In this document: one piece after another, positions 1-64,000 of the stretch
Layout: every line of letters starts with the position of its first letter
How positions within the stretch are numbered: position 1 is the stretch's first letter
Origin: Herpetosiphon giganteus
Lineage (GTDB): Bacteria > Chloroflexota > Chloroflexia > Chloroflexales > Herpetosiphonaceae
NCBI RefSeq assembly: GCF_016907925.1
Contig: NZ_JAFBCZ010000030.1
Span: 1-64,000 of the forward strand
Direction: 5' to 3'
Length of the DNA: 64,000 nucleotides
Notes under the pieces: generated by a model
The model's input: only the letters and a program-made list of their open reading frames with translations
What the model was told of the DNA's origin: nothing
The model's database searches: none
Program-made: the position numbers and the translations under genes

Positions 1-95
1 CTGGGAGTCATGGTGGTCCTTTCCTTGGTCTGTTGCATTTCCAAGTATAGTCCACCTGGCTCTCGTTAATTTTGCACCACTTTCGTTATACCACC

Positions 96-1091
96 ATGTT
101 AACCCTTCAAGATAATTACGGCGATCTCCTCACCAAGGGGGCGATGCTCGTGCGCGCCACCACAGAATCATCTCCGGACGACGAACAGTATCGGAGAGTC
201 ATAGAAGCCATGGTGAGGATTCGGATTGAGGGCGACGTACGAAAGGAAGTTCTCGCGTTCAAGCAATCGCTGGAAGCCCATGACGAGGATCTTCAGTTTC
301 AGCGTATCACGGCGGTTGGAGAGCGGTTCGTGACCTACGGTGCGGTGTTACGGCGCGCTATGCCATCGAACATTGAGCACTTTATAGCTGTCCTGCGACT
401 CTTTAATGAGAAGGTGGATACACTGTTGGGCTTATCCTTTGTCCAACACATCAGGGAGCACGAGAACGAAGCCAAACTATGTGAAGATCGCGCCTACCAC
501 CTCCGGAAGCGATCTCAATGGAAATTAACCTTTGTCCATTTTCTAGTAAACCGTCGGAACAAAGCCAAAATACGGGCAGCGCGGGCAGCCAACGACCAGT
601 ATCTGTCCACTGCGATAGCGAAAGGACCAAGCTCCGAAGCAACCGCTGCCTTTGTGCTGAGCATGCGCTGCTTCCTCGACGATAGCGAAGAATATTCGCT
701 GGAAAACCTCGCGCAACTCTACACCAGTGCAACAATTGGTACCGAGCATGCCAGCCGCTATCTCTCGAATCGATACATATTCGCTATTGCATTGGATGGA
801 GTTACGGAACTGGTTGATCGAGAGAAGGCCGTTGATACCGATGGGAACGTGATCGGCAGTATCGACAAGCCGCTAACCCAGCGGCAGGTGTTTGATCTGT
901 GGATCTATGGGGGTCTCTCGCACGCCAAGCGAACCAAAAAGCAGCGGTTTGACGCGCTCGTTGGCGACCCCGTGAAGCGGGCGCTGCTCTGGCAGAGCTT
1001 TGTTGATTGGCTGGATGAGTATTGTAGGCATTTGAGGGTGCAGAGCTATGTCAACAAAGCGATGCTCCTGGAGTTGGAAAAGCTTGTTTGA
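96..1091 (+). CDS. Hypothetical protein (331 aa)
   Basis: I do not recognise this protein. It appears soluble, has no signal peptide or membrane segment, and is rich in charged residues. A helical Arg/Lys-rich stretch lies around residues 150-175, and a Trp-rich C-terminal section contains the motif LWIYGGLSHAK. An in-frame TTG lies 24 bases upstream at 72; the ATG at 96 is preferred although neither start has a clear ribosome binding site. Codon choice is more mixed than in the following genes, which could mean transfer. It stands alone, with about 670 bases before rny. The reading frame is long and clean, so a real gene is likely, but no function can be proposed. Confidence 0.7.
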   Translation: MLTLQDNYGDLLTKGAMLVRATTESSPDDEQYRRVIEAMVRIRIEGDVRKEVLAFKQSLEAHDEDLQFQRITAVGERFVTYGAVLRRAMPSNIEHFIAVLRLFNEKVDTLLGLSFVQHIREHENEAKLCEDRAYHLRKRSQWKLTFVHFLVNRRNKAKIRAARAANDQYLSTAIAKGPSSEATAAFVLSMRCFLDDSEEYSLENLAQLYTSATIGTEHASRYLSNRYIFAIALDGVTELVDREKAVDTDGNVIGSIDKPLTQRQVFDLWIYGGLSHAKRTKKQRFDALVGDPVKRALLWQSFVDWLDEYCRHLRVQSYVNKAMLLELEKLV

Positions 1092-1635
1092 GATATGGGA
1101 AGCATTCCCTCGAAAATATGCATCCTGCGGGAAAAGCACAAAAAAGTCGAGGGCAGCATCCTCAAGGGTTGGTGGCTCCCGCTGCGGGCGCATCGGCCAG
1201 ATAGTTTGGATACGCTTGGCTTCGAAATCCCCAGTATTCGGCATCCAATCCAGCTTTTATTAAGCTTTTGTAACAATTTTAGATTAAAACTGCCAGCGCT
1301 ACGAACAAATGTGGTGCTGGCGGGCGATCATGCTGCGGTTTGCTATGCCAAACTAGGACCAACCAATGCCCAGCAACGAGCATTCATCCTGATGAGTGTA
1401 TAGGAATGTTAGGAAATATTTTACTTGTAAGGCTATGTTCAATTTAGCATAATGATCATAATTCTCCTCACAACTGAGCCAAGTTTAGAGAAAAATGCGC
1501 CTAAATGGAGAGAATATAGAGAAACTTGGAGAAAATATCCCCCATTAATCATCCCACATAAAGGGGATACGAAACTGCTTATGGTGTAGGATCAGAGGGA
1601 TAACACCAAGGGATTAATCTGTATCACGTATCAGC
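1092..1635. other. Long intergenic region before rny
   Basis: No convincing gene is seen here. A 102-codon frame at 1095-1403 on the plus strand has no binding site and no recognisable protein character. From about 1400 onward the DNA becomes AT-rich and contains runs such as GGAGAGAATATAGAG. It ends in the promoter-like boxes in front of rny. A small RNA or extra regulatory sites could be hidden here but nothing specific can be shown. Confidence 0.4.
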
Positions 1636-1664
1636 TTGACACTACCTAGCAAAACGTCTATGAT
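1636..1664 (+). promoter_or_regulatory. Sigma-70-type promoter for rny
   Basis: A perfect -35 box TTGACA (1636-1641) is followed after 17 bases by TATGAT (1659-1664). The predicted start of transcription is near 1671, giving a leader of about 90 bases before the rny GTG at 1761. The match to the housekeeping sigma factor consensus is strong; use in vivo is inferred. Confidence 0.7.
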
Positions 1665-1760
1665 ACGGCAGGAAACGGAATTCTTAGCAATCTCTTAACA
1701 CAGCTTATCATCGTGCCATTTCGTCGGTGAACCTTAACAATTGAGCCAGGAGGAAACCCT

Positions 1761-3290
1761 GTGGACTTTATCCTTCCAGCTCTGGCTTTACTCATTGGCC
1801 TAGCTGCAGGCGCAGGCGGTGCCTATGTTTGGTTAACAAAAAAATCTGGTGTAGCACTCGCCCAAGCTGAAGCAGCAGCACAACTACAATTAGAACAAGC
1901 CAAGACTGAGTACAAACAATTGCAATTAAAAGCCCGCGAAGAACAACAACAACTGCGGGAAGTTGGTGAAAACGAACTCCGCGAAGCCCGTTTACGCTTG
2001 CAAAAACAAGAAGAACGGGTCAATCGCAAAGAAGAAACCCTCGAACGTAAGCTCGACCAAACCGAAAAGCGCGATCGGCAGTTAGGCCAGCGCGAGCGAG
2101 CGGTCGAAAACTTACACAGCGAAGCCGAACGCCTCCGCACAGCCCAACAAGCTGAGCTGGAGCGGGTCGCAGGTCTCACTAACGAACAAGCACGTGAAAT
2201 CATTCTGACTCGTGTTGAACAAGAAACCCGTGCCGAGGCTGCTCGCCGCATCCACGAAATCGAAGCGGCAGCAAAGCTCGATGGTGACCGCATTGCACGC
2301 AAAATCGTTGGGTTGGCGATCCAACGCTGTGCATCGGATTATGTCGCCGAAATTACTGTAAGCACGGTACAACTGCCCAGCGAGGAACTCAAAGGACGGA
2401 TTATCGGGCGCGAAGGCCGCAATATTCGGGCCTTCGAACAAATTACCGGTGTCGATATTATCGTCGACGATACGCCCGAAGCGGTCACGCTCTCATGTCA
2501 CGACCCAGTACGTCGTGAAGTGGCTCGCCTAACCCTGAACCGCCTGTTGAAAGACGGTCGGATTCACCCCGCCCGCATTGAGGAAGTCGCTGATAAAACC
2601 CGCCAAGACCTTGAGCAAATAATCCGCGAAGAAGGCGAACGCGTGGCCTACGAAGCCAACGTCCAAGGCCTTCATCCAGATCTTATGAAGATTCTGGGGC
2701 GGTTGAAATATCGTACCAGCTACGGCCAAAATGTGTTGCAACATTCGTTAGAATGTGCCTTTTTGGCAGGAGCGATGGCAGCAGAACTGGGCGCGAATGT
2801 GCAGGTTGCCAAGACCGCAGCCCTGCTCCATGATATTGGAAAAGCCATTGACCACGATGTACAAGGGCCGCACGCGTTAATCGGCGCTGATATTGCCCGA
2901 CGGCTTGGCCGCAACGCGGCGGTAGTTCATGCAATTGCTGCCCATCATAACGATGAGGAACCTCAAACTGTTGAGGCCTTTCTTGTTCAAGCCGCCGATG
3001 CCATCTCTGGTGGTCGCCCAGGTGCCCGCCGCGAGACCATCGATCTCTACATCAAGCGGCTCGAAGCTCTTGAACATGTCGCCACATCGTTTCCTGGTGT
3101 TCAACGGGCATTCGCAATTCAAGCAGGTCGGGAAGTTCGGGTGATGGTGCAACCCGATGCGCTTGACGATCTCGAAAGTATCCATTTGGCCCGCGAAGTG
3201 GCCAAAAAGATCGAGAGTACCCTGCAATATCCAGGTCAAATCAAAGTTACCGTCATCCGCGAAACCCGTGCGGTTGATTATGCACGGTAA
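1761..3290 (+). CDS. rny: Ribonuclease Y
   Basis: RNase Y is a membrane-anchored endoribonuclease that starts mRNA decay. This 509-residue protein has the full family order: an N-terminal membrane helix (about 4-25), a long charged coiled coil (about 30-190), a KH RNA-binding domain with the loop [10 protein letters not shown] (about 212-221), and an HD domain whose catalytic His-Asp pair is in LLHDIGK (H357, D358). Length is as usual for the family. The start is GTG with a strong AGGAGG at 1749-1754; no better upstream start exists. It is followed by spoVS after 128 bases, and a TTGACA/TATGAT promoter lies upstream. Identification is secure. Confidence 0.97.
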
Positions 3291-3324
3291 GTAGGCGAAG
3301 CTCTGTGTCTGAGGGAGCGGGCAA

Positions 3325-3343
3325 CGCTGGCCCAAAACCAGCG
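3325..3343 (+). other. Small hairpin between rny and spoVS
   Basis: CGCTGG and CCAGCG form a 6-bp stem, with flanking G-rich and C-rich runs that can lengthen it imperfectly. There is no T-run behind it, so it could be a partial terminator, a processing site or an mRNA-stabilising hairpin rather than a strong terminator. Confidence 0.35.
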
Positions 3344-3418
3344 CCCTTCCCCTCAACCTGAGAAGGCGCGATGCGTGCATGACAGCAATCTCTACCGTTC
3401 CTTTTCAAGGAGGCAGCA

Positions 3419-3769
3419 ATGGCGTATCAACTTGATCGCTTTAGCAACGACGACCAACGGACCACTTCAGCCGATGCGCCCAGCAATGCTGGCGCAGTAC
3501 ACAACGATGCAGAAGTTTTAAAGGTCTCAACCCGTTCACGCCCATCGGCAGTAGCCGGGGCCATTGCCGGAGTTATTCGCGAAGCTGGCCATGCCGAAGT
3601 TCAATCAATTGGCGCTGGCGCAACCAATCAAGCGATTAAAGCGGTTGCAATCGCACGTTCATACCTTCAAGAAGAAGGCATCGATATTGTTTGCGTCCCC
3701 TCGTTTATTGATGTTGCCATCGATGAAGAGGAACGCACGGCAATTCGCTTGTTGATCAAAAAAGGCTAA
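3419..3769 (+). CDS. spoVS: Stage V sporulation protein S family
   Basis: SpoVS is a small Alba-like nucleic-acid-binding protein first known from Bacillus sporulation and present in many non-sporulating bacteria. The 116-residue protein has the conserved core from residue 34 on, with KVSTRSRP, AGAIAGV, GAGATNQAIKA and FIDVAIDEEERTAI, which matches the whole of the usual 86-residue protein. The N-terminal 33 residues are a polar extension not found in the Bacillus protein. The start has an AAGGAGG at about 3407-3413. The gene follows rny in the same direction, suggesting a shared role in RNA or nucleoid biology, which is inference. Identification is firm. Confidence 0.93.
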   Translation: MAYQLDRFSNDDQRTTSADAPSNAGAVHNDAEVLKVSTRSRPSAVAGAIAGVIREAGHAEVQSIGAGATNQAIKAVAIARSYLQEEGIDIVCVPSFIDVAIDEEERTAIRLLIKKG

Positions 3770-3817
3770 AGCAGGTTGAGGCGGTTGCATGCCGAGCAAT
3801 TGCTGTTGGCACCATTA

Positions 3818-3860
3818 ATCAAGGCGATTGGGCTGATGCTCGATCGCCTTGATGCATTTT
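3818..3860 (+). terminator. Rho-independent terminator after spoVS
   Basis: A perfect 11-bp inverted repeat, ATCAAGGCGAT (3818-3828) and ATCGCCTTGAT (3843-3853), is followed by GCATTTT. It sits between spoVS and the converging small gene and could serve both strands. Confidence 0.7.
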
Positions 3861-3863
3861 AGG

Positions 3864-4175
3864 CTACATCTGAAACCCACCAGGGTTCTGAATTTTGTTG
3901 GTAAACCAGTAGCGAAAATCAGCAACATGGCGGCTGAGCTTGGCGCTCAATTCTTGCCATTCGTTGCTTTGTAAAAATGAGCGTAGTTCAATCTCTTCAT
4001 CCGAGGTAATCCCCAAAATCATCTCTGGAGCCTCAGGCGTTCCGCCCAGCGAAAGCCAAGCATCGCTAATTGCGCCATGCTTCATCAGAGCAGGAACAAA
4101 CTCACTCGTAACATACTCAAGATGAGCTTGCTCGCGCCCTTCTGCTATATTCCAACTCATCAGTAGTTTTATCAT
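3864..4175 (-). CDS. Hypothetical protein (103 aa)
   Basis: A small soluble protein beginning MIKLLMSWNI and containing FVPALMKHG and a Trp/Tyr-bearing C-terminus. The pattern resembles small alpha/beta-barrel (dimeric ferredoxin-like) proteins that handle single-substrate oxygenase-type reactions, but this is only an impression. The start at 4175 is chosen over an upstream in-frame start because the extra 28 residues look non-coding. No clear ribosome binding site is seen. It converges on spoVS across a shared terminator. Confidence 0.65.
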   Translation of the reverse strand: MIKLLMSWNIAEGREQAHLEYVTSEFVPALMKHGAISDAWLSLGGTPEAPEMILGITSDEEIELRSFLQSNEWQELSAKLSRHVADFRYWFTNKIQNPGGFQM

Positions 4176-4344
4176 AGTTCTATTGTAGCAGAATTCACAC
4201 CCAGCGGCAGCATTTAGACCTGCTTTAACAGCCAAATGGCCGAGGGTCGTGGGTCGCAATATAGGCCTGATTATCCATTGATTGCGCCAGTTGCTTGGTG
4301 TAGGCTAGGGCTATTGGTTCACTTGGTTTACGACAGGTGGCTCT

Positions 4345-6006
4345 ATGTCGATCAACTGCTATGCATGTCAAACCGTTGTGGCTGCAACGGATGTTCGTTG
4401 CCCACAATGCCATCAACCCTTGCTGCTGCGCAATCGCTATCGGGTCAAAAGCCTGCTCGGCCAAGGCGGTTTTGGCGTGGTTTACGAAGCATTCGATGTC
4501 GATTTAGCCCGCCATTATGCGATTAAACTGATTACCGCCAATTCGCCAGCCATGCGCGAACAGGTCACAGTCGAGGCCCAAATTCTGGCCCAACATGCCC
4601 GCCATTTGCCCTTCATTCCCGAAGTTTATGATATTTGGAGCGAGGGCAACGTCATTGCCTTGGTGATGGAGTTTGTCAGCGGCACAACGGTTGGTTCATT
4701 AATCGAGACTCACGAGCGCTTGGCGGCAACCATGGTCGAGCATTTTTTAACCGTGATGCTGAGCCAATTAGCGCAATTGCATGCGCTCAATATTATTCAT
4801 CGCGATATTAAGCCCGAAAATATTAAGCGCACCGCCGATGATCGCCTTGTGTTGCTCGATTTTGGCATTGCCAAACGCAGCCAAAGCACTGAAACCGCCG
4901 CCAAAGCGTTTTCGCTTTTTTATGCCTCACCTGAGCAATCGCGCGGACGTGCCACCGATGCCCGCTCCGACTTGTATAGCCTTGGCGCAACCGCCTACCA
5001 CATGCTAACCGGCCATTCGCCAGTTCCAGCAGAATCACGCATTTCCGGCCATATTCGGCTGCGTCGCCCGAGCGAGTTGGCCGATAATGTGCCAGCAGGG
5101 TTAGATGCACTTATGTTGCAATTGCTGGAGCTTGATCCGAATAAACGGCCTGATACAGCCGAAAAAGCCTTGCAATTGCTCAAAAACCCGAGCAAAACCA
5201 GCCAAACTATCAACGAAAACAATACAATTCGCGGGCCACAACTGGTTTCGAGTGCAGGCAAAGCGACGATTGCGCTCAACACACCAAGCCTCGCCGAAGC
5301 GCCAGCAGCCAAAAGCAAAGCCCGTTGGTATATCGGCATTCTTGGCTTGTTGGTTGTGGTTGGCTTAATTGGCACCCAAGTTATGTTGAGCATGCGCTCG
5401 GCTGGTGCAGCCGATTCGACCGCCACGGCTCAGGTTATTGCAATTATTAATTTGCCATCGACTGAACCAACTGCCAACATGGTTCCCACTACGAGTGAGC
5501 CAACCATTGAACCAACTGTCGAGCCAAGTCAAGTGCCGCCAACCATTGAACCGACGATCGAGCCAAGCCAAGTGCCACCAACCGCTGAACCAACGATCGA
5601 GCCAACCCAAGTCTTAGCCCCAGAAATTAGCCAATTGGCAGATTTGATCAATCAATTTCGCAGCCAAAATGGGCTACCACCCTTACTGCTGCAACCGCAA
5701 GTGCAAAGCGTGGCCCAAGCCCATAGCGACGATATGGCCAACAACAACTATTTTAGCAACAGTACCCCTGCTGGCCAAACAATTGGCGATTTGCTGCGCC
5801 AAGCCAATCACATTAGCAGCTTCTGGAATGTGCATATTAGCGCTGGCCATAGCAACGCCCAAGCCGCCTTCGATGCGCTGATCAACGACCCAGGCTTGCA
5901 GGCCGATTTGCTCAGCCCCAACATTAGCGAATTTGGCATTGGTCATGCCCAAAATGCCCAAGCAACCTACGGCCATTATTGGGTCGTTGTCTATAGCCAA
6001 CCCTAA
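4345..6006 (+). CDS. Membrane Ser/Thr protein kinase with extracellular CAP domain
   Basis: A 553-residue fusion protein. Residues 1-25 form a zinc-ribbon (Cys5, Cys8, Cys19, Cys22). Residues 32-280 form a Hanks-type kinase with GQGGFGVV, Lys61, HRD at 152-154, Asn159, DFG at 172-174 and ASPE. A membrane helix follows at about 328-349, then a Thr/Pro/Glu linker with repeats of PTIEP and SQVPP (about 372-422). The C-terminal 125 residues are a CAP/SCP domain of the YkwD type (LINQFRSQNGLPPL, QAHSDDMA). Kinase residues are intact, so it should be active inside the cell, with the CAP domain outside. The CAP domain may sense or bind an envelope ligand (inference). The start has an AGGTGG site. 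Confidence 0.92.
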   Translation: MSINCYACQTVVAATDVRCPQCHQPLLLRNRYRVKSLLGQGGFGVVYEAFDVDLARHYAIKLITANSPAMREQVTVEAQILAQHARHLPFIPEVYDIWSEGNVIALVMEFVSGTTVGSLIETHERLAATMVEHFLTVMLSQLAQLHALNIIHRDIKPENIKRTADDRLVLLDFGIAKRSQSTETAAKAFSLFYASPEQSRGRATDARSDLYSLGATAYHMLTGHSPVPAESRISGHIRLRRPSELADNVPAGLDALMLQLLELDPNKRPDTAEKALQLLKNPSKTSQTINENNTIRGPQLVSSAGKATIALNTPSLAEAPAAKSKARWYIGILGLLVVVGLIGTQVMLSMRSAGAADSTATAQVIAIINLPSTEPTANMVPTTSEPTIEPTVEPSQVPPTIEPTIEPSQVPPTAEPTIEPTQVLAPEISQLADLINQFRSQNGLPPLLLQPQVQSVAQAHSDDMANNNYFSNSTPAGQTIGDLLRQANHISSFWNVHISAGHSNAQAAFDALINDPGLQADLLSPNISEFGIGHAQNAQATYGHYWVVVYSQP

Positions 6007-6041
6007 ATCATTGCCCTTTTGCATGCCCATGGTATGATCGC

Positions 6042-6071
6042 TTGACAAGCCTACTACATTCAGGCTAAGAT
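6042..6071 (+). promoter_or_regulatory. Promoter of the lacI-type gene
   Basis: TTGACA at 6042-6047 and TAAGAT at 6066-6071 are 18 bases apart. The palindromic operator lies directly downstream, over the expected transcription start, which is where a repressor would act. Confidence 0.6.
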
Positions 6072-6075
6072 GCTC

Positions 6076-6089
6076 TGAAAACGTTTCCA
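6076..6089. promoter_or_regulatory. LacI/CcpA-type operator
   Basis: TGAAAACGTTTCCA is a near-perfect 14-bp palindrome centred on CpG, the hallmark of LacI-family operators, and matches a CcpA cre-like pattern in all but one position. It lies between the -10 box and the gene for a LacI-type regulator, so autoregulation is likely. Binding by that particular protein is inference. Confidence 0.6.
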
Positions 6090-6113
6090 TGGCTCATTCG
6101 AGAGGACACCCCC

Positions 6114-7124
6114 ATGGCATATACGATTAAAGATGTGGCAAAACGGGCGGGGGTTGGCATCGCGACAGTTTCGCGGGTGCTCAACGAATCGCCGAACGTC
6201 CTGCCGGAAACTCGGGCCAGAGTTTTGGCGGTCATTGACGAGCTTGGCTATCGGCCAAATCATGCTGCGCGGCAATTAGTAACTGCCAAAACCAACGCAA
6301 TTGCAATTATTCTGCCCTTCCTCACGCGGCCATTTTTTATTGAAGTTCTGCGCGGCATTGAATCGGTTGTAGCCAATTCCGAATATCAGCTGATTATTTT
6401 CAATGTTGATTCGCCTGAGCAACGCACGCGCTACTTCAATACGCTGCCATTTTTGGGCCGCACCGATGGCTTGTTGATTGTTTCGCTACCCTTAGCACCG
6501 CCCGAAATTAAACGCCTGCAAGCTGCCAACTTACCCGCCGTGATGATCGATACCCAAGCTGGCAATTTGCCTTCGGTGGTCGTCGATAACGTAGGCGGCG
6601 CATTCAAGGCGGTCGAACATCTGATTAGCAAAGGCCATCAACGAATTGGCTTTGTCTCAGGGCAGTTGGAGCCAGATTTGGGCTTTACGGTCAACCGTGA
6701 TCGACAGCGTGGCTACGAGGCTGCCTTAACCGCCCATCATCTGCCAGTGCAGGCCAAATATCTGCGAGCTGGCTTTGACCGCCGCGATTGGGGCCATCAG
6801 GCAGCGCTTGAATTGCTCGATTTGGCCGAACCGCCAAGCGCAATCTTTGCTGCCAACGACGATCTGGCGTTTGGGATCATTGATGCCCTGCGCGAACGTG
6901 GCTTGAAAGCTGGCGACGATCTAGCAGTGGTTGGCTATGATGATCTTGAAATGGCTCAGCTAATTGGTTTGACCACGATTCATCAGCCAATGGAGCAGAT
7001 GGGGCGCAAAGGAGCAGAGGTGCTGCTCGCAGCGCTCAACGAAGGCACGCGCCGCCCAACCTTGCACACCTTGCCGGTCAACTTAATTGAACGCGCCAGC
7101 AGCGTCAAGCCAAGCAAGGCCTAA
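6114..7124 (+). CDS. LacI family transcriptional regulator
   Basis: A 336-residue one-component regulator. Residues 1-50 are the LacI helix-turn-helix with hinge (TIKDVAKRAGVGIATVSRVLN), and the rest is a periplasmic-binding-protein-like sugar sensor ending in a typical TTIHQPMEQMG segment. The next gene, 12 bases downstream, is a PfkB sugar kinase, so the ligand is probably a sugar such as fructose or a derivative. An operator-like palindrome and promoter lie just upstream. Family assignment is secure; the ligand is not known. Confidence 0.93.
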   Translation: MAYTIKDVAKRAGVGIATVSRVLNESPNVLPETRARVLAVIDELGYRPNHAARQLVTAKTNAIAIILPFLTRPFFIEVLRGIESVVANSEYQLIIFNVDSPEQRTRYFNTLPFLGRTDGLLIVSLPLAPPEIKRLQAANLPAVMIDTQAGNLPSVVVDNVGGAFKAVEHLISKGHQRIGFVSGQLEPDLGFTVNRDRQRGYEAALTAHHLPVQAKYLRAGFDRRDWGHQAALELLDLAEPPSAIFAANDDLAFGIIDALRERGLKAGDDLAVVGYDDLEMAQLIGLTTIHQPMEQMGRKGAEVLLAALNEGTRRPTLHTLPVNLIERASSVKPSKA

Positions 7125-7135
7125 GAGGAGATCGT

Positions 7136-8086
7136 ATGACACAGGCGTTATGTCTTGGTGAATTATTGGTTGATTTTGTGCCAACTGAAGCTGGCTTGGG
7201 CGTGGCAAATACACGATTATGGCAACGAGCAGCTGGTGGTGCACCGGCCAATGTTGCGGTAGGCTTGGCTCGCTTGGGCGTGAGCAGTGGTTTTTTGGGT
7301 ATGATCGGAGCCGATAGCTTTGGCGATTTTCTGGCTGAGACCTTGACTGCCCACCAAGTTGACATCCAAGGGTTGCGGCGCATCGAGCAGGCCCGCACTG
7401 CTTTGGCGTTTGTGGCTTTACAAGCAGATGGCGAGCGTGATTTTATGTTCTATCGCCATCCAAGCGCCGATATGTTTTTTGCGCCAAGCGATCTTGATCC
7501 ACGCCAATTTGCTACGGCCAAGTTGCTGCACTTTGGCTCGCTGAGCGCCAGCAACGAGTTGGGCTATCAAACAACGTTGCGGGCAATTGAGTTGGCGCAA
7601 GCCAATGACATGCTGCTTTCGTTTGATCCCAATTTGCGGGCAGCGCTCTGGCCCTCGTTGGAAGCAGCGCGCAGCATCATGCTGAAACTGCTGCCGTATG
7701 CTCACATCATCAAACTTAGCCGCGAAGAAGCCGAATTTTTGACCGCGTTGGCCGACCCGTTGGCGGCGGCGCAAAGTTTGTGGCATGAACGTAGCCAAGT
7801 GATTGTGGTAACCGATGGCAGCGCAGGCTGTTGGTATCAGACAGCAACTGGATCAGGACGGATTGCCGCGCCCACGGTGCAGGCGATTGATGCAACTGGC
7901 GCGGGCGATAGTTTTGTGGCCTGTTTGCTAGCGCAATTGATTCAGCAACCAGCCTTGGCCCATGATCAAGCAGATTTTGAACATGCGTTACAGCGGTCAT
8001 CGATTGCCGGAGCCTTAGCCACCTTGGTGCGCGGCGCGATTCCCGGGCTACCAACAATGCAGCAAATCGAGCAATTTCGGCAATAA
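7136..8086 (+). CDS. PfkB family carbohydrate kinase (fructokinase-like)
   Basis: The ribokinase/PfkB fold phosphorylates sugars with ATP. In this 316-residue protein the N-terminal signature GGAPANVAVGLARLG (about 34-48) and the C-terminal anion-hole signature DATGAGDSF (252-260), with the catalytic base Asp258, are complete. The opening CLGELLVDFVP is typical of fructokinases. It follows the LacI-type regulator by 12 bases with an AGGAG binding site, forming a two-gene unit. No transporter is nearby. Fructose as substrate is likely but not proven; other PfkB sugars are possible. Confidence 0.9.
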   Translation: MTQALCLGELLVDFVPTEAGLGVANTRLWQRAAGGAPANVAVGLARLGVSSGFLGMIGADSFGDFLAETLTAHQVDIQGLRRIEQARTALAFVALQADGERDFMFYRHPSADMFFAPSDLDPRQFATAKLLHFGSLSASNELGYQTTLRAIELAQANDMLLSFDPNLRAALWPSLEAARSIMLKLLPYAHIIKLSREEAEFLTALADPLAAAQSLWHERSQVIVVTDGSAGCWYQTATGSGRIAAPTVQAIDATGAGDSFVACLLAQLIQQPALAHDQADFEHALQRSSIAGALATLVRGAIPGLPTMQQIEQFRQ

Positions 8087-8119
8087 TAGAATATTGGCTT
8101 TGCTAAGCCAAATCGTAGT

Positions 8120-8146
8120 GCCAGCAACCAAAAAGCGGTTGCTGGC
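8120..8146 (+). terminator. Hairpin after the sugar kinase gene
   Basis: GCCAGCAACC (8120-8129) and GGTTGCTGGC (8137-8146) form a perfect 10-bp stem with a 7-base loop. Only a short TTCCAATT follows, so termination may be partial. Confidence 0.6.
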
Positions 8147-8250
8147 TTCCAATTAACCCCAATTTAGCCAAAATCCGCTTGTGATAAACAAGACCAAACG
8201 CTGATGGTATGGTACAATTCGGCGCGAGATATATGTTGTGAAATAAGTGT

Positions 8251-9024
8251 ATGAAACCACGAATTATTGCAGTAGCAAATCAAAAAGGCGGCGTTGGCAA
8301 AACCACCTCGACCGTGAATATCGCTGCGGAGCTTGTAGCCCGCGGCCAACGGGTGTTGGTGATCGATCTTGATCCCCAGGGCAATGCCACGACCAGTTTG
8401 GGAATTAATAAAAAAGCGCTTAAAGCCACGGTCTACGATGTGCTTTTGGGCAATGCACCAACCGAAATTGTTGTCACCGCAACTGGGCGTGAGCAATTGC
8501 AGATGTTACCAGCAACGGTTGAACTGGCTGGCGCAGAAGTTGAATTAGTCGATGAGCATCGGCGTGAGCATCGTTTGCGTGATGCCTTGGCTCCGATTGG
8601 ATCATCCTTCGACACGATTATAATCGATTGCCCGCCCTCGTTGGGCTTGCTGACCTTGAACGCCTTATGTGCAGCGCATGGAGTTATTATCCCATTGCAA
8701 TGCGAATATTTGGCCTTGGAAGGCTTGGCGCAGCTCAAAAACACCATCGATTTGGTGCGCACATCGCTCAATCCCGATTTGAATATTTTAGGGGTGGTGA
8801 TGACGATGTACGATGGGCGGACGAATTTGGCGCAACAGGTCGTGGCCGAAGTGCGCCAATATTTCCCGCAACGCATTTTTAATACCTTAGTTCCGCGTTC
8901 GATTCGCTTGAGCGAAGCCCCCAGCCATGGCCAAACGATTCGCGAGTACGACCCAGCAAGCAAAGGCGCGCTGGCCTATAGCATGTTGGTCGATGAACTA
9001 AGTCGCAGGCTGGAGGCAGCATGA
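8251..9024 (+). CDS. parA: ParA/Soj chromosome partitioning ATPase
   Basis: ParA is a Walker-type ATPase that works with ParB and parS sites to segregate the chromosome. The 257-residue protein carries the deviant Walker A box KGGVGKTT (12-19), the DLDPQGN motif and the IIDCPPSLG motif. It overlaps parB by four bases (ATGA), so the two are translated together. A TACAAT box lies near 8213, but no good -35 box is seen. No parS-like 16-mer or dnaA boxes were noticed beside it. Identification is firm. Confidence 0.95.
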   Translation: MKPRIIAVANQKGGVGKTTSTVNIAAELVARGQRVLVIDLDPQGNATTSLGINKKALKATVYDVLLGNAPTEIVVTATGREQLQMLPATVELAGAEVELVDEHRREHRLRDALAPIGSSFDTIIIDCPPSLGLLTLNALCAAHGVIIPLQCEYLALEGLAQLKNTIDLVRTSLNPDLNILGVVMTMYDGRTNLAQQVVAEVRQYFPQRIFNTLVPRSIRLSEAPSHGQTIREYDPASKGALAYSMLVDELSRRLEAA

Positions 9025-9989
9025 ACCCCAAAAAACGCGGTTTGGGTCAAGGCTTAGGTGCGTTAATTCGCCCTGATCCAAGCACACAGGCTCCAATTGT
9101 GGGCGCATTGCAGACCGTGCCGATTGAATCAATCGAAGCCAATCCGCATCAGCCCCGCCAAATTTTCACTCCCGAAGCGCTTGAGGAATTGAGCGCTTCT
9201 ATTGCGACCCATGGCATTTTGCAGCCGTTGGTCGTGACCCGCACCGCCACTGGCTACGAGCTGATCGCTGGCGAACGCCGCTGGCGAGCAGCGCAACAAG
9301 CTGGGCTAAGCGAAGTTCCGGTTATTATCAAAGAGGTTACACCCCAAGAGCGGCTTGAATTGGCCTTGGTCGAAAATATCCAACGCGCCGATTTGAACCC
9401 CTTGGAAGAAGCTCAAGCCTACCAACTCTTGCACGATGAGTTTGGCCTGACCCAGCAAGCGATTGCCGAACGAGTGGGCAAAAGTCGGCCTGCGATTACC
9501 AATGCTTTGCGTTTGCTCAAAATGCCTTCGGCCTTGCAACAAGCAGTGATGGAGCAGCAACTGACTGCGGGCCATCTCAAGCAGCTGATCACAATTGACG
9601 ATGAGCGTACCCAAATTTTGGCGATGGAGCAAATTTTGGAGTTTCGGCTTTCGGTGCGTGAAGCCGAAAAAATGGCCCAGTTGATCAAGCACGAAGATCA
9701 AACGCCAGCTCAAGCACGAATCGCGATTCAGCAACGTGGGGCGGCTCCCCGAGCATCGCGGCGCAATGGTGTGCCAACGCCAACCCCGAGCACGCGCAAT
9801 GTTGCGCCAGCCGAGCCAGTTGTGCCCAGTGTTGACGATAATGATGCGGTTGAGCAACTGAGGCGGCAGCTTGGGACCAAAGTTGAGGTTAAACGCCAAG
9901 GCGACGGCGGCTATGTGCGCATCGAATTCTACTCCGACGAGCAACTCATTGCCTTGGTTGACTCATTGCTCAATGGAGAAAGCTTGTGA
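9021..9989 (+). CDS. parB: ParB/Spo0J partition protein
   Basis: ParB is a CTP-dependent clamp that loads at parS and spreads on DNA. This 322-residue protein begins KKRGLGQGLGALI, the N-terminal motif that stimulates ParA. It has the CTP-binding box GERRWRA (84-90), the ENIQRADLNPLEEA motif (118-131), a helix-turn-helix at about 143-166 and a C-terminal dimerisation domain after a Pro/Thr-rich linker (about 240-275). It overlaps parA by four bases. A glycosyltransferase gene starts 10 bases downstream, so lipid genes may be co-transcribed. Confidence 0.95.
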   Translation: MNPKKRGLGQGLGALIRPDPSTQAPIVGALQTVPIESIEANPHQPRQIFTPEALEELSASIATHGILQPLVVTRTATGYELIAGERRWRAAQQAGLSEVPVIIKEVTPQERLELALVENIQRADLNPLEEAQAYQLLHDEFGLTQQAIAERVGKSRPAITNALRLLKMPSALQQAVMEQQLTAGHLKQLITIDDERTQILAMEQILEFRLSVREAEKMAQLIKHEDQTPAQARIAIQQRGAAPRASRRNGVPTPTPSTRNVAPAEPVVPSVDDNDAVEQLRRQLGTKVEVKRQGDGGYVRIEFYSDEQLIALVDSLLNGESL

Positions 9990-9999
9990 GGAGCGACCT

Positions 10000-11118
10000 A
10001 TGGCCAGCGATTCATTGCATATTGCCCTCGTGTGGCCATATGATGCTGCCTACGCTGGCGGCGTTACCGAGCATGTCAATCAACTAACCCACTATTTTCG
10101 GGCTTGGGGCCATCGGGTCAGTCTGATCGCCCCCTATTCCAAGGGCAAGCCCGCTGATCCCGATTTTATTCCGCTGGGCCATGTCACGCCAGTCGCGGTT
10201 AATGGCTCGGTGGCGCGGGTTAGCCTCTCGCTGACGCTTGGCCCCAAAATTCGCCAGATTCTGCAAAAGCAGCATTTTGATCTGGCGCATATTCACGAGC
10301 CATTTTCGCCAACCCTCCCAACGACCTTCCTCAGCCGTTCGAGCGTGCCAAACGTGGGCACGTTTCACGCTGCGGGCACGCGCTCGCTTGGCTACACCAC
10401 CATTCAAGCCCTGCTACGACGCTTGGAACCAAAATTGCATGGACGGATTGCAGTTTCGGCAGCGGCCCAAGAATTTGCCCATCGCTATTTTCCAGCAGAG
10501 TATACAATTATTCCCAATGGGGTTGATGTTGCCACTTATGGCACGCAGCAACCAAGCTATGGCCTGAGCACCACCAGCCCAACAATTTTGTTTGTTGGGC
10601 GCTTCAATGAAGAGCGCAAAGGCTTTCGCTATTTGCTTGAAGCCATGAGCTATGTGCAACGAACAAGGCCTGATGCTCGTTTAATTGTTGCTGGCAGCGG
10701 CGATCCCACGCCATTTCTGGCCGCCATTCGCCAATGGCAAATTCGCAATGTTGAATGGCTGGGCTATGTGAGCAAGGCTCAACTTGCTGCTCTTTACCAA
10801 CAAACCACCCTCTTTTGTGCACCTTCGACTGGTGGTGAAAGCTTTGGCATCGTCTTGCTTGAAGCCATGGCCGCTGGGGCAGCAGTGGTAGCTGCTGATA
10901 ACCCGGGCTATCGTGATGTTTTAGATCATCGCGTACAAGGGTTGCTGGTGCCAGCGCGCAATGCCCAAGCATTGGCGGTTGCGATCTTGCAACTGATCGA
11001 GGATCAATCCTTACGGGCTGCAATGGCAGAAGCGGGTACAATCAAAGCGCAACTCTATGCTTGGGAGCGAGTTGCCCAACGTGTGATTGCCTTCTACCGT
11101 GGCATTCTCTCTGGTTAG
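10000..11118 (+). CDS. GT4 family glycosyltransferase (PimA-like)
   Basis: A 372-residue GT-B glycosyltransferase. The N-terminal domain has the acceptor-side loop AGGVTEHVNQL, and the C-terminal domain has the nucleotide-sugar signature E-x7-E in GESFGIVLLEAMAAG. The next gene is a CDP-alcohol phosphotransferase. Such pairs make glycosylated phosphatidylinositol in Actinobacteria, so mannosylation or glucosylation of a phospholipid is the best guess. The ATG at 10000 is chosen because it has a GAGGAG just upstream and lies 10 bases after parB; a longer frame upstream overlaps parB. Family sure, substrate inferred. Confidence 0.9.
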   Translation: MASDSLHIALVWPYDAAYAGGVTEHVNQLTHYFRAWGHRVSLIAPYSKGKPADPDFIPLGHVTPVAVNGSVARVSLSLTLGPKIRQILQKQHFDLAHIHEPFSPTLPTTFLSRSSVPNVGTFHAAGTRSLGYTTIQALLRRLEPKLHGRIAVSAAAQEFAHRYFPAEYTIIPNGVDVATYGTQQPSYGLSTTSPTILFVGRFNEERKGFRYLLEAMSYVQRTRPDARLIVAGSGDPTPFLAAIRQWQIRNVEWLGYVSKAQLAALYQQTTLFCAPSTGGESFGIVLLEAMAAGAAVVAADNPGYRDVLDHRVQGLLVPARNAQALAVAILQLIEDQSLRAAMAEAGTIKAQLYAWERVAQRVIAFYRGILSG

Positions 11119-11135
11119 GATGTTCAGGAGGCTCT

Positions 11136-11786
11136 ATGTACAGCACCGGCATTAAACGCTGGGCCCGTCGCTTGATGGAAGACTTTGTAGCTCCAGTGCT
11201 TGGTCGATTGGGCATCACGCCCAATATGGTGACCTTAATTGGCGTTTTGCTGACCGCAGGAGTCGCGGCTGTGTTGGCCAATGGCAATTTGCAGGTCGGC
11301 GGCGTGTTGCTGATTTTGGCCAGTATTTTTGATCTCTTTGATGGTGCCTTAGCGCGAGCCACCAATCAGAGTAGCCGCTTTGGCGCGTTCTTCGATTCAA
11401 TTATGGATCGCTATAGCGAGGCGGTTGTTTTCTTCGGCTTATTGATGTTTATTCACACCACCATGATCGGCAACACAACCTTGGCCCTCGGCTTGGTCTA
11501 CGCCTCAATTATCGGCTCGATCATGGTCAGTTATGCGCGTGCCCGCGCCGAAGGCTTGGGGATTCCGTGCGAAACTGGTTGGCTTGGTCGGCCAGAACGC
11601 ATTACCATTCTCAGTACATGTTTGATTTTTGGCTGGTTGATGGCAGCTTTGTGGATTCTGGCAATCTTCACCAATGTCACCGCCATTCAGCGCATTTATC
11701 ACGTGTGGCGCACAGAACAAGCAGCCAACCCGCAACCCAAGCCAGTCAAACCCAGCCGCTGGAATATCAGCCGCAAACAGCCCTAA
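11136..11786 (+). CDS. CDP-alcohol phosphatidyltransferase (PIP synthase-like)
   Basis: This 216-residue integral membrane enzyme joins a CDP-activated lipid to an alcohol. The complete catalytic pattern D-x2-D-G-x2-A-R-x8-G-x3-D-x3-D is present (DLFDGALAR ... GAFFDSIMD). Several membrane helices follow. Length and the start MYSTGIKRWARR resemble the phosphatidylinositol-phosphate synthases of Actinobacteria and Chloroflexota. The start has an AGGAGG at 11126-11131. With the upstream GT4 gene it suggests an inositol-lipid glycoside pathway; the alcohol substrate is inferred. Confidence 0.9.
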   Translation: MYSTGIKRWARRLMEDFVAPVLGRLGITPNMVTLIGVLLTAGVAAVLANGNLQVGGVLLILASIFDLFDGALARATNQSSRFGAFFDSIMDRYSEAVVFFGLLMFIHTTMIGNTTLALGLVYASIIGSIMVSYARARAEGLGIPCETGWLGRPERITILSTCLIFGWLMAALWILAIFTNVTAIQRIYHVWRTEQAANPQPKPVKPSRWNISRKQP

Positions 11787-11802
11787 ATTCTAAAAAGTAG
11801 AA

Positions 11803-11836
11803 GCCGTGATCAGGAATGCTGATCACGGCTTTTTTT
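11803..11836 (+). terminator. Rho-independent terminator
   Basis: GCCGTGATCAG and CTGATCACGGC form a perfect 11-bp stem with a 5-base loop, followed by seven Ts. It ends the par/GT4 unit. The T-run meets the CCA end of the opposing tRNA-Arg gene, and the hairpin can also act on that strand. Confidence 0.92.
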
Positions 11837-11911
11837 GGCGACTCCGGCGCGACTCGAACGCGCGACCTTTTGCTCCGGAGGCAAACGCTCTATCCACTGA
11901 GCTACGGAGTC
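11836..11911 (-). tRNA. tRNA-Arg (anticodon CCG)
   Basis: A complete cloverleaf reads on the minus strand: acceptor GACTCCG/CGGAGTC, D arm with AGTGGATA, anticodon stem TTTGC/GCAAA with loop CTCCGGA (anticodon CCG), and T arm GCGCG-TTCGAGT-CGCGC. The discriminator is G and the 3' CCA is encoded. It decodes CGG arginine codons. Confidence 0.96.
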
Positions 11912-11990
11912 GAATCTATCGCTGTGTAGAATACGGCCAAGCTAGCTAATTGTCAAGTTGAACGGCTTCCAAGAGCAGGTTGTTAAGATC

Positions 11991-12105
11991 CTCTCTCCCG
12001 TGGCGCGCGCGAGGGGCTTTAATGGCGTGGTTTTGCATGATTTGTAGTGAAAACAGGTGCACCCCCTCGCCCGCGTTTTCGTGGGAGAGGGGTTGGGGGT
12101 GAGGG
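11991..12105. repeat. Intergenic CTCTCCC/GGGAGAGG hairpin element
   Basis: A GC-rich element with CCCCCTCGCCC and GGGAGAGGGG arms surrounding an imperfect hairpin, and the closing phrase GGTTGGGGGTGAGGG. A related copy lies at 29390-29521, also between genes. It looks like a dispersed non-coding repeat. Confidence 0.6.
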
Positions 12106-12176
12106 AACAACAAAACTCATCTTCCAATGCTAAAATAGCGCCAAACCAAGCAATTTAGCTGGAAGGTGGGCCTGCA

Positions 12177-13070
12177 ATGGCAACTGAACCAAGCCGCGAA
12201 CAACAGATCAAAAAAGCGCAACGCCTTGCCACTATTCAACGCTTTGCAAGCAACATCCAAGGCTTTTTCTATCGATTTAAGCGCTCAGTTGGCCGCCAAG
12301 AGTTGATGATCGAGACGGAATTTGGCACAGTGCGGGTGTTGGGCTATGGCTTGGATAATCCCAAAACTACGCCAATTCTGTTCGATTTGCATGGTGGTGG
12401 GTTTATTCTGGGCAGCGCCGATATGGACGAAGCCATGAATGTGCAGTTTCAACAGCAACTTGGCTGCAAAGTTATCAGCATCGATTATGCCAAAGCGCCC
12501 AAATATCCCTATCCCATGGCGGTTAATCAGGTTTATGCAGTGGTCAAGTATTTCTATGCCAATGCAGAGCGTTATGCAATTGATCGCACTAAAATGGCGA
12601 TTGGTGGGCATAGCGCTGGCGGCAATTTAAGCGCCGTAACTTGCCTCAAAGCCAAGCATGCAGGCCAATTTCAATTTGTCTGCCAAGTGCTCGATTACCC
12701 ACCGCTGGATCTTGCGACCAGTCCGTTTGCCAAGCCGAATCCAAAAGGGGCAATTCCACCGCAGATGGCGGCGATGTTTGATGCGAGCTATCGCGAGGAG
12801 CATCAAGCCAAAGATCCCTATGTTTCGCCAGTGTATGCGGAGCTTGCTGATTTGGTGGGTTTGCCGCCAGCCTTGTTTATTCTGGCAGGGCGCGATTCGC
12901 TACACGATGAGGGTTTGCGCTACGAGGCGCTGCTCAAACAAGCGGGGGTTGCCACCGAATGTTACAGCTACCCTGAGGCTCCCCATGGGTTTACCTACAA
13001 AGCTTCAGCTGATACCAGCGCTGCGCTAGCCAACATGGTGGCTTTTTTGCAAAAATATTTACAAGCGTAA
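12177..13070 (+). CDS. Alpha/beta hydrolase, HSL (esterase) family
   Basis: A 297-residue esterase or lipase of the hormone-sensitive-lipase type. The oxyanion-hole motif HGGGF (about 72-76), the nucleophile motif GGHSAGG, an acid Asp in AGRDSLHDEG and the catalytic His in PHGFTY form a complete set. It has no signal peptide and is probably cytoplasmic. The start has a GGAAGG nearby. It stands alone between repeat-rich spacers. The natural ester is unknown. Confidence 0.9.
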   Translation: MATEPSREQQIKKAQRLATIQRFASNIQGFFYRFKRSVGRQELMIETEFGTVRVLGYGLDNPKTTPILFDLHGGGFILGSADMDEAMNVQFQQQLGCKVISIDYAKAPKYPYPMAVNQVYAVVKYFYANAERYAIDRTKMAIGGHSAGGNLSAVTCLKAKHAGQFQFVCQVLDYPPLDLATSPFAKPNPKGAIPPQMAAMFDASYREEHQAKDPYVSPVYAELADLVGLPPALFILAGRDSLHDEGLRYEALLKQAGVATECYSYPEAPHGFTYKASADTSAALANMVAFLQKYLQA

Positions 13071-13128
13071 ATTTCTTATTTCGCGATCTTCGCGTTATTC
13101 GTGGTTTGGTTGTACTGATCCCTAATTA

Positions 13129-13193
13129 CTGACCGCTGGCCCCTCGTTCGCCACCCTTCCGTCCCGCCACCGGCGGGAGACGCAGGGGGTTTT
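13129..13193 (-). repeat. Double-hairpin repeat, copy A
   Basis: A 65-bp block identical to 13328-13392. It contains the stem CCCGCC...GGCGGG and the run GCAGGGGG. Copy A continues to 13210 with CCCCCTGCACCCCC, which completes a second stem. The orientation is opposite to the copies at 17361, 17540 and 61045. Confidence 0.85.
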
Positions 13194-13327
13194 CATCCCC
13201 CTGCACCCCCTAATATTTGTTTGGTGGATTGTTTTGATGTATCGATTTCCCCACATTCACAACTTTGTGCTCTTGGTGGTTAAGCTACTGGTCAATATTG
13301 ATTTGTTTGGGTCTTGATCCCTCGTCC

Positions 13328-13392
13328 CTGACCGCTGGCCCCTCGTTCGCCACCCTTCCGTCCCGCCACCGGCGGGAGACGCAGGGGGTTTT
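13328..13392 (-). repeat. Double-hairpin repeat, copy B (truncated)
   Basis: Identical to 13129-13193 over 65 bases, but the following DNA lacks the outer arm of the second hairpin. It then runs into degenerate 7-mers such as GACGAGG and GATCGGGG. Confidence 0.85.
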
Positions 13393-13393
13393 G

Positions 13394-13546
13394 GACGAGG
13401 GATCGGGGGTCAGGGTCTGGGGATCGGGTGCTCGTTCTGGGCCAACAGCCTATCGCCCATTATCATCTTCGTGTTCTTCGTGTTCTTCGCGGTTCCGTTC
13501 CCCTTCATCGCCTTCGCGTCCTTCGTGGTTTCAGCGTAGTGTAGGC
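13394..13546. repeat. Degenerate short tandem repeats downstream of the glgC pair
   Basis: This stretch holds degenerate repeats of the type TCTTCGTGT and CCTTCGTGG (about 13464-13530), which are the reverse complement of the CACGAAG units found at 17478, 23568 and 57805. No gene is seen. Confidence 0.6.
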
Positions 13547-14770
13547 TTAGAAGGTTTCGCCGCTGGCTAGATCTTGATCAACGAAGCTGCGGGCGTTTAC
13601 CACAACATTGCGGCCAATCGTATGGCCGGCGCTAACTCGCGCTGCCTTGCCAATTACGGTTAAGCCGGTATTCAACAATTGCGGTTGGGCAGCATTGGGC
13701 GTGCCAATTGGGCCTTCGCCCACTTTACAATCGCGGCCAATCACTACCTGCTTGTCAACGACACAGTTATCGAGCACCACGCCTGGCTCAATCACGCTAT
13801 CGGGCATAATCACCGAATCGCGGATAATTGCACCAGCGCCAACTACAACTCCGGTGCCAATCACCGAGCCTGAAACATGACCATCGACCCGACAACCATC
13901 GCAAAGCAAGCTGCGTTCGATCCGCGCTGAAGCGCCAAGCTGGGCGGCTGGGCGTTCAAACGAGCGCGTGCGCACCACCCACTCTGGGTCATACAAATCG
14001 AGCGCTGGCGTTTCGGCCAGCAAGGCAATGTTCGATTCGTAATAGGCTTGCACCGTGCCAACATCAGCCCAATAGCCATTGAAGGTATAGGCGCTAACAT
14101 TGGCTTCGCTGACGATCCGCGGCAACATTTCGCTACCAAAATCAACCGATTGATCGCGATACAGCAGATCGACCAGATATTCTTTGCGGAAGGCGTATAC
14201 GCCCATCGAGGCCAAGGCGCTACTAGTACGGCGCGGCTTTTCTTCGAAGTTCGTCACCCGACCTTCGCCATCAACCGTGACCATGCCATAACGATAGGCT
14301 TCGTGCGGCGGCACGCTATGCACCGCCAAGGTAACATCAGCGCCGCGCTGCATATGCAAATCGAGCAAAGGCCGATAATCCATCTTATAGACGTGATCGC
14401 CAGCCAAAACCATGACATAATCAACTGGCCGTTCTTCGATCACATCGAGATGATAGCGAATTGCATCGGCGGTACCACGTTGCCAACCGCCGCCATCAGG
14501 CGTTGGAAAGGGGTGCAAAACCCGCACGCCACCTTGTAAGCGGTCGAGATCCCATGGCTTGCCCACGCCAATATGCTCGTGCAACGAACGCGGCTGATGC
14601 TGCGAAAGCACGCCAACATCGTAAATGCCCGAATTAACACAATTCGAAAGCGTAAAATCGATAATTCGATATTTGCCAGCAAACGGCGTTGCTGCTGCTG
14701 CTCGGCCAGCGGTGAGCACACTTAACGAAGGGCTTGCACCACCAGCCATAATCAAAGCTAAAACACGCAT
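13547..14770 (-). CDS. Glucose-1-phosphate adenylyltransferase-like protein with degenerate nucleotide loop
   Basis: A 407-residue paralogue of the neighbouring GlgC. The sugar-nucleotide fold and C-terminal left-handed beta-helix are intact, as are [28 protein letters not shown] (with the catalytic Asp) and FEEKP. The nucleotide-binding signature, however, reads GGASPSLSVLTAGRAAAA instead of GGxGTRLxxLTxxRAKPA, so the key Gly-Thr-Arg and Arg-Ala-Lys-Pro residues are gone. It probably acts as a regulatory or structural partner, like GlgD of Bacillus. It starts with a GGGAG site, 16 bases after the glgC stop. Weak or altered activity cannot be excluded. Confidence 0.88.
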   Translation of the reverse strand: MRVLALIMAGGASPSLSVLTAGRAAAATPFAGKYRIIDFTLSNCVNSGIYDVGVLSQHQPRSLHEHIGVGKPWDLDRLQGGVRVLHPFPTPDGGGWQRGTADAIRYHLDVIEERPVDYVMVLAGDHVYKMDYRPLLDLHMQRGADVTLAVHSVPPHEAYRYGMVTVDGEGRVTNFEEKPRRTSSALASMGVYAFRKEYLVDLLYRDQSVDFGSEMLPRIVSEANVSAYTFNGYWADVGTVQAYYESNIALLAETPALDLYDPEWVVRTRSFERPAAQLGASARIERSLLCDGCRVDGHVSGSVIGTGVVVGAGAIIRDSVIMPDSVIEPGVVLDNCVVDKQVVIGRDCKVGEGPIGTPNAAQPQLLNTGLTVIGKAARVSAGHTIGRNVVVNARSFVDQDLASGETF

Positions 14771-14786
14771 ACTATACTCCCAAGCA

Positions 14787-16034
14787 CTAGATCGATTCGC
14801 CGCTGGCGACATCGCCGTTGAAGCGGTCTTCATCGCAATCGGATGGAATCACAACATTGCGGCCAATGCTAATGCCTGCGGGAATATGCGCACCCTTGCC
14901 AACAATGCTAATGCCCGTGGTCAGTTTATCGGGCTGTAAACGGTTGGGAACGTTCTCAGTGCCAACCCCAAGTTGCACATTCGCACCAATCACCACATCT
15001 TTATCAACAATCACCCGATCAAGCACCGCGCCGGGGCCAATCCAGGTGTCGGTCATGACGATTGAATCGCGCACCACCGCCCCGGGCGAAACGTACACCC
15101 CAGGCGAAAGCACCGAATGCTCAACCGTGCCGCGTACCACGCAGCCATTACAAATCATCGAGCCTTCGACTTTGCTTTGGGGGCCAAATTTGGCTGGCGG
15201 GCGTTCCTCGGAGCGAGTGTGAATCCGCCACTCTGCATCAAACAAATCGAGTGTGCAATCGGGATCGAGCAATTCCATGCTGGTTTCCCAATACGATTGC
15301 ACCGTGCCCACATCGACCCAATAGCCTGAGAAGGGGTGAGCATACACATTGTCGTTGGCGATCATGGTCGGGATGACGTGCTTGCCAAAATCAAGATTTG
15401 GATATTGGCTGCTGGTTTCGCGCAACCGTTCGACCAAGCGTTTGGCATCAAACACATAAATGCCCATCGAAGCCAACGTGCCCTTATCGCGGGCTTTGGG
15501 CTTTTCGGTAAACTCGACAACCTGATCGCTATCGTTAACCGTCATAATCCCAAAACGATCGGTTTCGTCGAGCGAAACGTGCATCACCGCCACCGTCAGA
15601 TCGGCGTTTTTGGCCAAGTGGGTGGCGATCAACTCACGGTAATCCATCTTATAAATATGGTCACCGGAGAGAATCAGCACCAGATCGGCACGTTGTTCAC
15701 GGATGTAATTGATATTTTGCAGAATGGCATCGGCAGTGCCGCTATACCAACTCTGATCATCGCGACCTTGATAGGGTTGCAGCAAGCGCACCCCGCCGCG
15801 ATTGCGGTCGAGATCCCAGGGCTTGCCAATGCCGATATGGTCGTTGAGCGAATGAGGCCGATATTGAGTGAGCACCGCAACATCGAAAATATTGGAGTTA
15901 ACACAGTTGGAAAGCGTAAAGTCGATAATGCGATACTTGCCAGCAAATGGAACCGAGGGCTTGGCGCGTTTTTCGGATAGCACGCTTAAGCGTGTCCCCT
16001 CACCGCCAGCCATAATCATCGCGACTACGCGCAT
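14787..16034 (-). CDS. glgC: Glucose-1-phosphate adenylyltransferase (ADP-glucose pyrophosphorylase)
   Basis: GlgC makes ADP-glucose from ATP and glucose-1-phosphate for glycogen synthesis. The 415-residue protein has the full signature [21 protein letters not shown] near the N-terminus, [16 protein letters not shown] with the catalytic Asp, FTEKP and a C-terminal beta-helix. The start at 16034 is fixed by AAAGGAGG directly upstream; an extension to 16103 is unlikely. It is the first gene of a two-gene operon with a degenerate paralogue. No glycogen synthase or branching enzyme is in the window. Confidence 0.95.
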
Positions 16035-16196
16035 AGAACCTCCTTTGGTACCGGGGATTCGCGCACCATTATACTCAATTTCGCCCGTGCTCACGCCAAA
16101 CACTTCCAGTCTATTTCAGCCAAATTATCTAGCCCCAAAACTGGCAGAGTTTGCTATGCTTAGAGGTATTGATTGGTGTGTTACGAGGAAACCCCT

Positions 16197-16694
16197 ATGA
16201 GCAATCACGATCAATTAGCATTAGTGCGCCAAAAGCATATCGAACTGATGCGATTGACCCTCGATACGCTGGGCCATGTGCTCAGCAACGTCAGCCAAGA
16301 TCAAGCCACCAGCTTGCGCGATGGCCCCGACGGCTGGACTGTTGTCGAAGTGCTGTGCCATTTACGCGATTACGACCAGATTTTTCTCGAACGAGCGCTG
16401 ATGATGCGCGACCAGGATTTTCCGTTGCTGCCAAGCTACGACCACGAAGCCATGGCGATCGAGCGCAACTACAACAGCAACGATCTCGGTACCGTCTACG
16501 CAGCCTTGCAGGAATCACGCCCCCGCTTTATTGCCTTTTTCCAAGCGCTCACCTCTGAACAATGGGAAAAAGCTGGCACGCACCCCGAACGCGGCTACTT
16601 TTCGCTGACCGATGCAGCCATGCAAGTCGGCATTCACGATGTGATTCACCTTGAGCAAATCAGCCGGATTTTATTGCAAGCAAAGGGGCAATAG
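16197..16694 (+). CDS. DinB-like/DUF family protein, copy 1
   Basis: A 165-residue four-helix-bundle protein of the DinB superfamily, probably metal-binding. The core contains [24 protein letters not shown] with a His at the usual first metal position, ERNYN in the middle and HDVIHLEQI near the C-terminus. The second gene downstream is a close paralogue. The start is ATG with GAGGA upstream; a GTG 24 bases earlier is less likely. DinB-like enzymes act on thiols or as detoxifying transferases in some species; the substrate here is unknown. Confidence 0.85.
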
Positions 16695-16696
16695 CC

Positions 16697-17188
16697 ATGT
16701 CTGATTCCAGTTTAATTAATTCGATGTTGCGCTGGCATGTGCCACTGATGAGCCGCACGCTCGAAACTTTGGGCCATATTTTAGCCCGCGTCAGCCAGCA
16801 ACAAGCCACAACCCTGCGCGATGGCGCTGATGGCTGGACGGTGCTCGAAGTTGTTTGCCACTTGCGCGATTACGACCAGATTTTCCAAGAGCGCGCGACG
16901 AGTATCATTGAGCAAGATAATCCGCTGTTTCAAAGCTATAGCCCCGATGAATTGGCTCGCGAGCGCAACTATAACTCCAGCGATTTACATGCTGTCTATG
17001 CTGAATTATGTGTTTCGCGCACCCGTTATGTGGAGTTTTTCCAAAGCCTCAACCCTGATCAATGGCAACGCCAAGGAACCCACGCCAAGCTCGGAGCATT
17101 TTCGTTGGCCGATGCCTTGATGCAGGTAACTGGCCACGATTTGATTCACTTGGAGCAAATTACGCGAATTTTGTTGCAAGCTGAATAG
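16697..17188 (+). CDS. DinB-like/DUF family protein, copy 2
   Basis: A 163-residue paralogue of the preceding gene, similar along its whole length ([57 protein letters not shown]). The genes are two bases apart with the same direction, so this is a local tandem duplication. The putative metal-binding His residues are kept in both. Function unknown. Confidence 0.85.
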   Translation: MSDSSLINSMLRWHVPLMSRTLETLGHILARVSQQQATTLRDGADGWTVLEVVCHLRDYDQIFQERATSIIEQDNPLFQSYSPDELARERNYNSSDLHAVYAELCVSRTRYVEFFQSLNPDQWQRQGTHAKLGAFSLADALMQVTGHDLIHLEQITRILLQAE

Positions 17189-17224
17189 CACACGAGGGAT
17201 CAGAGGTCAGTAGTTAGAAGATGA

Positions 17225-17260
17225 GGCTATTGGCTTTGGGCTATTGGCTTTGGGCTATAC
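17225..17260. repeat. 14-bp tandem repeat
   Basis: The unit GGCTATTGGCTTTG occurs twice without a gap (17225-17238 and 17239-17252) and is followed by GGCTATAC. It is related in wording to the GGCTATAGGCTA repeats between ffh and rpsP. Confidence 0.75.
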
Positions 17261-17360
17261 AGAAGCATACGTGGGCAGGCAAGAGGCGGTTGGCACAGGT
17301 GGAATCCTGCTGACTTCCGACCCCTCGCGTCGCAATTGGGGCTACAGAATCAAGCCTAAC

Positions 17361-17440
17361 ATTCCACCGCATAAATATTGGGGTGCAGGGGCTGAAAACC
17401 CCTGCGTCTCCCGCCTTGAGGCGGGACGGAAGGGTGGTGA
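17361..17440 (+). repeat. Double-hairpin repeat, copy C
   Basis: An 80-bp block that is almost the same as 17540-17620. The first stem is GCAGGGG...CCCCTGC, the second CCCGCC...GGCGGG, ended by ACGGAAGGGTGGTGA. Copies A, B and E elsewhere share the core. Confidence 0.9.
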
Positions 17441-17477
17441 ATGAGGGGCTAGTAGTTAGGGTTCAGGGATTCGGGAA

Positions 17478-17520
17478 CCGCGAAGAACACGAAGGTTTGA
17501 TCCACGAAGCGCACGAAGGG
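17478..17520. repeat. 9-bp CACGAAG-type repeats
   Basis: Units such as CGCGAAGAA, CACGAAGGT and CACGAAGCG follow each other at about 9-bp spacing. It lies between double-hairpin copies C and D. No open frame of interest is present. Confidence 0.7.
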
Positions 17521-17539
17521 GGAATAGAAACATAGGAAC

Positions 17540-17620
17540 ATTCCACCGCATAAATATTTGGGGTGCAGGGGCTGAAAACCCCTGCGTCTCCCGCCTTGAG
17601 GCGGGACGGAAGGGTGGTGA
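17540..17620 (+). repeat. Double-hairpin repeat, copy D
   Basis: Near-identical direct repeat of copy C, with one extra T after CATAAATATT. Both sit in the 488-bp spacer between the DinB pair and arsA. The rest of that spacer holds only other short repeats. Confidence 0.9.
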
Positions 17621-17676
17621 TCACACCCAATTATGTGAAAAAACCACCCTTTTAAATTTTAAGCAATCACTTACCG

Positions 17677-18852
17677 CTAAGCAGTTTCAAGTGGCGCTGG
17701 CGCACCAAATTGCACCACCAACTCGCCATTGCGAAACACCGCGCGCAAGGCTGGCCGATCAGCCAACATTGTCGGCAAAATCATTTCGCGGCGGAAATTG
17801 CCAATTTCAATAAACAGCTGATCGCCACGTTTGGTCATATTGACTTTGTTAACTTCAACATGCGGCAAGGGCAAGCGTAATTCATATTGATCGCCTTGCT
17901 TGGTAATGTCCATGGTTTTGCCGACGTAAAACACATCAAGCGGATTGCGATCGCCAAACAACGCCGCGCCCACATCGGCCAAATCATCAAGGCCTTTGAT
18001 TTCACGCGAGTACATTGGCGCTTCCCAAATTGGCAGCGGCGTGAAAATATCGTGCACTTGAGCGCGATAGCTGGCCTGCACTTCTTGCATTTGCTCAATA
18101 AAGCTATGGCCGCGCACATCGCTTGGCATCACCCGATTGAGCACCACACCATCGACCGGATAGCCATACAAGGCCAAGTAGGTAGCTGCCCGCTGCGCCT
18201 CTTTGATAACCATGCGTTCAGGGTTGACCACCAAGCGATAGGAGCTGATCTTGGGATCGGCCAACGTTGCGCGGAGGGCTTCGACCTGCTCAACAAAGCG
18301 TGGCAAGGTATCGAACATATCCGAGGCTGGCACCAAGGCCCGAATCAAGGGCTTGGCCACTTTCATGGTGCTGGTTTCCCATTGCATCACCCGCGAAGCA
18401 TACCAGGTGAAGGTTTCGGGCATAGTCAACAAGCGCACGGTTTCGCCAGTTGGCGCTGCATCAACAATCACCGCATCGTAGTTGCCTTCTTTGGCCTGCT
18501 TGCGAATATGCAACAAGCTGACAACTTCTTCCATGCCTGGAATCACGGCTAATTCTTCGGCGGCAACTTCGTTTACGCCCTTGCGCTTGAGCAAATTGGA
18601 AACAAAGCCTTGCAACTCGCCCCAGTGTTGACGCACTTCTTCGAGCACATTAATTTCTTGCGCCCAGAGGTTATCGCTCAGTTGGGTTGGGCTAGCACCA
18701 ACTTGGCAATCAAGTGCATCGGCCAAGGAGTGGGCCACATCGGTGCTGACGACCAACGTTCGGTAGCCCATGCGCGCTGCCCGCACGGCGGTTGCCGCTG
18801 CGGTTGTGGTTTTACCAACGCCACCCTTGCCAAGATATAAAATCAAACGCAT
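17677..18852 (-). CDS. ArsA-family ATPase with C-terminal HSP20-like domain
   Basis: A 391-residue ATPase of the ArsA/Get3 type, with the deviant Walker A box GKGGVGKTT near the start and the DVAHSL and VDAAPTGET motifs. Only one ATPase half is present, unlike the double ArsA pump ATPase of E. coli. The last 90 residues, with YELRLPLPHVE and VNMTKRGDQLFI, look like the HSP20-like beta-sandwich added to many bacterial ArsA homologues. No arsenic genes are nearby, so a targeting or chaperone-like role is more likely than arsenite export. The start at 18852 has an AGGAA site. Confidence 0.88.
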   Translation of the reverse strand: MRLILYLGKGGVGKTTTAAATAVRAARMGYRTLVVSTDVAHSLADALDCQVGASPTQLSDNLWAQEINVLEEVRQHWGELQGFVSNLLKRKGVNEVAAEELAVIPGMEEVVSLLHIRKQAKEGNYDAVIVDAAPTGETVRLLTMPETFTWYASRVMQWETSTMKVAKPLIRALVPASDMFDTLPRFVEQVEALRATLADPKISSYRLVVNPERMVIKEAQRAATYLALYGYPVDGVVLNRVMPSDVRGHSFIEQMQEVQASYRAQVHDIFTPLPIWEAPMYSREIKGLDDLADVGAALFGDRNPLDVFYVGKTMDITKQGDQYELRLPLPHVEVNKVNMTKRGDQLFIEIGNFRREMILPTMLADRPALRAVFRNGELVVQFGAPAPLETA

Positions 18853-18998
18853 TGTATGTTCCTTTCGCTGCATTGCGAGAATACATGAATCGCTCGCTGC
18901 ACTGCTACATTGGACGTTATGGTCAACTGGGTAGTTGCAGCCTGTATTTATTATCGCATATCGTTGCTACGCAAATCGGCTTGCCGAGGTTTTTTTGA

Positions 18999-19421
18999 TT
19001 AAACCGCCAGCACCGCCGCGCCAATTACTCCATACCGCAACGCCTTGCCAAGCGTAATCCAGGCCAAACTTGGAACCCACGGTAGTTCCAAGGCTCCAGC
19101 CACGGCCACCAGCACATCGCCAATGATTGGCAACCATGCCAAAATTAAGGCTGGCGTGCCCCAACGCCCAAGCCAACGCTCAGCTCGTTGCATTCGTTCA
19201 GCCATTTTGTGATTGCGCTGATCGATGACTGTCCGTGCTCGTTGCCCAAGCCAAAACGTCGTAGCCGAGCCAAGCACATTGCCCAGTGTGGCAACCAACA
19301 ACGGCAACCACAACGATTCAGCATGCACGACCATTGCGGCCAACGCCGCCTCTGAACCAAGAGGCAAGACTGTTGCCGCCAAAAAACTAACCCCAAATAA
19401 ACTTAAATAGAGCCAAATCAT
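18999..19421 (-). CDS. DedA/YqaA-like membrane protein
   Basis: A 140-residue integral membrane protein of the SNARE-associated/VTT type (YqaA branch). The N-terminal hairpin with FLAATVLPLGSEAALAAMV, the GNVLGSATTFWLGQRA motif and the C-terminal helices are typical. DedA-type proteins help flip undecaprenyl phosphate or lipids. The ATG overlaps the end of the upstream flippase gene by four bases, so the two are probably translated together, which supports a lipid-transport context. Confidence 0.82.
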   Translation of the reverse strand: MIWLYLSLFGVSFLAATVLPLGSEAALAAMVVHAESLWLPLLVATLGNVLGSATTFWLGQRARTVIDQRNHKMAERMQRAERWLGRWGTPALILAWLPIIGDVLVAVAGALELPWVPSLAWITLGKALRYGVIGAAVLAV

Positions 19422-20917
19422 TGTATTTTTCCTTGTTGCCACCGCTGCCAGAGCAAGCCAATTTCCGCATTGCGGCCTAGCGCCAAAATCAGCATATAGC
19501 CAAGCAAACCGACCAGCGAGGCACTCGATAAACTCAGTAATAAGCTAGCAGTGCTGATTGGTTGCCATGCCCGCATCATCAGCCACGCCGCCACGCCAGC
19601 TACGCTACTGGCAAAACCAACCTGCCAAGTAAAACGCCAATTCAGCTGCATTGGTTGCTGCACAGTTTTTTGGGCTAGCCATGCCAAGGCCAAAGTTTCA
19701 GCCCATAACGAAACGGTCGTGGCCCAACCAAGCCCAGCCAAGCCCCAACGCCGCCACCACAAGGCCAAGCCAATTTGCAGCAACGCGCCCAGCACCCGCA
19801 TCACGCTGGGCCAGCGCGTATCGCCCATCGCATAGCTGAAGCGAATTAACAAGGTGCTGAGGGCCAAGGCTGGCAAGCCGGGCAATGCTGCCCAAAGCGC
19901 TGTGCTGGTCATCTGCACTGATTGTTGATCGAATGCGCCACGTTGCAGCAACAAGGCCACAATCTGTTGACACAAGACCATGCCCAAGACCATCAGCGGC
20001 AAGGTTAATAACAGCGACCAACGCCAACAACGGGCCAACCAAGCTTGCAAAGCCTGATAATTGCGCTCCAATACCAAGCCCGTCAAAATAGGAAACAGCA
20101 CCCGCCCAAGCACTTGCGGCAACAAAATAATCGGTACTTCGACAATTCGCCGCGCATACGTTTGGGCCGCAACTGAGCCAGCGCCAACCGTCGAAGCAAT
20201 GGCATTCTCAATCACGCTAATCAAATGCACCGAAACTAGCGAGGTTAATAATAATGGATAAGCATGGCGCAACACCGTGGGCAGTTGCGCTCCCCGCCAG
20301 CGCCAGCTTGGCAACCACGGCACATCGGCTTGCAACAAGGGAATTAATCGCAACACCGCGCCAACCACCAAGCCCCAGGCCAAGCCATAGACGCTGCCTG
20401 TTGACAACAAGGCAATTACTGGCACCAATTTCAACATCAAATCGGCCAAAGCTGGGCGCGTAAATTGCTCAAAGGCTTGATACCAAGCGCCGAGCACCGC
20501 CGAAAAACACATTACCGGAAAGGCCAACAAGCCAATGCGAATAATTTTGGCAGTCATCAGCAAGGTTGGTTGGTCGAAGCCAGGCCCAAATAAACGCGCT
20601 AATTGCACGGCGTAAAGCCAGCCCAAGCAGGTTAATGGCACTGCCGCCAAACCAACCAAGCCCAAACTGGCGCGCAGCGTGCGTGGGCTAGCAGCACGAT
20701 CATGCAAAATCATCGGCACTAAGCTTGGGCCAGCAATATCGCCCAATAAAAAGCCCATCAGCAAAACAACCGCCGCCCCCGCCAAATAGGCATCAGCGGT
20801 GGTGCTGGTGCCAAAAAAGTGGGCTAAAGCAAGCTTTTCAGCAAAACCCAGCACTTTATAAGCAGCTGTGGCGGCGATCAACATCAGTGAGGTTCGAACT
20901 ATGGTTGCAGGCTTCAT
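19418..20917 (-). CDS. murJ: MurJ/MviN-type lipid II flippase
   Basis: A 499-residue membrane protein with about 14 hydrophobic helices, of the MOP superfamily. The MurJ-like N-terminus ATAAYKVLGFAEKLALAHFFGTS and conserved ARR and RVLFP segments (YARRIVEVPIILLPQVLGRVLFP) are visible. MurJ moves lipid-linked peptidoglycan precursor across the membrane. It overlaps the DedA-like gene, forming a lipid-transport pair. Since it may instead carry other polyprenyl-linked sugars, the gene name is a family-level call. Confidence 0.82.
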   Translation of the reverse strand: MKPATIVRTSLMLIAATAAYKVLGFAEKLALAHFFGTSTTADAYLAGAAVVLLMGFLLGDIAGPSLVPMILHDRAASPRTLRASLGLVGLAAVPLTCLGWLYAVQLARLFGPGFDQPTLLMTAKIIRIGLLAFPVMCFSAVLGAWYQAFEQFTRPALADLMLKLVPVIALLSTGSVYGLAWGLVVGAVLRLIPLLQADVPWLPSWRWRGAQLPTVLRHAYPLLLTSLVSVHLISVIENAIASTVGAGSVAAQTYARRIVEVPIILLPQVLGRVLFPILTGLVLERNYQALQAWLARCWRWSLLLTLPLMVLGMVLCQQIVALLLQRGAFDQQSVQMTSTALWAALPGLPALALSTLLIRFSYAMGDTRWPSVMRVLGALLQIGLALWWRRWGLAGLGWATTVSLWAETLALAWLAQKTVQQPMQLNWRFTWQVGFASSVAGVAAWLMMRAWQPISTASLLLSLSSASLVGLLGYMLILALGRNAEIGLLWQRWQQGKIQ

Positions 20918-20943
20918 AGATACTCATTTAATCAAATTGCTCG

Positions 20944-20949
20944 TATAAT
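20944..20949 (+). promoter_or_regulatory. TATAAT box seven bases before a start codon
   Basis: A perfect TATAAT lies so close to the ATG at 20957 that the transcript would begin at or next to the start codon. No Shine-Dalgarno sequence is present in between. The -35 region is weak (TACTCA at 17-bp spacing). This suggests a leaderless mRNA. Confidence 0.45.
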
Positions 20950-20956
20950 TGACATT

Positions 20957-21454
20957 ATGCAACACCAAACCGAACAATTAAGCGATGGGCAACGCCTCAA
21001 TGCGGCCCAGATTTGGGCATTTTTAGCCAAAGCCTCGGTTGGGCGCTTGGCGACACACGATCATGCCCGCAATCAAAGCAACCTTGCGCCGCTGTTTTTT
21101 GTCTGCGAAGCGCCGCATATTTATTTTGCAACCCAACCAGGCCATAAGCTTAGTTTGTTGCGCCGCTATCCGCAAGGCGTTGGTTTGCAAGCAGATGCCT
21201 TTGAGCCAACTGGCTCAACCAGCGTTTTTGTGTGGGGCCGTTACCGCGATGTGCCGCTTGGCGCAGAATACGCCCATGCCACCCGCTTGCTGGCCTTCAA
21301 ATATGGCACTGGCTTTTGGCAACAAATTCTCGATCAAGCAAGCAAAGCCTTGAAAGCTGGGCCACGCGCTATCATCAACACGATTAGCCAAGCAACCACT
21401 GGCTGCATCCAGATCGAACGCATCGGTGGGCGGCACTGGGAGCATGGCCTATGA
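20957..21454 (+). CDS. Pyridoxamine 5'-phosphate oxidase-related FMN-binding protein
   Basis: A 165-residue split-barrel protein related to PNPOx. The N-terminal helix with IWAFLAKASVGRLATHD, the beta-strand APLFFVCEAPHIYFATQPGHKLSLLRRYP and the barrel end VFVWGRYRDVP are characteristic, with the lysine of GHKL placed to touch the FMN phosphate. It overlaps the next gene by four bases. Substrate unknown. The start lacks a ribosome binding site and may be leaderless. Confidence 0.85.
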   Translation: MQHQTEQLSDGQRLNAAQIWAFLAKASVGRLATHDHARNQSNLAPLFFVCEAPHIYFATQPGHKLSLLRRYPQGVGLQADAFEPTGSTSVFVWGRYRDVPLGAEYAHATRLLAFKYGTGFWQQILDQASKALKAGPRAIINTISQATTGCIQIERIGGRHWEHGL

Positions 21455-21858
21455 TGCGTATTTTAGCGCCAGCAGAAGCTTTGGCCTTGCTCGATGAGCT
21501 GCAAGTGCTACGCATCGCTGGCTTTGATCAAGCACGCGAGGCTAGTTATGCAGTGCCTTTGGCCTTTGTGCGCCGCGATCAAACTTTGTTGATTGCCTTG
21601 CGGGCAGCAGGCCGCTTGGCGCAACTGTTACAGCAGCAACCCACTGGTTGGTGCATAGAAGCTGATCAAATCAACCCCGATTGGACGTTTCGCTCAGTCG
21701 TGGCCGAAGCCAGCGCCCAGCCCTTAACCGATAGCAGCATTGCGCTAGTAGCCTTGGCCGAACGCTATGGCCGCAATTGGCCGCAATGGCGACCAAACGC
21801 CCCAATTCAAGCCTTTTCATTAGAGCTAGCGGCGATCCAAGGCCGCCATAAAAGCTAA
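21451..21858 (+). CDS. Hypothetical protein (135 aa), PPOX-linked
   Basis: A 135-residue soluble protein beginning MMRILAPAEALALLDELQVLRIAG. The pattern of strands (SYAVPLAFVRRDQTLLIAL, TGWCIEADQI) is compatible with another split-barrel fold, perhaps a partner subunit of the preceding protein, but no family signature is certain. It overlaps the upstream gene (ATGA) and is followed after nine bases by an SRPBCC gene, so it is a genuine operon member. Function unknown. Confidence 0.8.
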   Translation: MMRILAPAEALALLDELQVLRIAGFDQAREASYAVPLAFVRRDQTLLIALRAAGRLAQLLQQQPTGWCIEADQINPDWTFRSVVAEASAQPLTDSSIALVALAERYGRNWPQWRPNAPIQAFSLELAAIQGRHKS

Positions 21859-21867
21859 GGAGCGCCG

Positions 21868-22308
21868 ATGATCACCGTGACCCGTGAACGCCAGCTACGC
21901 CGCCCAATCAGCGAATTATGGCAACTCTTGGCCAATCCGCACAATTTGCCGCGCATTTTGCCGCAGATTGCCCGAGTTGAAGTCAGCGAACCAACCAGCG
22001 CTGCGCAGCCACTAACCGCCTATTTCGATTTTGGCGCACACCTTGGCACGCAGGCGGCCCAAGGCACATTTAGCACGATCGAGCAACAATCGATTCGCTT
22101 TGAAGCCGAACAACCCTTGCCGATTGTGGCCCATTGGCAACTCCAACCCCAAGCCAATAGCACCAAAGTTCATGCCAGCCTAAGCTTCGATCTCAAGCCA
22201 ATATTAGGCCCAGCCGCCAAAGTTGTGCCGCTCAGCATGGTCAAAAGCGAAATTACTCGCGAGCTAGAGCAAGCCTTGCGCCGCATCGAACGCTTGGCAT
22301 TAAGCTAA
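21868..22308 (+). CDS. SRPBCC superfamily protein
   Basis: A 146-residue START/Bet v1-like protein (polyketide cyclase/dehydrase type). The start ITVTRERQLRRPISELWQLLANPHNLPRILPQI is the typical first strand and helix of the hydrophobic-pocket fold, and the C-terminal long helix is present. A GGAG site precedes the ATG. It sits in an operon between a PPOX-like pair and a sugar phosphotransferase; the bound lipid or other ligand is unknown. Confidence 0.82.
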   Translation: MITVTRERQLRRPISELWQLLANPHNLPRILPQIARVEVSEPTSAAQPLTAYFDFGAHLGTQAAQGTFSTIEQQSIRFEAEQPLPIVAHWQLQPQANSTKVHASLSFDLKPILGPAAKVVPLSMVKSEITRELEQALRRIERLALS

Positions 22309-22317
22309 AGGATAGCT

Positions 22318-22935
22318 ATGCAACCATCGCCGCTCGCTTCAAGTAAACGCTGCTTTGATTTGATTGTGGCTGGATTGGCACTCGTACTGCTTAGCCCATT
22401 GTTGCTGCTGATTGCTGTCGCAATTAAATTAACCTCGCGTGGCCCGATTTTCTACAATCGCCCACGGGTCGGGCTGGCTGGCCGAGAATTTCCCTTCTAT
22501 AAATTTCGCACCATGGTCGTTAATGCAGAACGCCAAGGCTTAGGCCTCGAAATCGCCTACAACGATCAGCGCATTACCCGCGTTGGCCAATGGCTGCGGC
22601 GTTGGAGCTGCGACGAATTGCCGCAATTATTGAATGTGCTGCGTGGTGAGATGAGCTTAATCGGCCCCCGCCCCAGCTTGCCCGAACAAGTAGCGCGCTA
22701 TACACCCGCACAGCGCCAACGTTTAGCGGTTCGGCCTGGGATCACTGGTTGGGCGCAAGTCAATGGCCGCAACGACATCGATTGGGAAGCCAGAATTCAG
22801 CTTGATTGTTGGTATATTGCGCATTGGAGTTGGCGGCTCGATTTGCTGATTCTTTGGCGCACAATCGGCGCAATCGTGCGGCCCGTTGGCATTTATGGAC
22901 GCGATGGCGTGGCCAAAGATTTGCGAGGCAAATAG
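22318..22935 (+). CDS. Bacterial sugar transferase (PglC-like)
   Basis: This 205-residue monotopic phosphoglycosyl transferase places a sugar phosphate on undecaprenyl phosphate. It shows the membrane hairpin (about 14-35), the KFRTM motif, the catalytic DE pair in RRWSCDELPQLLNVLRGEMSLIGPRP and WAQVNGRN. Length matches the small PglC class. The next gene starts on its stop codon and encodes a PglD-like acetyltransferase, the same pair as in bacillosamine-type pathways. Confidence 0.92.
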   Translation: MQPSPLASSKRCFDLIVAGLALVLLSPLLLLIAVAIKLTSRGPIFYNRPRVGLAGREFPFYKFRTMVVNAERQGLGLEIAYNDQRITRVGQWLRRWSCDELPQLLNVLRGEMSLIGPRPSLPEQVARYTPAQRQRLAVRPGITGWAQVNGRNDIDWEARIQLDCWYIAHWSWRLDLLILWRTIGAIVRPVGIYGRDGVAKDLRGK

Positions 22936-23567
22936 TGCGCCCAGTGATTATTGTGGGCACTGGTGGCCATGCCCGCGAAGTTGGCGAAATTGTGCAGTCC
23001 CAACATGCGGCGGGTCAAGGCGGCCCACTGCATGGCATGCTCACCGATGATCAAAGCCAACATGGAACAACCAGCCTCGGCATTCAAATTTTAGGCCCAA
23101 TCGCTTGGCTAGCAACCCGTTTGGCCCAATTTAGCGTGATTATCGCGATTGGCGATAATACCACCCGCCAGCGAATTGCCCACCAATTTGGCTCAGAGCT
23201 ACACGCAGCCAACGCAATCTCCCCCCATGCCATCATCTCGCCCCACGCCACAATTGGCGCAGGTGCAATGCTTTTTCCCAACGCGGTTGTTGGCCCTTTA
23301 GCCAGCATTGGCCCACATAGCATTGTGAATGTTGGGGCCAGCATCAGCCACGATAGCACTGTTGGCGCATTTTCCAACCTCAACCCAGGCTCGCATGTCG
23401 CTGGCAATTGTCAGCTTGGCGAAGGTGTGGCGCTCGGCATGGGTGCAAATGTCATCCAAGGCCGCAGCATTGGCGCGTGGACGGTGATAGGAGCAGGAGC
23501 CGTGGTTATTCGCGATCTGCCAAGCCATGCTAAGGCAGTTGGCGTACCAACGCGCTTGTTAATTTGA
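22935..23567 (+). CDS. PglD/NeuD-like sugar O/N-acetyltransferase
   Basis: A 210-residue acyltransferase with an N-terminal Rossmann part (VIIVGTGGHAREVGEI) and a C-terminal left-handed beta-helix made of hexapeptide repeats (I-G-A-G and V-G-P-type turns from about residue 95). The catalytic His of this family is likely in NVGASISHDST. The GTG start at 22935 overlaps the TAG of the previous gene; a longer frame upstream lies inside that gene and is rejected. Acetyl-CoA-dependent acylation of an amino- or nucleotide-sugar is expected. Confidence 0.88.
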   Translation: MRPVIIVGTGGHAREVGEIVQSQHAAGQGGPLHGMLTDDQSQHGTTSLGIQILGPIAWLATRLAQFSVIIAIGDNTTRQRIAHQFGSELHAANAISPHAIISPHATIGAGAMLFPNAVVGPLASIGPHSIVNVGASISHDSTVGAFSNLNPGSHVAGNCQLGEGVALGMGANVIQGRSIGAWTVIGAGAVVIRDLPSHAKAVGVPTRLLI

Positions 23568-23636
23568 TCCACGAAGGACACGAAGGGCACGAAGGACGGA
23601 AACCGCGAAGAGCACGAAGAACGCGAAGGTTTCGTG
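23568..23636. repeat. 9-bp CACGAAG-type repeats
   Basis: Seven or more units of the form CACGAAGGN, CGCGAAGAN occur head to tail. The wording is shared with 17478-17520 and 57805-57925. It begins right behind the stop of the acetyltransferase gene. Confidence 0.75.
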
Positions 23637-23773
23637 TTGGCCACAGATTGACTCAGATTGACTCAGATGATTGTTCCCATAGCCATCAGTCCATAGCCAC
23701 CCATCCTCTGCTGCGATGTAGTTAATGTTTAGCCACTGAACCTCCGACCCCTGGCCCCTAGACCGCGACCCCA

Positions 23774-23864
23774 TTTTGCCTTTTGCCTTTTGCCTTTTGC
23801 CTTTTGCCTTCTGCCTTCTGCCTTTTGATTTTAGCCCTTCATCCCTCATCCCTCATCCTTCATC
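23774..23864. repeat. Heptanucleotide tandem repeat tract
   Basis: Five TTTTGCC, two TTCTGCC and one TTTTGAT units run without gaps from 23774 to 23829, followed by CTTCATC, CCTCATC, CCTCATC and CTTCATC (23837-23864). No gene is seen in 23568-24026. Confidence 0.92.
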
Positions 23865-24026
23865 CTTTCCGTTAGCCAAATCCTCAAAGATAGGAGCATT
23901 GGCGCTTGCTAAATTTCACGAATAGTACGATTATGTGTAGAATAGAGCATGGCCCCCAGCCTGTGGGTTGACCAGAGAAGCGAAGGCTGCGATCAATCAT
24001 TGACGATTTTGCCTGTGGGGGTTGCG

Positions 24027-25229
24027 ATGGCAACTCAGAAAAAATTGCTCGCTTCACGGGCTCAAATAGCCTTAGTTAAAATGAGCGAACAATCTGTGCA
24101 ACAACGAATTACCGGCACGCTTGCCGACGAAATTGGCGAGCGGCCTGCAACTTCAACTGCCGAGGCGCGCGCCGCTGCGGTGATTGCGGCCCAAATGCGC
24201 CAAGTTGGCCTCGAAGTTGGGGTCCAAACTTTCTCGGCTGCGGCTGCGCCCAGCGCAGGCTTAGGCTTGCTGGCTGGCATTGGTTTGCTGGCGCTTGGCT
24301 TGGGCTGGTGGTTGCCCTATCCTTCAATCGCCTTGCTGGTGCTGTTGCTATTACTGGCTGTGCGCGAATTGCATGGGCCGCCAATTTTGGCGAGTTTATT
24401 GCGCCAACGCCCTAGCCAAAATGTAATTGGCACTCGGGCCGCTACCCGCACTCCACGCGCGCGAATTGTGCTGTTATGTCATCTTGATTCGCCACGCATG
24501 CTCACGCCACGCCGAGCTAGTTGGCTGCGCGTCTGGCTGCTCAGCATTCCTTTTGGCTTTAGTTTGGGCTTAGTCGCGCTTGGGATTGCTATTTTTCTGC
24601 CTGCTTGGCATAGTGTGCTATTAATTCCCGCTTTGTTGCTCTTGGTATGTTTGCTGGTTGTGCTACGCCGTGAATCACGAGCCGAATGGACAGTTGGCGC
24701 GGTTGATGCCGCCGCTGTTGGAACCGCAATTGCCCTCGCCGCCGATTGGCCACAACGTGATGATGTTGAGTTGTGGGTCGTGGCCCTCGGTGCAGGAGCC
24801 GCCGCAGGCTCAGGTATTCAAGCCTTGCTCAACAGCTATCCCTTCCCCAAAGACGAAACGTGGTTTATCAATTTGCCATGGCTTGGGCGCGGCAATTTGA
24901 CGATTGTGGCTGGCGAAGGCTTGTGGCACGAACGTAAGCCCGATCAGCAACTGGCCAAAATGTTCCACGAACTGCAATCTGCTAGCGCACCACTGATTCG
25001 CTCGGCCTATCGTGGCGAACGGCTTGATAGCGCCCGACTTTTGGCCTTGGGCTATCACGCAATCAGCGTCGTTGGGCTTAAATCTGATGGCACGGCAGCG
25101 GGCTTCCGCCAGCCAGATGACGAAACCCGCTTGCTTTCTGTGCCGCAAATGGAATTGGCTTTGCGCGTGTTGCGGCGCGTACTCGATCGCTTTGCCCGCA
25201 ACCAAAGCAACGAGCCACAACTGCCCTAA
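24027..25229 (+). CDS. M28-peptidase-like membrane protein, probably degenerate
   Basis: A 400-residue protein related to M28 aminopeptidases, with a membrane insert of several helices (about 80-110 and 165-215). It keeps the first ligand motif CHLDSP and a later GAVDAAAVGT, and a C-terminal YHAISVVGLKSDG similar to the last part of the fold. The Glu-Glu pair and the terminal His expected for a working zinc site are not visible, so it may not be a peptidase. The ATG at 24027 has a G-rich site upstream; ATG at 24081 is an alternative. It converges on the PepSY gene. Confidence 0.78.
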   Translation: MATQKKLLASRAQIALVKMSEQSVQQRITGTLADEIGERPATSTAEARAAAVIAAQMRQVGLEVGVQTFSAAAAPSAGLGLLAGIGLLALGLGWWLPYPSIALLVLLLLLAVRELHGPPILASLLRQRPSQNVIGTRAATRTPRARIVLLCHLDSPRMLTPRRASWLRVWLLSIPFGFSLGLVALGIAIFLPAWHSVLLIPALLLLVCLLVVLRRESRAEWTVGAVDAAAVGTAIALAADWPQRDDVELWVVALGAGAAAGSGIQALLNSYPFPKDETWFINLPWLGRGNLTIVAGEGLWHERKPDQQLAKMFHELQSASAPLIRSAYRGERLDSARLLALGYHAISVVGLKSDGTAAGFRQPDDETRLLSVPQMELALRVLRRVLDRFARNQSNEPQLP

Positions 25230-25241
25230 CCATGCGTGCAA

Positions 25242-26693
25242 TTAGGCAAAGCGCTGCTTCAAGCGTGGCGCAAAGCGAAACAGCGTCAGATCCAACACTA
25301 GCATAAACAATAGCGATGCGCCAACCAACGGGAAGGCCAAACTCGCCAACGCCACCAGCAACAGCACAGGCTTCCAATGTGGGAAGTTGGCTGGTAAATT
25401 TGGCGCACCCAAGCGCCCAGCAGGGCGGCGTTTCCACCACAACACCACGCCCGAAACCGAAAGCAGCAACACCGTCATTGCGCCAAATAAGGCCAAAAGT
25501 TGATTGGGCAAGCCAAAATATTTGCCTTCGTGCAGCGAAATCCCCATACTGACAGCCTTAGGAACCAAGGCATAATCGCGCCAACGAATATCGGCCAAAA
25601 TTGCGCCGCTGTATTGATCGACGTGAATCGTGGCTTCATCAGCAGGATCGTTGGCAACCGCTGCGATTGTGTACACGCCTTTTGCGCTGCTTGGTGGCGT
25701 AACCGTAAAGCTGGCAATCACGCCGCGCGCTTTGGCCACCGCAATCACTGAATCGAGCGTAACTGGCGTGGCAGCTTGCGGGCCTTCGGTGGCGCTGCTT
25801 GGCACTGGCGCACTGGCTCCGTTGCCACGATGCTCAGCATGATCAGGATCCGATTGCGGCAATGGCGCTTGCTCAACCGCCCAAGGCACAACTTTATCGG
25901 TGGTGGTGTTGAGGCTGCCAGTTAAGGCCGTCGATTCGGGAATATTGCTCCACAGCTGATTGGGATATTTGCTTGAAATATTGGCAAAGTTTTCGCCCCA
26001 ATAGCCCGTCCAAGGCAAGCCCGTAATTAGCAAAAACAGCACAATCAACGAAGCATACATGCCTGGCACAGCGTGCAAATCGCGCCAGAAAATACGTTTG
26101 TTTTTGCTGCGCAAACGCGGCAACCATGTGCCCCAGATGCCGCTTTTCGAGCGTGGCCACCACAGATAAATGCCCGAAAGCGTGAGCAAAATCGCCCAGC
26201 AGGCAGCCAATTCAATAATTCGATCGCCAACTGTGCCAATGAGCAACTCGCCGTGCAATTTCAAAGCAACTGTTTGTAAGTTCCAATCTTCGTCGCGCTC
26301 ACCAAGCACTTGGTTGGTATAGGGATTGACAAAAACCGTCAGATTGCGTCCATCGCTGGTGCTCATGCTAATTTCAGTGCTGCGATCATGGGCATCGCTT
26401 GGGCGAATTTTGCCAACACTGGCCGCCGGATAGACAGTTTGGGCGGCAGCAACTTGGCTAGTGTAGCTTTGGGCCGAGCCGCTGGTATGCACCACGTTCA
26501 TCAAATCGCCATACATCAAACGATCAAGTTGCGGCTTGAACAGATAAATGCTGCCAGTTACGGCCAACACAATCATCAAGGGCACAACAAACAGGCCTGC
26601 GTAAAAGTGCCAGCGCCAAATTGCGCGATAAAAAACCGATTGCGCCCGCTGGTCGTCGCTGGTTGCGCCAGCGTTGGTGGTTGTCGTCATCAT
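25242..26693 (-). CDS. PepSY-associated TM (PiuB-like) protein
   Basis: A 483-residue inner membrane protein with the arrangement of the PepSY_TM/PiuB family: an N-terminal helix after RAIWRWHFYAGLFVVP, a PepSY region outside, a second helix in ELAACWAILLTLSGIYLWWPR, another helix after FWRDLHAVPG, a second PepSY region (AVSMGISLHEGKYFGLPNQ) and final helices. Members act in siderophore or haem iron handling or respiratory functions. The start MMTTTT has a GAGG upstream. The next upstream gene is a cytochrome c lipoprotein, suggesting a redox unit. Confidence 0.9.
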   Translation of the reverse strand: MMTTTTNAGATSDDQRAQSVFYRAIWRWHFYAGLFVVPLMIVLAVTGSIYLFKPQLDRLMYGDLMNVVHTSGSAQSYTSQVAAAQTVYPAASVGKIRPSDAHDRSTEISMSTSDGRNLTVFVNPYTNQVLGERDEDWNLQTVALKLHGELLIGTVGDRIIELAACWAILLTLSGIYLWWPRSKSGIWGTWLPRLRSKNKRIFWRDLHAVPGMYASLIVLFLLITGLPWTGYWGENFANISSKYPNQLWSNIPESTALTGSLNTTTDKVVPWAVEQAPLPQSDPDHAEHRGNGASAPVPSSATEGPQAATPVTLDSVIAVAKARGVIASFTVTPPSSAKGVYTIAAVANDPADEATIHVDQYSGAILADIRWRDYALVPKAVSMGISLHEGKYFGLPNQLLALFGAMTVLLLSVSGVVLWWKRRPAGRLGAPNLPANFPHWKPVLLLVALASLAFPLVGASLLFMLVLDLTLFRFAPRLKQRFA

Positions 26694-26804
26694 TTTAAAA
26701 AACCTCGTTTTGGTAGAAGAATTTGGCTGCTGCGCTCGCCCACGTTCCTGCTGGGCCAAAGCCGTGGCGAGCAACGTGAGATAACCGCAGCAACCAGCTC
26801 GGAT

Positions 26805-27272
26805 TTACTGCAAACTTAATAAATAGGCCACAACATCATCGATCTGCTGGGGAGTGAGTGCATCGCCATAGCCCGCAAACATCAAGCCTTGGGCAAAGCC
26901 ATCGACCACATAACTATTGGGATCGACAATTGAGCTGTGTAAATAGGCGTTGGCGCTTTGGCCTGCAACCCGCGTCGCGGCATGCGCACCAATTCCGGCC
27001 AGATTTGGCCCGACGGTTTGCGGTTTAGCGGCATCGACCACATGGCAACTCAGGCAGGGCGGCGCACCAGCAAGCGCGGTCGTGCCATCGAAAATTGCCT
27101 TGCCAGCAGCAGCGTCGCCAGTGCTCGCAGCAGTATTGCCAGCTCTAGGAACGGTTGTTGAAACCCCAGTAAAGCGCCCGACATTGCTATCGGTTGAGGC
27201 AGAACCACAGGCGGCCAAGCCCACAAGCGCTAGGCCAGCAACGGCAGAGCGCAAACGTAAAACGATTGGCAT
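26805..27272 (-). CDS. Cytochrome c lipoprotein
   Basis: A 155-residue class I cytochrome c. The signal peptide ends in a lipobox GLAAC (Cys22), so the protein is anchored at the outer face of the membrane. The haem motif CLSCH (Cys73, Cys76, His77) and a likely Met131 ligand in GLMFAGYGD are present. A Ser/Thr-rich linker precedes the haem domain. It lies between the PepSY gene and a small membrane protein gene on the same strand and probably passes electrons to one of them or to an oxidase. Confidence 0.93.
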   Translation of the reverse strand: MPIVLRLRSAVAGLALVGLAACGSASTDSNVGRFTGVSTTVPRAGNTAASTGDAAAGKAIFDGTTALAGAPPCLSCHVVDAAKPQTVGPNLAGIGAHAATRVAGQSANAYLHSSIVDPNSYVVDGFAQGLMFAGYGDALTPQQIDDVVAYLLSLQ

Positions 27273-27354
27273 TGGAGAAAACTCCCAAACTCAAACATTC
27301 TCAGCGTGCAGCCACGCTAAGATCACAAACCATTGATTGTGGATTGAGTTGGGT

Positions 27355-27744
27355 TTAACGAGGAGGGGGAGTCGTTAATCGCTGTTGAAACGAAACTAAG
27401 GGGTGTTGAATAAGCCAATTCACACGGCGCAGGCTGCGCAAACCAAACCCAAAACTGGGCCAAAAACCAAGCAGCGCAAACATTGCCACCAAACCACTGC
27501 CCATGCTGGTTGAAGTTATGCCGCTGGACGAGCCATTTGGCATTGAATCGGTTTGGCTCATCAGGGAACAGACAAACATGCTGGCTGGCTGCGTTTCTGC
27601 TTGCATCAGCATTGGTTGGTGTTGCAGCAAACAGTGAATCACACAGCCCAATGGACACACCAAAGCCAGCTGAACAACCATTGCCCAACCAAAAAGTGTG
27701 CGCCATGTAAGCATTTTGGATTGTTGCTGGAACCATCCAAGCAT
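27355..27744 (-). CDS. Small membrane protein (129 aa)
   Basis: A hydrophobic protein with two or three membrane helices (about 14-36 and 83-97), an intervening Met/His/Cys-bearing loop (CVIHCLLQHQPMLM, FVCSLMS) and a basic C-terminal tail ending PPPR. Met, His and Cys in the loop recall copper-handling proteins, but this is inference. It is the first gene of a unit with the cytochrome c and PepSY genes. A second overlapping frame (27323-27760) is judged a shadow. Confidence 0.72.
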   Translation of the reverse strand: MLGWFQQQSKMLTWRTLFGWAMVVQLALVCPLGCVIHCLLQHQPMLMQAETQPASMFVCSLMSQTDSMPNGSSSGITSTSMGSGLVAMFALLGFWPSFGFGLRSLRRVNWLIQHPLVSFQQRLTTPPPR

Positions 27745-27911
27745 AACGTGCTGTTTCCACCTGCTGTTGCCGCTGAACTGCGCGTTATCTTAACACAGTT
27801 TCAGTTTGCTGCGATCAGGCATTAACTCGATTATATTCCCTCTCAGGGCGGATGTGGGCTGAGCCACAAGTTGGTATGCTCGGCATCTTTACCATTGCAG
27901 GAGTTTCAATC

Positions 27912-28370
27912 ATGCACGATACAACCCTTGGGCAGATTCGCCCTTATACCGCAGCCGATTGGGCTGTGGTCAGCCAAATTCACGATGCAGCCCGCCCCGA
28001 CGAACTGCGCGGCGCGTGCGACCCACGAGCATTTATCCCGCTTGCAGACGATCAAGCCTCGCTCAGCGATTTTGAGCAATCACAAAAATTTGTCATCAGC
28101 ATTGATGATCAGGTGGTGGGCTTTGTTGGGATTAATGGCAAATATCTTGGCTGGTTGTATATCGCGCCAAGCCATTATGGCCGTGGCTTAGGCCGCCAAT
28201 TACTCAATTTTGCCCTAGAACAAATTGGGGCTGGCGCTTGGACGATTGCCCTCGCCGAAAACCGCCGAGCCGTTGAACTCTATCAGCGGGCTGGCTTCGC
28301 GATTAGCAAAACCTTTGAGAGCGATAATGCTGGCTATCCTTGCACCTGTGCCCGTTTAGAGCGCGTCTAG
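27912..28370 (+). CDS. GNAT family N-acetyltransferase
   Basis: A 152-residue acetyltransferase. The acetyl-CoA loop is IAPSHYGRGLGRQLL (R/Q-x-x-G-x-G form), followed by WTIALAENRRAVELYQRAGF, the usual motif B. The ATG at 27912 has AGGAG at 27898-27902; a longer frame starts earlier without a site. The substrate is unknown. It is followed by fmt in the same direction after 71 bases. Confidence 0.88.
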   Translation: MHDTTLGQIRPYTAADWAVVSQIHDAARPDELRGACDPRAFIPLADDQASLSDFEQSQKFVISIDDQVVGFVGINGKYLGWLYIAPSHYGRGLGRQLLNFALEQIGAGAWTIALAENRRAVELYQRAGFAISKTFESDNAGYPCTCARLERV

Positions 28371-28441
28371 CTGCTTTCGATTTTCCAGCAAGCACGGTAT
28401 CATGCGTGCTGGAAAACGCTCCCAGTCGGAGGTATCATCAA

Positions 28442-29362
28442 ATGCGAATTTTATATTTAGGCACGCCTGAAATTGCGGTTGCGCCGCTTGAGTTATTGCA
28501 CGCCAGCGGCCATGAGATTGTCGGTGTCGTGACCCAACCAGATCGGCCTGCTGGCCGCAAAAATGTGCTCACCGCGCCGCCAGTCAAACTTGCCGCCGAA
28601 CGGCTTGGCATTCCGGTGTTTCAGCCAGAAACCCTCAAAGATCCCGCTGCGGTCGAACGCTTGCGGGCTTTTGCACCAGAAGTTGGGGTTGTCGCAGCCT
28701 ATGGCGAGATTTTGCGTAAAAATGTTTTGCAAATTCCAGCCTTGGGCTATTTGAATATTCACCCATCGATTTTGCCGCTCTACCGTGGTCCAGCGCCAAT
28801 TACGGGGGCAATTTTGGCAGGCGATGATTTAGTCGGCGTGTCGATCATCAAGCTGACAGCCAAAATGGATGCTGGGCCAATCTTGGGTCAAGTGGTCATG
28901 CCTTTGGCCAAAGATGCGCGGGCTGGGGAATGGACGGCCCAATTGATGCGCCAAGGCGGCGAGTTGCTAGCACAGCTCTTGCCAGCCTATGCTGCGGGTC
29001 AAATTCAAGCCCAAATTCAGGATGATAGCCAAGCGACTTACTCCCAAATGATCAGCAAAAACGATGGCTTGATCGATTGGAGTTTGCCAGCAATTGTGCT
29101 CGAACGTATGACTCGCGCCTACGATCCATGGCCTGGAACTGCGGTAAAACTCAACGATCAGCCGTTTAAAATTCTGCGATCCAAAGCGCATAGCAGTTGG
29201 AGCGGCAACGCTCAGCCAGGCACGCTAATCGAGCAACAAGGCCAAATTTTGGTCGCCACTGGCAGCGGCGCGCTCGAATTGCTCGAAGTTCAGCCAGCAG
29301 GCAAACGCCCAATGGCTGCCAGCGATTGGCGACGCGGAGCCAAAGACCTAGAGCGCTTGTAA
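28442..29362 (+). CDS. fmt: Methionyl-tRNA formyltransferase
   Basis: Fmt formylates initiator Met-tRNA with 10-formyl-THF. The 306-residue protein has the N-terminal ILYLGTPEIAVAPLELL, the catalytic region NIHPSILPLYRGPAPI with Asn, His and the later Asp in KMDAGPIL, and the C-terminal tRNA-binding OB domain. Length is normal. The ATG at 28442 has a GGAGG just upstream and is used rather than an earlier in-frame start. The usual partner def is not adjacent. Confidence 0.96.
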   Translation: MRILYLGTPEIAVAPLELLHASGHEIVGVVTQPDRPAGRKNVLTAPPVKLAAERLGIPVFQPETLKDPAAVERLRAFAPEVGVVAAYGEILRKNVLQIPALGYLNIHPSILPLYRGPAPITGAILAGDDLVGVSIIKLTAKMDAGPILGQVVMPLAKDARAGEWTAQLMRQGGELLAQLLPAYAAGQIQAQIQDDSQATYSQMISKNDGLIDWSLPAIVLERMTRAYDPWPGTAVKLNDQPFKILRSKAHSSWSGNAQPGTLIEQQGQILVATGSGALELLEVQPAGKRPMAASDWRRGAKDLERL

Positions 29363-29389
29363 TACTTGAAGATTAGGGCTGGTAGCGTT

Positions 29390-29521
29390 CCCTCACCCCC
29401 AGCCCCCTCGCCCACGTTGAGTGGGCGAGGGGGAGCTTCCGTGGTTCACCAACGAATTGCGCAAGAGCCACGAAGTTAAAGCCCCTCGCCCAGTGGATGG
29501 GAGAGGGGTTGGGGTGAGGGG
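29390..29521. repeat. Intergenic CCCCTCGCCC/GGGCGAGGGG hairpin element
   Basis: Contains CCCCCTCGCCCAC and GTGGGCGAGGGGG as a near-perfect stem, then a second half with CCCCTCGCCC and GGGAGAGGGGTTGGGGTGAGGG. It is related to the element at 11991-12105. It fills the space between the converging fmt and hutH genes and may act as a bidirectional terminator. Confidence 0.75.
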
Positions 29522-29545
29522 ATACTTCTCAACCAATATTTGAGC

Positions 29546-31132
29546 TTACTCCACCAAGGCCAAGTTGCCAGCGAAAATCAATTGCTTCAAGCGCTCAATA
29601 TGCGGATACATCACAGTATCCTCGGCCAAAAATGGCACAACCTGCCGAATTGCCTGCTGGGCCACAGCCGTGCCTTGGCCAAGCTGCAAGCGTTGATGCT
29701 TTTGCCAGCGTAAATCAATCGCTTGGGCAGCACACAACGCTTCGCAAGCCAAAATGCCCACCACGTTATCGTGCATCTCAACCGCTTGGCGGGCGGCGGT
29801 CGGCCCCATGCTGACGTGATCTTCTTGATTGCCCGAGGTGGGAATCGTATCGGCAGCAGCGGGATGCACCAGCACTTTATTTTCACTCGCCAACGCCACA
29901 GCCGTATATTGAATCAACATCATTCCCGAGTGCAAGCCGCCTTGCTCGGTTAAGAATGGCGGCAGCAAATTGCCATTTAAGCCAGCATCAACCAAGCGCG
30001 CCGTGCGGCGTTCGCTAATGTTGCCCAGCTCGCTCAAGGCCACTTTAAGAAAATCCATCGCCAAGGCCAATGGCTCGCCATGGAAATTACCACCCGAAAT
30101 CGCCTCGTATTCGCCAGCAAGCTGCTCAGGATCAACGGGAACAATCAAGGGATTATCGGTGGCGCTGTTGAGTTCAATTTCGGTTGCCCAGCGCCCATAA
30201 CAGGCAGCATCGCGAATTGCGCCATGCACTTGCGGCACGCAACGCAACGAGTAGGCATCTTGCACTTTATGTGGCCCATACAGCGCCGGATCAGCTTCGC
30301 CGTTGGGGTAGACAAAGCTGCTGCCCTGCAACAGGTGGCGAATACTGCGCGCGCTATCGATTTGGCGCGGATGCGGACGAATCGCATGCAGCCGTTGATC
30401 AAAGGCCGAGGGTAAGGCCGCCAAGGCTTCCATCGACAAGGCGGCGATAGTTTCTGCAGTGCGACACAATTGCTCGGCATCGTAAATTGCCAAGGCTGCA
30501 AGCCCGCTCAACAAGGCTGTGCCATTGGTAAGCGCCAAGCCTTCTTTGGCCTCTAAAACCAAAGGTTTTTGGTTCAAGCGGGCCAAAACTTCGGCTCCGC
30601 TCATGCGTTGACCATGGACTGGCGATTGGCCAGGCTCAACCGCCTCGCCCAAACCAAGCAAAATCAAGCTGGCATGCGCAAGTGGCGCAAGATCACCGCT
30701 GGCCCCAAGCGAGCCTTGGCAGGGAATAATTGGCAAAATATCGGCGTTGAGCAAATCGAGTAGGGCTTGAGCAACCAATGGCCGAATGCCCGAAAAGCCC
30801 TTGGCCAAGGTATTGACCCGCACAATCAACATTGCCCGCACTTGGTCGCGGCGCAACGGCGTGCCCGTGCCAGTAGCGTGGCTCATAATAATATTACGTT
30901 GCAATTCGCGCACATGGTCGCTATCAATCGTGCGATTCTGAAAATGGCCAAAGCCCGTGGTGATGCCATAGACCACCCGACCTTCGGCCACAAAACGCTC
31001 GACAGCGGCGCGCGAATAGTGCATTCGTTCAATTGCTTCGGGAGCTAATTCAACCTTAATTGCTGGATTCCGAGCGGCAGCCACCAAACCATCGACAGTT
31101 AACTGCTCGCCATTGAGCACTAAACGTTCCAC
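29546..31132 (-). CDS. hutH: Histidine ammonia-lyase
   Basis: HutH removes ammonia from histidine to give urocanate. The 528-residue protein has the MIO-forming triad Ala144-Ser145-Gly146 in GSLGASGDLAPLAH, the SHATGTG segment (84-90) and the usual length. The other hut genes (hutU, hutI, hutG) are not beside it, so histidine degradation may be completed elsewhere; an aromatic or other amino acid lyase role is less likely given the His in SHATG. No clear regulatory site is seen. Confidence 0.93.
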   Translation of the reverse strand: MERLVLNGEQLTVDGLVAAARNPAIKVELAPEAIERMHYSRAAVERFVAEGRVVYGITTGFGHFQNRTIDSDHVRELQRNIIMSHATGTGTPLRRDQVRAMLIVRVNTLAKGFSGIRPLVAQALLDLLNADILPIIPCQGSLGASGDLAPLAHASLILLGLGEAVEPGQSPVHGQRMSGAEVLARLNQKPLVLEAKEGLALTNGTALLSGLAALAIYDAEQLCRTAETIAALSMEALAALPSAFDQRLHAIRPHPRQIDSARSIRHLLQGSSFVYPNGEADPALYGPHKVQDAYSLRCVPQVHGAIRDAACYGRWATEIELNSATDNPLIVPVDPEQLAGEYEAISGGNFHGEPLALAMDFLKVALSELGNISERRTARLVDAGLNGNLLPPFLTEQGGLHSGMMLIQYTAVALASENKVLVHPAAADTIPTSGNQEDHVSMGPTAARQAVEMHDNVVGILACEALCAAQAIDLRWQKHQRLQLGQGTAVAQQAIRQVVPFLAEDTVMYPHIERLKQLIFAGNLALVE

Positions 31133-31260
31133 AATGCTACCTCGCTAGCTTAATTCGCTTTCGGCGTTAGTATACCAGTCGCCAGCAATGGTTCCTGCTT
31201 GCGAATCGAGTGTAGGTGCGAGATGCTATGGCATATTCAGCTTGGGGTTAGGTTTATCTG

Positions 31261-31797
31261 CTACTCACACACAGGGCCATTGGTTGTTGATTTCGGTTCG
31301 ATGGTTGCCAATAAATCAAGCAACGCCTGTGGATCGCCAAGCTGATATTGACCCTGCAAATCGATTGGCCAATTGGGCGTTGATAGATTGTTAAACGCAG
31401 CGGTGGCTTGGGCAGGGTCAAGATTAAGAGCAATCAGACGGGTATCTGCTGGCTGATCAAGGCTGTTGGTTTCGAATATAAGCAAGGTTGCTTCGTTGGC
31501 ACTGATCGGAGTTGTGCTTTGGGGCATAAGCATCATATCGACAAACTGCTGAATAAAGGCTTGATCACGAATCGTAATACAACTTTTAGTGGTAGGGTTA
31601 TGCCATTCAATTTCGAGCGCTTCGCGCAAGTTGCTCACGCGCAGAAATTCTTCTAAAGTTGCTGGCTCAACAACTTCGCCTGACGCAAATGGGCTTGCTT
31701 CGGGTGTGCTGGTAGGTAGCTGGGTTGAATCACAGCCAAAAAAGAGCAAAATGAATAACAAGCATACCAATCCGCGTTGATAGAACAAACGAAACAT
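31261..31797 (-). CDS. Putative lipoprotein (178 aa)
   Basis: The signal peptide ends in the lipobox LFFGC (Cys22), so it should be a membrane-anchored surface lipoprotein. The mature part has a Thr/Pro-rich linker and an alpha/beta domain of unknown family with PTTKSCITIRDQAFIQQFVDMM. The start has AAGGA, and a strong terminator for the preceding gene lies between. No function can be given. Confidence 0.8.
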   Translation of the reverse strand: MFRLFYQRGLVCLLFILLFFGCDSTQLPTSTPEASPFASGEVVEPATLEEFLRVSNLREALEIEWHNPTTKSCITIRDQAFIQQFVDMMLMPQSTTPISANEATLLIFETNSLDQPADTRLIALNLDPAQATAAFNNLSTPNWPIDLQGQYQLGDPQALLDLLATIEPKSTTNGPVCE

Positions 31798-31811
31798 ACA
31801 GCATCCTTATT

Positions 31812-31845
31812 AAAAAAGGAGGTATTGCGAGCAAGCAATACCTCC
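31812..31845 (-). terminator. Rho-independent terminator
   Basis: GGAGGTATTGC and GCAATACCTCC form a perfect 11-bp stem with a 6-base loop, followed by TTTTTT on the minus strand. It ends the exported-protein gene at 31858-32658 and separates it from the lipoprotein gene. Confidence 0.93.
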
Positions 31846-31857
31846 ATCTCCCAAAAT

Positions 31858-32658
31858 CTAGCGTAGTACCTCGATAATATCGCCGTTATGGGCATTAATA
31901 ACATATTGAGCTACTTCAGTTATGCCATGTTTTGCTGAATTCTTGGCTTCAATATTAATGACCCAGCGCAAGATATAATTCTTGCTGCGATCATTGTGCT
32001 CCCACCAAATATCTAAGCGATGTGAGCGCTCAACAAAAGCAAAAGAATTTTGTTTTGCAACAATTTCCAAGGCTTGTTGATAGTTAATCTTTGGCTCGGG
32101 ATCAATATCAATCGCGCGAGCAACAATTCGTGAATAACTTACGACCGTTCCGGTGGCAGGATCGATCGTCAGCATCACCCGATTCGGTGTAATAGCGTTG
32201 GCTGAGCCACGTGTTTCAACCCATTCAAAGCGCTGAAGGGTTCCTGCAGCAGCATGATCTTTGCTTGCTTGATAGTGCAAGTTCAATCCATTGGTTGAGC
32301 CAAGCTGTTGTTGCACCACGGTTTCAGCTAATGCTTGGCCTTGGTCAAGGCTCAACGGAGTTGCTAAACGAGCATGCGCATCAGGCTGCACAATCGCGGT
32401 TGTAACAATTTTGTTCACTTCATCAAGCGTAAATATTGCCGAACCATCAGGCGTAACAAATGTACGTTCATGCACTCCTAACGCATGTTCTGCATTTGGT
32501 ACATCTTTTAGTTCAAGGGTGGGATTATTCGTAAATTGACGAATAATTTTTGTCGCTGATTCGAGATCTAGCTCAGCTGAAAAAGCGTTATTGCTTGAAT
32601 TCAGTAGAGTAAATACACAGATTAAGCTAACGATGGCAAGAAACCATAGCTTTTTCAT
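31858..32658 (-). CDS. Exported PepSY-like/YcdB-like protein (266 aa)
   Basis: The first 29 residues are a signal peptide (KKLWFLAIVSLICVFTLL, cleavage after FSA). The mature protein has two repeated alpha/beta parts, the second with MLTIDPATGTVVSYSRI and VINAHNGDIIEVL, a pattern of PepSY or YcdB/YcdC domains thought to inhibit or bind peptidases. The ATG at 32658 has AAGGAG five bases upstream; a GTG one codon earlier sits too near that site. Target unknown. Confidence 0.75.
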   Translation of the reverse strand: MKKLWFLAIVSLICVFTLLNSSNNAFSAELDLESATKIIRQFTNNPTLELKDVPNAEHALGVHERTFVTPDGSAIFTLDEVNKIVTTAIVQPDAHARLATPLSLDQGQALAETVVQQQLGSTNGLNLHYQASKDHAAAGTLQRFEWVETRGSANAITPNRVMLTIDPATGTVVSYSRIVARAIDIDPEPKINYQQALEIVAKQNSFAFVERSHRLDIWWEHNDRSKNYILRWVINIEAKNSAKHGITEVAQYVINAHNGDIIEVLR

Positions 32659-32661
32659 CAC

Positions 32662-33013
32662 TTCTCCTTATTTATAGCTCGCTGAAATAATAATCTAACT
32701 CAATTGTAGATATAAATACTGCATAGCATACTTCTAGAAATTAAATAGTTGATTGCCAAACAGTATGTGCTTTGCAGAACTAAGAAAGAGGATGCGGAAT
32801 GGAGTATGGTGGGAGTGAAGTGTGGTAATCGATGATCTTTCTCGAAAACGAGCATAGCAAAAAAAACTATACCTGTCAAGCAGCACAGAGGTCGCAGATC
32901 TGCTTGAATTGGTATAATCAGTAAATCTTAACTCATTAAATAAATAAGCCTAGGAGAAATAAATCAAAACCTGCGTCGCTCTCTCTTCTCAGGAGCTACG
33001 AGCCAGCGCAGAT
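32662..33013. other. AT-rich spacer
   Basis: No gene, tRNA or clear repeat is seen. The DNA is AT-rich and probably carries the promoter of the exported-protein gene on the minus strand. Confidence 0.4.
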
Positions 33014-33391
33014 TTAGATTGTCAGCATGGTATAAAATTGGGCGCGATAGGGTGCATAGCTGGCTAGCTCACGCACATAATCGCATACTTCGCTGCGCAA
33101 AATCGGGTCGTTATAGGTCTGAATTAACAACTCTAAGGCATTAACCACATATGCTTTCGGTTGATAGTGATAACACGATGACTTGCCTTCACCGGCGATG
33201 GAAAGAATCCCTGCTTCACTGAGCTCTTTGAGCGCGCGCTCAATGCTCCATATATCACGCCCGAGCTGGCGGGCGATGTGAGCAGCCGTGCCTTGATTGA
33301 CTGTTCGTTGTGCAAATAGTATGACACAATGCAGCTTTTCGGGAGTATCGATCGCTTGCTCAAGCAACATATAAACGCTTGAAGAGATCAT
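33014..33391 (-). CDS. Winged-helix DNA-binding protein (125 aa)
   Basis: A small regulator-like protein. A helix-turn-helix is visible in GTAAHIARQLGRDIWSIERALKELSEAGIL, followed by a wing with IAGEGKSSCYHYQP. The C-terminal part is helical and ends LTI. AAGGAGG lies directly before the ATG at 33391; the longer frame is rejected. It stands alone, so its target is unknown. Confidence 0.78.
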   Translation of the reverse strand: MISSSVYMLLEQAIDTPEKLHCVILFAQRTVNQGTAAHIARQLGRDIWSIERALKELSEAGILSIAGEGKSSCYHYQPKAYVVNALELLIQTYNDPILRSEVCDYVRELASYAPYRAQFYTMLTI

Positions 33392-33681
33392 GCTCGCCTC
33401 CTTGCAATCCTCTTTGACTGCGCGGAAAAGAGACCCCGCTATCATGGCGGTTCACAGGCTCCTCGGCCTGTTGGTGTATCTTCCGTTCCTTCGCTTTCTG
33501 GGTCAATAGGTCAGCCGACAGCGGACAGTGGTGGTGGTAAGTAGATGGGATATAGAGGTGGAAAATTGCTGGTATTATGTTATGTCTCCCCGATTATATC
33601 ACAGTTTCCATGAATAGCTAGATTAAAACAGGGTAAAAAAAGTGTGATCTAGATATATAGCTGAATTTGAGTTTAACCCAC
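33392..33681. other. Spacer between the wHTH gene and gyrA
   Basis: No gene is seen. A small hairpin ACAGGC-TCCTCG-GCCTGT lies at 33454-33471. The rest is featureless. Confidence 0.35.
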
Positions 33682-33718
33682 AAAAACCCGTTGCACATCA
33701 GGTATGCAACGGGTTTTT
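33682..33718 (-). terminator. gyrA terminator
   Basis: AAAAACCCGTTGCA and TGCAACGGGTTTTT form a strong stem with A-run and T-run on the two sides, so it works for either strand. It lies 24 bases after the gyrA stop codon. Confidence 0.93.
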
Positions 33719-33741
33719 CGCAAGTGAATTGCTTAAAAAGC

Positions 33742-36700
33742 TTAAGCAGTGAGGGTTACTGTGCCGGGGCTATCGTTGGCATCCGAATCGTCGCTCTTGT
33801 CGTCGACTGGTGGTTCAGCCGAGACAGCGGCAACTAAATCTTTCTTATCAAGATTGATTACATTAACGCCTTGGGTTGTTCGCCCATACTTGGAGATCTT
33901 ATCAGCACGCGTACGCATCACTACGCCATTGCGCGTAATTGTGGTAACAATGTCGCTATCAGTCAGCACTAATGCGGCGGCAATAATATCGCCTGGCTTA
34001 AGCCGCATGGTAATCACCCCTTGGGTTGCCCGCCCCTTGACTGGATATTCTTCAAGGTCGGTACGCTTGCCCATACCATGTGAGGTAATCACCAGCAGTT
34101 GTGAATTTGGCCGAACCAAATCCATCCCAACCACTTGATCTTTGGCCGACATTTTGATGCCAATTACCCCACTTGCTGGTCGACCCATCGGGCGTACTTC
34201 GTCTTGGCCGAAGCGGATGGTTTGACCATGTTGGGTTGTCATCAAAATATCTTCATCGCCATTGCTGGTTTTGACCCAGCGCAGTTCGTCGCCAGCATCA
34301 AGCCCAATTGCAATTAGCCCATTCGAACGCACCGAGCTATATTCGCTCAGTTTTGTGCGCTTGATTCGGCCTTTGACGGTGGTCATCACCAAATATTCGC
34401 CATCGTCGAAATCGGGAACGGCAATCAATGATGTGACCAATTCGCCTGGCTCGAGCGAGATCAAGTTGACCAACGGCAGGCCTTTGGCCGTGCGGCTGGC
34501 ATCGGGAACTTCGTGTACTTTGAGCTGATAGACTTTACCACGGTTGGTAAAGAACAGTAAGTCGTTCAAGGTGTTACACATCAAAAGGTGTGCCACCACA
34601 TCGTCTTCTTTGGTGGTCATGCCTTTAATGCCCCGCCCACCGCGATTTTGCACCCGATAGGTATCGCCAGGCAGTTTCTTGATGTAGCCGCGATCGGTCA
34701 CCGTTACCAACACATTCATGTCGGGAATCAGGTCTTCGGTGCTGATGTCGCCAGTTGCATCGGCAATAATCCGCGAGCGACGCACATCGCCATATTTTTC
34801 CTTCAGCTCAGCCACATCATCTTTGATAATGCTGAAAACCCGTTCTGGCTTGGACAAAATATCTTCGAAGTCGGCGATTGAGCGCAGCACTTCTTTGTAT
34901 TCGTCCTCGATCTTTTTGCGTTCGAGGCCAGCCAAACGGCGCAATTGCATTTCCAAAATTGCTTGCGATTGCAATTCGCTGAGTTTGAAGTTTTTCATCA
35001 AGTTGCTGCGTGCGGTTTCAGCAGTGCGGCTGGCCCGAATCGTCGCAATCACTTCATCAAGCTGATCAAGCGCAATCTTTAAGCCTTCGAGAATGTGCGC
35101 CCGCGCTTTGGCTTTGGCCAAATCAAACTCAGTGCGCCGGCGAATAACAATTTGGCGATGCTCGATGTATTCTTGCAAGGCTTTTTTGAGCGAAAGCGTG
35201 CGTGGCTGCTTGCCATCTTCGACCAAGGCCAACATATTGGCCCCAAAGGTCGTTTGCATGCTGGTGTATTTGAAAAGATGATTGAGCACCTTTTTGGGCT
35301 GGGCATCTTGTTTCAAAATAATCACCATGCGAATCCCCGAGCGGTCGGATTCGTCGCGCACGTCGCGAATGCCTTCGATGCGTTTATCCTTGACCAACTC
35401 GGCAATCCGTTCGATCAAACGTGATTTATTGACCTGATAGGGCAATTCGGTCACGACGATATGATACGCACCGCGAGCTGCTTCTTCGATATGGGCTTTG
35501 GCGCGAATCAAAATTCGGCCACGGCCACTGGTATAGGCACTAACAATCCCTTCAGTGCCCAAAATCGAGCCGCCGGTTGGAAAGTCGGGGCCAGGAATGA
35601 ACTTAATCAAATCTTCAACCGTCGCATCGGGATTATCGACTAAGTAGCTAATGCCATCGCAAATCTCGCCAAGGTTATGTGGCGGAATATTCGTGGCCAT
35701 ACCAACGGCAATCCCCGAGGAGCCATTGAGCAGCAAATTGGGCAAGCGCGCTGGCAACACCAGTGGTTCTTGATAGCCGCCATCAAAGTTGGGGCCAAAA
35801 TTCACCGTGTCGCGGTCGATGTCGCGCAACAATTCTTCGGCAATTTCCTTGAGCCGCGCCTCAGTATATCGGTAGGCGGCAGCTGCGTCGCCGTCGACAG
35901 AGTTATGCACAACACAGCCGTTTGCTAGCATAAAGTTATGATATTCATTAACCGTAATATCATAAACATCAGCAGTTTCATCTAACCAGCGCAAGCCAAC
36001 TACGCGATGATTGTACGTTGAGGCAACTTGAACTAACTGCTCAAATGAACCAAATGTTTGAATTGCCTTTAGACTGCTAGGAATTTTCTCAGTCCGTTGA
36101 GCATCATAAAGTGCAGCACTCAAATCTGTTGACCCAAATTGGGCAAGTAACCGTGAGGTGTATTGCACTATTGATTGATTCTCACTATTCCAGATAGTTG
36201 CTAAAGGTTTAGCATTACTGATAGCCGTGAGATTTAGGGTTTCAAATGCGCCAGTTTGAGGTTGTAAAACCATTGATGGATTCTTGCTATCAAAATAGCC
36301 AGCCATTAAACTATCATCGATTGTTAAGTGCTGGGCTTCTTTCCATGTCTGATCACGCAGCATAAACTTATGATCAGGCGTACAGCGAACTACTGAACCA
36401 TCATCAAAGGTCAATTCAATCAACTGAGCTTGGCGGCGGGTAATCCGTGATGAGCGGCCTTCACCAACGACAATCTTGCCTTGTTGATCAACTGAATAAA
36501 CATAGAAGATCTCGTCGTATGGTAGTTGCGCGAGTTCTTCAAAGCTTTTTTCAGTGCCATCAAGGAGCTTGATTTTGGTATCGCCAGTAAAACAACCGAA
36601 GTTGCCTTGGCCATCGACCAGCGGATAACGCATATTCCATGGTTGGGCCAGCCGCACGAGCGCATCGTACACCGAAGAATCGCCGTGCGGGTGATACTTC

Positions 36701-36918
36701 TTGAGCACTTCGCCGACAACACCTGCACATTTGGAATAGCGAACGTTGTGCAACAGCCCTTCGCGGAACATTGCATATAAAATCCGCCGTTGCACTGGTT
36801 TGAGGCCATCGCGAGCATCAGGTAACGCCCGCGAGACAATCACACTCATTGCATAATCGAGATAGGCAGTGCGCATCTCATCGACAATTGCAACTGGCTT
36901 GACAATCCCTATTTCCAT
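33742..36918 (-). CDS. gyrA: DNA gyrase subunit A precursor with intein
   Basis: GyrA breaks and rejoins DNA in gyrase. The 1058-residue precursor consists of an 827-residue GyrA interrupted by a 231-residue intein at residues 109-339. N-extein motifs include [20 protein letters not shown] and YHPHGD, and the C-extein resumes with [17 protein letters not shown], which contains the catalytic Tyr. The GyrA box-type repeats are in the C-terminal half and an acidic tail ([11 protein letters not shown]) follows. A TCGACA/TATAAT promoter precedes it, and a strong terminator follows it. Gyrase activity needs protein splicing. gyrB is not in the window. Confidence 0.96.
35902..36594 (-). other. Mini-intein inside GyrA
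   Basis: Residues 109-339 of the precursor form the intein. Block A is [14 protein letters not shown] with Cys1, block B has TPDHKFML with the Thr-x-x-His motif, block F is [19 protein letters not shown], and block G ends VVHN with the His-Asn pair. The next extein residue is Ser. The insertion is after GQGNFG, 12 residues or so before the active-site Tyr, which differs from the site used in mycobacterial gyrA. No LAGLIDADG motifs are seen in the roughly 100 residues between the splicing halves, so this is a mini-intein. The DNA is visibly richer in AT than the exteins. Confidence 0.95.
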
Positions 36919-36968
36919 GAATTTTATCCCTTACGTAAGCGCTAAATCCCTAAATTTAATCTGCTTGT

Positions 36969-36997
36969 ATTATACCGTGAAATAGCCATAATGTCGA
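36969..36997 (-). promoter_or_regulatory. Sigma-70-type promoter for gyrA
   Basis: On the minus strand TCGACA and a perfect TATAAT are 17 bases apart. The predicted start leaves a leader of about 45 bases to the ATG at 36918. Confidence 0.7.
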
Positions 36998-37082
36998 ATA
37001 TTTTTAGCACAAATATGCTATATTTCATTAATCTGCTCAGCGATCAGCAGATCGTTGCTATACTACGCTGAACAAGCAAACA

Positions 37083-37934
37083 ATGGTTGAGGCCAAGAAA
37101 TTGAGCGCAATGCTAGCACTGTTTTTATTCGAACAACACGATAGCGTTTTGCGGCGGGCTGAGCTTGCGCAAGTGCTGGAACAAGCAGACCACATGCGCC
37201 AAGCCTTGCGCTTACAAGGCTATACGGCGCTCGGCCCAGCCTTGCAAACCTGGAATCCAGCAGCCCAGCGTATGCTCTATCAACCGATTGCTCATGTGTT
37301 TGACCCGAAGTTAAGCGCCGAATATAGCGTGCAACAAATCGAGGCCCGCTTGGTAGCCGAAATCTGGTTGACGCTTGATGCTCAGCAGCGCTACAACCTG
37401 GCTGGCATCTACGATCAATTGGCTGAGCAAGGCTTAGAGCCATTGAGTGCACCGTTGATTCCAGTCTTGCCGCTGGTTGGCGTTGAGCCACGAGTGCAGG
37501 CCTATATTCCGGTGGTGCCGCTGGGAACGCGGGCGTTGTGGCCACGTCATAGCTGGTGGGTGCGCAAACTTGGCTGGCAAAGGCCTGTGCCTGAGCTTGG
37601 GCAACAATTGACATGGCGCGATCAATGGCAGCACACATGGCCGCCATTTTTACGCTTGCAACTAGCTGCAATCATCAGCATTTTGCTGTTGAGCATGCCA
37701 TGGGCCTTGCTTCAATGGTGGCTAGGGGCTGAGCCACAGGTGCTGTTTTTGCAAAGCTTTGCGATCTTCACAGCGCTGCGTTGGTTTGGTATCATTGGAA
37801 GCATGCTATTGGGAGTGGTAATTTGGAGCCAGCGCCGCAGTGCAATTCAGGCATGGAACCGTTTTTGGGCAACGACCCCAACACCACCCCTTTTGATCAT
37901 TGAGCTAGAGTCGGAGAAACAGCGTGAGCAATGA
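37083..37934 (+). CDS. Membrane protein of unknown family, copy 1
   Basis: A 283-residue protein with a soluble N-terminal part of about 180 residues and two membrane helices (about 196-217 and 227-252), then a short tail. The phrases IPVVPLGTRALW and AIQAWNRFWATTPTPPLL recur in the next gene as VPVVPRGTNTLF and AIANWNRFWQQRPTPPELL. An extended -10 box TGCTATACT lies at 37056. It overlaps the next gene by 11 bases. No known domain is recognised. Confidence 0.8.
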   Translation: MVEAKKLSAMLALFLFEQHDSVLRRAELAQVLEQADHMRQALRLQGYTALGPALQTWNPAAQRMLYQPIAHVFDPKLSAEYSVQQIEARLVAEIWLTLDAQQRYNLAGIYDQLAEQGLEPLSAPLIPVLPLVGVEPRVQAYIPVVPLGTRALWPRHSWWVRKLGWQRPVPELGQQLTWRDQWQHTWPPFLRLQLAAIISILLLSMPWALLQWWLGAEPQVLFLQSFAIFTALRWFGIIGSMLLGVVIWSQRRSAIQAWNRFWATTPTPPLLIIELESEKQREQ

Positions 37935-38811
37935 CTTTCCCATCGAACAAATAATTGCCCAACATCTGCCTGAGGCGATGGCGCTCCAATTGCATGTTTT
38001 GCCAGCCCACCAAGAGCTGATTGCCCCGTTGCCGACAGGCTATGTTGGGCCAGTTATGGCCGCAGCAGAACAGTGGCTCAAAGTCCATGGCTATCGCACC
38101 TTGGGGCCATGGATGATTGCTTGGGGACCAACTGGCCAGCCTCAATTACGCCGCCCAGTTAGTGGCGCGCTCAAGGCAATTCGCGAAAAAGATTTTCAAA
38201 CGGTTGAAGTGCCAGAACAATTGCTGTTAGCGGTGCCATTCGTTGGCTGGCCTGTGCTGCCGCATAATTTTACCCAACCAGTTAATAGTGTTGGGCTGAA
38301 TATCATGGGGTCGCCCATGTTGCTCGCCTTGACCGATTCGCCACCAACGATGGCTTGGGTTCCAGTCGTTCCGCGCGGCACAAATACGCTTTTTTCGATT
38401 GAGCGCAGCAAAATTGGCCTCTTGCCAACGCCACCGAAAGCAGGCCAGCAAGTACCAATGCTTGATGCATGGCTACGAGCAAGCTATACCCTAGGCCGCT
38501 TTTTGACAATTCTCGTGGGTGGCTTTGGCTTTTTAATATCGATTAGTGTGATTTTTTCGGTGCTTATCGGCGACATTGACCTTAGCTCAGTCCAATCGCT
38601 TTCTTTTATTATCGCGTTTCAATATGGTATAAGGGCGGTTTTGAGCAGCCAATTTATTATCATCCCATCGATCATTATCTTTGCGATCATTGGGGCCTAT
38701 AAAATGAATGCAATCGCCAATTGGAACCGTTTTTGGCAGCAACGCCCAACGCCACCAGAACTGCTGCTTGGCAGTCGCGGCGATGGCAAAATTGGCACAT
38801 GGTTGGGCTAA
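37924..38811 (+). CDS. Membrane protein of unknown family, copy 2
   Basis: A 295-residue paralogue of the preceding protein, with the same soluble part plus two membrane helices (about 200-225 and 245-262) and the same motifs around VPVVPRGT and NWNRFW. It begins with GTG inside the end of the upstream gene, so expression is coupled. The two presumably work as a pair in the membrane. No function can be named. Confidence 0.8.
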   Translation: MSNDFPIEQIIAQHLPEAMALQLHVLPAHQELIAPLPTGYVGPVMAAAEQWLKVHGYRTLGPWMIAWGPTGQPQLRRPVSGALKAIREKDFQTVEVPEQLLLAVPFVGWPVLPHNFTQPVNSVGLNIMGSPMLLALTDSPPTMAWVPVVPRGTNTLFSIERSKIGLLPTPPKAGQQVPMLDAWLRASYTLGRFLTILVGGFGFLISISVIFSVLIGDIDLSSVQSLSFIIAFQYGIRAVLSSQFIIIPSIIIFAIIGAYKMNAIANWNRFWQQRPTPPELLLGSRGDGKIGTWLG

Positions 38812-38812
38812 A

Positions 38813-39388
38813 TTACCAGCCCCAATCATCGCGGCGGCGTTTGCGTCGCCGCTTGCGCCACGGCATTAACAACGATCGGTGGTATGGCTCGCGGCCCTCA
38901 ATCAGCCAATCGGCAATTGAATGCACCGCGCCGCCAGTGATAAAGCCAATCAAGCCATAGATAATTAATTGACGATCGCTATACCAAAGCTGTTTGAGAT
39001 CGGCAATAAAAGCGGCGCTGATGGTGGCAGTATCGACGGGCGTGAAGCTATTGATTAATGTCATGCCCAGATAAAACGAGAGCCAGACCATCACCAAGAA
39101 ATAGGCCAGCCGAAAGAGCGGGCCAAACACGAGGCTATGCGAAATTCCGGCGCGATGCGGCACTAACTCGCGATAGGGCCACCAAATAAAGCGTAGTGGC
39201 CCCCAGCGATTATAGGGTTCGGAGGCCAAATCGAGGTCGGGCGAGAAGGCCATACCGGAAACCATATGGGTTCCGGCCCAAACAAACGCCGCCAATAAAT
39301 CACTGTTTGGCACCAACCGCCAAATAACTGGAATCCCAACAATGCCTGTAAAGACGGTGAGCATATCGTGGGTTTTACCATCAGGCAT
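38813..39388 (-). CDS. DUF2227-type metal-binding membrane protein
   Basis: A 191-residue protein with several membrane helices. Near the N-terminus MPDGKTHDM and FSPDLDLASEPYNRWGPLRFIWWPYRELVPHRAGISHS contain conserved His and Asp residues typical of the DUF2227/YdjM-type metal-binding family. A later GAVHSIADWLIEGR supplies another His/Asp set. It ends only two bases from the converging paralogue pair. The reaction is unknown. Confidence 0.85.
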   Translation of the reverse strand: MPDGKTHDMLTVFTGIVGIPVIWRLVPNSDLLAAFVWAGTHMVSGMAFSPDLDLASEPYNRWGPLRFIWWPYRELVPHRAGISHSLVFGPLFRLAYFLVMVWLSFYLGMTLINSFTPVDTATISAAFIADLKQLWYSDRQLIIYGLIGFITGGAVHSIADWLIEGREPYHRSLLMPWRKRRRKRRRDDWGW

Positions 39389-39468
39389 TGGGCAACGCTC
39401 CTAGAAATAGCAGAATGGATAGTTCAGATGTGCTATTATCTTTGATCGTTGGTTGCATTGCAAGCAGT

Positions 39469-39888
39469 TTAGGCTGGTTTTTTGGCTGGGGGCTTGTTCA
39501 AAACCATTTCATCAACTGAATACGGGCCGCCACCATTTAAGCCAATGACGATACAAATCGTGAGCAAGACTAAATCGTATTCCATGCCTTCTGCATAATA
39601 AAAAAATTTGCCCCAATGGACTTTAATTGCCCCAAGCATGACACAACCAAGCAATAATGCTGCCCAACGACTATACACCCCGACAGTTAATGCCAAGCCA
39701 CCCAAAAATTCAACTGTTGCCACCAACCATGCCAGCACCGCTGGAATTGGTAACTGATATTGGTTGCCAAAGGTTGCAGCAATATCACCAATCATTGTTA
39801 CCTTCGACCAGCCATGAACCACGAACACAACACCGACAACGACTCGTAATAGCGTCCAAGCGATAGCACTCAGCTGTGCGCTTTTCAT
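39469..39888 (-). CDS. DoxX family membrane protein
   Basis: A 139-residue protein with four predicted helices and the DoxX signature VVVGVVFVVHGWSKV near the start and FLGGLALTVGVYSRWAALLLG in the middle. Members include subunits of thiosulfate:quinone oxidoreductase and surfactant-like membrane proteins. It stands alone; its partner is unknown. Confidence 0.9.
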   Translation of the reverse strand: MKSAQLSAIAWTLLRVVVGVVFVVHGWSKVTMIGDIAATFGNQYQLPIPAVLAWLVATVEFLGGLALTVGVYSRWAALLLGCVMLGAIKVHWGKFFYYAEGMEYDLVLLTICIVIGLNGGGPYSVDEMVLNKPPAKKPA

Positions 39889-40000
39889 CGCGAACTCCTT
39901 GCGACAAATCGTAGTAAATGCCGCTATGATACACGCTAATAGGCTTTTTGTGTGCTACACTAGAGGCAGCGAGTACAAAAATCTCCCCAAAGAAAGCAGT

Positions 40001-40029
40001 TTGACAGGCCGTGTGTAATCAACTACAAT
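40001..40029 (+). promoter_or_regulatory. Sigma-70-type promoter for ffh
   Basis: TTGACA at 40001-40006 and TACAAT at 40024-40029 are exactly 17 bases apart. The leader before ffh is about 75 bases. Confidence 0.75.
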
Positions 40030-40111
40030 GCGACAAAATGCTGACAGGAAACTTTCCGCGCTAGGGCGTGCCGAGTTTCTGCCAGTTTTTTCTGTTGCGG
40101 TGAGGTGTATG

Positions 40112-41461
40112 ATGTTTGAGAATCTATCCGACCGCTTAACCGATGTTTTCAACCGGTTGGGCAGCAAAGGCCGCCTAACTGAATCTGATGTTGATGCGGG
40201 CTTGCGCGAAGTGCGCTTGGCCTTGTTGGAAGCAGACGTTAACTTCAAAGTCGTCAAAGATTTTGTGGCGCGGGTGCGCGAACAAGCGATTGGCGAAGAA
40301 GTCACCAAGAGTTTGACTCCTGGTCAACAAGTGATCAAAATCGTTCACGACGAATTGGTGCACTTGCTTGGTGATGCCAATGTGCCAATCAATGAATCGA
40401 AAAACCGCGAGCAGCCGACGATTGTGATGTTGGTCGGGTTACAAGGTGCTGGTAAAACAACCATGGCCGCCAAGTTGGCGCTGTATATGCGCAAAAAAGG
40501 CAAAACGCCATTGTTGGTTGCCGCCGACATCTACCGACCAGCCGCAATTAAGCAGTTGGAAACGCTCGGCAAGCAATTGAATATTCCGGTCTTTAGCGAA
40601 GGCACCGATGTTTCGCCACCTGATATTGCTGAGCACGCTTTGCGCCAAGCTCGGATCAATGGCAACAACTTTGTGATCGTCGATACCGCCGGACGCTTGC
40701 AAATCGACGAACGCTTGATGGGCGAGTTACAACAAGTCGTCGAGCGGATTGGGCCAACCGAAATTATGTTGGTCGTCGATGCCATGATTGGGCAAGAATC
40801 GGTCAAAGTTGCTGAGGCCTTCCATGCCAAAGTGCCATTGACTGGTTTGATTATGACCAAAATCGATGGCGATGCCCGTGGTGGGGCTGCGCTCTCGATG
40901 CGCGAAGTCACGGGAGTGCCAATTAAGTTCCTTGGGACGGGCGAAAAAACCGATGCCATCGAACCATTCCACCCCGATCGCTTAGCCCAACGGATTTTGG
41001 GCATGGGCGACGTGATGACCTTGATCGAGCGCGCCGAGCAAGTGTACGACAAAGACGAAGCCAAGAAAATGCAAAAGAAGATGCGCAAAGGCACCTTCGA
41101 CTTTGAAGATTTCCTTGGCGCAATGAACTCGATGCGTAAACTTGGCCCATTACAACAAATCTTGGGGATGATTCCTGGGATTGGCAAACAACTGCGCCAA
41201 ATGAAAGACCTTGACGAAGCGCTTGATGATCGCGAGATGAAACGCATCGAAGCGATTATTCAATCAATGACCATCAAAGAGCGCCGCAACCCCGACTTGC
41301 TGAAAGATCCTAGCCGCAAACGCCGGATCTCAGCGGGTAGCGGTACGCGGATCGAAGATGTCAACGCCTTGGTCAAACAGTTCCGTGAAATGCAACGCAT
41401 GATGAAACGCTTCGGCAAGGGCGGCCAAAATCCGCGCGACCTGATGCGCATGTTCAAATAA
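40112..41461 (+). CDS. ffh: Signal recognition particle protein Ffh
   Basis: Ffh binds SRP RNA and targets membrane and secreted proteins. The 449-residue protein has the N domain (1-85), the G domain with GLQGAGKTT, DTAGRLQ and TKIDGDARGG, and the Met-rich M domain with MRKLGPLQQILGMIPG. Two adjacent ATG codons at 40109 and 40112 are possible; the second has the better spacing from GAGG. It leads a cluster of ffh, rpsP, khpA and rimM, the usual order in many bacteria, but lacking trmD and rplS. Confidence 0.97.
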   Translation: MFENLSDRLTDVFNRLGSKGRLTESDVDAGLREVRLALLEADVNFKVVKDFVARVREQAIGEEVTKSLTPGQQVIKIVHDELVHLLGDANVPINESKNREQPTIVMLVGLQGAGKTTMAAKLALYMRKKGKTPLLVAADIYRPAAIKQLETLGKQLNIPVFSEGTDVSPPDIAEHALRQARINGNNFVIVDTAGRLQIDERLMGELQQVVERIGPTEIMLVVDAMIGQESVKVAEAFHAKVPLTGLIMTKIDGDARGGAALSMREVTGVPIKFLGTGEKTDAIEPFHPDRLAQRILGMGDVMTLIERAEQVYDKDEAKKMQKKMRKGTFDFEDFLGAMNSMRKLGPLQQILGMIPGIGKQLRQMKDLDEALDDREMKRIEAIIQSMTIKERRNPDLLKDPSRKRRISAGSGTRIEDVNALVKQFREMQRMMKRFGKGGQNPRDLMRMFK

Positions 41462-41467
41462 AACCGA

Positions 41468-41548
41468 GGCTATAGGCTACAGTTTGTAGGCTATAGCACC
41501 TAATTAATTATTACTTAGTGGCTAGCCTATAGCCTTGAGCCTATAGCC
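41468..41548. repeat. GGCTATAGGCTA inverted repeat between ffh and rpsP
   Basis: GGCTATAGGCTA (41468-41479) is perfectly complementary to TAGCCTATAGCC (41523-41534), and a third arm AGCCTATAGCC lies at 41538-41548. The RNA could form a large hairpin just before the rpsP binding site, so an attenuator or processing role is possible. Confidence 0.75.
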
Positions 41549-41576
41549 ACTCGCCACTTTTGGAGGAAACACTCGA

Positions 41577-42158
41577 ATGGTTCGTATTCGTCTTCGCCGG
41601 ATGGGCATGAAGCACAAGCCCGCATATCGTGTTGTTATTGCAGATTCGCATGCGCCACGCGATGGCAAGTTTATTGAAACGATTGGCCACTACAATCCCC
41701 AAGCACAACCAAAAGTTGTGTTTATCAAGGAAGATCGCGCTCGCTACTGGCTGAGCGTTGGTGCCCAACCATCAGATACCGTAGTGCGCTTGTTGAAAAA
41801 CTTGGGTGTGGTTGATGCTGAAGGCAAATTGATCGGCGAAGCTCCAGCTAAGGTTGAAGCTCCAGTCAAGAAAGCTAAAAAAGCCGTGACCAAAGCCGCC
41901 GCTGCTGCTCCAGCCGCCGCCGTTGCTGCTCCAGTCAAGGCCGCAGCCGAAGCTGGCGAATTTGCTGGCAGCGTGCGCCCATTGGCCAATGGTAGCGCCC
42001 CAGAAGGCTACGCCATCAAAGGCAACCAAAACTCAATGTTGTACCACGTTCCTGGTAGCCGCTACTACAATTCAACCGTGGCTGAATTGTGGTTCGACAC
42101 CGTGGAAAGTGCCGAAGCAGCTGGCTTCCGCGCTCCTGGTCAAAAAAGCGCTGAGTAA
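41577..42158 (+). CDS. rpsP: 30S ribosomal protein S16 with extra C-terminal domain
   Basis: S16 stabilises the 30S body. The first 80 residues are a normal S16 ([23 protein letters not shown]). The protein continues to 193 residues, more than twice the usual length: an Ala/Lys-rich linker (about 85-125) and a compact end domain (about 140-185) with [20 protein letters not shown] and EAAGFR. This resembles a small domain seen at the C-terminus of various bacterial proteins (sunset-like, an impression only). TTGGAGG precedes the ATG. The fusion appears in one uninterrupted frame. Confidence 0.95.
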
Positions 42159-42219
42159 GCTCGCAAATCGGGTGTGAGGCACTGGCTTCACACCCATTTC
42201 TATGCGCAAGGATGCAGCT

Positions 42220-42447
42220 ATGGAAGATTTATTGAACTATATCGTCGAAGGCTTGATCGATACCGACGACATTAAAATTAGCAAACGCACTGGTCACCAC
42301 AGCATTACCCTCGATCTGCGCATTCCCCAAAGCGAAGCAGGGAAGGTCATCGGGCGCAATGGGCGCGTGGTCAAAGCCATTCGCGACGTATTGGGCATCG
42401 TTGGCGCTCGCCAAAACAAACGGGTCCACCTAGAGGTTAATTCGTGA
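42220..42447 (+). CDS. khpA: KhpA RNA-binding protein
   Basis: A 75-residue KH-domain protein with the start [14 protein letters not shown] and the loop [13 protein letters not shown]. KhpA works with KhpB as an RNA chaperone affecting cell division and shape in other bacteria. The ATG at 42220 is preferred over one 18 bases earlier because AAGGATG lies upstream. It overlaps rimM by four bases (GTGA). Confidence 0.93.
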
Positions 42448-42968
42448 CAGCTCCAAATATTGATGATTTCTTGTTAGTTGGCCGCATTTCTGCGGCGTTT
42501 GGTGTGCGCGGCGAGTTAAAAATCTCGATGATCTCATCGCACCCAGAACATATTCAAAAGCTTAAACACTTGTTTGTTGGCGACTTATCAAAGCCGTTCA
42601 CAATTGGCCGCTTGCACCAACACAAAGGCAGCCTCTATTTGTTGCGGCTCACCGAAGTTGATACCCGCGAGGCTGCCGAAGCAATGCAAGGCCTCGAAGT
42701 CTATATTCATCGCAGCGATGCAGCGCCGTTGGCTAATGATGAATATTTCTTGCACGATTTGGTTGGCTTGCAAGTGCAAACCGAAGCTGGCGAGGTCATT
42801 GGCCAAGCAGCCGAAATTATTGAAACTGGCGCAAATGATGTTTTAGTGGTGCGCAAATTGGGCCAAGCAGATATTTTGGTGCCAATGGTGCGTGCGGTCG
42901 TGCGCTCAATTGATATTGCTGGCGGCACGATTACCGTAACATCGCTGGCCGATATTGTGCCCGAATAA
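42444..42968 (+). CDS. rimM: Ribosome maturation factor RimM
   Basis: RimM binds S19 and helps assemble the 30S head. The 174-residue protein has the N-terminal barrel ([16 protein letters not shown]) and the C-terminal PRC-like barrel with [12 protein letters not shown] and [16 protein letters not shown]. Length is normal. The GTG start overlaps the khpA stop. Its place after S16 and KhpA is the usual one. Confidence 0.95.
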
Positions 42969-42995
42969 CTACCCCAAAGATTCCACCAATCTGAA

Positions 42996-43024
42996 TTGAC
43001 AGCGGCTCATTGCACTGCTACGAT
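42996..43024 (+). promoter_or_regulatory. Promoter for the L,D-transpeptidase gene
   Basis: TTGACA at 42996-43001 and TACGAT at 43019-43024 are separated by 17 bases. It lies after the rimM stop and suggests the next gene has its own transcript. Confidence 0.6.
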
Positions 43025-43074
43025 GAAGCCGCAACGTACTTTTAAGCCTCAGGCAGCACGCGGAGAATATAGCT

Positions 43075-44187
43075 ATGCGGCGGATCATTTGGTTGAGCCT
43101 CGTTCTTGGTTTATGTTTTTGGGCCTTTCGCACTTCCCAAGCAGTGACCCCTGCCCTCACCGATACCTATGGGTTTGCTTCGTTTTGGCAAATTAACGGC
43201 GGCGAGCAGATTTTTGGCCAACCAATTACTGATCCCATCGAGCAAGATACGCTGGTTGTGCAGTATTTTGAAAACGCGCGCTTTGAGTACAATCCGCAAA
43301 CTGATAGCGTTGGCTTGGGCTTGGTTGGCCGCGAACGCACCCAATGGCGCGATTTCGGCCCGCAACCACGGCTCGCTGGTGCAAGCTTGCGCCCAGAAGG
43401 CTCCAACTACGATCTCGCTGGCAGTTTCCGCACGTTTTGGGAAACCAACGGCGGGGTCGAAATTTTTGGCCTCCCAATTAGTCCAGCCCAATTCGAAGCC
43501 CGCCCAACGGGCCGCTTCAAGGTTCAATATTTCGAACGCGCTTTGCTGATCGAGCATCCGTTGTTGGCAGGCACGCCCGATGAAATTGAGCTAGCGCCGC
43601 TTGGCCAAGAAGTTGCTGCCGCCCGAGGCTTGATCGAAGGCATGAGCTACGAGCTGCCGTATTTGTTCGAATTTGATCCCGTTGCGCCAGCCCCAGTGCA
43701 AACTGCTGCCCCGCAACCAGTTGCTGAGCCAACCCAAGTGCCACCAACTGCGGCTCCAGCGCAACCAACGAATCAACCAGTGCCAACCGCCACGCCCAAG
43801 CCCGCCAATCCCAACCTTGGTAAGCGCATCGAAGTCGATATTAGCAAGCAATGGCTGTATGCCTACGAAAATGGCACCGTCGTGTTTGATGCGCCAGTCG
43901 CAACCGGAAAAGATGGCTTCAACACGCCAACTGGCAGCTACGAAATTTATGCCAAAGTGCCGTTGCAAACCATGCGTGGCTCGCTTGGCGGCGAAACTTG
44001 GGTCGTGCCGAATGTGCCGCACGCCATGTATTTCAATGGCAGCGTTGCCCTGCACGGGACGTATTGGCACAATTTGTTTGGCAGTGGCACTCGGATTAGC
44101 CATGGCTGTGTCAACTTACCGCTCGATGCCGCCGCTTGGCTCTACGATTGGGCAAGCGTGGGCACAACGGTCCAAGTTTATTACTAG
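43075..44187 (+). CDS. L,D-transpeptidase (YkuD domain)
   Basis: L,D-transpeptidases make 3-3 cross-links in peptidoglycan. The 370-residue exported protein has a signal peptide (1-23), two repeats of about 80 residues with the pattern GGxxIFGxPI and VQYFExAR (about 41-160), a Pro/Thr-rich linker (202-246) and a C-terminal YkuD domain (249-370) with the catalytic HGTYWH and SHGCVNL (Cys345). GGAG precedes the ATG. The repeats may bind the cell wall or a ligand (inference). Confidence 0.93.
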   Translation: MRRIIWLSLVLGLCFWAFRTSQAVTPALTDTYGFASFWQINGGEQIFGQPITDPIEQDTLVVQYFENARFEYNPQTDSVGLGLVGRERTQWRDFGPQPRLAGASLRPEGSNYDLAGSFRTFWETNGGVEIFGLPISPAQFEARPTGRFKVQYFERALLIEHPLLAGTPDEIELAPLGQEVAAARGLIEGMSYELPYLFEFDPVAPAPVQTAAPQPVAEPTQVPPTAAPAQPTNQPVPTATPKPANPNLGKRIEVDISKQWLYAYENGTVVFDAPVATGKDGFNTPTGSYEIYAKVPLQTMRGSLGGETWVVPNVPHAMYFNGSVALHGTYWHNLFGSGTRISHGCVNLPLDAAAWLYDWASVGTTVQVYY

Positions 44188-44231
44188 CAAAACCTAAAAT
44201 AGCATGCTAGGCGTTGTCGAGGAGAATTGTA

Positions 44232-45740
44232 ATGACCCAACACGTCGGGATTATTGACCTTGGCTCCAACACCGCTCGCATGATTGTGGTGCAATATCAG
44301 CCGCATCATTCCTTCAAATTGGTTGAAGAAGTGAAGGAAAATGTGCGGTTGGCGCATAATGTTGGCCCCGATAATCAATTGCAAGCCCAACCAATTGCCA
44401 AGGCGCTTGAAACTTTGCGCATGTTTGGCAATTTCTGCCGCGCCATGGGCGTGAGTGACGTTGTGGCGGTGGCAACTAGTGCCGTCCGCGATGCCGCTAA
44501 TCAAACCAGCTTTTTAGCCCAAGTTAAAGAAGAAACCGGCCTTGATTTACGCGTGCTCAGCGGCGATGAAGAAGCCTACTACAGCTACCTTGGCATGATC
44601 AATACGCTTGGCGTGAGCAATGGCTTTATGTTTGACATCGGCGGTGGCAGCGTCGAATTGGCCTTAGTGCGCGGGCGTGGGCTAGCCAACACCACATCGT
44701 TGCCACTTGGCACGGTGCGCCTCACCGAGCAAATTTTACGCAGCGATACTCCCAGCAAAGCAGAACTCAAAGCCCTCGATCGCCACGTCGACGAAGCCTT
44801 AGCAGGGCTGGATTGGTTTCGCCCGCAAGGCAGCAAATTGCCATTAATCGGCGTAGGCGGCACGGTGCGCAACCTCGCCAAGCTTGAACAACGGGCGCAA
44901 CGTTATCCACTTGATATTGTTCATGGCTACACAATGTCGCTGCAACGGGTCGATGAATGGGCCAGCCGTTTGAGCAAACTCAATCGCAACGAGCGCGAAC
45001 AACTCGAAGGCTTAAATAATGATCGCGCCGATGTAATTACCGCTGGCGTGCTGCTCATTCGGGCTTTGATGCAGCGTTGTGGCGCTGATAGCCTCTGGAT
45101 TTGCGGCCATGGCCTGCGTGATGGCATTTTCTACGAGCATTTTTTGCGTGGCTCACAGCCACCCCTGCTGAGCGATGTGCGCCAATTTTCGGTGGCAAAT
45201 TTAGCCCGGATCTATGGCTATAACGTGCTACATGTGGCCAAAGTGCGCGAATTAAGCCTATCGTTGTTCGACCAGCTGCAAAGTTTGCATGGCTATGGCG
45301 CGTGGGAGCGCGAATTGCTCGAAGCAACAACCATGGTTCATGATATTGGCGTGGCAGTCAATTTTTACGATCATCATAAACATGGCCTGTATTTGATTTT
45401 GAACTCGATGTTGAATGGCTATACCCATCGCGAAATGGCGCTGATTGGCCTCTTAACTAGGCACCATCGCAAAGGTGGAGTGACCGATGCTGGCTTGGCT
45501 GGCGTGTTGGCTGAGGGCGATCTTGAGCGACTGGGCAAATTAAGTGCGCTCTTACGAATTGCCGAATATCTTGAGCGCTCCAAGAGCCAGGTCGTGCAGG
45601 GCGTGGTTTGCAAAATCGAGAAGCAGCAGGTGCGAATTAGCGTACAAGCGGTTGGCGATGCCTCGATTGAAATTTGGGATGCAAACCGCAAGACCAATTT
45701 ATTTCGCAAAGCCTATGGGGTTGAGGTCGTAATTGAATAG
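44232..45740 (+). CDS. Exopolyphosphatase/GppA phosphatase with HD domain
   Basis: A 502-residue enzyme of the Ppx/GppA family. The N-terminal ASKHA fold has IIDLGSNTARM and DIGGGSVELA motifs, and the C-terminal helical HD part has MVHDIG and DHHKHGL. Members hydrolyse polyphosphate or pppGpp. GAGGAG precedes the ATG at 44232. A hairpin follows the stop. No ppk lies nearby, so polyphosphate or alarmone specificity is open. Confidence 0.93.
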   Translation: MTQHVGIIDLGSNTARMIVVQYQPHHSFKLVEEVKENVRLAHNVGPDNQLQAQPIAKALETLRMFGNFCRAMGVSDVVAVATSAVRDAANQTSFLAQVKEETGLDLRVLSGDEEAYYSYLGMINTLGVSNGFMFDIGGGSVELALVRGRGLANTTSLPLGTVRLTEQILRSDTPSKAELKALDRHVDEALAGLDWFRPQGSKLPLIGVGGTVRNLAKLEQRAQRYPLDIVHGYTMSLQRVDEWASRLSKLNRNEREQLEGLNNDRADVITAGVLLIRALMQRCGADSLWICGHGLRDGIFYEHFLRGSQPPLLSDVRQFSVANLARIYGYNVLHVAKVRELSLSLFDQLQSLHGYGAWERELLEATTMVHDIGVAVNFYDHHKHGLYLILNSMLNGYTHREMALIGLLTRHHRKGGVTDAGLAGVLAEGDLERLGKLSALLRIAEYLERSKSQVVQGVVCKIEKQQVRISVQAVGDASIEIWDANRKTNLFRKAYGVEVVIE

Positions 45741-45764
45741 CCCTAGCAACAGCATGCTAGGGCT
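45739..45764. terminator. Hairpin between converging ppx-like and DUF192 genes
   Basis: AGCCCTAGCA and TGCTAGGGCT form a 10-bp stem with a short loop directly after the ppx-like stop codon. It lies between two converging genes. T-runs are weak. Confidence 0.6.
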
Positions 45765-45769
45765 ATGCG

Positions 45770-46132
45770 CTAGAAAATAGCAGGAATAACTGCTAATTGA
45801 TCGCCAAGTTGGGTCTGCGATTGTTGAATAACCCCAACTGGCAATTCGAGGGTATAGCGAGCTTTGGCAGCGCCAGCAAATGGTCGCCAAGGCTTGAAGT
45901 TCTCGCGCAGCCCAACCACCTGATGTTGACGATCGACAAAAATCACATCGATGGCAAAACGCATAAAGAACATATGAATATTGTTGTTGGGATACAGAAT
46001 TAAGCCAGTGTTAGCTGGCAAATTCTTGCGACCCATCAAGCCCATGCCACGGCTCAAAAAGCTATTCGCAAACTCAGCGTATTCCACCAAGTTGCTATTG
46101 CGGGTTAGATTGCGAATGGCGTGTTGCGACAC
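45770..46132 (-). CDS. DUF192 protein
   Basis: A 120-residue DUF192 protein. The characteristic RGMGLMGRKNL, HMFFMRFAIDVIFVDRQHQVV and YTLELPVGVI motifs are all present. It lacks the signal peptide found in many members. The GTG start overlaps the tadC stop, so it is the last gene of the Tad operon and may be linked to it functionally. Its molecular job is unknown. Confidence 0.9.
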   Translation of the reverse strand: MSQHAIRNLTRNSNLVEYAEFANSFLSRGMGLMGRKNLPANTGLILYPNNNIHMFFMRFAIDVIFVDRQHQVVGLRENFKPWRPFAGAAKARYTLELPVGVIQQSQTQLGDQLAVIPAIF

Positions 46133-47037
46133 TAGAGACCGCCACCAAGCAAGCGTGGTATTGCTGGCCCCAAGATAACCACAAACATTGAAGGGAAGAT
46201 CAAGAACACCAACGGAAAGAGCATTTTGATTGGTGCTTTTTGGGCTTCTTCTTCGGCGCGTTGGCGACGGCGCAAACGCAATTGGTCAGATTGAATTTTG
46301 AGCATTTTACCCATGCTGACCCCAAGTTGGTCTGCTTGAATGACCGCCGAAACAAACGAGGTCAGGTCATCAACCCCAGTCCGAACCGTCATAGCACGGA
46401 AGGCTTCGTGGCGTTGGGTGCCTAAGCGAATGTCGGAAAGTGCACGGCGGAACTCGCGGCACAACTCGTTATCCCATTTTTCAGCCACCCGTTGGAGTGC
46501 AGCATCGAAGCCCAAACCAGCGGTAACGCTAATTGAAAGCAAATCGAGCGCATCGGGCAACGCTTTAAGGATGGTTTTTTGACGCTTTTTAATTTGGCGA
46601 CCAAGCCACATGGCTGGCAGCAAAAAGCCTAATGCGCCACCGATACCCGACCATTGAAGCGTGCTGAGCGTTTCAGCATCGGCCAACATACAGACCAAAA
46701 AGATAATCCCAAACAAGGCCAGGGCCAGAAAAATCCGCATCCCGGTAAACATTGCTGGGGTCAGATTGCCAGGGTTGCCTGCGAGCATTAAGTTCGTCCG
46801 CAGTTTATCGTTACCCTTGCCAGATTGGCCAAGCTTCACAAAAACACTGTTCAGCATTGGCGTGACAATCCGTTGCATAAAGGGCAACTGCAACTCCAGA
46901 TCTTCAAGATTCATGGAGCGCTCGGTAAATTGAGCAAGGCGGTTTGAGACAGTATCAGTTTGGCGGCGCTGGTTGAGCACCATAAATCCAACTGCACAGA
47001 TAATTACCAGAATAACTAAGCCAATAAGTAAGGCCAT
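46132..47037 (-). CDS. tadC: Type II secretion F-domain protein TadC-like
   Basis: A 301-residue inner membrane protein of the Tad/Flp pilus platform. It has an N-terminal helix, the T2SSF domain with ALPDALDLLSISVTAGLGFDAAL, FVSAVIQADQLGVSMG and final helices. It is paired with the upstream tadB-like gene, 14 bases away, and both would sit at the base of the pilus or secretion machine. Confidence 0.92.
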   Translation of the reverse strand: MALLIGLVILVIICAVGFMVLNQRRQTDTVSNRLAQFTERSMNLEDLELQLPFMQRIVTPMLNSVFVKLGQSGKGNDKLRTNLMLAGNPGNLTPAMFTGMRIFLALALFGIIFLVCMLADAETLSTLQWSGIGGALGFLLPAMWLGRQIKKRQKTILKALPDALDLLSISVTAGLGFDAALQRVAEKWDNELCREFRRALSDIRLGTQRHEAFRAMTVRTGVDDLTSFVSAVIQADQLGVSMGKMLKIQSDQLRLRRRQRAEEEAQKAPIKMLFPLVFLIFPSMFVVILGPAIPRLLGGGL

Positions 47038-47051
47038 AGCAAGCTCCCGCT

Positions 47052-48041
47052 TTAGACTTCAATATTAACAATGCTTTTGATTGCAAAGAAGCCTGCAATC
47101 ATCATCATTGCACTACAGACGGGCATACAGCACCATGCATCGGGTGGCATCCCAATTGTCATCAATGGGGCCATATAATCAGGGTTGAGCATGGTAATAA
47201 TAATTGCAATCGAAATTGGCAACAACGTAACCACATAGCCTGAATAGCGAGCCTGCGAGGTAAGCACCCGAATTTGGCCTTTGATCCGCACCCGTTCACG
47301 AATGGTGTGAGCAATCGTATCGAGGATCTCGGCCAAGTTGCCCCCAACTTCCGCTTGAATATTAATGGCCGAAACCATCAAATCAAGGTCTTCGCTGGGA
47401 ACCCGCCGCAAGAGGTTATTCATGCCATCCTCAAGCGAAAGGCCTAAACCGACCTCTTGAACCACCCGTCGAAACTCAACTGAGATTGGTGGTGGTGCTT
47501 CGCGCGAGACCAAATCCATTGACTGGAGCAGACTATAGCCAGAGCGCAGCGAGTTGGCCAACAAACCAACCGTATCGCCTAATTGATTATTAAAGGCTTT
47601 GAGCCGTGAATCTTGTTTAAAGCTCACAACTTTATCGGGGACGATAAAGCCGATAATTGCCCCAACCACCCCACAGGCCACAACTGCCAAGAAGTTGGCG
47701 CGGCCAAGGAACACCCCAAACAAGGCAAACAAAATTACCGAGGCGAATTTCATCATAATGAATTCGGTCACGGTTAGTTTTAGGTCGGCTTGAGCTAAAT
47801 CGCGGGCCAAATCGGAGCCTTTTTGGCCGCGGTTGACCATCGAATCAACCCTGCTTGCCAAGGCACTCATGCCGCGTTCGTTCGTATCGTTTTGGTTGCG
47901 GCTGCGCTCGGCAAAGGTTGCGAGCCGACCATCAACTGAATTGGCTTTGGTTTCCCTGAGTTTGCGATAGATAACGGCCCCAGCCACAAAGAGGACGATC
48001 GCAATTAGGGCGGGAATGCTCCATGGTGGTAAATTTTCCAT
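47052..48041 (-). CDS. tadB: Type II secretion F-domain protein TadB-like
   Basis: A 329-residue inner membrane platform protein. The N-terminal helix, the two-helix section IILFALFGVFLG, the T2SSF domain with LANSLRSGYSLLQSMDLVSREAP and EVGGNLAEILDTIAHTIRERV, and C-terminal helices are as in TadB. It lies between tadA and tadC. Confidence 0.92.
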   Translation of the reverse strand: MENLPPWSIPALIAIVLFVAGAVIYRKLRETKANSVDGRLATFAERSRNQNDTNERGMSALASRVDSMVNRGQKGSDLARDLAQADLKLTVTEFIMMKFASVILFALFGVFLGRANFLAVVACGVVGAIIGFIVPDKVVSFKQDSRLKAFNNQLGDTVGLLANSLRSGYSLLQSMDLVSREAPPPISVEFRRVVQEVGLGLSLEDGMNNLLRRVPSEDLDLMVSAINIQAEVGGNLAEILDTIAHTIRERVRIKGQIRVLTSQARYSGYVVTLLPISIAIIITMLNPDYMAPLMTIGMPPDAWCCMPVCSAMMMIAGFFAIKSIVNIEV

Positions 48042-48073
48042 GGCCCTAGTTCCTTTCTAGCGAGTAATGCCGG

Positions 48074-49477
48074 TTAGTAAAAGCGCTCTGAACTATTGCC
48101 AAAGACGTTGGGTGGTAGGTAAATATTCAAGGCTTCAAAGCGATCAAGGAAGCGTGGTCGAACGCCAGTTGGCCGCAACGACCCTACAATCTTACCACGT
48201 TCATCGAGACCAGTTTGCTCAAAGACAAAAATATCTTGCAACACCACCAGATCGCCTTCCATGCCGGTTACTTCCGAAATGGCCATAACCCGCCGCGAGC
48301 CATCTTTAAGCCGCGCTTGTTGCACAATCAACTCAATCGCCGAAGCAACCTGTTCGCGAATAGCTTTCAGCGGCAAGTCCATCCCCGACATCAAACACAT
48401 GGTTTCGATCCGCGCAATCGCGTCACGGGGCGTATTGGCGTGCAAGGTGGTCATGGAACCTTCGTGGCCAGTGTTCATGGCTTGCAACATTGCCAAGGTC
48501 TCACCACCGCGACATTCGCCGACGATAATCCGCTCAGGCCGCATCCGCAAGCAGTTGATAATCAAATCGTTGATTGAGATTTCGCCCTTGCCTTCAATAT
48601 TGGCAGTGCGCGATTCGAGCGAAATAACGTGATCTTGTTGTAGTTGCAATTCGGCAGCGTTTTCAACCGTAATCAAGCGCTCATCTTCAGGGATAAACGA
48701 AGAAAGCACATTTAACAAGGTTGTTTTGCCCGAACCAGTACCGCCAGAGACTACGACGTTAATCCGAGCGCGGACACTTGCCGAAAGAAAGTCCATCATC
48801 TCGCGGCTAATCGCGCCAAACCGCACAAGGTCGTCAGGCCCAAGCGGTTTTTTGGAGAATTTACGAATGGTAATAACCGGCCCAATCAAGGAAATTGGCC
48901 GAATAACTGCGTTAACCCGCGAGCCATCTTTGAGCCGAGCATCGACCATGGGCGAGCTTTCGTCGACCCGCCGACCAAGCGGCGCAACAATCCGATACAA
49001 CACCCGCATCGCATGTTCATCATCGATGAAGGTTGTGCCCGAAAGCGTCAGCTTGCCCCGTTGTTCGATGTAAATCTTATTTGGCCCGTTGACCATAATT
49101 TCCGAAATACTATCGTCTTTGAGCAGTGAATCGAGCGGCCCCAACCCAACGATGTCTGACATCAGCGATTCGACTAATTGGAGGCGTTCAACCCGACTGA
49201 GCACGATATTTTCACTATCGAGAACGGCACTTAAGAGATCTTCGACTGTTTGGCGGATTTTGGTTTCATTCGTGCTGTTGACATCACGAACTTCTTCGGT
49301 CAAGCGGCGCTGGACCCGATGGCGAACGTCAAGCAGACGATCTTGAGAAGAAACTGCAGCAGAGCGCGGAATAGCTCCATCAGGGCGTGTGGCAGCAGCA
49401 CTTGGTTGTGCTGCTGCTGTAGGTTCGGAAGCCGAGGATGGGGACGTATTTCCTGCAATACGCTTTAGGAGCGACAT
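48074..49477 (-). CDS. tadA: TadA/CpaF secretion ATPase
   Basis: A 467-residue hexameric ATPase that powers Tad pilus assembly. An Ala/Ser/Pro-rich N-terminus (1-45) leads to the helical N-domain with SEIMVNGPNKIYIEQRGKL, followed by the ATPase with Walker A GGTGSGKTTLLN (245-256), the Asp and His boxes and GECRGGETLAMLQAMNTGHEGS. TadA-like length is normal. It is the first of the TadA-B-C core. Confidence 0.95.
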   Translation of the reverse strand: MSLLKRIAGNTSPSSASEPTAAAQPSAAATRPDGAIPRSAAVSSQDRLLDVRHRVQRRLTEEVRDVNSTNETKIRQTVEDLLSAVLDSENIVLSRVERLQLVESLMSDIVGLGPLDSLLKDDSISEIMVNGPNKIYIEQRGKLTLSGTTFIDDEHAMRVLYRIVAPLGRRVDESSPMVDARLKDGSRVNAVIRPISLIGPVITIRKFSKKPLGPDDLVRFGAISREMMDFLSASVRARINVVVSGGTGSGKTTLLNVLSSFIPEDERLITVENAAELQLQQDHVISLESRTANIEGKGEISINDLIINCLRMRPERIIVGECRGGETLAMLQAMNTGHEGSMTTLHANTPRDAIARIETMCLMSGMDLPLKAIREQVASAIELIVQQARLKDGSRRVMAISEVTGMEGDLVVLQDIFVFEQTGLDERGKIVGSLRPTGVRPRFLDRFEALNIYLPPNVFGNSSERFY

Positions 49478-49495
49478 AAGCCACCCTCCATGCGT

Positions 49496-50749
49496 CTAAC
49501 GTTTGGTTAATCGAGCGAAGAGACCCTTGGGTTCTTCTTTTTTCGGTTGCTGTGGACGGGCACCTTCGCGACTTGTGCGGGTTGTGCCTGAGATGAGATA
49601 GGCTAGGTTAGCAACATCAATTGAAATCTGATGGCGTGGCTGATCGATAATTAATGGTACGCCGCGGTTAATCGCGTTAACCATTTCAAAAGGTGCGTTG
49701 CCAATTTGGGCCGCAACCTTATGTTGAATATTGGCCTCGACTTGATCAACCCGAATGCCAAATTTAGCGTCGGCTTTGTTCAAGACCAAAACCAGTTTTT
49801 CGTCGTTGTAGCCAAGCAACTCGGCAACTTCTAGAAACTGGCGAATATTCTTAATCGACGAGAGTTCCATCGTCATCAGCAAGACAATCCGATGGGCTGC
49901 ATCAAGCACCGCCATAGTTTGGTCTTGAAATGAGGATTGAGTGTCGACGACCACATAATCGTATTCGCGGCGCAAGGCCTCAAGCACGGTTCGCACATGA
50001 TCAGCGGTCACCAACTCGCCCATTTGTGGGTTGGCAGGAGCCAGCAGAATCTTAATTTGCGAAGCGTGAGTGGTCATAACATCATTCATCAAATCTTTAT
50101 CAAGATCATCAATCCGTGAGGTGAGATCGTTGATCGTTTTGTTGCTATTGATGTTGAACATCACCGCAATATCGCCAAACAGCAAACTTGCGTCAACCAA
50201 ACAAATTTTACGGTTACCAGGCAACAGCTTGAGCGCAACTGCTAAGTTGGCAGCGATTGCACTCTTGCCGGTGCCACCTTTGGGGCTATAGACAGCAATA
50301 ATTTGGCCGGTTGATTGATCAGATTCCTCGACCTGTTGCGCCGCAACCACAAAGCGACGTTGGGTTTGTTGTAAACGATACACTTCACGGATGCTACCGG
50401 CAAGTTCATCGCCGCCAACAGGCTTGGTAAGAAACTGACGTGCCCCAGCCAACATTGCACGGCGCAGGTAATCGGTTTCGCCTTGCACGCTCATCATAAT
50501 AACTTGCGTGTTGGGCACCTGCGCCATGATGGCCTCAGTTGCTGCAATGCCATCCATATCGGGCATGTTAATGTCCATCAAGACAACATCGGGTTGAATT
50601 TGCTTGGCCTGCGTCACGGCCTCGCGCCCTGTTGCCGCTTTGCCAACAACTTGCATATCCTTCTCAAAAAACAATAATTTTTCGAGGTTATCACGAGTAT
50701 CTGCAATATCGTCAACAATTAGTACGCGAATTTTATCGGACTCAGCCAT
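49496..50749 (-). CDS. CpaE-like ATPase with N-terminal receiver domain
   Basis: A 417-residue protein of the CpaE/TadZ type, which localises Tad pili. Residues 1-125 form a complete receiver domain with acidic VDD, phospho-acceptor Asp59 in LMDINMPDMDG and Lys in LTKPVG. Residues 145-390 form a MinD/ParA-like ATPase with KGGTGKSAIAANLA (157-170). The receiver residues look intact, so input from a histidine kinase is possible. The ATG at 50749 has AGGAG upstream; a long His/Gln-rich frame extension is rejected. Confidence 0.92.
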   Translation of the reverse strand: MAESDKIRVLIVDDIADTRDNLEKLLFFEKDMQVVGKAATGREAVTQAKQIQPDVVLMDINMPDMDGIAATEAIMAQVPNTQVIMMSVQGETDYLRRAMLAGARQFLTKPVGGDELAGSIREVYRLQQTQRRFVVAAQQVEESDQSTGQIIAVYSPKGGTGKSAIAANLAVALKLLPGNRKICLVDASLLFGDIAVMFNINSNKTINDLTSRIDDLDKDLMNDVMTTHASQIKILLAPANPQMGELVTADHVRTVLEALRREYDYVVVDTQSSFQDQTMAVLDAAHRIVLLMTMELSSIKNIRQFLEVAELLGYNDEKLVLVLNKADAKFGIRVDQVEANIQHKVAAQIGNAPFEMVNAINRGVPLIIDQPRHQISIDVANLAYLISGTTRTSREGARPQQPKKEEPKGLFARLTKR

Positions 50750-50768
50750 GCAATTCTCCTTGGTTGTA

Positions 50769-51851
50769 TTAAGGCGTTTGAGTTGGCACTGCTGTTGGCA
50801 ATGGTTGTTGTTGTGGTGCGTTGGGCAATGGGAATGGAATGACAACTGGTGGTTGTTGTGGTGGCTGTGGTGGTGCAGGAGCATCCAACAGTTTCACAAT
50901 CATGTTTGGTTGGGCATAGACTTGTGCTACACCATATAAGCGCATCAACAAGTCCATCGTTACTCCAGTTGTTACAATTTGATCATCTTGATCATCAGCG
51001 CGCCGCACGACTACATTTAGTGTACTACCAGTTTTGGCTTTTGTATATTCCAAAATCTCAACTTGTTGCGACGTTAAGGCAACCACAATTTGCCATTGTG
51101 AGCCTTGGTTGAAGACTGGTTCTGGGGTTGGTTGTTGCTGAACCGGAGCGCCATCAACCACAACCTCAATCGTTGGTTGGGCCGCAGCTGGGGCCGCACC
51201 AGTTGGTTGACCATCAGGCGAAACCAGTGGCGGGGCAACAACTTTTAATACCCGGACGTTTTGAGCAAGCACATGAGTGCTAATGTCCAAGTATTTTTCA
51301 TCAACGAGGCTGACAACCCCATCGGCGGCTGACCCAAAGCGCAAGTAGGGTTGCTCAAGGCTATAGCTGCCAACAATATCAATGCTGTTGCCTTCAGCAA
51401 CAATCCCACCAATATCGCTGACAAATAAGTTATAAGCTTTGGGCGATTCGGCACCTGGTTCTGGGGTTGGCAATTTTTCGGCAATCCCAGCGTTACGGAA
51501 GGCCGATTTTTTGATCCGCTCGCCACCAAGAATACTGCTGGTCGTTACCTTGCCTTGCACTGCACTGAAAAATTCTGCTTCAAGCACATCATCGGGGGTA
51601 ACTTCGGTGGGTTGAACTTCAACAACATTAAAATATTGCTCAAGATCGCTGCCAATTAGCTTGTTAGCGTCAATATCCGTCGCCGCTTCTAAGACCCGAA
51701 CATTGGGAATTGGCAAAGCAGTTGGCTCAATTAATGAAGGATCATTTGGTTGGTTGGCCCGCTCCTTGCTGAAATACACATAACCACCAGCAAGCACTGC
51801 TATCAAAACAACGACGGCAATAATCATGCCCAGAGCTGAGTTTTGGCGCAT
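50769..51851 (-). CDS. cpaB: CpaB/RcpC-like Flp pilus assembly protein
   Basis: A 360-residue protein with an N-terminal membrane anchor (7-26), a SAF domain with LGGERIKKSAFRN, a central part and a Pro-rich C-terminus (about 325-360). The SAF domain may bind the secretin or peptidoglycan in Tad systems. It is the first gene of the Tad run on the minus strand. No pilin, secretin or TadD genes lie nearby. Confidence 0.9.
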   Translation of the reverse strand: MRQNSALGMIIAVVVLIAVLAGGYVYFSKERANQPNDPSLIEPTALPIPNVRVLEAATDIDANKLIGSDLEQYFNVVEVQPTEVTPDDVLEAEFFSAVQGKVTTSSILGGERIKKSAFRNAGIAEKLPTPEPGAESPKAYNLFVSDIGGIVAEGNSIDIVGSYSLEQPYLRFGSAADGVVSLVDEKYLDISTHVLAQNVRVLKVVAPPLVSPDGQPTGAAPAAAQPTIEVVVDGAPVQQQPTPEPVFNQGSQWQIVVALTSQQVEILEYTKAKTGSTLNVVVRRADDQDDQIVTTGVTMDLLMRLYGVAQVYAQPNMIVKLLDAPAPPQPPQQPPVVIPFPLPNAPQQQPLPTAVPTQTP

Positions 51852-52006
51852 AAAAATACGTCCTCCGAAACAATATTGGGAGCTCGTGAGGCAAGCGTGC
51901 CCCCGTTTTATGGTGAGGTTCGCGGCTATTATACACGATCGATCAACTGTTCATCACAGCTTTGCAATCAGATCACCTAGCCAACTTGTTAAAGATCGGT
52001 TAAATA

Positions 52007-52035
52007 ATGAACCAGCATTGGCAATGCTGGTTCAT
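52007..52035 (-). terminator. Terminator of the acyl-CoA dehydrogenase unit
   Basis: ATGAACCAGCATTG and CAATGCTGGTTCAT form a perfect 14-bp stem. On the minus strand it is followed by TATTTAACC, so termination may be moderate. It lies 11 bases after the stop of the dehydrogenase gene. Confidence 0.65.
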
Positions 52036-52045
52036 CATTAGAAGC

Positions 52046-53185
52046 TTATTTGGCAATCTCACGCGAAATGACCAAGCGCTGAATTTCGCTCGTGCCTTCG
52101 TAGATTTCGGTAATCTTGGCATCGCGGAAGTAGCGCTCAACGGGATATTCTTTCGAGTAGCCATTCGAGCCGAAGATTTGCACGGCTTTGGTGGCTGTCC
52201 ACATGGCCGTTTCCGAGGCATTGACTTTGGCCATCGCCGCCGCCGCAATGTAGTTTTCACCCTGATCTTTGAGCCACGCAGCATGATAGGTCAACATGCG
52301 CGCTGCTTTGATTCGCGTCGCCATATCGGCCAAGGTAAAGCCCACTGCTTGGAAGTTGATAATCGATTGGCCAAATTGCTCGCGGACTTTGGCATAATCC
52401 AAGGCTGCTTCATAGGCTCCTTGGGCAATTCCCAAAGCCTGCGAGGCAATCCCAATCCGCCCACCATTCAAGATGGTCATAGCGATTTTGAAGCCTTCGC
52501 CTGGTTGACCAAGCATGCGGCTTTTATGCACTCGCAGCTCATCATAGGACATTTGGGCCGATTGCGCCGAACGAATGCCCAATTTATCTTCAACCTTGAG
52601 CACCGAAACCCCAGGCTCGCTGGTATCGACTAAAAAGGCGCTGATGCCTTTTACACCTTTTTCTGGCGCAGTCATGGCCATCAACAAAATGGTGTTGGCT
52701 TTCGAACCATTGGTAACCCAGTTTTTGGTGCCGGTAATCACATAATGATCGCCATCTTCAACCGCGCGGGTTTTCTGGGCTGCTGCATCCGAGCCAGCGC
52801 CAGGCTCCGAGAGCGAGAACGCACCAAGCTGCTGGCCGCTTGCCAATGGAGTCAGAATGTCGCGTTTTTGTTCTTCCGTGCCAAATTTTTCAATCCCAGC
52901 ACACACCAAGGAATTGTTGACCGAGGCAATGACCCCAACTGAGGCATCGACCCGCGAAAGCTCCTCGATCATAATTGCATAGGAGATGTAATCGAGGCCA
53001 GCCCCACCATAGGCTTCATCGATTGCAACGCCCATAAAGCCCAATTTCCCCATTTTTTGCACAATGTCGGTCGGCCAAATTTTATGCTCATCACGCTCGG
53101 CAACTGTTGGCCGAATTTCACCTTCGGCAAATTCGCGAGCTGCCTTGCGCATAAATTCCTGATCGTCCGAGAGCTTGAAATCCAC
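52046..53185 (-). CDS. Acyl-CoA dehydrogenase
   Basis: A 379-residue FAD enzyme that oxidises acyl-CoA to enoyl-CoA. The FAD/substrate motifs GAFSLSEPGAGSDA and ITGTKNWVTNG and the C-terminal catalytic Glu in IYEGTSEIQRL are complete. Length is typical. It lies 35 bases after the LuxC-type gene in the same direction. The chain-length specificity is unknown. Confidence 0.95.
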   Translation of the reverse strand: MDFKLSDDQEFMRKAAREFAEGEIRPTVAERDEHKIWPTDIVQKMGKLGFMGVAIDEAYGGAGLDYISYAIMIEELSRVDASVGVIASVNNSLVCAGIEKFGTEEQKRDILTPLASGQQLGAFSLSEPGAGSDAAAQKTRAVEDGDHYVITGTKNWVTNGSKANTILLMAMTAPEKGVKGISAFLVDTSEPGVSVLKVEDKLGIRSAQSAQMSYDELRVHKSRMLGQPGEGFKIAMTILNGGRIGIASQALGIAQGAYEAALDYAKVREQFGQSIINFQAVGFTLADMATRIKAARMLTYHAAWLKDQGENYIAAAAMAKVNASETAMWTATKAVQIFGSNGYSKEYPVERYFRDAKITEIYEGTSEIQRLVISREIAK

Positions 53186-53220
53186 GTTGATTCCTCCAAA
53201 TGTGTCGAATTACTGCTTAA

Positions 53221-54615
53221 TTATAGGTGAAGATCGCTCGATCGTTCTGCATCGACCCAGCGGACTAAACTGCGTAATGGGTCGCGCCCATCGTGATGCC
53301 ACGCTGCCTGCGGAAACGCCTGTTGCCCAGCATGGCAAATTCGCACTACGCCGATTGTCGCCAGCGCGTCAGCCAATTCGGCCCGCTGCTCAGAACTACA
53401 TACCAGCGTAGCACTTTGCAGATGCTGACGCAATGGGCTTAATCGCTGCTCAAGCGCATCAAGATTGGTCACTGGCACAAGTTTAATCAGCCGCCCTGTT
53501 GTGGTTGGCACGCTTTCGCCTTGATCAACCACTACCAGCCACAGCTGATCGGGCGCGCTCAAAAGCTGAATTGGTTGGCCGCTCAACGCTTGCCACTCAT
53601 ACTCATCAGCACTCCGACGCGTCGCAGCAATGATTGAATCACTCGCCGGATAACGCTGGCTCACAGCAGCCAAACTTTGGTTCAATAGCGCTGCAAGCTG
53701 GCTTAATTGGGCAGCATTCGGTGCTTCGACAAACAATGCTTGCGGCGAGACACAGCCTTGTTGCTCAAGCATCACACAATCAGCAGCCAAATGAGCGGCA
53801 ATTTCAGCCAAATTTGGCGCAGCAAACATGCTTTGGCTAAGATAGCCAAATGAGTAGCGCGAGCCATAATCAAGCCAACGAATGTGCGCTGGGCTACGCT
53901 GCCGCACTGCCGCAATCGCTTGATCGCTGGCGTTGGCAATAATTGCCTCAGTTGTGGCCAAAAGTGGATCTTCGAGCGCCTGATCGCCGCCGCTCCACCA
54001 AAGCACCGCGATACTCTCAGCAAGCTCTGGGAGTTGTTCGATTAGGCTGCTGGCAAATGCCGCGGCCCATAATGGCTCGCCGCGCGCAACTTTCAGCAAG
54101 CTTGGCGACTTAACCAAAAGCGCATCAATTAAGCTTTGAATCGCGACTCCAGGCACGTTGCCAGCGCAAATATGCCAGGTTAGGCGTGGCCCAAGCACGC
54201 GACTTTCGCCGACCACGCTTGGCCGCCAGCCATCGAGCAGCAACGGATCGCCGAATTGCTCATTGAGCCGTTGCCAAAGCCGCGGCGCACGCCAATCGGC
54301 CAGCATCCGGTCAAGCACAGTGCTCAGCATGGCTTGGTTGTAGCCATTAATCTGGGGCAGTTGATTGAGTAATTGCACCCGTGGCGCATAATCTGGCGCA
54401 AGCCATTGCGCTGCCGCCCGATCAATCGCCGCGACAATTTTGGCGATTGGCAGGCCCTGCAGGGTTGTGGCACTAGCGCGCAAACGCTCGGCAAGTTGCA
54501 GCATGTGGACGGGGCTTGGCGCAAGGATTGGCAAACGCAACGAGCCAAATTGCTGGCTGGTTTGGGGCCAAGCCAGCGCTGGCGGTAAACACCACGTTGG
54601 CAATTCAACGCTCAT
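53221..54615 (-). CDS. LuxC-family acyl-CoA reductase
   Basis: A 464-residue member of the LuxC aldehyde-forming acyl reductase family (aldehyde dehydrogenase superfamily). ICAGNVPGVAIQSLIDALLVKSPSLLK is the family nucleotide-binding region, and the active-site Cys is probably in LEQQGCVSPQA. LuxC usually works with LuxE acyl-protein synthetase, which is not here. It overlaps the upstream transglutaminase-like gene by 11 bases. A fatty aldehyde product is likely, and the dehydrogenase next to it may deliver the acyl-CoA. Confidence 0.88.
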   Translation of the reverse strand: MSVELPTWCLPPALAWPQTSQQFGSLRLPILAPSPVHMLQLAERLRASATTLQGLPIAKIVAAIDRAAAQWLAPDYAPRVQLLNQLPQINGYNQAMLSTVLDRMLADWRAPRLWQRLNEQFGDPLLLDGWRPSVVGESRVLGPRLTWHICAGNVPGVAIQSLIDALLVKSPSLLKVARGEPLWAAAFASSLIEQLPELAESIAVLWWSGGDQALEDPLLATTEAIIANASDQAIAAVRQRSPAHIRWLDYGSRYSFGYLSQSMFAAPNLAEIAAHLAADCVMLEQQGCVSPQALFVEAPNAAQLSQLAALLNQSLAAVSQRYPASDSIIAATRRSADEYEWQALSGQPIQLLSAPDQLWLVVVDQGESVPTTTGRLIKLVPVTNLDALEQRLSPLRQHLQSATLVCSSEQRAELADALATIGVVRICHAGQQAFPQAAWHHDGRDPLRSLVRWVDAERSSDLHL

Positions 54616-55171
54616 TGGTTAATGCAGCCATACATGCCTCGCGAATTGCCCATGCTTTGGTGAGGCTCAGGCCTTGGCTAGTGGCCCATTTCAAGAGGAA
54701 ATTGCGATGCACCGTGCGTTTGTAATCGCCAATTTGATCGGGTGTAATTTGTTGCTCTTCAAAAAATTGCAAAATTGGCTCGGCATTCGCAGAACGGGTT
54801 ACATCGATATTCCAGCGGCCATAGCGCAAAAAACAATGAGCTTCGGGAATCGCAGTTAAACTATTTGATTCCAAGGTGTGGCCAACCCCTGGCGTATTCT
54901 TGCCATCCATCAAATAAATGCCAAAATACAAATTAATTGGCAGCGCCAATTCGCGGGCCAACTCGGCCAAGAAGGCATGTTTGGTGCTGCTCGTGCCCCG
55001 TTTTTCGCTGACAACCAAGCGCCAATCGAGCGGGTTGGTGTTGCGGCCAAAGGGCAGGGTCGCAATCCAGCGGGCAACTGCTTGATAATGTTCTAATCCT
55101 TGGGAGATTAGGCTCGCGCTTATTGGCAAATCGGCATCGAGCGGCACATCAGGCAAGCGTCCAACAATCAT
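54605..55171 (-). CDS. Transglutaminase-like hypothetical protein (188 aa)
   Basis: The stretch RGTSSTKHAFLAELARELAL followed later by HCFLRYGRWNIDVTR resembles a transglutaminase-like fold, but the position of the catalytic Cys in the usual GTCSxKH pattern is Ser here. Either it is not catalytic, or it acts differently. The protein is soluble and of unknown role. It overlaps ogt (ATGA) and luxC-type genes on both sides, so it belongs to the same unit. Confidence 0.78.
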   Translation of the reverse strand: MIVGRLPDVPLDADLPISASLISQGLEHYQAVARWIATLPFGRNTNPLDWRLVVSEKRGTSSTKHAFLAELARELALPINLYFGIYLMDGKNTPGVGHTLESNSLTAIPEAHCFLRYGRWNIDVTRSANAEPILQFFEEQQITPDQIGDYKRTVHRNFLLKWATSQGLSLTKAWAIREACMAALTNER

Positions 55172-55704
55172 GACATCATCTCCATAGAATATTTGGCAGT
55201 AACCGGAATTGCTTCACGCGCAAGCAGTTGTTGTTGGCGGCTGCGGCCCCAGCGATAGTAGCCAAGCCCATGCGGTGAACTTTTTAGCCGATGACAGGGA
55301 ATTATTAAGGCCAAAGGATTGCTGCGCAACGCTTGATTGATCGCATAGGCAGCATGGTAGGGCCGTGGCAATAGCTCAGCCAATTGTTGATACGACCATT
55401 GTTGGCCATAGGGAATTTGGATTAACTGGTGCCAAATTGCGTGCTGTTGCGCCGAACCTTGCCATGCAATCGGCACGCTAAATTGGCTGCGTTGGCCAGC
55501 ACAATAAGCTTGATATTGCTCAATGGCCTGTTCAAGCATGGGATTTGTGCGATAGATCAGCAAACGATCGGGGTGAGTTTCGGTTAATTCAGCCAACAAC
55601 TCACTATCGTCGTCGGCAAAACTAGCCAACAACAAGCCTTCGGGCGCTGCTGCAAGCAGCAAACGCCCAAAAGTGGTGGTTTGAATAAGGTAATCGATCG
55701 CCAT
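55168..55704 (-). CDS. ogt: Methylated-DNA-protein cysteine methyltransferase
   Basis: A 178-residue O6-alkylguanine repair protein. The acceptor Cys lies in IIPCHRL, and the DNA-binding helix has YQQLAELLPRPYHAAYAINQALRSNP. The usual NPL-x-IIPCHR order and the GLGYYRWG loop follow. An N-terminal domain of about 80 residues is present. It lies five bases after the glycosidase gene in the same direction. Confidence 0.93.
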   Translation of the reverse strand: MAIDYLIQTTTFGRLLLAAAPEGLLLASFADDDSELLAELTETHPDRLLIYRTNPMLEQAIEQYQAYCAGQRSQFSVPIAWQGSAQQHAIWHQLIQIPYGQQWSYQQLAELLPRPYHAAYAINQALRSNPLALIIPCHRLKSSPHGLGYYRWGRSRQQQLLAREAIPVTAKYSMEMMS

Positions 55705-55709
55705 AGCTG

Positions 55710-57467
55710 CTATTTTCTAACGAGCGGCAAATAGACTGGATCAAGTTGATTCACGACCCGCAACGTTACTTGAACCGTGCGGGGAGCCAAACCATTGCCA
55801 TTAACCCGAAACTGATAGGTATAGGTTCCGCTGCTTAGGCTACCAACTTGTGCCCTGATCGTCAAATTGGTTGTGCCAACCAAACTGCCGCTACTTGGCG
55901 TAACGCTCAGGCCAGCAGAGACGTTGCTAATTGTCCAATTGAGCGCGGTTTCGCTATCACCGTTGCTGAGCGGAATAATGGCCGCTGCCTCGCCGCCACC
56001 AACTTCAGCCAATAAATTCACCGAAGTCTGAATGTTGATACTGGCAGGCGTTTTTTGCACAATAAAAATCGGATCGTTGGTAAGCACAATGCTGGCAGTT
56101 GTGCCATTGATCGTTGGCGTAAATGTTTGGTTATTGCGGGTGCGGAAAATCCACTGTTTGCCCGCAGTCAGCGGAAACTGAATTGTGGTATTCGCGCCAG
56201 GAGTCCACAGCACATCAATCTCGGTGCTGCCACGGCTATAGCGATAGGCATATACGCCGCCAGTGTTATTGCCATTGCCAACATAGGTGTGAGTATGCAC
56301 GCCAGCGCGTGGTCCCAGTGGCGTGGCGTTATTCAACAAGCCAGCCATCGTTTGAAAGGCTGCATAGGCAGATTTTGGCGTGTAATCATTATTCGCTAAA
56401 TTGCCAAGCATTTCTGAGCCGCTGAAGGGATGGCCGCCATTGAAAGCATCTTCAAGCTGCAACCAATTAATATGTTGCACGCCCATTTGTTGGGCAATCA
56501 CAAAGCTGCGAATCAAGTAGCGGGCTTGATTTTCGGCACTCACCACGGGACAACTTGCCGAGCCTGGGCTAGTGCACCAGCCAATCTCAGTAATCCAAAT
56601 TGGAGCTTTGGGACGGCCAATGTCGTTACTTAGCCAATTGCGCGAGTTGAGCAAACGGCCTTCTAGAGTGACGGTTGCAAACGTGCCAATCGAATCGGGG
56701 GCGATGGTTGGCATGTAGGGGTGAATCCCCAGCACATCAAAGCTATTTTTGGCCGCAGGCACTTGGCGAAACGCGCCATTATTGCCATTCAGAAACTCAA
56801 GCCCATCGCTAAAACCATCGAACACATAGACCCCGCCAGCCACCACAATCGCCGTTGGGTCGGCTTGCTTAATTGCGTTATACGAAGCGACCAAAATTTC
56901 GCCATAGCGGCGGCGGCGCAACGCTTCGTTATTATTGATTGAACTCCATGTTTCGTGAAAATTCGGCTCGTTCCAAATTTGCCATGCAGCGATGCGCGGC
57001 GAGCCAGGAGCATCGTTAAATCCATCGCCATCGTAGCGCTCGACCATCCAGGCTGCAAACTCGGCATACTGGGCGGGATCGCTTGGTGGACACCAATAGT
57101 TATTGTTGCCAGCGCACGAAGGCTCACGCGCCCAAGCTGGGGTTGTCAGAAGCATGCCGATAATCCCAAGATTGGCATCGGCGACAGTTTTGATGCGGCT
57201 ATCGTAGCTAGTTCGAAAATTGCCATTGCTTGGCTCGATTTCGGCCCATGGCAATTCTTCGAGCGACCAATGAGCGCCCGCTTGGGCCATTTTCTGGGAC
57301 AGTAGCGGCACATTATCGCCAGTAGTGATGCGCTCGTTTTTAGTGAGGTAGCCATTAATGCCCCACGGCGTGATCGCGCTTGGCTGCGCGGTCGGAGCAT
57401 CGGGAGTAGCAGGCGCAGGGGTAACAAACCCAAACAAAAATACAAGCAATAAACCTAATTTACGCAA
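55710..57467 (-). CDS. Secreted glycoside hydrolase (clan A-like)
   Basis: A 585-residue exported enzyme. After a signal peptide, a TIM-barrel domain (about 35-385) has the acid/base Glu in WQIWNEPNF (Glu167) and the nucleophile Glu in WITEIGW (Glu294), as in clan A families such as GH5 or GH39. The C-terminal part (about 410-585) forms beta-rich domains, the last with SPSSGSLVG-like and RVNGNGLAPRTVQVTLRV segments. The TTG at 57467 is chosen since GAGG lies eight bases upstream; a TTG 30 bases earlier is possible. Substrate unknown. Confidence 0.85.
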   Translation of the reverse strand: MRKLGLLLVFLFGFVTPAPATPDAPTAQPSAITPWGINGYLTKNERITTGDNVPLLSQKMAQAGAHWSLEELPWAEIEPSNGNFRTSYDSRIKTVADANLGIIGMLLTTPAWAREPSCAGNNNYWCPPSDPAQYAEFAAWMVERYDGDGFNDAPGSPRIAAWQIWNEPNFHETWSSINNNEALRRRRYGEILVASYNAIKQADPTAIVVAGGVYVFDGFSDGLEFLNGNNGAFRQVPAAKNSFDVLGIHPYMPTIAPDSIGTFATVTLEGRLLNSRNWLSNDIGRPKAPIWITEIGWCTSPGSASCPVVSAENQARYLIRSFVIAQQMGVQHINWLQLEDAFNGGHPFSGSEMLGNLANNDYTPKSAYAAFQTMAGLLNNATPLGPRAGVHTHTYVGNGNNTGGVYAYRYSRGSTEIDVLWTPGANTTIQFPLTAGKQWIFRTRNNQTFTPTINGTTASIVLTNDPIFIVQKTPASINIQTSVNLLAEVGGGEAAAIIPLSNGDSETALNWTISNVSAGLSVTPSSGSLVGTTNLTIRAQVGSLSSGTYTYQFRVNGNGLAPRTVQVTLRVVNQLDPVYLPLVRK

Positions 57468-57526
57468 ATTAACAACCTCGTGCACAAAAAAAATCAACTG
57501 TGTACATTATACACAGTTGATCGAGT

Positions 57527-57612
57527 TGGTGCCGAAGGTGGGAGTCGAACCCACATGAGGTCGCCCTCAATGGTTTTTGAGACCATCGCGTCTGCCATTC
57601 CGCCACTTCGGC
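57527..57612 (-). tRNA. tRNA-Leu (anticodon CAA)
   Basis: On the minus strand the acceptor GCCGAAG/CTTCGGC, a D arm with GCGGAATGGCAGACGC, anticodon stem ATGGT/ACCAT with loop CTCAAAA (anticodon CAA), a class II variable arm and the T arm GTGGG-TTCGACT-CCCAC are complete. Discriminator A and CCA are encoded. It decodes UUG. Confidence 0.96.
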
Positions 57613-57629
57613 TTCTTGATGTTGTTAAC

Positions 57630-57706
<77 letters not shown>

Positions 57707-57804
57707 TCAAGTTCTTTGGCTCTCAGTCACGACAGCCGCATTAGATTACCACGAAAGCTGATCCTTGTCAAATTGGAGGATTGGGGGCTAAAAGAATACA
57801 CTTT

Positions 57805-57925
57805 TGATCCACGAAGGGCACGAAGGGCACGAAGCTTGAAACCGCGAAGATCGCGAAGAGACACGAAGAATGGTTTAGCCACGAATTGCACGAAGAATGG
57901 TTTAGCCACAGATTGCACAGATTAT
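57805..57925. repeat. 9-bp CACGAAG-type repeats
   Basis: Units CACGAAGGG, CACGAAGGG, CACGAAGCT, then CGCGAAGAT, CGCGAAGAG and others run at 9-bp spacing, then the phrase AATGGTTTAGCCACGAATTG recurs. It belongs to the family at 17478 and 23568. Confidence 0.75.
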
Positions 57926-57973
57926 TGTGATGATGTTTGTACTTGCCAATAGCCCCAGCCATCATTATTTTCC

Positions 57974-58024
57974 TTCTGACTTCTGACTTTCGTTTTCATC
58001 CCTCATAATTCATACTTCATCCTT
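57974..58024. repeat. Heptanucleotide repeats
   Basis: TTCTGAC occurs twice (57974-57987), and CATCCCT, CATAATT, CATACTT and CATCCTT follow at exact 7-bp spacing (57997-58024). They resemble the tract at 23774. The rest of 57713-58188 shows only similar degenerate wording and a TACAAT near 58126. Confidence 0.7.
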
Positions 58025-58188
58025 CGGTCCCTCTGCGCATCTGCGTTAAAAACCTAGCCCCTGAATCCTGATTCCTACCACCTCTGTTCTATGCTCTATG
58101 TTCTACTTGCCCCATCCCCATGGTACAATAGCCATGTGCGTCAATCGTTGGCGCTTTTTTTGCCATTTAAACACCTAGTAGATCTTTT

Positions 58189-58590
58189 ATGCACGCCATT
58201 CTTACCAAACAATTTCGCTTTGAAGCAGCCCATCAACTTCCCAACCATCGCGGCAAATGTGCGCGGCTCCATGGCCATTCCTATTTGCTTGAGGTCAGCG
58301 TGCGTGGGCCGATTCAGCCTGCCCGTGGCCAAAGCGACGATGGCATGGTGATCGATTTAGAACAAATTAAAGAGGTGGTCAACGAAATTCTGATTGCCCG
58401 CGTTGATCACTATAATCTCAACGATCTTTTGAGTTTGCCAAGCACCGCCGAAAATATCATTCATTGGATGTGGGATGAGCTTGAACAACAAGCGCCAGAA
58501 TTTGGCGCGCTGCTGTGGCGCATGCGACTGTGGGAAACCGCCAGCGGCTACGTCGAAATTAGCCGCGCCGAACGCGAGGCCCAGCCATGA
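58189..58590 (+). CDS. queD: 6-carboxy-tetrahydropterin synthase
   Basis: QueD makes the second intermediate of queuosine synthesis from dihydroneopterin triphosphate. The 133-residue protein has the zinc-binding His15, His28 and His30 in FEAAHQLP and RLHGHSY, the catalytic Cys24 and a typical length. The stop overlaps queE by four bases. QueC and QueF are not in the window. No preQ1 riboswitch fold was noticed upstream. Confidence 0.95.
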   Translation: MHAILTKQFRFEAAHQLPNHRGKCARLHGHSYLLEVSVRGPIQPARGQSDDGMVIDLEQIKEVVNEILIARVDHYNLNDLLSLPSTAENIIHWMWDELEQQAPEFGALLWRMRLWETASGYVEISRAEREAQP

Positions 58591-59279
58591 ATGTGATGGA
58601 AGTCTATCGCTCGGTTCAAGGCGAAGGCACCTTGATGGGCGTGCCAACCACGTTTGTGCGCTTTTTTGCCTGCAATTTGCGCTGTAGCTGGTGCGATACC
58701 AAATATTCGTGGAGCGTCAAAGAGGGTGGCAAATGGGAGAATTTGCCAATTGCTACGCTGGCCCAACGCATCGCCGAACAGGGCGCACGCCATGTTGTGC
58801 TAACTGGCGGCGAGCCAATGTTGCAACGCGAATTACCAGCGCTCGCCCAAACCTTGCGTGCAGCAGGCCATCACCTAACCGTCGAAACCAATAGCACCAT
58901 TTTTCGCCCCGAACTGATCGAGCAGATCAATCTTTGGAGCTTATCGCCAAAATTGGCTGGGGCCAACACTGGCATGCTGCGGCTCGAACCGTTGCGCCAA
59001 TTTATGCAACTACCAGCCGAACGCCAACAATGGAAATTTGTCATCACTGGCGAGAGCGATTTAGCCCAATTGCATCAATTTGTCAGCGAACATCAAGCGT
59101 TTGCTGAAGCCCAATTGCCAATTATTTGGCAGCCAGAAGGCCGCTGGGCCGAGCGCGATTATAGCCATGCCCTCGAATGGCTGGCCGAACGCGCCCAATT
59201 GCCCGAATGGCGCGCCTTCAACGTGCGCGTGCTGCCTCAAATGCATGTGCTCATCTGGGGCCAAAAACGGCTTGTCTAA
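58587..59279 (+). CDS. queE: 7-carboxy-7-deazaguanine synthase
   Basis: QueE is a radical SAM enzyme that forms 7-carboxy-7-deazaguanine. The 230-residue protein has the Cys motif FFACNLRCSWCDT with Cys29, Cys33 and Cys36 (CX3CX2C), an N-terminal VYRSVQGEGTLMG and the LTGGEPM motif. It overlaps queD, so the two are made together. The gene is followed after about 20 bases by a polysaccharide flippase. Confidence 0.95.
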   Translation: MNVMEVYRSVQGEGTLMGVPTTFVRFFACNLRCSWCDTKYSWSVKEGGKWENLPIATLAQRIAEQGARHVVLTGGEPMLQRELPALAQTLRAAGHHLTVETNSTIFRPELIEQINLWSLSPKLAGANTGMLRLEPLRQFMQLPAERQQWKFVITGESDLAQLHQFVSEHQAFAEAQLPIIWQPEGRWAERDYSHALEWLAERAQLPEWRAFNVRVLPQMHVLIWGQKRLV

Positions 59280-59300
59280 GTTCTTCCAAGGGAGTTGTCT

Positions 59301-60929
59301 GTGGCAATACGATTGCTAAGCCAGCCAACAGTTTCAGTTAACGGTTGGATTGGAGTAGGCTTATTTAGCGTGGGTCTGATTGGCTTATTGGGCTTAACCT
59401 TGGCAGCAATTCGCCGTTGGAGCAAGCCGCGCCAGGCGACTGATGATCATTTAAGCACCATTGGCCGTAATGCCAGCATTCCCTTTGCCCTGCAACTGAC
59501 CAGCCGCATGATCGATTTGGTCTTTGCGATGATTCTGTATCGCTTTTTGGCGATCGAAACCGTCGGAGCCTACGACTTTGCGGCGATAATCGTGGTCAGT
59601 TATTTTGGCACGATTGCCGATTGGGGCTTAACTGTCCTCGCAACCCACGAAATCGTGCGCCAACCAAGCCAAGCACCCCAAACTTTTCGCACAACGCTCT
59701 GGCTACGCCTGCGCTTTGCAGTTTTAGCGCTGCCCATCGCCATCATCTTTGTGCTGATCTATAACGGCTTAGCCGAAGCCAAAATCACGGCGGTTGGTCT
59801 GACGCGCGAGCAAATTACGGTTGTGGCAATTTTGATGCTGACCTTGTTTCCAGCGGCAATTTCGGCGAGTGTTACGGCATGGCTGCAAGGCCACGAGCGC
59901 TTGGTCGCTGCGGCGGTTGTTAATTTGCTGACCAATATTGGCAGCGCTGCTTTTCGCTTAATTGCCTTGGTTTTAGGTTTTGGCATTATTGGGATTGCCA
60001 GCGGAGCCTTGGCTGGGGCAGTTCTCAGCGCCCTGTTATTTTGGCTGGCGATGCGCCGTTTCTTCCCCGATGTGGCTTGGCGTGGCCCAACCTTGCCAGC
60101 CAAACCGCTGCTCAAAGAAGGCTATCCGCTGTTGCTCAACAGTTTGTTGATGACGATCTTCTTTCGTTTTGATACGATTTTATTGAGCGCCTTTCATGGT
60201 TTTGTCGTTACGGCAACCTATGGCGTGGCCTACAAACTGATTAATTTTACCCAAATTGTGCCGCCAATCGTGGTTAATGCAATTTTCCCCACCTTAATTC
60301 GGCGTTCTGGCGATGATCGAGCTGGCATGAGCCGCGCCTATGCTGGAACCTTGCGCATGTTGCTCAATTTGGCCTTCGGCATCGCCATCATTGCAACAAT
60401 TGTGGCCGTGCCGCTTACCACATGGCTCGCCGATAAACCTGAATATTTGCCAGGCAGCGTCTATGCCTTGATGATTACGATTTGGTATTTGCCAGGCAGC
60501 TACCTGAATGGGCTGACGCAGTATGTGATCATCGCTTTGGGCAAGAAACAGGCAATTACCAAGGCCTTTGGCTTGACGGCGCTGGTCAATTTGGGTTTGA
60601 ATATTTGGCTCATTCCACGTTATAGCTATTTTGCTGCTGCCACAATCACCATTATTTCCGAGCTTGTGTTGTTCGTGCCGCTATGGTTGGTATTGCGCCG
60701 CGAGAAAATTACGCTTAATTTGGCTGGGCTGCTGTGGCGGCCTGCGCTCTCGGCCCTGATTGCTGGTGGCGTTGGCTGGTTGTTGCTAGCAATCAATGTC
60801 TATTTAGCTGGCTTGGTAACCGGATTAATCTATGCTGCTGGCTTATGGTTCAGTGGCAGCATTGGCCAAACCGAACGCGAGCTAGCCGCACGTATGCTCA
60901 AAAAATTACGCCCACAAGCCTCAAATTAA
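59301..60929 (+). CDS. Polysaccharide/lipid-linked oligosaccharide flippase (RfbX-like)
   Basis: A 542-residue membrane protein of the MOP superfamily with an extra N-terminal helix (about 13-35) and about 12-14 helices after GRNASIPFALQLTSRMIDLVFAMILYRFLAIETVGAYDFA. The pattern matches oligosaccharide flippases. The GTG at 59301 is preferred because AAGGGAG is at proper spacing; a TTG at 59295 is too close to it. No glycosyltransferase lies beside it, so its glycan is unknown. Confidence 0.88.
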   Translation: MAIRLLSQPTVSVNGWIGVGLFSVGLIGLLGLTLAAIRRWSKPRQATDDHLSTIGRNASIPFALQLTSRMIDLVFAMILYRFLAIETVGAYDFAAIIVVSYFGTIADWGLTVLATHEIVRQPSQAPQTFRTTLWLRLRFAVLALPIAIIFVLIYNGLAEAKITAVGLTREQITVVAILMLTLFPAAISASVTAWLQGHERLVAAAVVNLLTNIGSAAFRLIALVLGFGIIGIASGALAGAVLSALLFWLAMRRFFPDVAWRGPTLPAKPLLKEGYPLLLNSLLMTIFFRFDTILLSAFHGFVVTATYGVAYKLINFTQIVPPIVVNAIFPTLIRRSGDDRAGMSRAYAGTLRMLLNLAFGIAIIATIVAVPLTTWLADKPEYLPGSVYALMITIWYLPGSYLNGLTQYVIIALGKKQAITKAFGLTALVNLGLNIWLIPRYSYFAAATITIISELVLFVPLWLVLRREKITLNLAGLLWRPALSALIAGGVGWLLLAINVYLAGLVTGLIYAAGLWFSGSIGQTERELAARMLKKLRPQASN

Positions 60930-61044
60930 TCCACAGAACAACGATGAGGGAGCAGGTAGGTGGAACCGCCAAGAACGCGAAGGTAGGGAGTGCTTCCATA
61001 TTGAGGAAACAGAGAAAGATCCAACACTCCACAATGTAAAATTT

Positions 61045-61110
61045 AGGGGGTGCAGGGGGATGAAAACCCCCTGCGTCTCCCGCCTAGAGGCGGGACGGAA
61101 GGGTGGTGAT
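61045..61110 (+). repeat. Double-hairpin repeat, copy E
   Basis: The stem GCAGGGGG...CCCCCTGC and then CCCGCC...GGCGGG, ending in ACGGAAGGGTGGTGA, is the same element as at 17361 and 17540. It lies between the converging flippase and peptidase genes. Confidence 0.88.
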
Positions 61111-61214
61111 AACACATCATGGTTAATCAACCTACCTTTGTAAGGGAATTAAAGCCTCTGTGTTTCCCTACGGCGGAGGGACAAAAAGGAGGCGAATCAT
61201 GGTATTTATTATTG

Positions 61215-62585
61215 CTACAACGGCAACATACGTTTGCGCATTGCCCGCCGCCGATCAATATTCCACGCCAAACCCAGCCCCACCAAAATAATCAGCCCAA
61301 TTCCAACAATTTTTAGCCGCAGATTGAGTGATTTGAGCAATTCTGCTGCTTGGTTGCGGCCATTGCTATCGCCAAGTTGGCTAAATAAATTGGCGGCCTG
61401 CTCAATATTTTTGCGCGCTGCAACAATCCGAATGCCGTTCAAATCGCGGCGGGCGGTTTCGAGCAATTGCTGAGCTTTTAAGCCTTGTTCGGCGCGTTGC
61501 AAATAATCGTTGAGCACTTTTTGGCGCTCAATTTGGGCCAAATCGGCAAACAGCGGCAAGGCTTGCTCAATCGAAGTTTTGGCTTCGGCATAGCGGCCTT
61601 CCAACAGCGCTACCCGCGCGGCGGCAGCTGCATCTTCAGCTTGCACACCTTTGCGTGCCTGTTCGCGCAAGGCCGCAATCGCTGGATCATCCTTGATTGT
61701 CAGGGCAGTTTCGGCAGCAGCCAAGGCTTCGCTATATTGGCCAGCGGCGATCGCCGTTTCAATGCTTGCTTGATCAAAAGCCACACTCGGAGCCTGTTTC
61801 CAGCCACCATCGATCCAGGTTGGCAGCTGAGCGAGCCATTCGCTTTCGAGGCTTTCGGCACTGAGGCTATAGGCTTGGCTAAGCGCTGAACGATAGCCGC
61901 TGGCGGTGCGCAAGGCCTCTAAAAAAGCCAAAAAGCGCGCCATGCCATAGCGCTGAATCAAAAACGAAACCATCGACCAACTTTGGGGATAGCCCAAGGC
62001 CGGATTATCGTAGACCGCACCAGCACTATCTAAAGTTCGCCATGGCGCTAGTTGGTTATTTTCGAGTGCTTGTTTGAGCAAAGCAATTTTGTAGCCACTT
62101 TGGCTGGTCGGCACTTCCACATATTGAGCAATGCCTTCTTGCCACATCGTGCTTAAACGGCCATCGGAAAGCTCAGCAGCAATAATATGCATCAATTCAT
62201 GGCGCACATTGTTGCGCAATTCCTCGTCGCTCATGCCAATGGTTTGTTGCACTGCAATGCTAATTTCGCGCCGCCCAGTGTGGGCGTGAGCCACAATGCC
62301 TTCGAGGTAGCGCGCCGCCGGATTGACCTGTTGATATAGTTCTTTAGTGGGGTAGATTCGCAGGGTCAGTGGTGGCGCAGGCCGATAGCCAATGATCGCC
62401 GTCACTTCCTCGTAAATTGGGTCGCTATAGCCAGCGTAGCGCTCGGCCTCGGCTTCGCTACCTTGAGGATACAAAATTGAAATATAGGTAGTTTTGCGTT
62501 CAAGCCATTGGGGAAGTTCGGCTTGGGCAAGCGCAGGCCGCGGCCAAACCAGCAGGATTAAGAGTAAACACAACAATCGGCGCAT
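61215..62585 (-). CDS. MA-family gluzincin-type peptidase with C-terminal helical repeats
   Basis: A 456-residue exported peptidase. After a signal peptide (1-20), the zinc motif is HELMH (His129, Glu130, His133) and a third ligand is likely Glu150 in WQEGIAQY. A helical, Ala/Glu-rich segment (about 265-425) with repeats like AALLEGRYAEA follows, then a C-terminal membrane helix (about 428-447) and a basic tail. It should sit on the membrane facing outside. No substrate is known. Confidence 0.87.
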   Translation of the reverse strand: MRRLLCLLLILLVWPRPALAQAELPQWLERKTTYISILYPQGSEAEAERYAGYSDPIYEEVTAIIGYRPAPPLTLRIYPTKELYQQVNPAARYLEGIVAHAHTGRREISIAVQQTIGMSDEELRNNVRHELMHIIAAELSDGRLSTMWQEGIAQYVEVPTSQSGYKIALLKQALENNQLAPWRTLDSAGAVYDNPALGYPQSWSMVSFLIQRYGMARFLAFLEALRTASGYRSALSQAYSLSAESLESEWLAQLPTWIDGGWKQAPSVAFDQASIETAIAAGQYSEALAAAETALTIKDDPAIAALREQARKGVQAEDAAAAARVALLEGRYAEAKTSIEQALPLFADLAQIERQKVLNDYLQRAEQGLKAQQLLETARRDLNGIRIVAARKNIEQAANLFSQLGDSNGRNQAAELLKSLNLRLKIVGIGLIILVGLGLAWNIDRRRAMRKRMLPL

Positions 62586-62634
62586 TGGTAGATCCCTTTC
62601 CTATGCGCCAATTGTACCATGGCTCAACTTAGCA

Positions 62635-63042
62635 TTACCACGAACCGATTGAATCGCCGCTCTTGCTTGCCCACGAACCGCCTGAATCAGCACCACTTGA
62701 AGTCAATGACTCAAGCTCAAAAAAATCTGGATCAATCGGAGTGTGCAAGACGTTTGGCAAATGAACAGCTGGATCTTGATAGGTGTTGTAGCGCCAACGC
62801 GGCTTTTTGCGCGCAATTGTTGGGTCGTGCGCGCGCCGCGGCTCTAAGCGCGCTTGTAACGAGCGCGGGCGAAAAAAGATGATCCAGAGCGCATAACTCG
62901 ACAAGAGCAACGTTGGAACCGTCACAATTGCCAAAAGCAGATTCAGCAAGCTCCAAGGCAACAGCAATTGCACAATGATCAAGCTTAACGAGCCAAGCCA
63001 TACGATCACGGTTGGTTTATGCGGAGCAAGTTTTTGCACCAT
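62635..63042 (-). CDS. Membrane protein with G-S-W tail (135 aa)
   Basis: Two hydrophobic helices (about 11-55) are followed by a basic region with RKKPRWRYNTYQDPA and a short Gly/Ser tail that ends GGSWASKSGDSIGSW. The start ATG at 63042 has AAAGGA nine bases upstream, which overlaps the stop codon of the next gene upstream, so translation is coupled. It is the last of three neighbouring genes with a C-terminal G-S-W. No known family. Confidence 0.75.
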   Translation of the reverse strand: MVQKLAPHKPTVIVWLGSLSLIIVQLLLPWSLLNLLLAIVTVPTLLLSSYALWIIFFRPRSLQARLEPRRAHDPTIARKKPRWRYNTYQDPAVHLPNVLHTPIDPDFFELESLTSSGADSGGSWASKSGDSIGSW

Positions 63043-63056
63043 CACAATCATTCCTT

Positions 63057-63524
63057 TTACCACGAGCCGCTTGAATCGCCGCTGCTGCTATCGGATGAAC
63101 TGCTGCTCGAATCGCTCGACCACGAGCCACCAGAATCGCCACTTGACCACGAGCCACCAGAATCACCGCTCGACCATGAACCGCTATCAAAGCTCGATGA
63201 ACTGCCCGAATCGTTATTCGACCACGAACCACTATCAAAGCTTGAGCTACTATCGTTCGACCAACCAGAATTCTGGTTGGAATCCATCGACTGGCCGATA
63301 TACATCCCTGTTGCTATATCAGCGCCTGTATGCGAATGATGATCAGAATGATGGTGATTGTGATGAAACGTTGGATTATTGTGATGCTGATGGCGGCGTT
63401 GCCCATTTGAGCGATAGTGTGAAGTATCGCCTTTTACGATCTTGATAATGGTCGATAGAAGAGCCAAAATCGCAAATCCAATGATGAATATGGGGATAAA
63501 CGCGCCGATAGCTGAAAGCTCCAT
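63057..63524 (-). CDS. Membrane protein with His-rich part and G-S-W repeat tail (155 aa)
   Basis: One membrane helix (about 6-28) is followed by a His-rich part (about 37-67, with HHNHHHSDHHSH) and a long tail of Ser/Asp/Gly/Trp units such as SSGDSGGSW and FDSGSW ending GDSSGSW. The tail coding DNA is nearly the same as in the next gene upstream. A GGAG site precedes the ATG. The His-rich part may bind metal (inference). Family unknown. Confidence 0.8.
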   Translation of the reverse strand: MELSAIGAFIPIFIIGFAILALLSTIIKIVKGDTSHYRSNGQRRHQHHNNPTFHHNHHHSDHHSHTGADIATGMYIGQSMDSNQNSGWSNDSSSSFDSGSWSNNDSGSSSSFDSGSWSSGDSGGSWSSGDSGGSWSSDSSSSSSDSSSGDSSGSW

Positions 63525-63549
63525 AACTTCTCCCTTGCTAACCTAATTG

Positions 63550-63999
63550 TTACCACGAGCCGCTTGAATCGCCGCTACTGCTATCGGATGAACTGCTGCT
63601 CGAATCGCTCGACCACGAGCCGCCCGAATCGCCACTTGACCACGAACTGCCCGAATCGCCACTTGACCACGAGCCGCCCGAATCGCCACTTGACCACGAA
63701 CTGCCCGAATCGTTATGCGACCATGAACCGCTATCAAAGCTTGAGCTACTATCGTTCGACCAGTTCGAATCCCACGATTGGGCGGCATGCATGCCAGCGG
63801 CAAAGCCCATGCTTGCAGCGCGATCATCAGTAGCAAAGTGATTGTGCCCAGACTGCTGCATCGTTGGATGTTGATGCAACGATGGGTGTATATGTTGCTG
63901 ATGAAACGAAGAATTATATCGACGGCCACGATACTGATTCGGATTGATATTCGATTGATAGTAATTAGGATTTTTGGCAGCTCGAATAATATGTCGCAC
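63550..63999 (-). CDS. Paralogue with G-S-W repeat tail, cut by the window edge
   Basis: The readable part (149 codons from 63999) has a basic Asn/Gln/Tyr-rich opening, a His-containing stretch (HIHPSLHQHP), and the same FDSGSW and SSGDSGGSW units ending GDSSGSW as the gene at 63057. The N-terminal membrane helix expected by comparison is missing because the frame probably continues beyond 64000. The tail nucleotide sequence is almost identical to its neighbour's, which suggests recent duplication or gene conversion. Confidence 0.7.
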   Translation of the reverse strand: MRHIIRAAKNPNYYQSNINPNQYRGRRYNSSFHQQHIHPSLHQHPTMQQSGHNHFATDDRAASMGFAAGMHAAQSWDSNWSNDSSSSFDSGSWSHNDSGSSWSSGDSGGSWSSGDSGSSWSSGDSGGSWSSDSSSSSSDSSSGDSSGSW

Positions 64000-64000
64000 C

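Follow-up and report, generated by a model that had tools for sequence, protein, structure and literature searches.

Why should a row of neighbouring genes for small membrane proteins end in the same three residues, Gly-Ser-Trp (GSW)? This question is raised by the first 64 kb of contig C30 (hereafter the window) of the 6.16-Mb genome of Herpetosiphon giganteus, where an earlier note had recognised three neighbouring open reading frames with this ending. All three were found again on the minus strand, namely gene A (62635–63063, 142 aa, C-terminus GDSIGSW), gene B (63057–63524, 155 aa, C-terminus SGDSSGSW) and gene C (63550–64092, C-terminus SGDSSGSW), the last of which crosses the window edge at position 64000. 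Reading the sequence past this edge, as the note had proposed, completed C at 180 aa and added two further minus-strand genes: D (64120–64443, 107 aa), whose GSW end makes it the fourth of the row, and E (64487–64774, 95 aa), which ends in the acidic sequence DDDYDDDDDD.

Together, the five small genes are arranged in the order E, D, C, B, A between a gene that we take to be argS from reading its sequence (64929–66671) and a minus-strand Peptidase_MA_2 gene (61215–62585; PF13485, E = 2.9e-18). The spacing within this row is tight, with gaps of 43 nt (E/D), 27 nt (D/C) and 25 nt (C/B), an overlap of 7 nt between the start of A and the stop of B, and 49 nt from A to the peptidase gene. Due to this spacing, it is likely that the genes from E to the peptidase gene form a single transcript, of which the peptidase gene would probably be the last. 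The earlier description of the cluster as following the peptidase gene has to be reversed, since this gene lies downstream and not upstream in the direction of transcription. The sole minus-strand promoter-like site of the region is located in the gap between argS and E, but such sites are equally common in shuffled sequences, and sigma-70-like sites within the cluster were likewise not above the shuffled frequency. The peptidase is gluzincin-like with an HELMH motif, and hydrophobic segments at both its N- and C-terminus predict a secreted, membrane-anchored protein.

According to a hydropathy scan, B, C, D and E each have a single N-terminal hydrophobic helix, with three to four Lys/Arg residues after it and none or one before. 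A further gene type of related species, F (described below), likewise carries its Lys/Arg residues after the helix. This charge distribution predicts, by the positive-inside rule, an N-out/C-in topology with cytoplasmic tails. For A, the scan showed one hydrophobic segment, and this long hydrophobic stretch may form a hairpin of two helices; A also has a conserved basic segment predicted to be cytoplasmic. While the note had described the proteins as otherwise different in sequence, this holds for their bodies but not entirely for B and C, which also share a related His-rich linker (ATGMYIGQSMDSN in B and AAGMHAAQSWDSN in C). An AlphaFold model of B, built with six related sequences, contains one helix (residues 5–31); the remainder has low confidence, which fits a disordered tail. 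The product of E, the first gene of the operon, is a small membrane protein in which a Lys/Tyr/His-rich segment is combined with the abovementioned acidic end, and relatives keep both; taken with the His-rich linkers in B and C, these features suggest metal binding.

Searches for known families returned no match above the cut-off for A to E in Pfam and for A to C in NCBIfam. A role as anti-phage defence genes was rejected, with no PADLOC model matching at E ≤ 1. C-terminal sorting signals (LPXTG, PEP-CTERM and similar), in which a motif is followed by a transmembrane helix and a basic C-terminal end, were also rejected, since the present proteins carry their helix at the N-terminus and close with a hydrophilic tail.

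To judge how unusual the shared ends are, we considered the C-termini of 344 predicted genes from the window and 17 sampled stretches of 20 kb each (340 kb), approximately 400 kb in all. An aromatic last residue was present in 23/344 genes (6.7%) and a Trp in 6/344, and none of the Trp-ending genes outside the cluster in this sample carried a Ser/Gly/Asp-rich tail. Consequently, four adjacent genes ending in GSW are not due to chance. The search for other such proteins suggested by the note was carried out as a genome-wide scan for SGSW followed by a stop codon, and among the true sites checked it gave no further gene of at least 40 aa. The near identity of the tails of B and C, also part of the earlier observation, is borne out at the DNA level: their tail-coding parts (63060–63287 in B and 63553–63777 in C, minus strand) are 91% identical over the last 128 nt. 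This stretch contains a 27-nt tandem unit, which in C encodes nine residues with one Trp each, and a Trp recurs about every nine residues in both proteins. Over the last 18 codons, B, C and D of this genome are 98–100% identical to each other, and B shares 65–72% identity with its own orthologues. Such codon-level identity of three tails within one genome points to gene conversion, and gene conversion or tail exchange would be the simplest account of it.

Next, we turned to the distribution of the cluster. Each of the six genus genomes, this one and five syntenic others, contains it, and 76 other genomes of the order have no counterpart; neither B (searched against 31 genomes) nor A (82 genomes of the order) matched anything outside the genus. 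A profile of the tail, compared with the 82 genomes of the order, matched four genus genomes only and missed the window's own tails; low-complexity profile searches are therefore uninformative here. The peptidase gene adjoins A in 5/6 genomes, and the gene content of the cluster varies, with some species having the additional gene type F at the position beside A. In one genome (G002; L022 1518–3573), A is shortened to approximately 44 residues and the peptidase gene does not adjoin the cluster, which may represent a local rearrangement or deletion. Two others (G001, L021 8348–10000; G004, L024 7955–8989) have a second, diverged argS-like ORF close upstream of the cluster-side argS.

The ends of the proteins differ in how strictly they are kept. 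In B, C and F, GDSSGSW is invariant wherever these genes occur in the genus, and a Ser/Gly-rich tail with an aromatic last residue, always found in these three, is present in D and A in some species. D ends in GDSSD and not in GSW in four other species, and A has the GSW end in this genome only, with GAW in two species and the end lost in two; in G004, one of the latter, DSSGSW is readable downstream of A in another frame. The GSW end is thus not indispensable in every gene. Tail length also differs among species and genes. At the protein level, the tails are conserved: in pairs of B and C genes, the tails showed pN values of 0.01–0.17 against pS values of 0.39–0.85 (values for the last 20 codons against B of this genome are inflated by an alignment gap). 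In the most informative pair, the membrane halves of B from G003 and C from G001 have diverged to a pN of 0.39, while their tails have a pN of 0.014 and a pS of 0.56. These comparisons show that the tail is constrained at the protein level between species. According to the earlier note, unstable low-complexity DNA without conservation in relatives would speak against a functional tail; the tail proved to be conserved, so that the claim stands and a simple unstable repeat is rejected on the ratio of pN to pS.

Outside the cluster, the best match of B was the tail of a 629-aa protein with the C-terminus SSSGDSGGSW, which is encoded directly behind, and overlapping with, the only TPM-domain gene (PF04536) of this genome. 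This TPM gene on contig C11 (L008 7418–10401) consists of two overlapping ORFs, a 366-aa part with the TPM domain and transmembrane region and the 629-aa part, for which neither a Pfam match nor a predicted transmembrane helix was found. Three relatives from the genus and two further genera of the family show the same two-ORF arrangement. Across the order, TPM proteins, or those encoded directly behind them, often end in Trp, and the interiors of their tails are very different. We went on to read the ends of TPM proteins in two independent samples, one Chloroflexota-wide and one myxobacterial. All TPM tails rich in Ser/Gly/Asp/Asn (51/51, from two phyla) end in an aromatic residue (34 W, 16 F and 1 Y), compared with 6.7% of the genes sampled in this genome; this is a strong regularity, which does not amount to 51 independent events because the sequences are related. 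The 22 ORFs of these samples without a Ser/Gly-rich tail, some of which may be wrong frames, follow no such rule. Further afield, YgcG of Escherichia coli ends in GGGGASGRW, and the primers published in PMC8581546 translate to the ends SRGSF for YdjH and MGGGF for YdjG of Bacillus subtilis. When approximately 85,000 genomes, possibly excluding near relatives of the window, were scanned for DNA encoding GDSGGSWSSGDS, a single record was obtained, a myxobacterial TPM protein beside LemA.

Judged by these sequence features, the cluster tail is of the same class as the tails of TPM (YgcG/YdjH-like) membrane proteins. Both are Ser/Gly-rich, of low complexity, predicted to be cytoplasmic, placed after a membrane segment and closed by an aromatic residue, and the same GDSGGSW units recur in the TPM-linked protein of this genome and in a myxobacterial TPM protein. 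The cluster proteins differ in that they are tiny, carry more Asp and Trp in the tail, are encoded in tandem and are confined to one genus. They also have no TPM domain (Pfam search of A to F), and the likeness could therefore have arisen by convergence. The note had not recognised the family. This remains so for the N-terminal halves, but a link to TPM proteins can be drawn for the tail. The proposal in the note that the tails share a C-terminal signal or serve in binding finds good support in the conservation of the tail between species and in the TPM tail class with its terminal aromatic residue.

Further known proteins resemble the cluster in part. YdjG, encoded in the pspA-ydjGHI operon of B. 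subtilis and a membrane partner of YdjH, also has a Gly-rich C-terminus with an aromatic end, but contains a zinc-ribbon and other domains (PMC11237479) and is likened here by its C-terminal end alone. DUF2207 proteins (PF09972) share a Gly/Ser-rich C-terminal tail with a conserved aromatic residue in the end region. However, they are large, and their own domain is absent from A to F (Pfam search). Among the DUF2207 membrane proteins of the class, Phe is penultimate in 14/17 and none (0/17) ends in Trp, a rule separate from the terminal aromatic residue of TPM proteins. Low-complexity segments of TPM-domain proteins have been noted before (PMC11237479), with no rule for them stated in the papers searched, and the part of the literature that we searched contains no GSW or terminal-Trp rule for TPM or DUF2207 proteins. 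A mechanistic analogy is offered by the carboxysome adaptor McdB, in which an invariant Trp of the C-terminal region mediates partner binding and affects condensates (PMC11321042). McdB acts in carboxysome positioning and is not a small membrane-anchored protein of the type described here, but sets a precedent for a C-terminal Trp as a partner-binding end.

The explanation that we favour, although we consider it evenly balanced between right and wrong, is that the small membrane proteins of the genus-specific operon reach into the cytoplasm with a disordered, multivalent tail and dock a shared partner through its terminal aromatic residue. Each protein consists of an N-terminal membrane helix (possibly two in A), a basic or His-rich juxtamembrane linker and, in most copies, an acidic Ser/Gly/Asp/Trp tail with a terminal Trp, predicted to be disordered and to lie on the cytoplasmic side. 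The Ser/Gly/Asp stretch would serve as a flexible arm, the terminal aromatic residue with its free carboxylate would dock to a cytosolic partner, and the internal Trp units might add avidity or self-association. In this way, different membrane helices would be wired to one common partner.

The most plausible class of partner would be the membrane-stress machinery recruited by TPM proteins. In B. subtilis, PspA and the SPFH protein YdjI depend on both YdjH and YdjG for their localization at the membrane, and two-hybrid tests showed an interaction of YdjH with PspA as well as with YdjI (PMC8581546). Perhaps PspA or an SPFH protein is the docking partner here as well, which is the weakest step of the model. 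Counting against it, both PspA genes of the genome lie away from the cluster and from the TPM gene. At L231 (4966–5628 and 6433–8174), one of the two is close to a pair of genes encoding related proteins that are zinc-ribbon-like and contain repeats; no Ser/Gly tail closed by an aromatic residue was seen in the vicinity.

As an alternative to a docking end, the tails might act as stickers and spacers, with Trp and Ser/Gly/Asp in the respective roles, and self-associate into submembrane patches; the last Trp would then be a mere sticker without a receptor. The regular Trp spacing in B and C, the variable tail length and the predicted disorder agree with this, and phase separation through the tail is possible. 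However, inner TPM tails often lack Trp although the last residue is W or F, and the GDSSGSW end is retained exactly in D and F, where inner Trp are few, a pattern that singles out the end itself and leaves the self-association account rather unlikely. We regard it as distinctly improbable that the end is a degron, through which a membrane or cytosolic protease would set the protein level. Hydrophobic C-termini are common protease signals and A tolerates the loss of its end, but a strictly aromatic end across phyla and on long-tailed TPM proteins is narrower than a degron requires, and no protease was found to account for it. Even more doubtful are extracellular tails, serving as surface or adhesion arms processed by the neighbouring secreted peptidase. 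The peptidase gene is indeed co-directional, and Ser-rich segments are often surface-exposed; nevertheless, the Lys/Arg residues that follow the helix in B to F predict a cytoplasmic location, and no transmembrane helix is predicted for the 629-aa protein linked to TPM, which has the same end. Least likely, and largely refuted, is neutral unstable repeat DNA copied among neighbouring genes, for which the 27-nt tandem units and the near-identical codons of B, C and D would speak, but the tail protein is kept despite many synonymous changes and its GDSSGSW end is invariant in B, C and F.

A more far-reaching version of the docking model is correspondingly more tentative, and we would sooner doubt than accept it. 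Here, the aromatic last residue of Ser/Gly-rich tails in the cytoplasm would be an undescribed, widespread short linear motif of TPM proteins, YdjG and this operon, docking a common cytosolic partner in membrane stress or membrane remodelling; within the genus it would have become a plug-in module on several helices, kept alike by gene conversion.

Altogether, the cluster is a real, conserved and genus-limited new carrier of the TPM-type tail class, and its tail is probably no junk repeat but a docking end common to these proteins. The operon represents a natural swap experiment, in which the same tail is placed on different membrane helices, and this argues for the tail, and against the body, as the carrier of the shared function. 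The more general result is the regular occurrence of an aromatic last residue in the TPM tail class: TPM-domain proteins are widespread in bacteria, and an invariably aromatic end makes their tails testable by single-residue changes.
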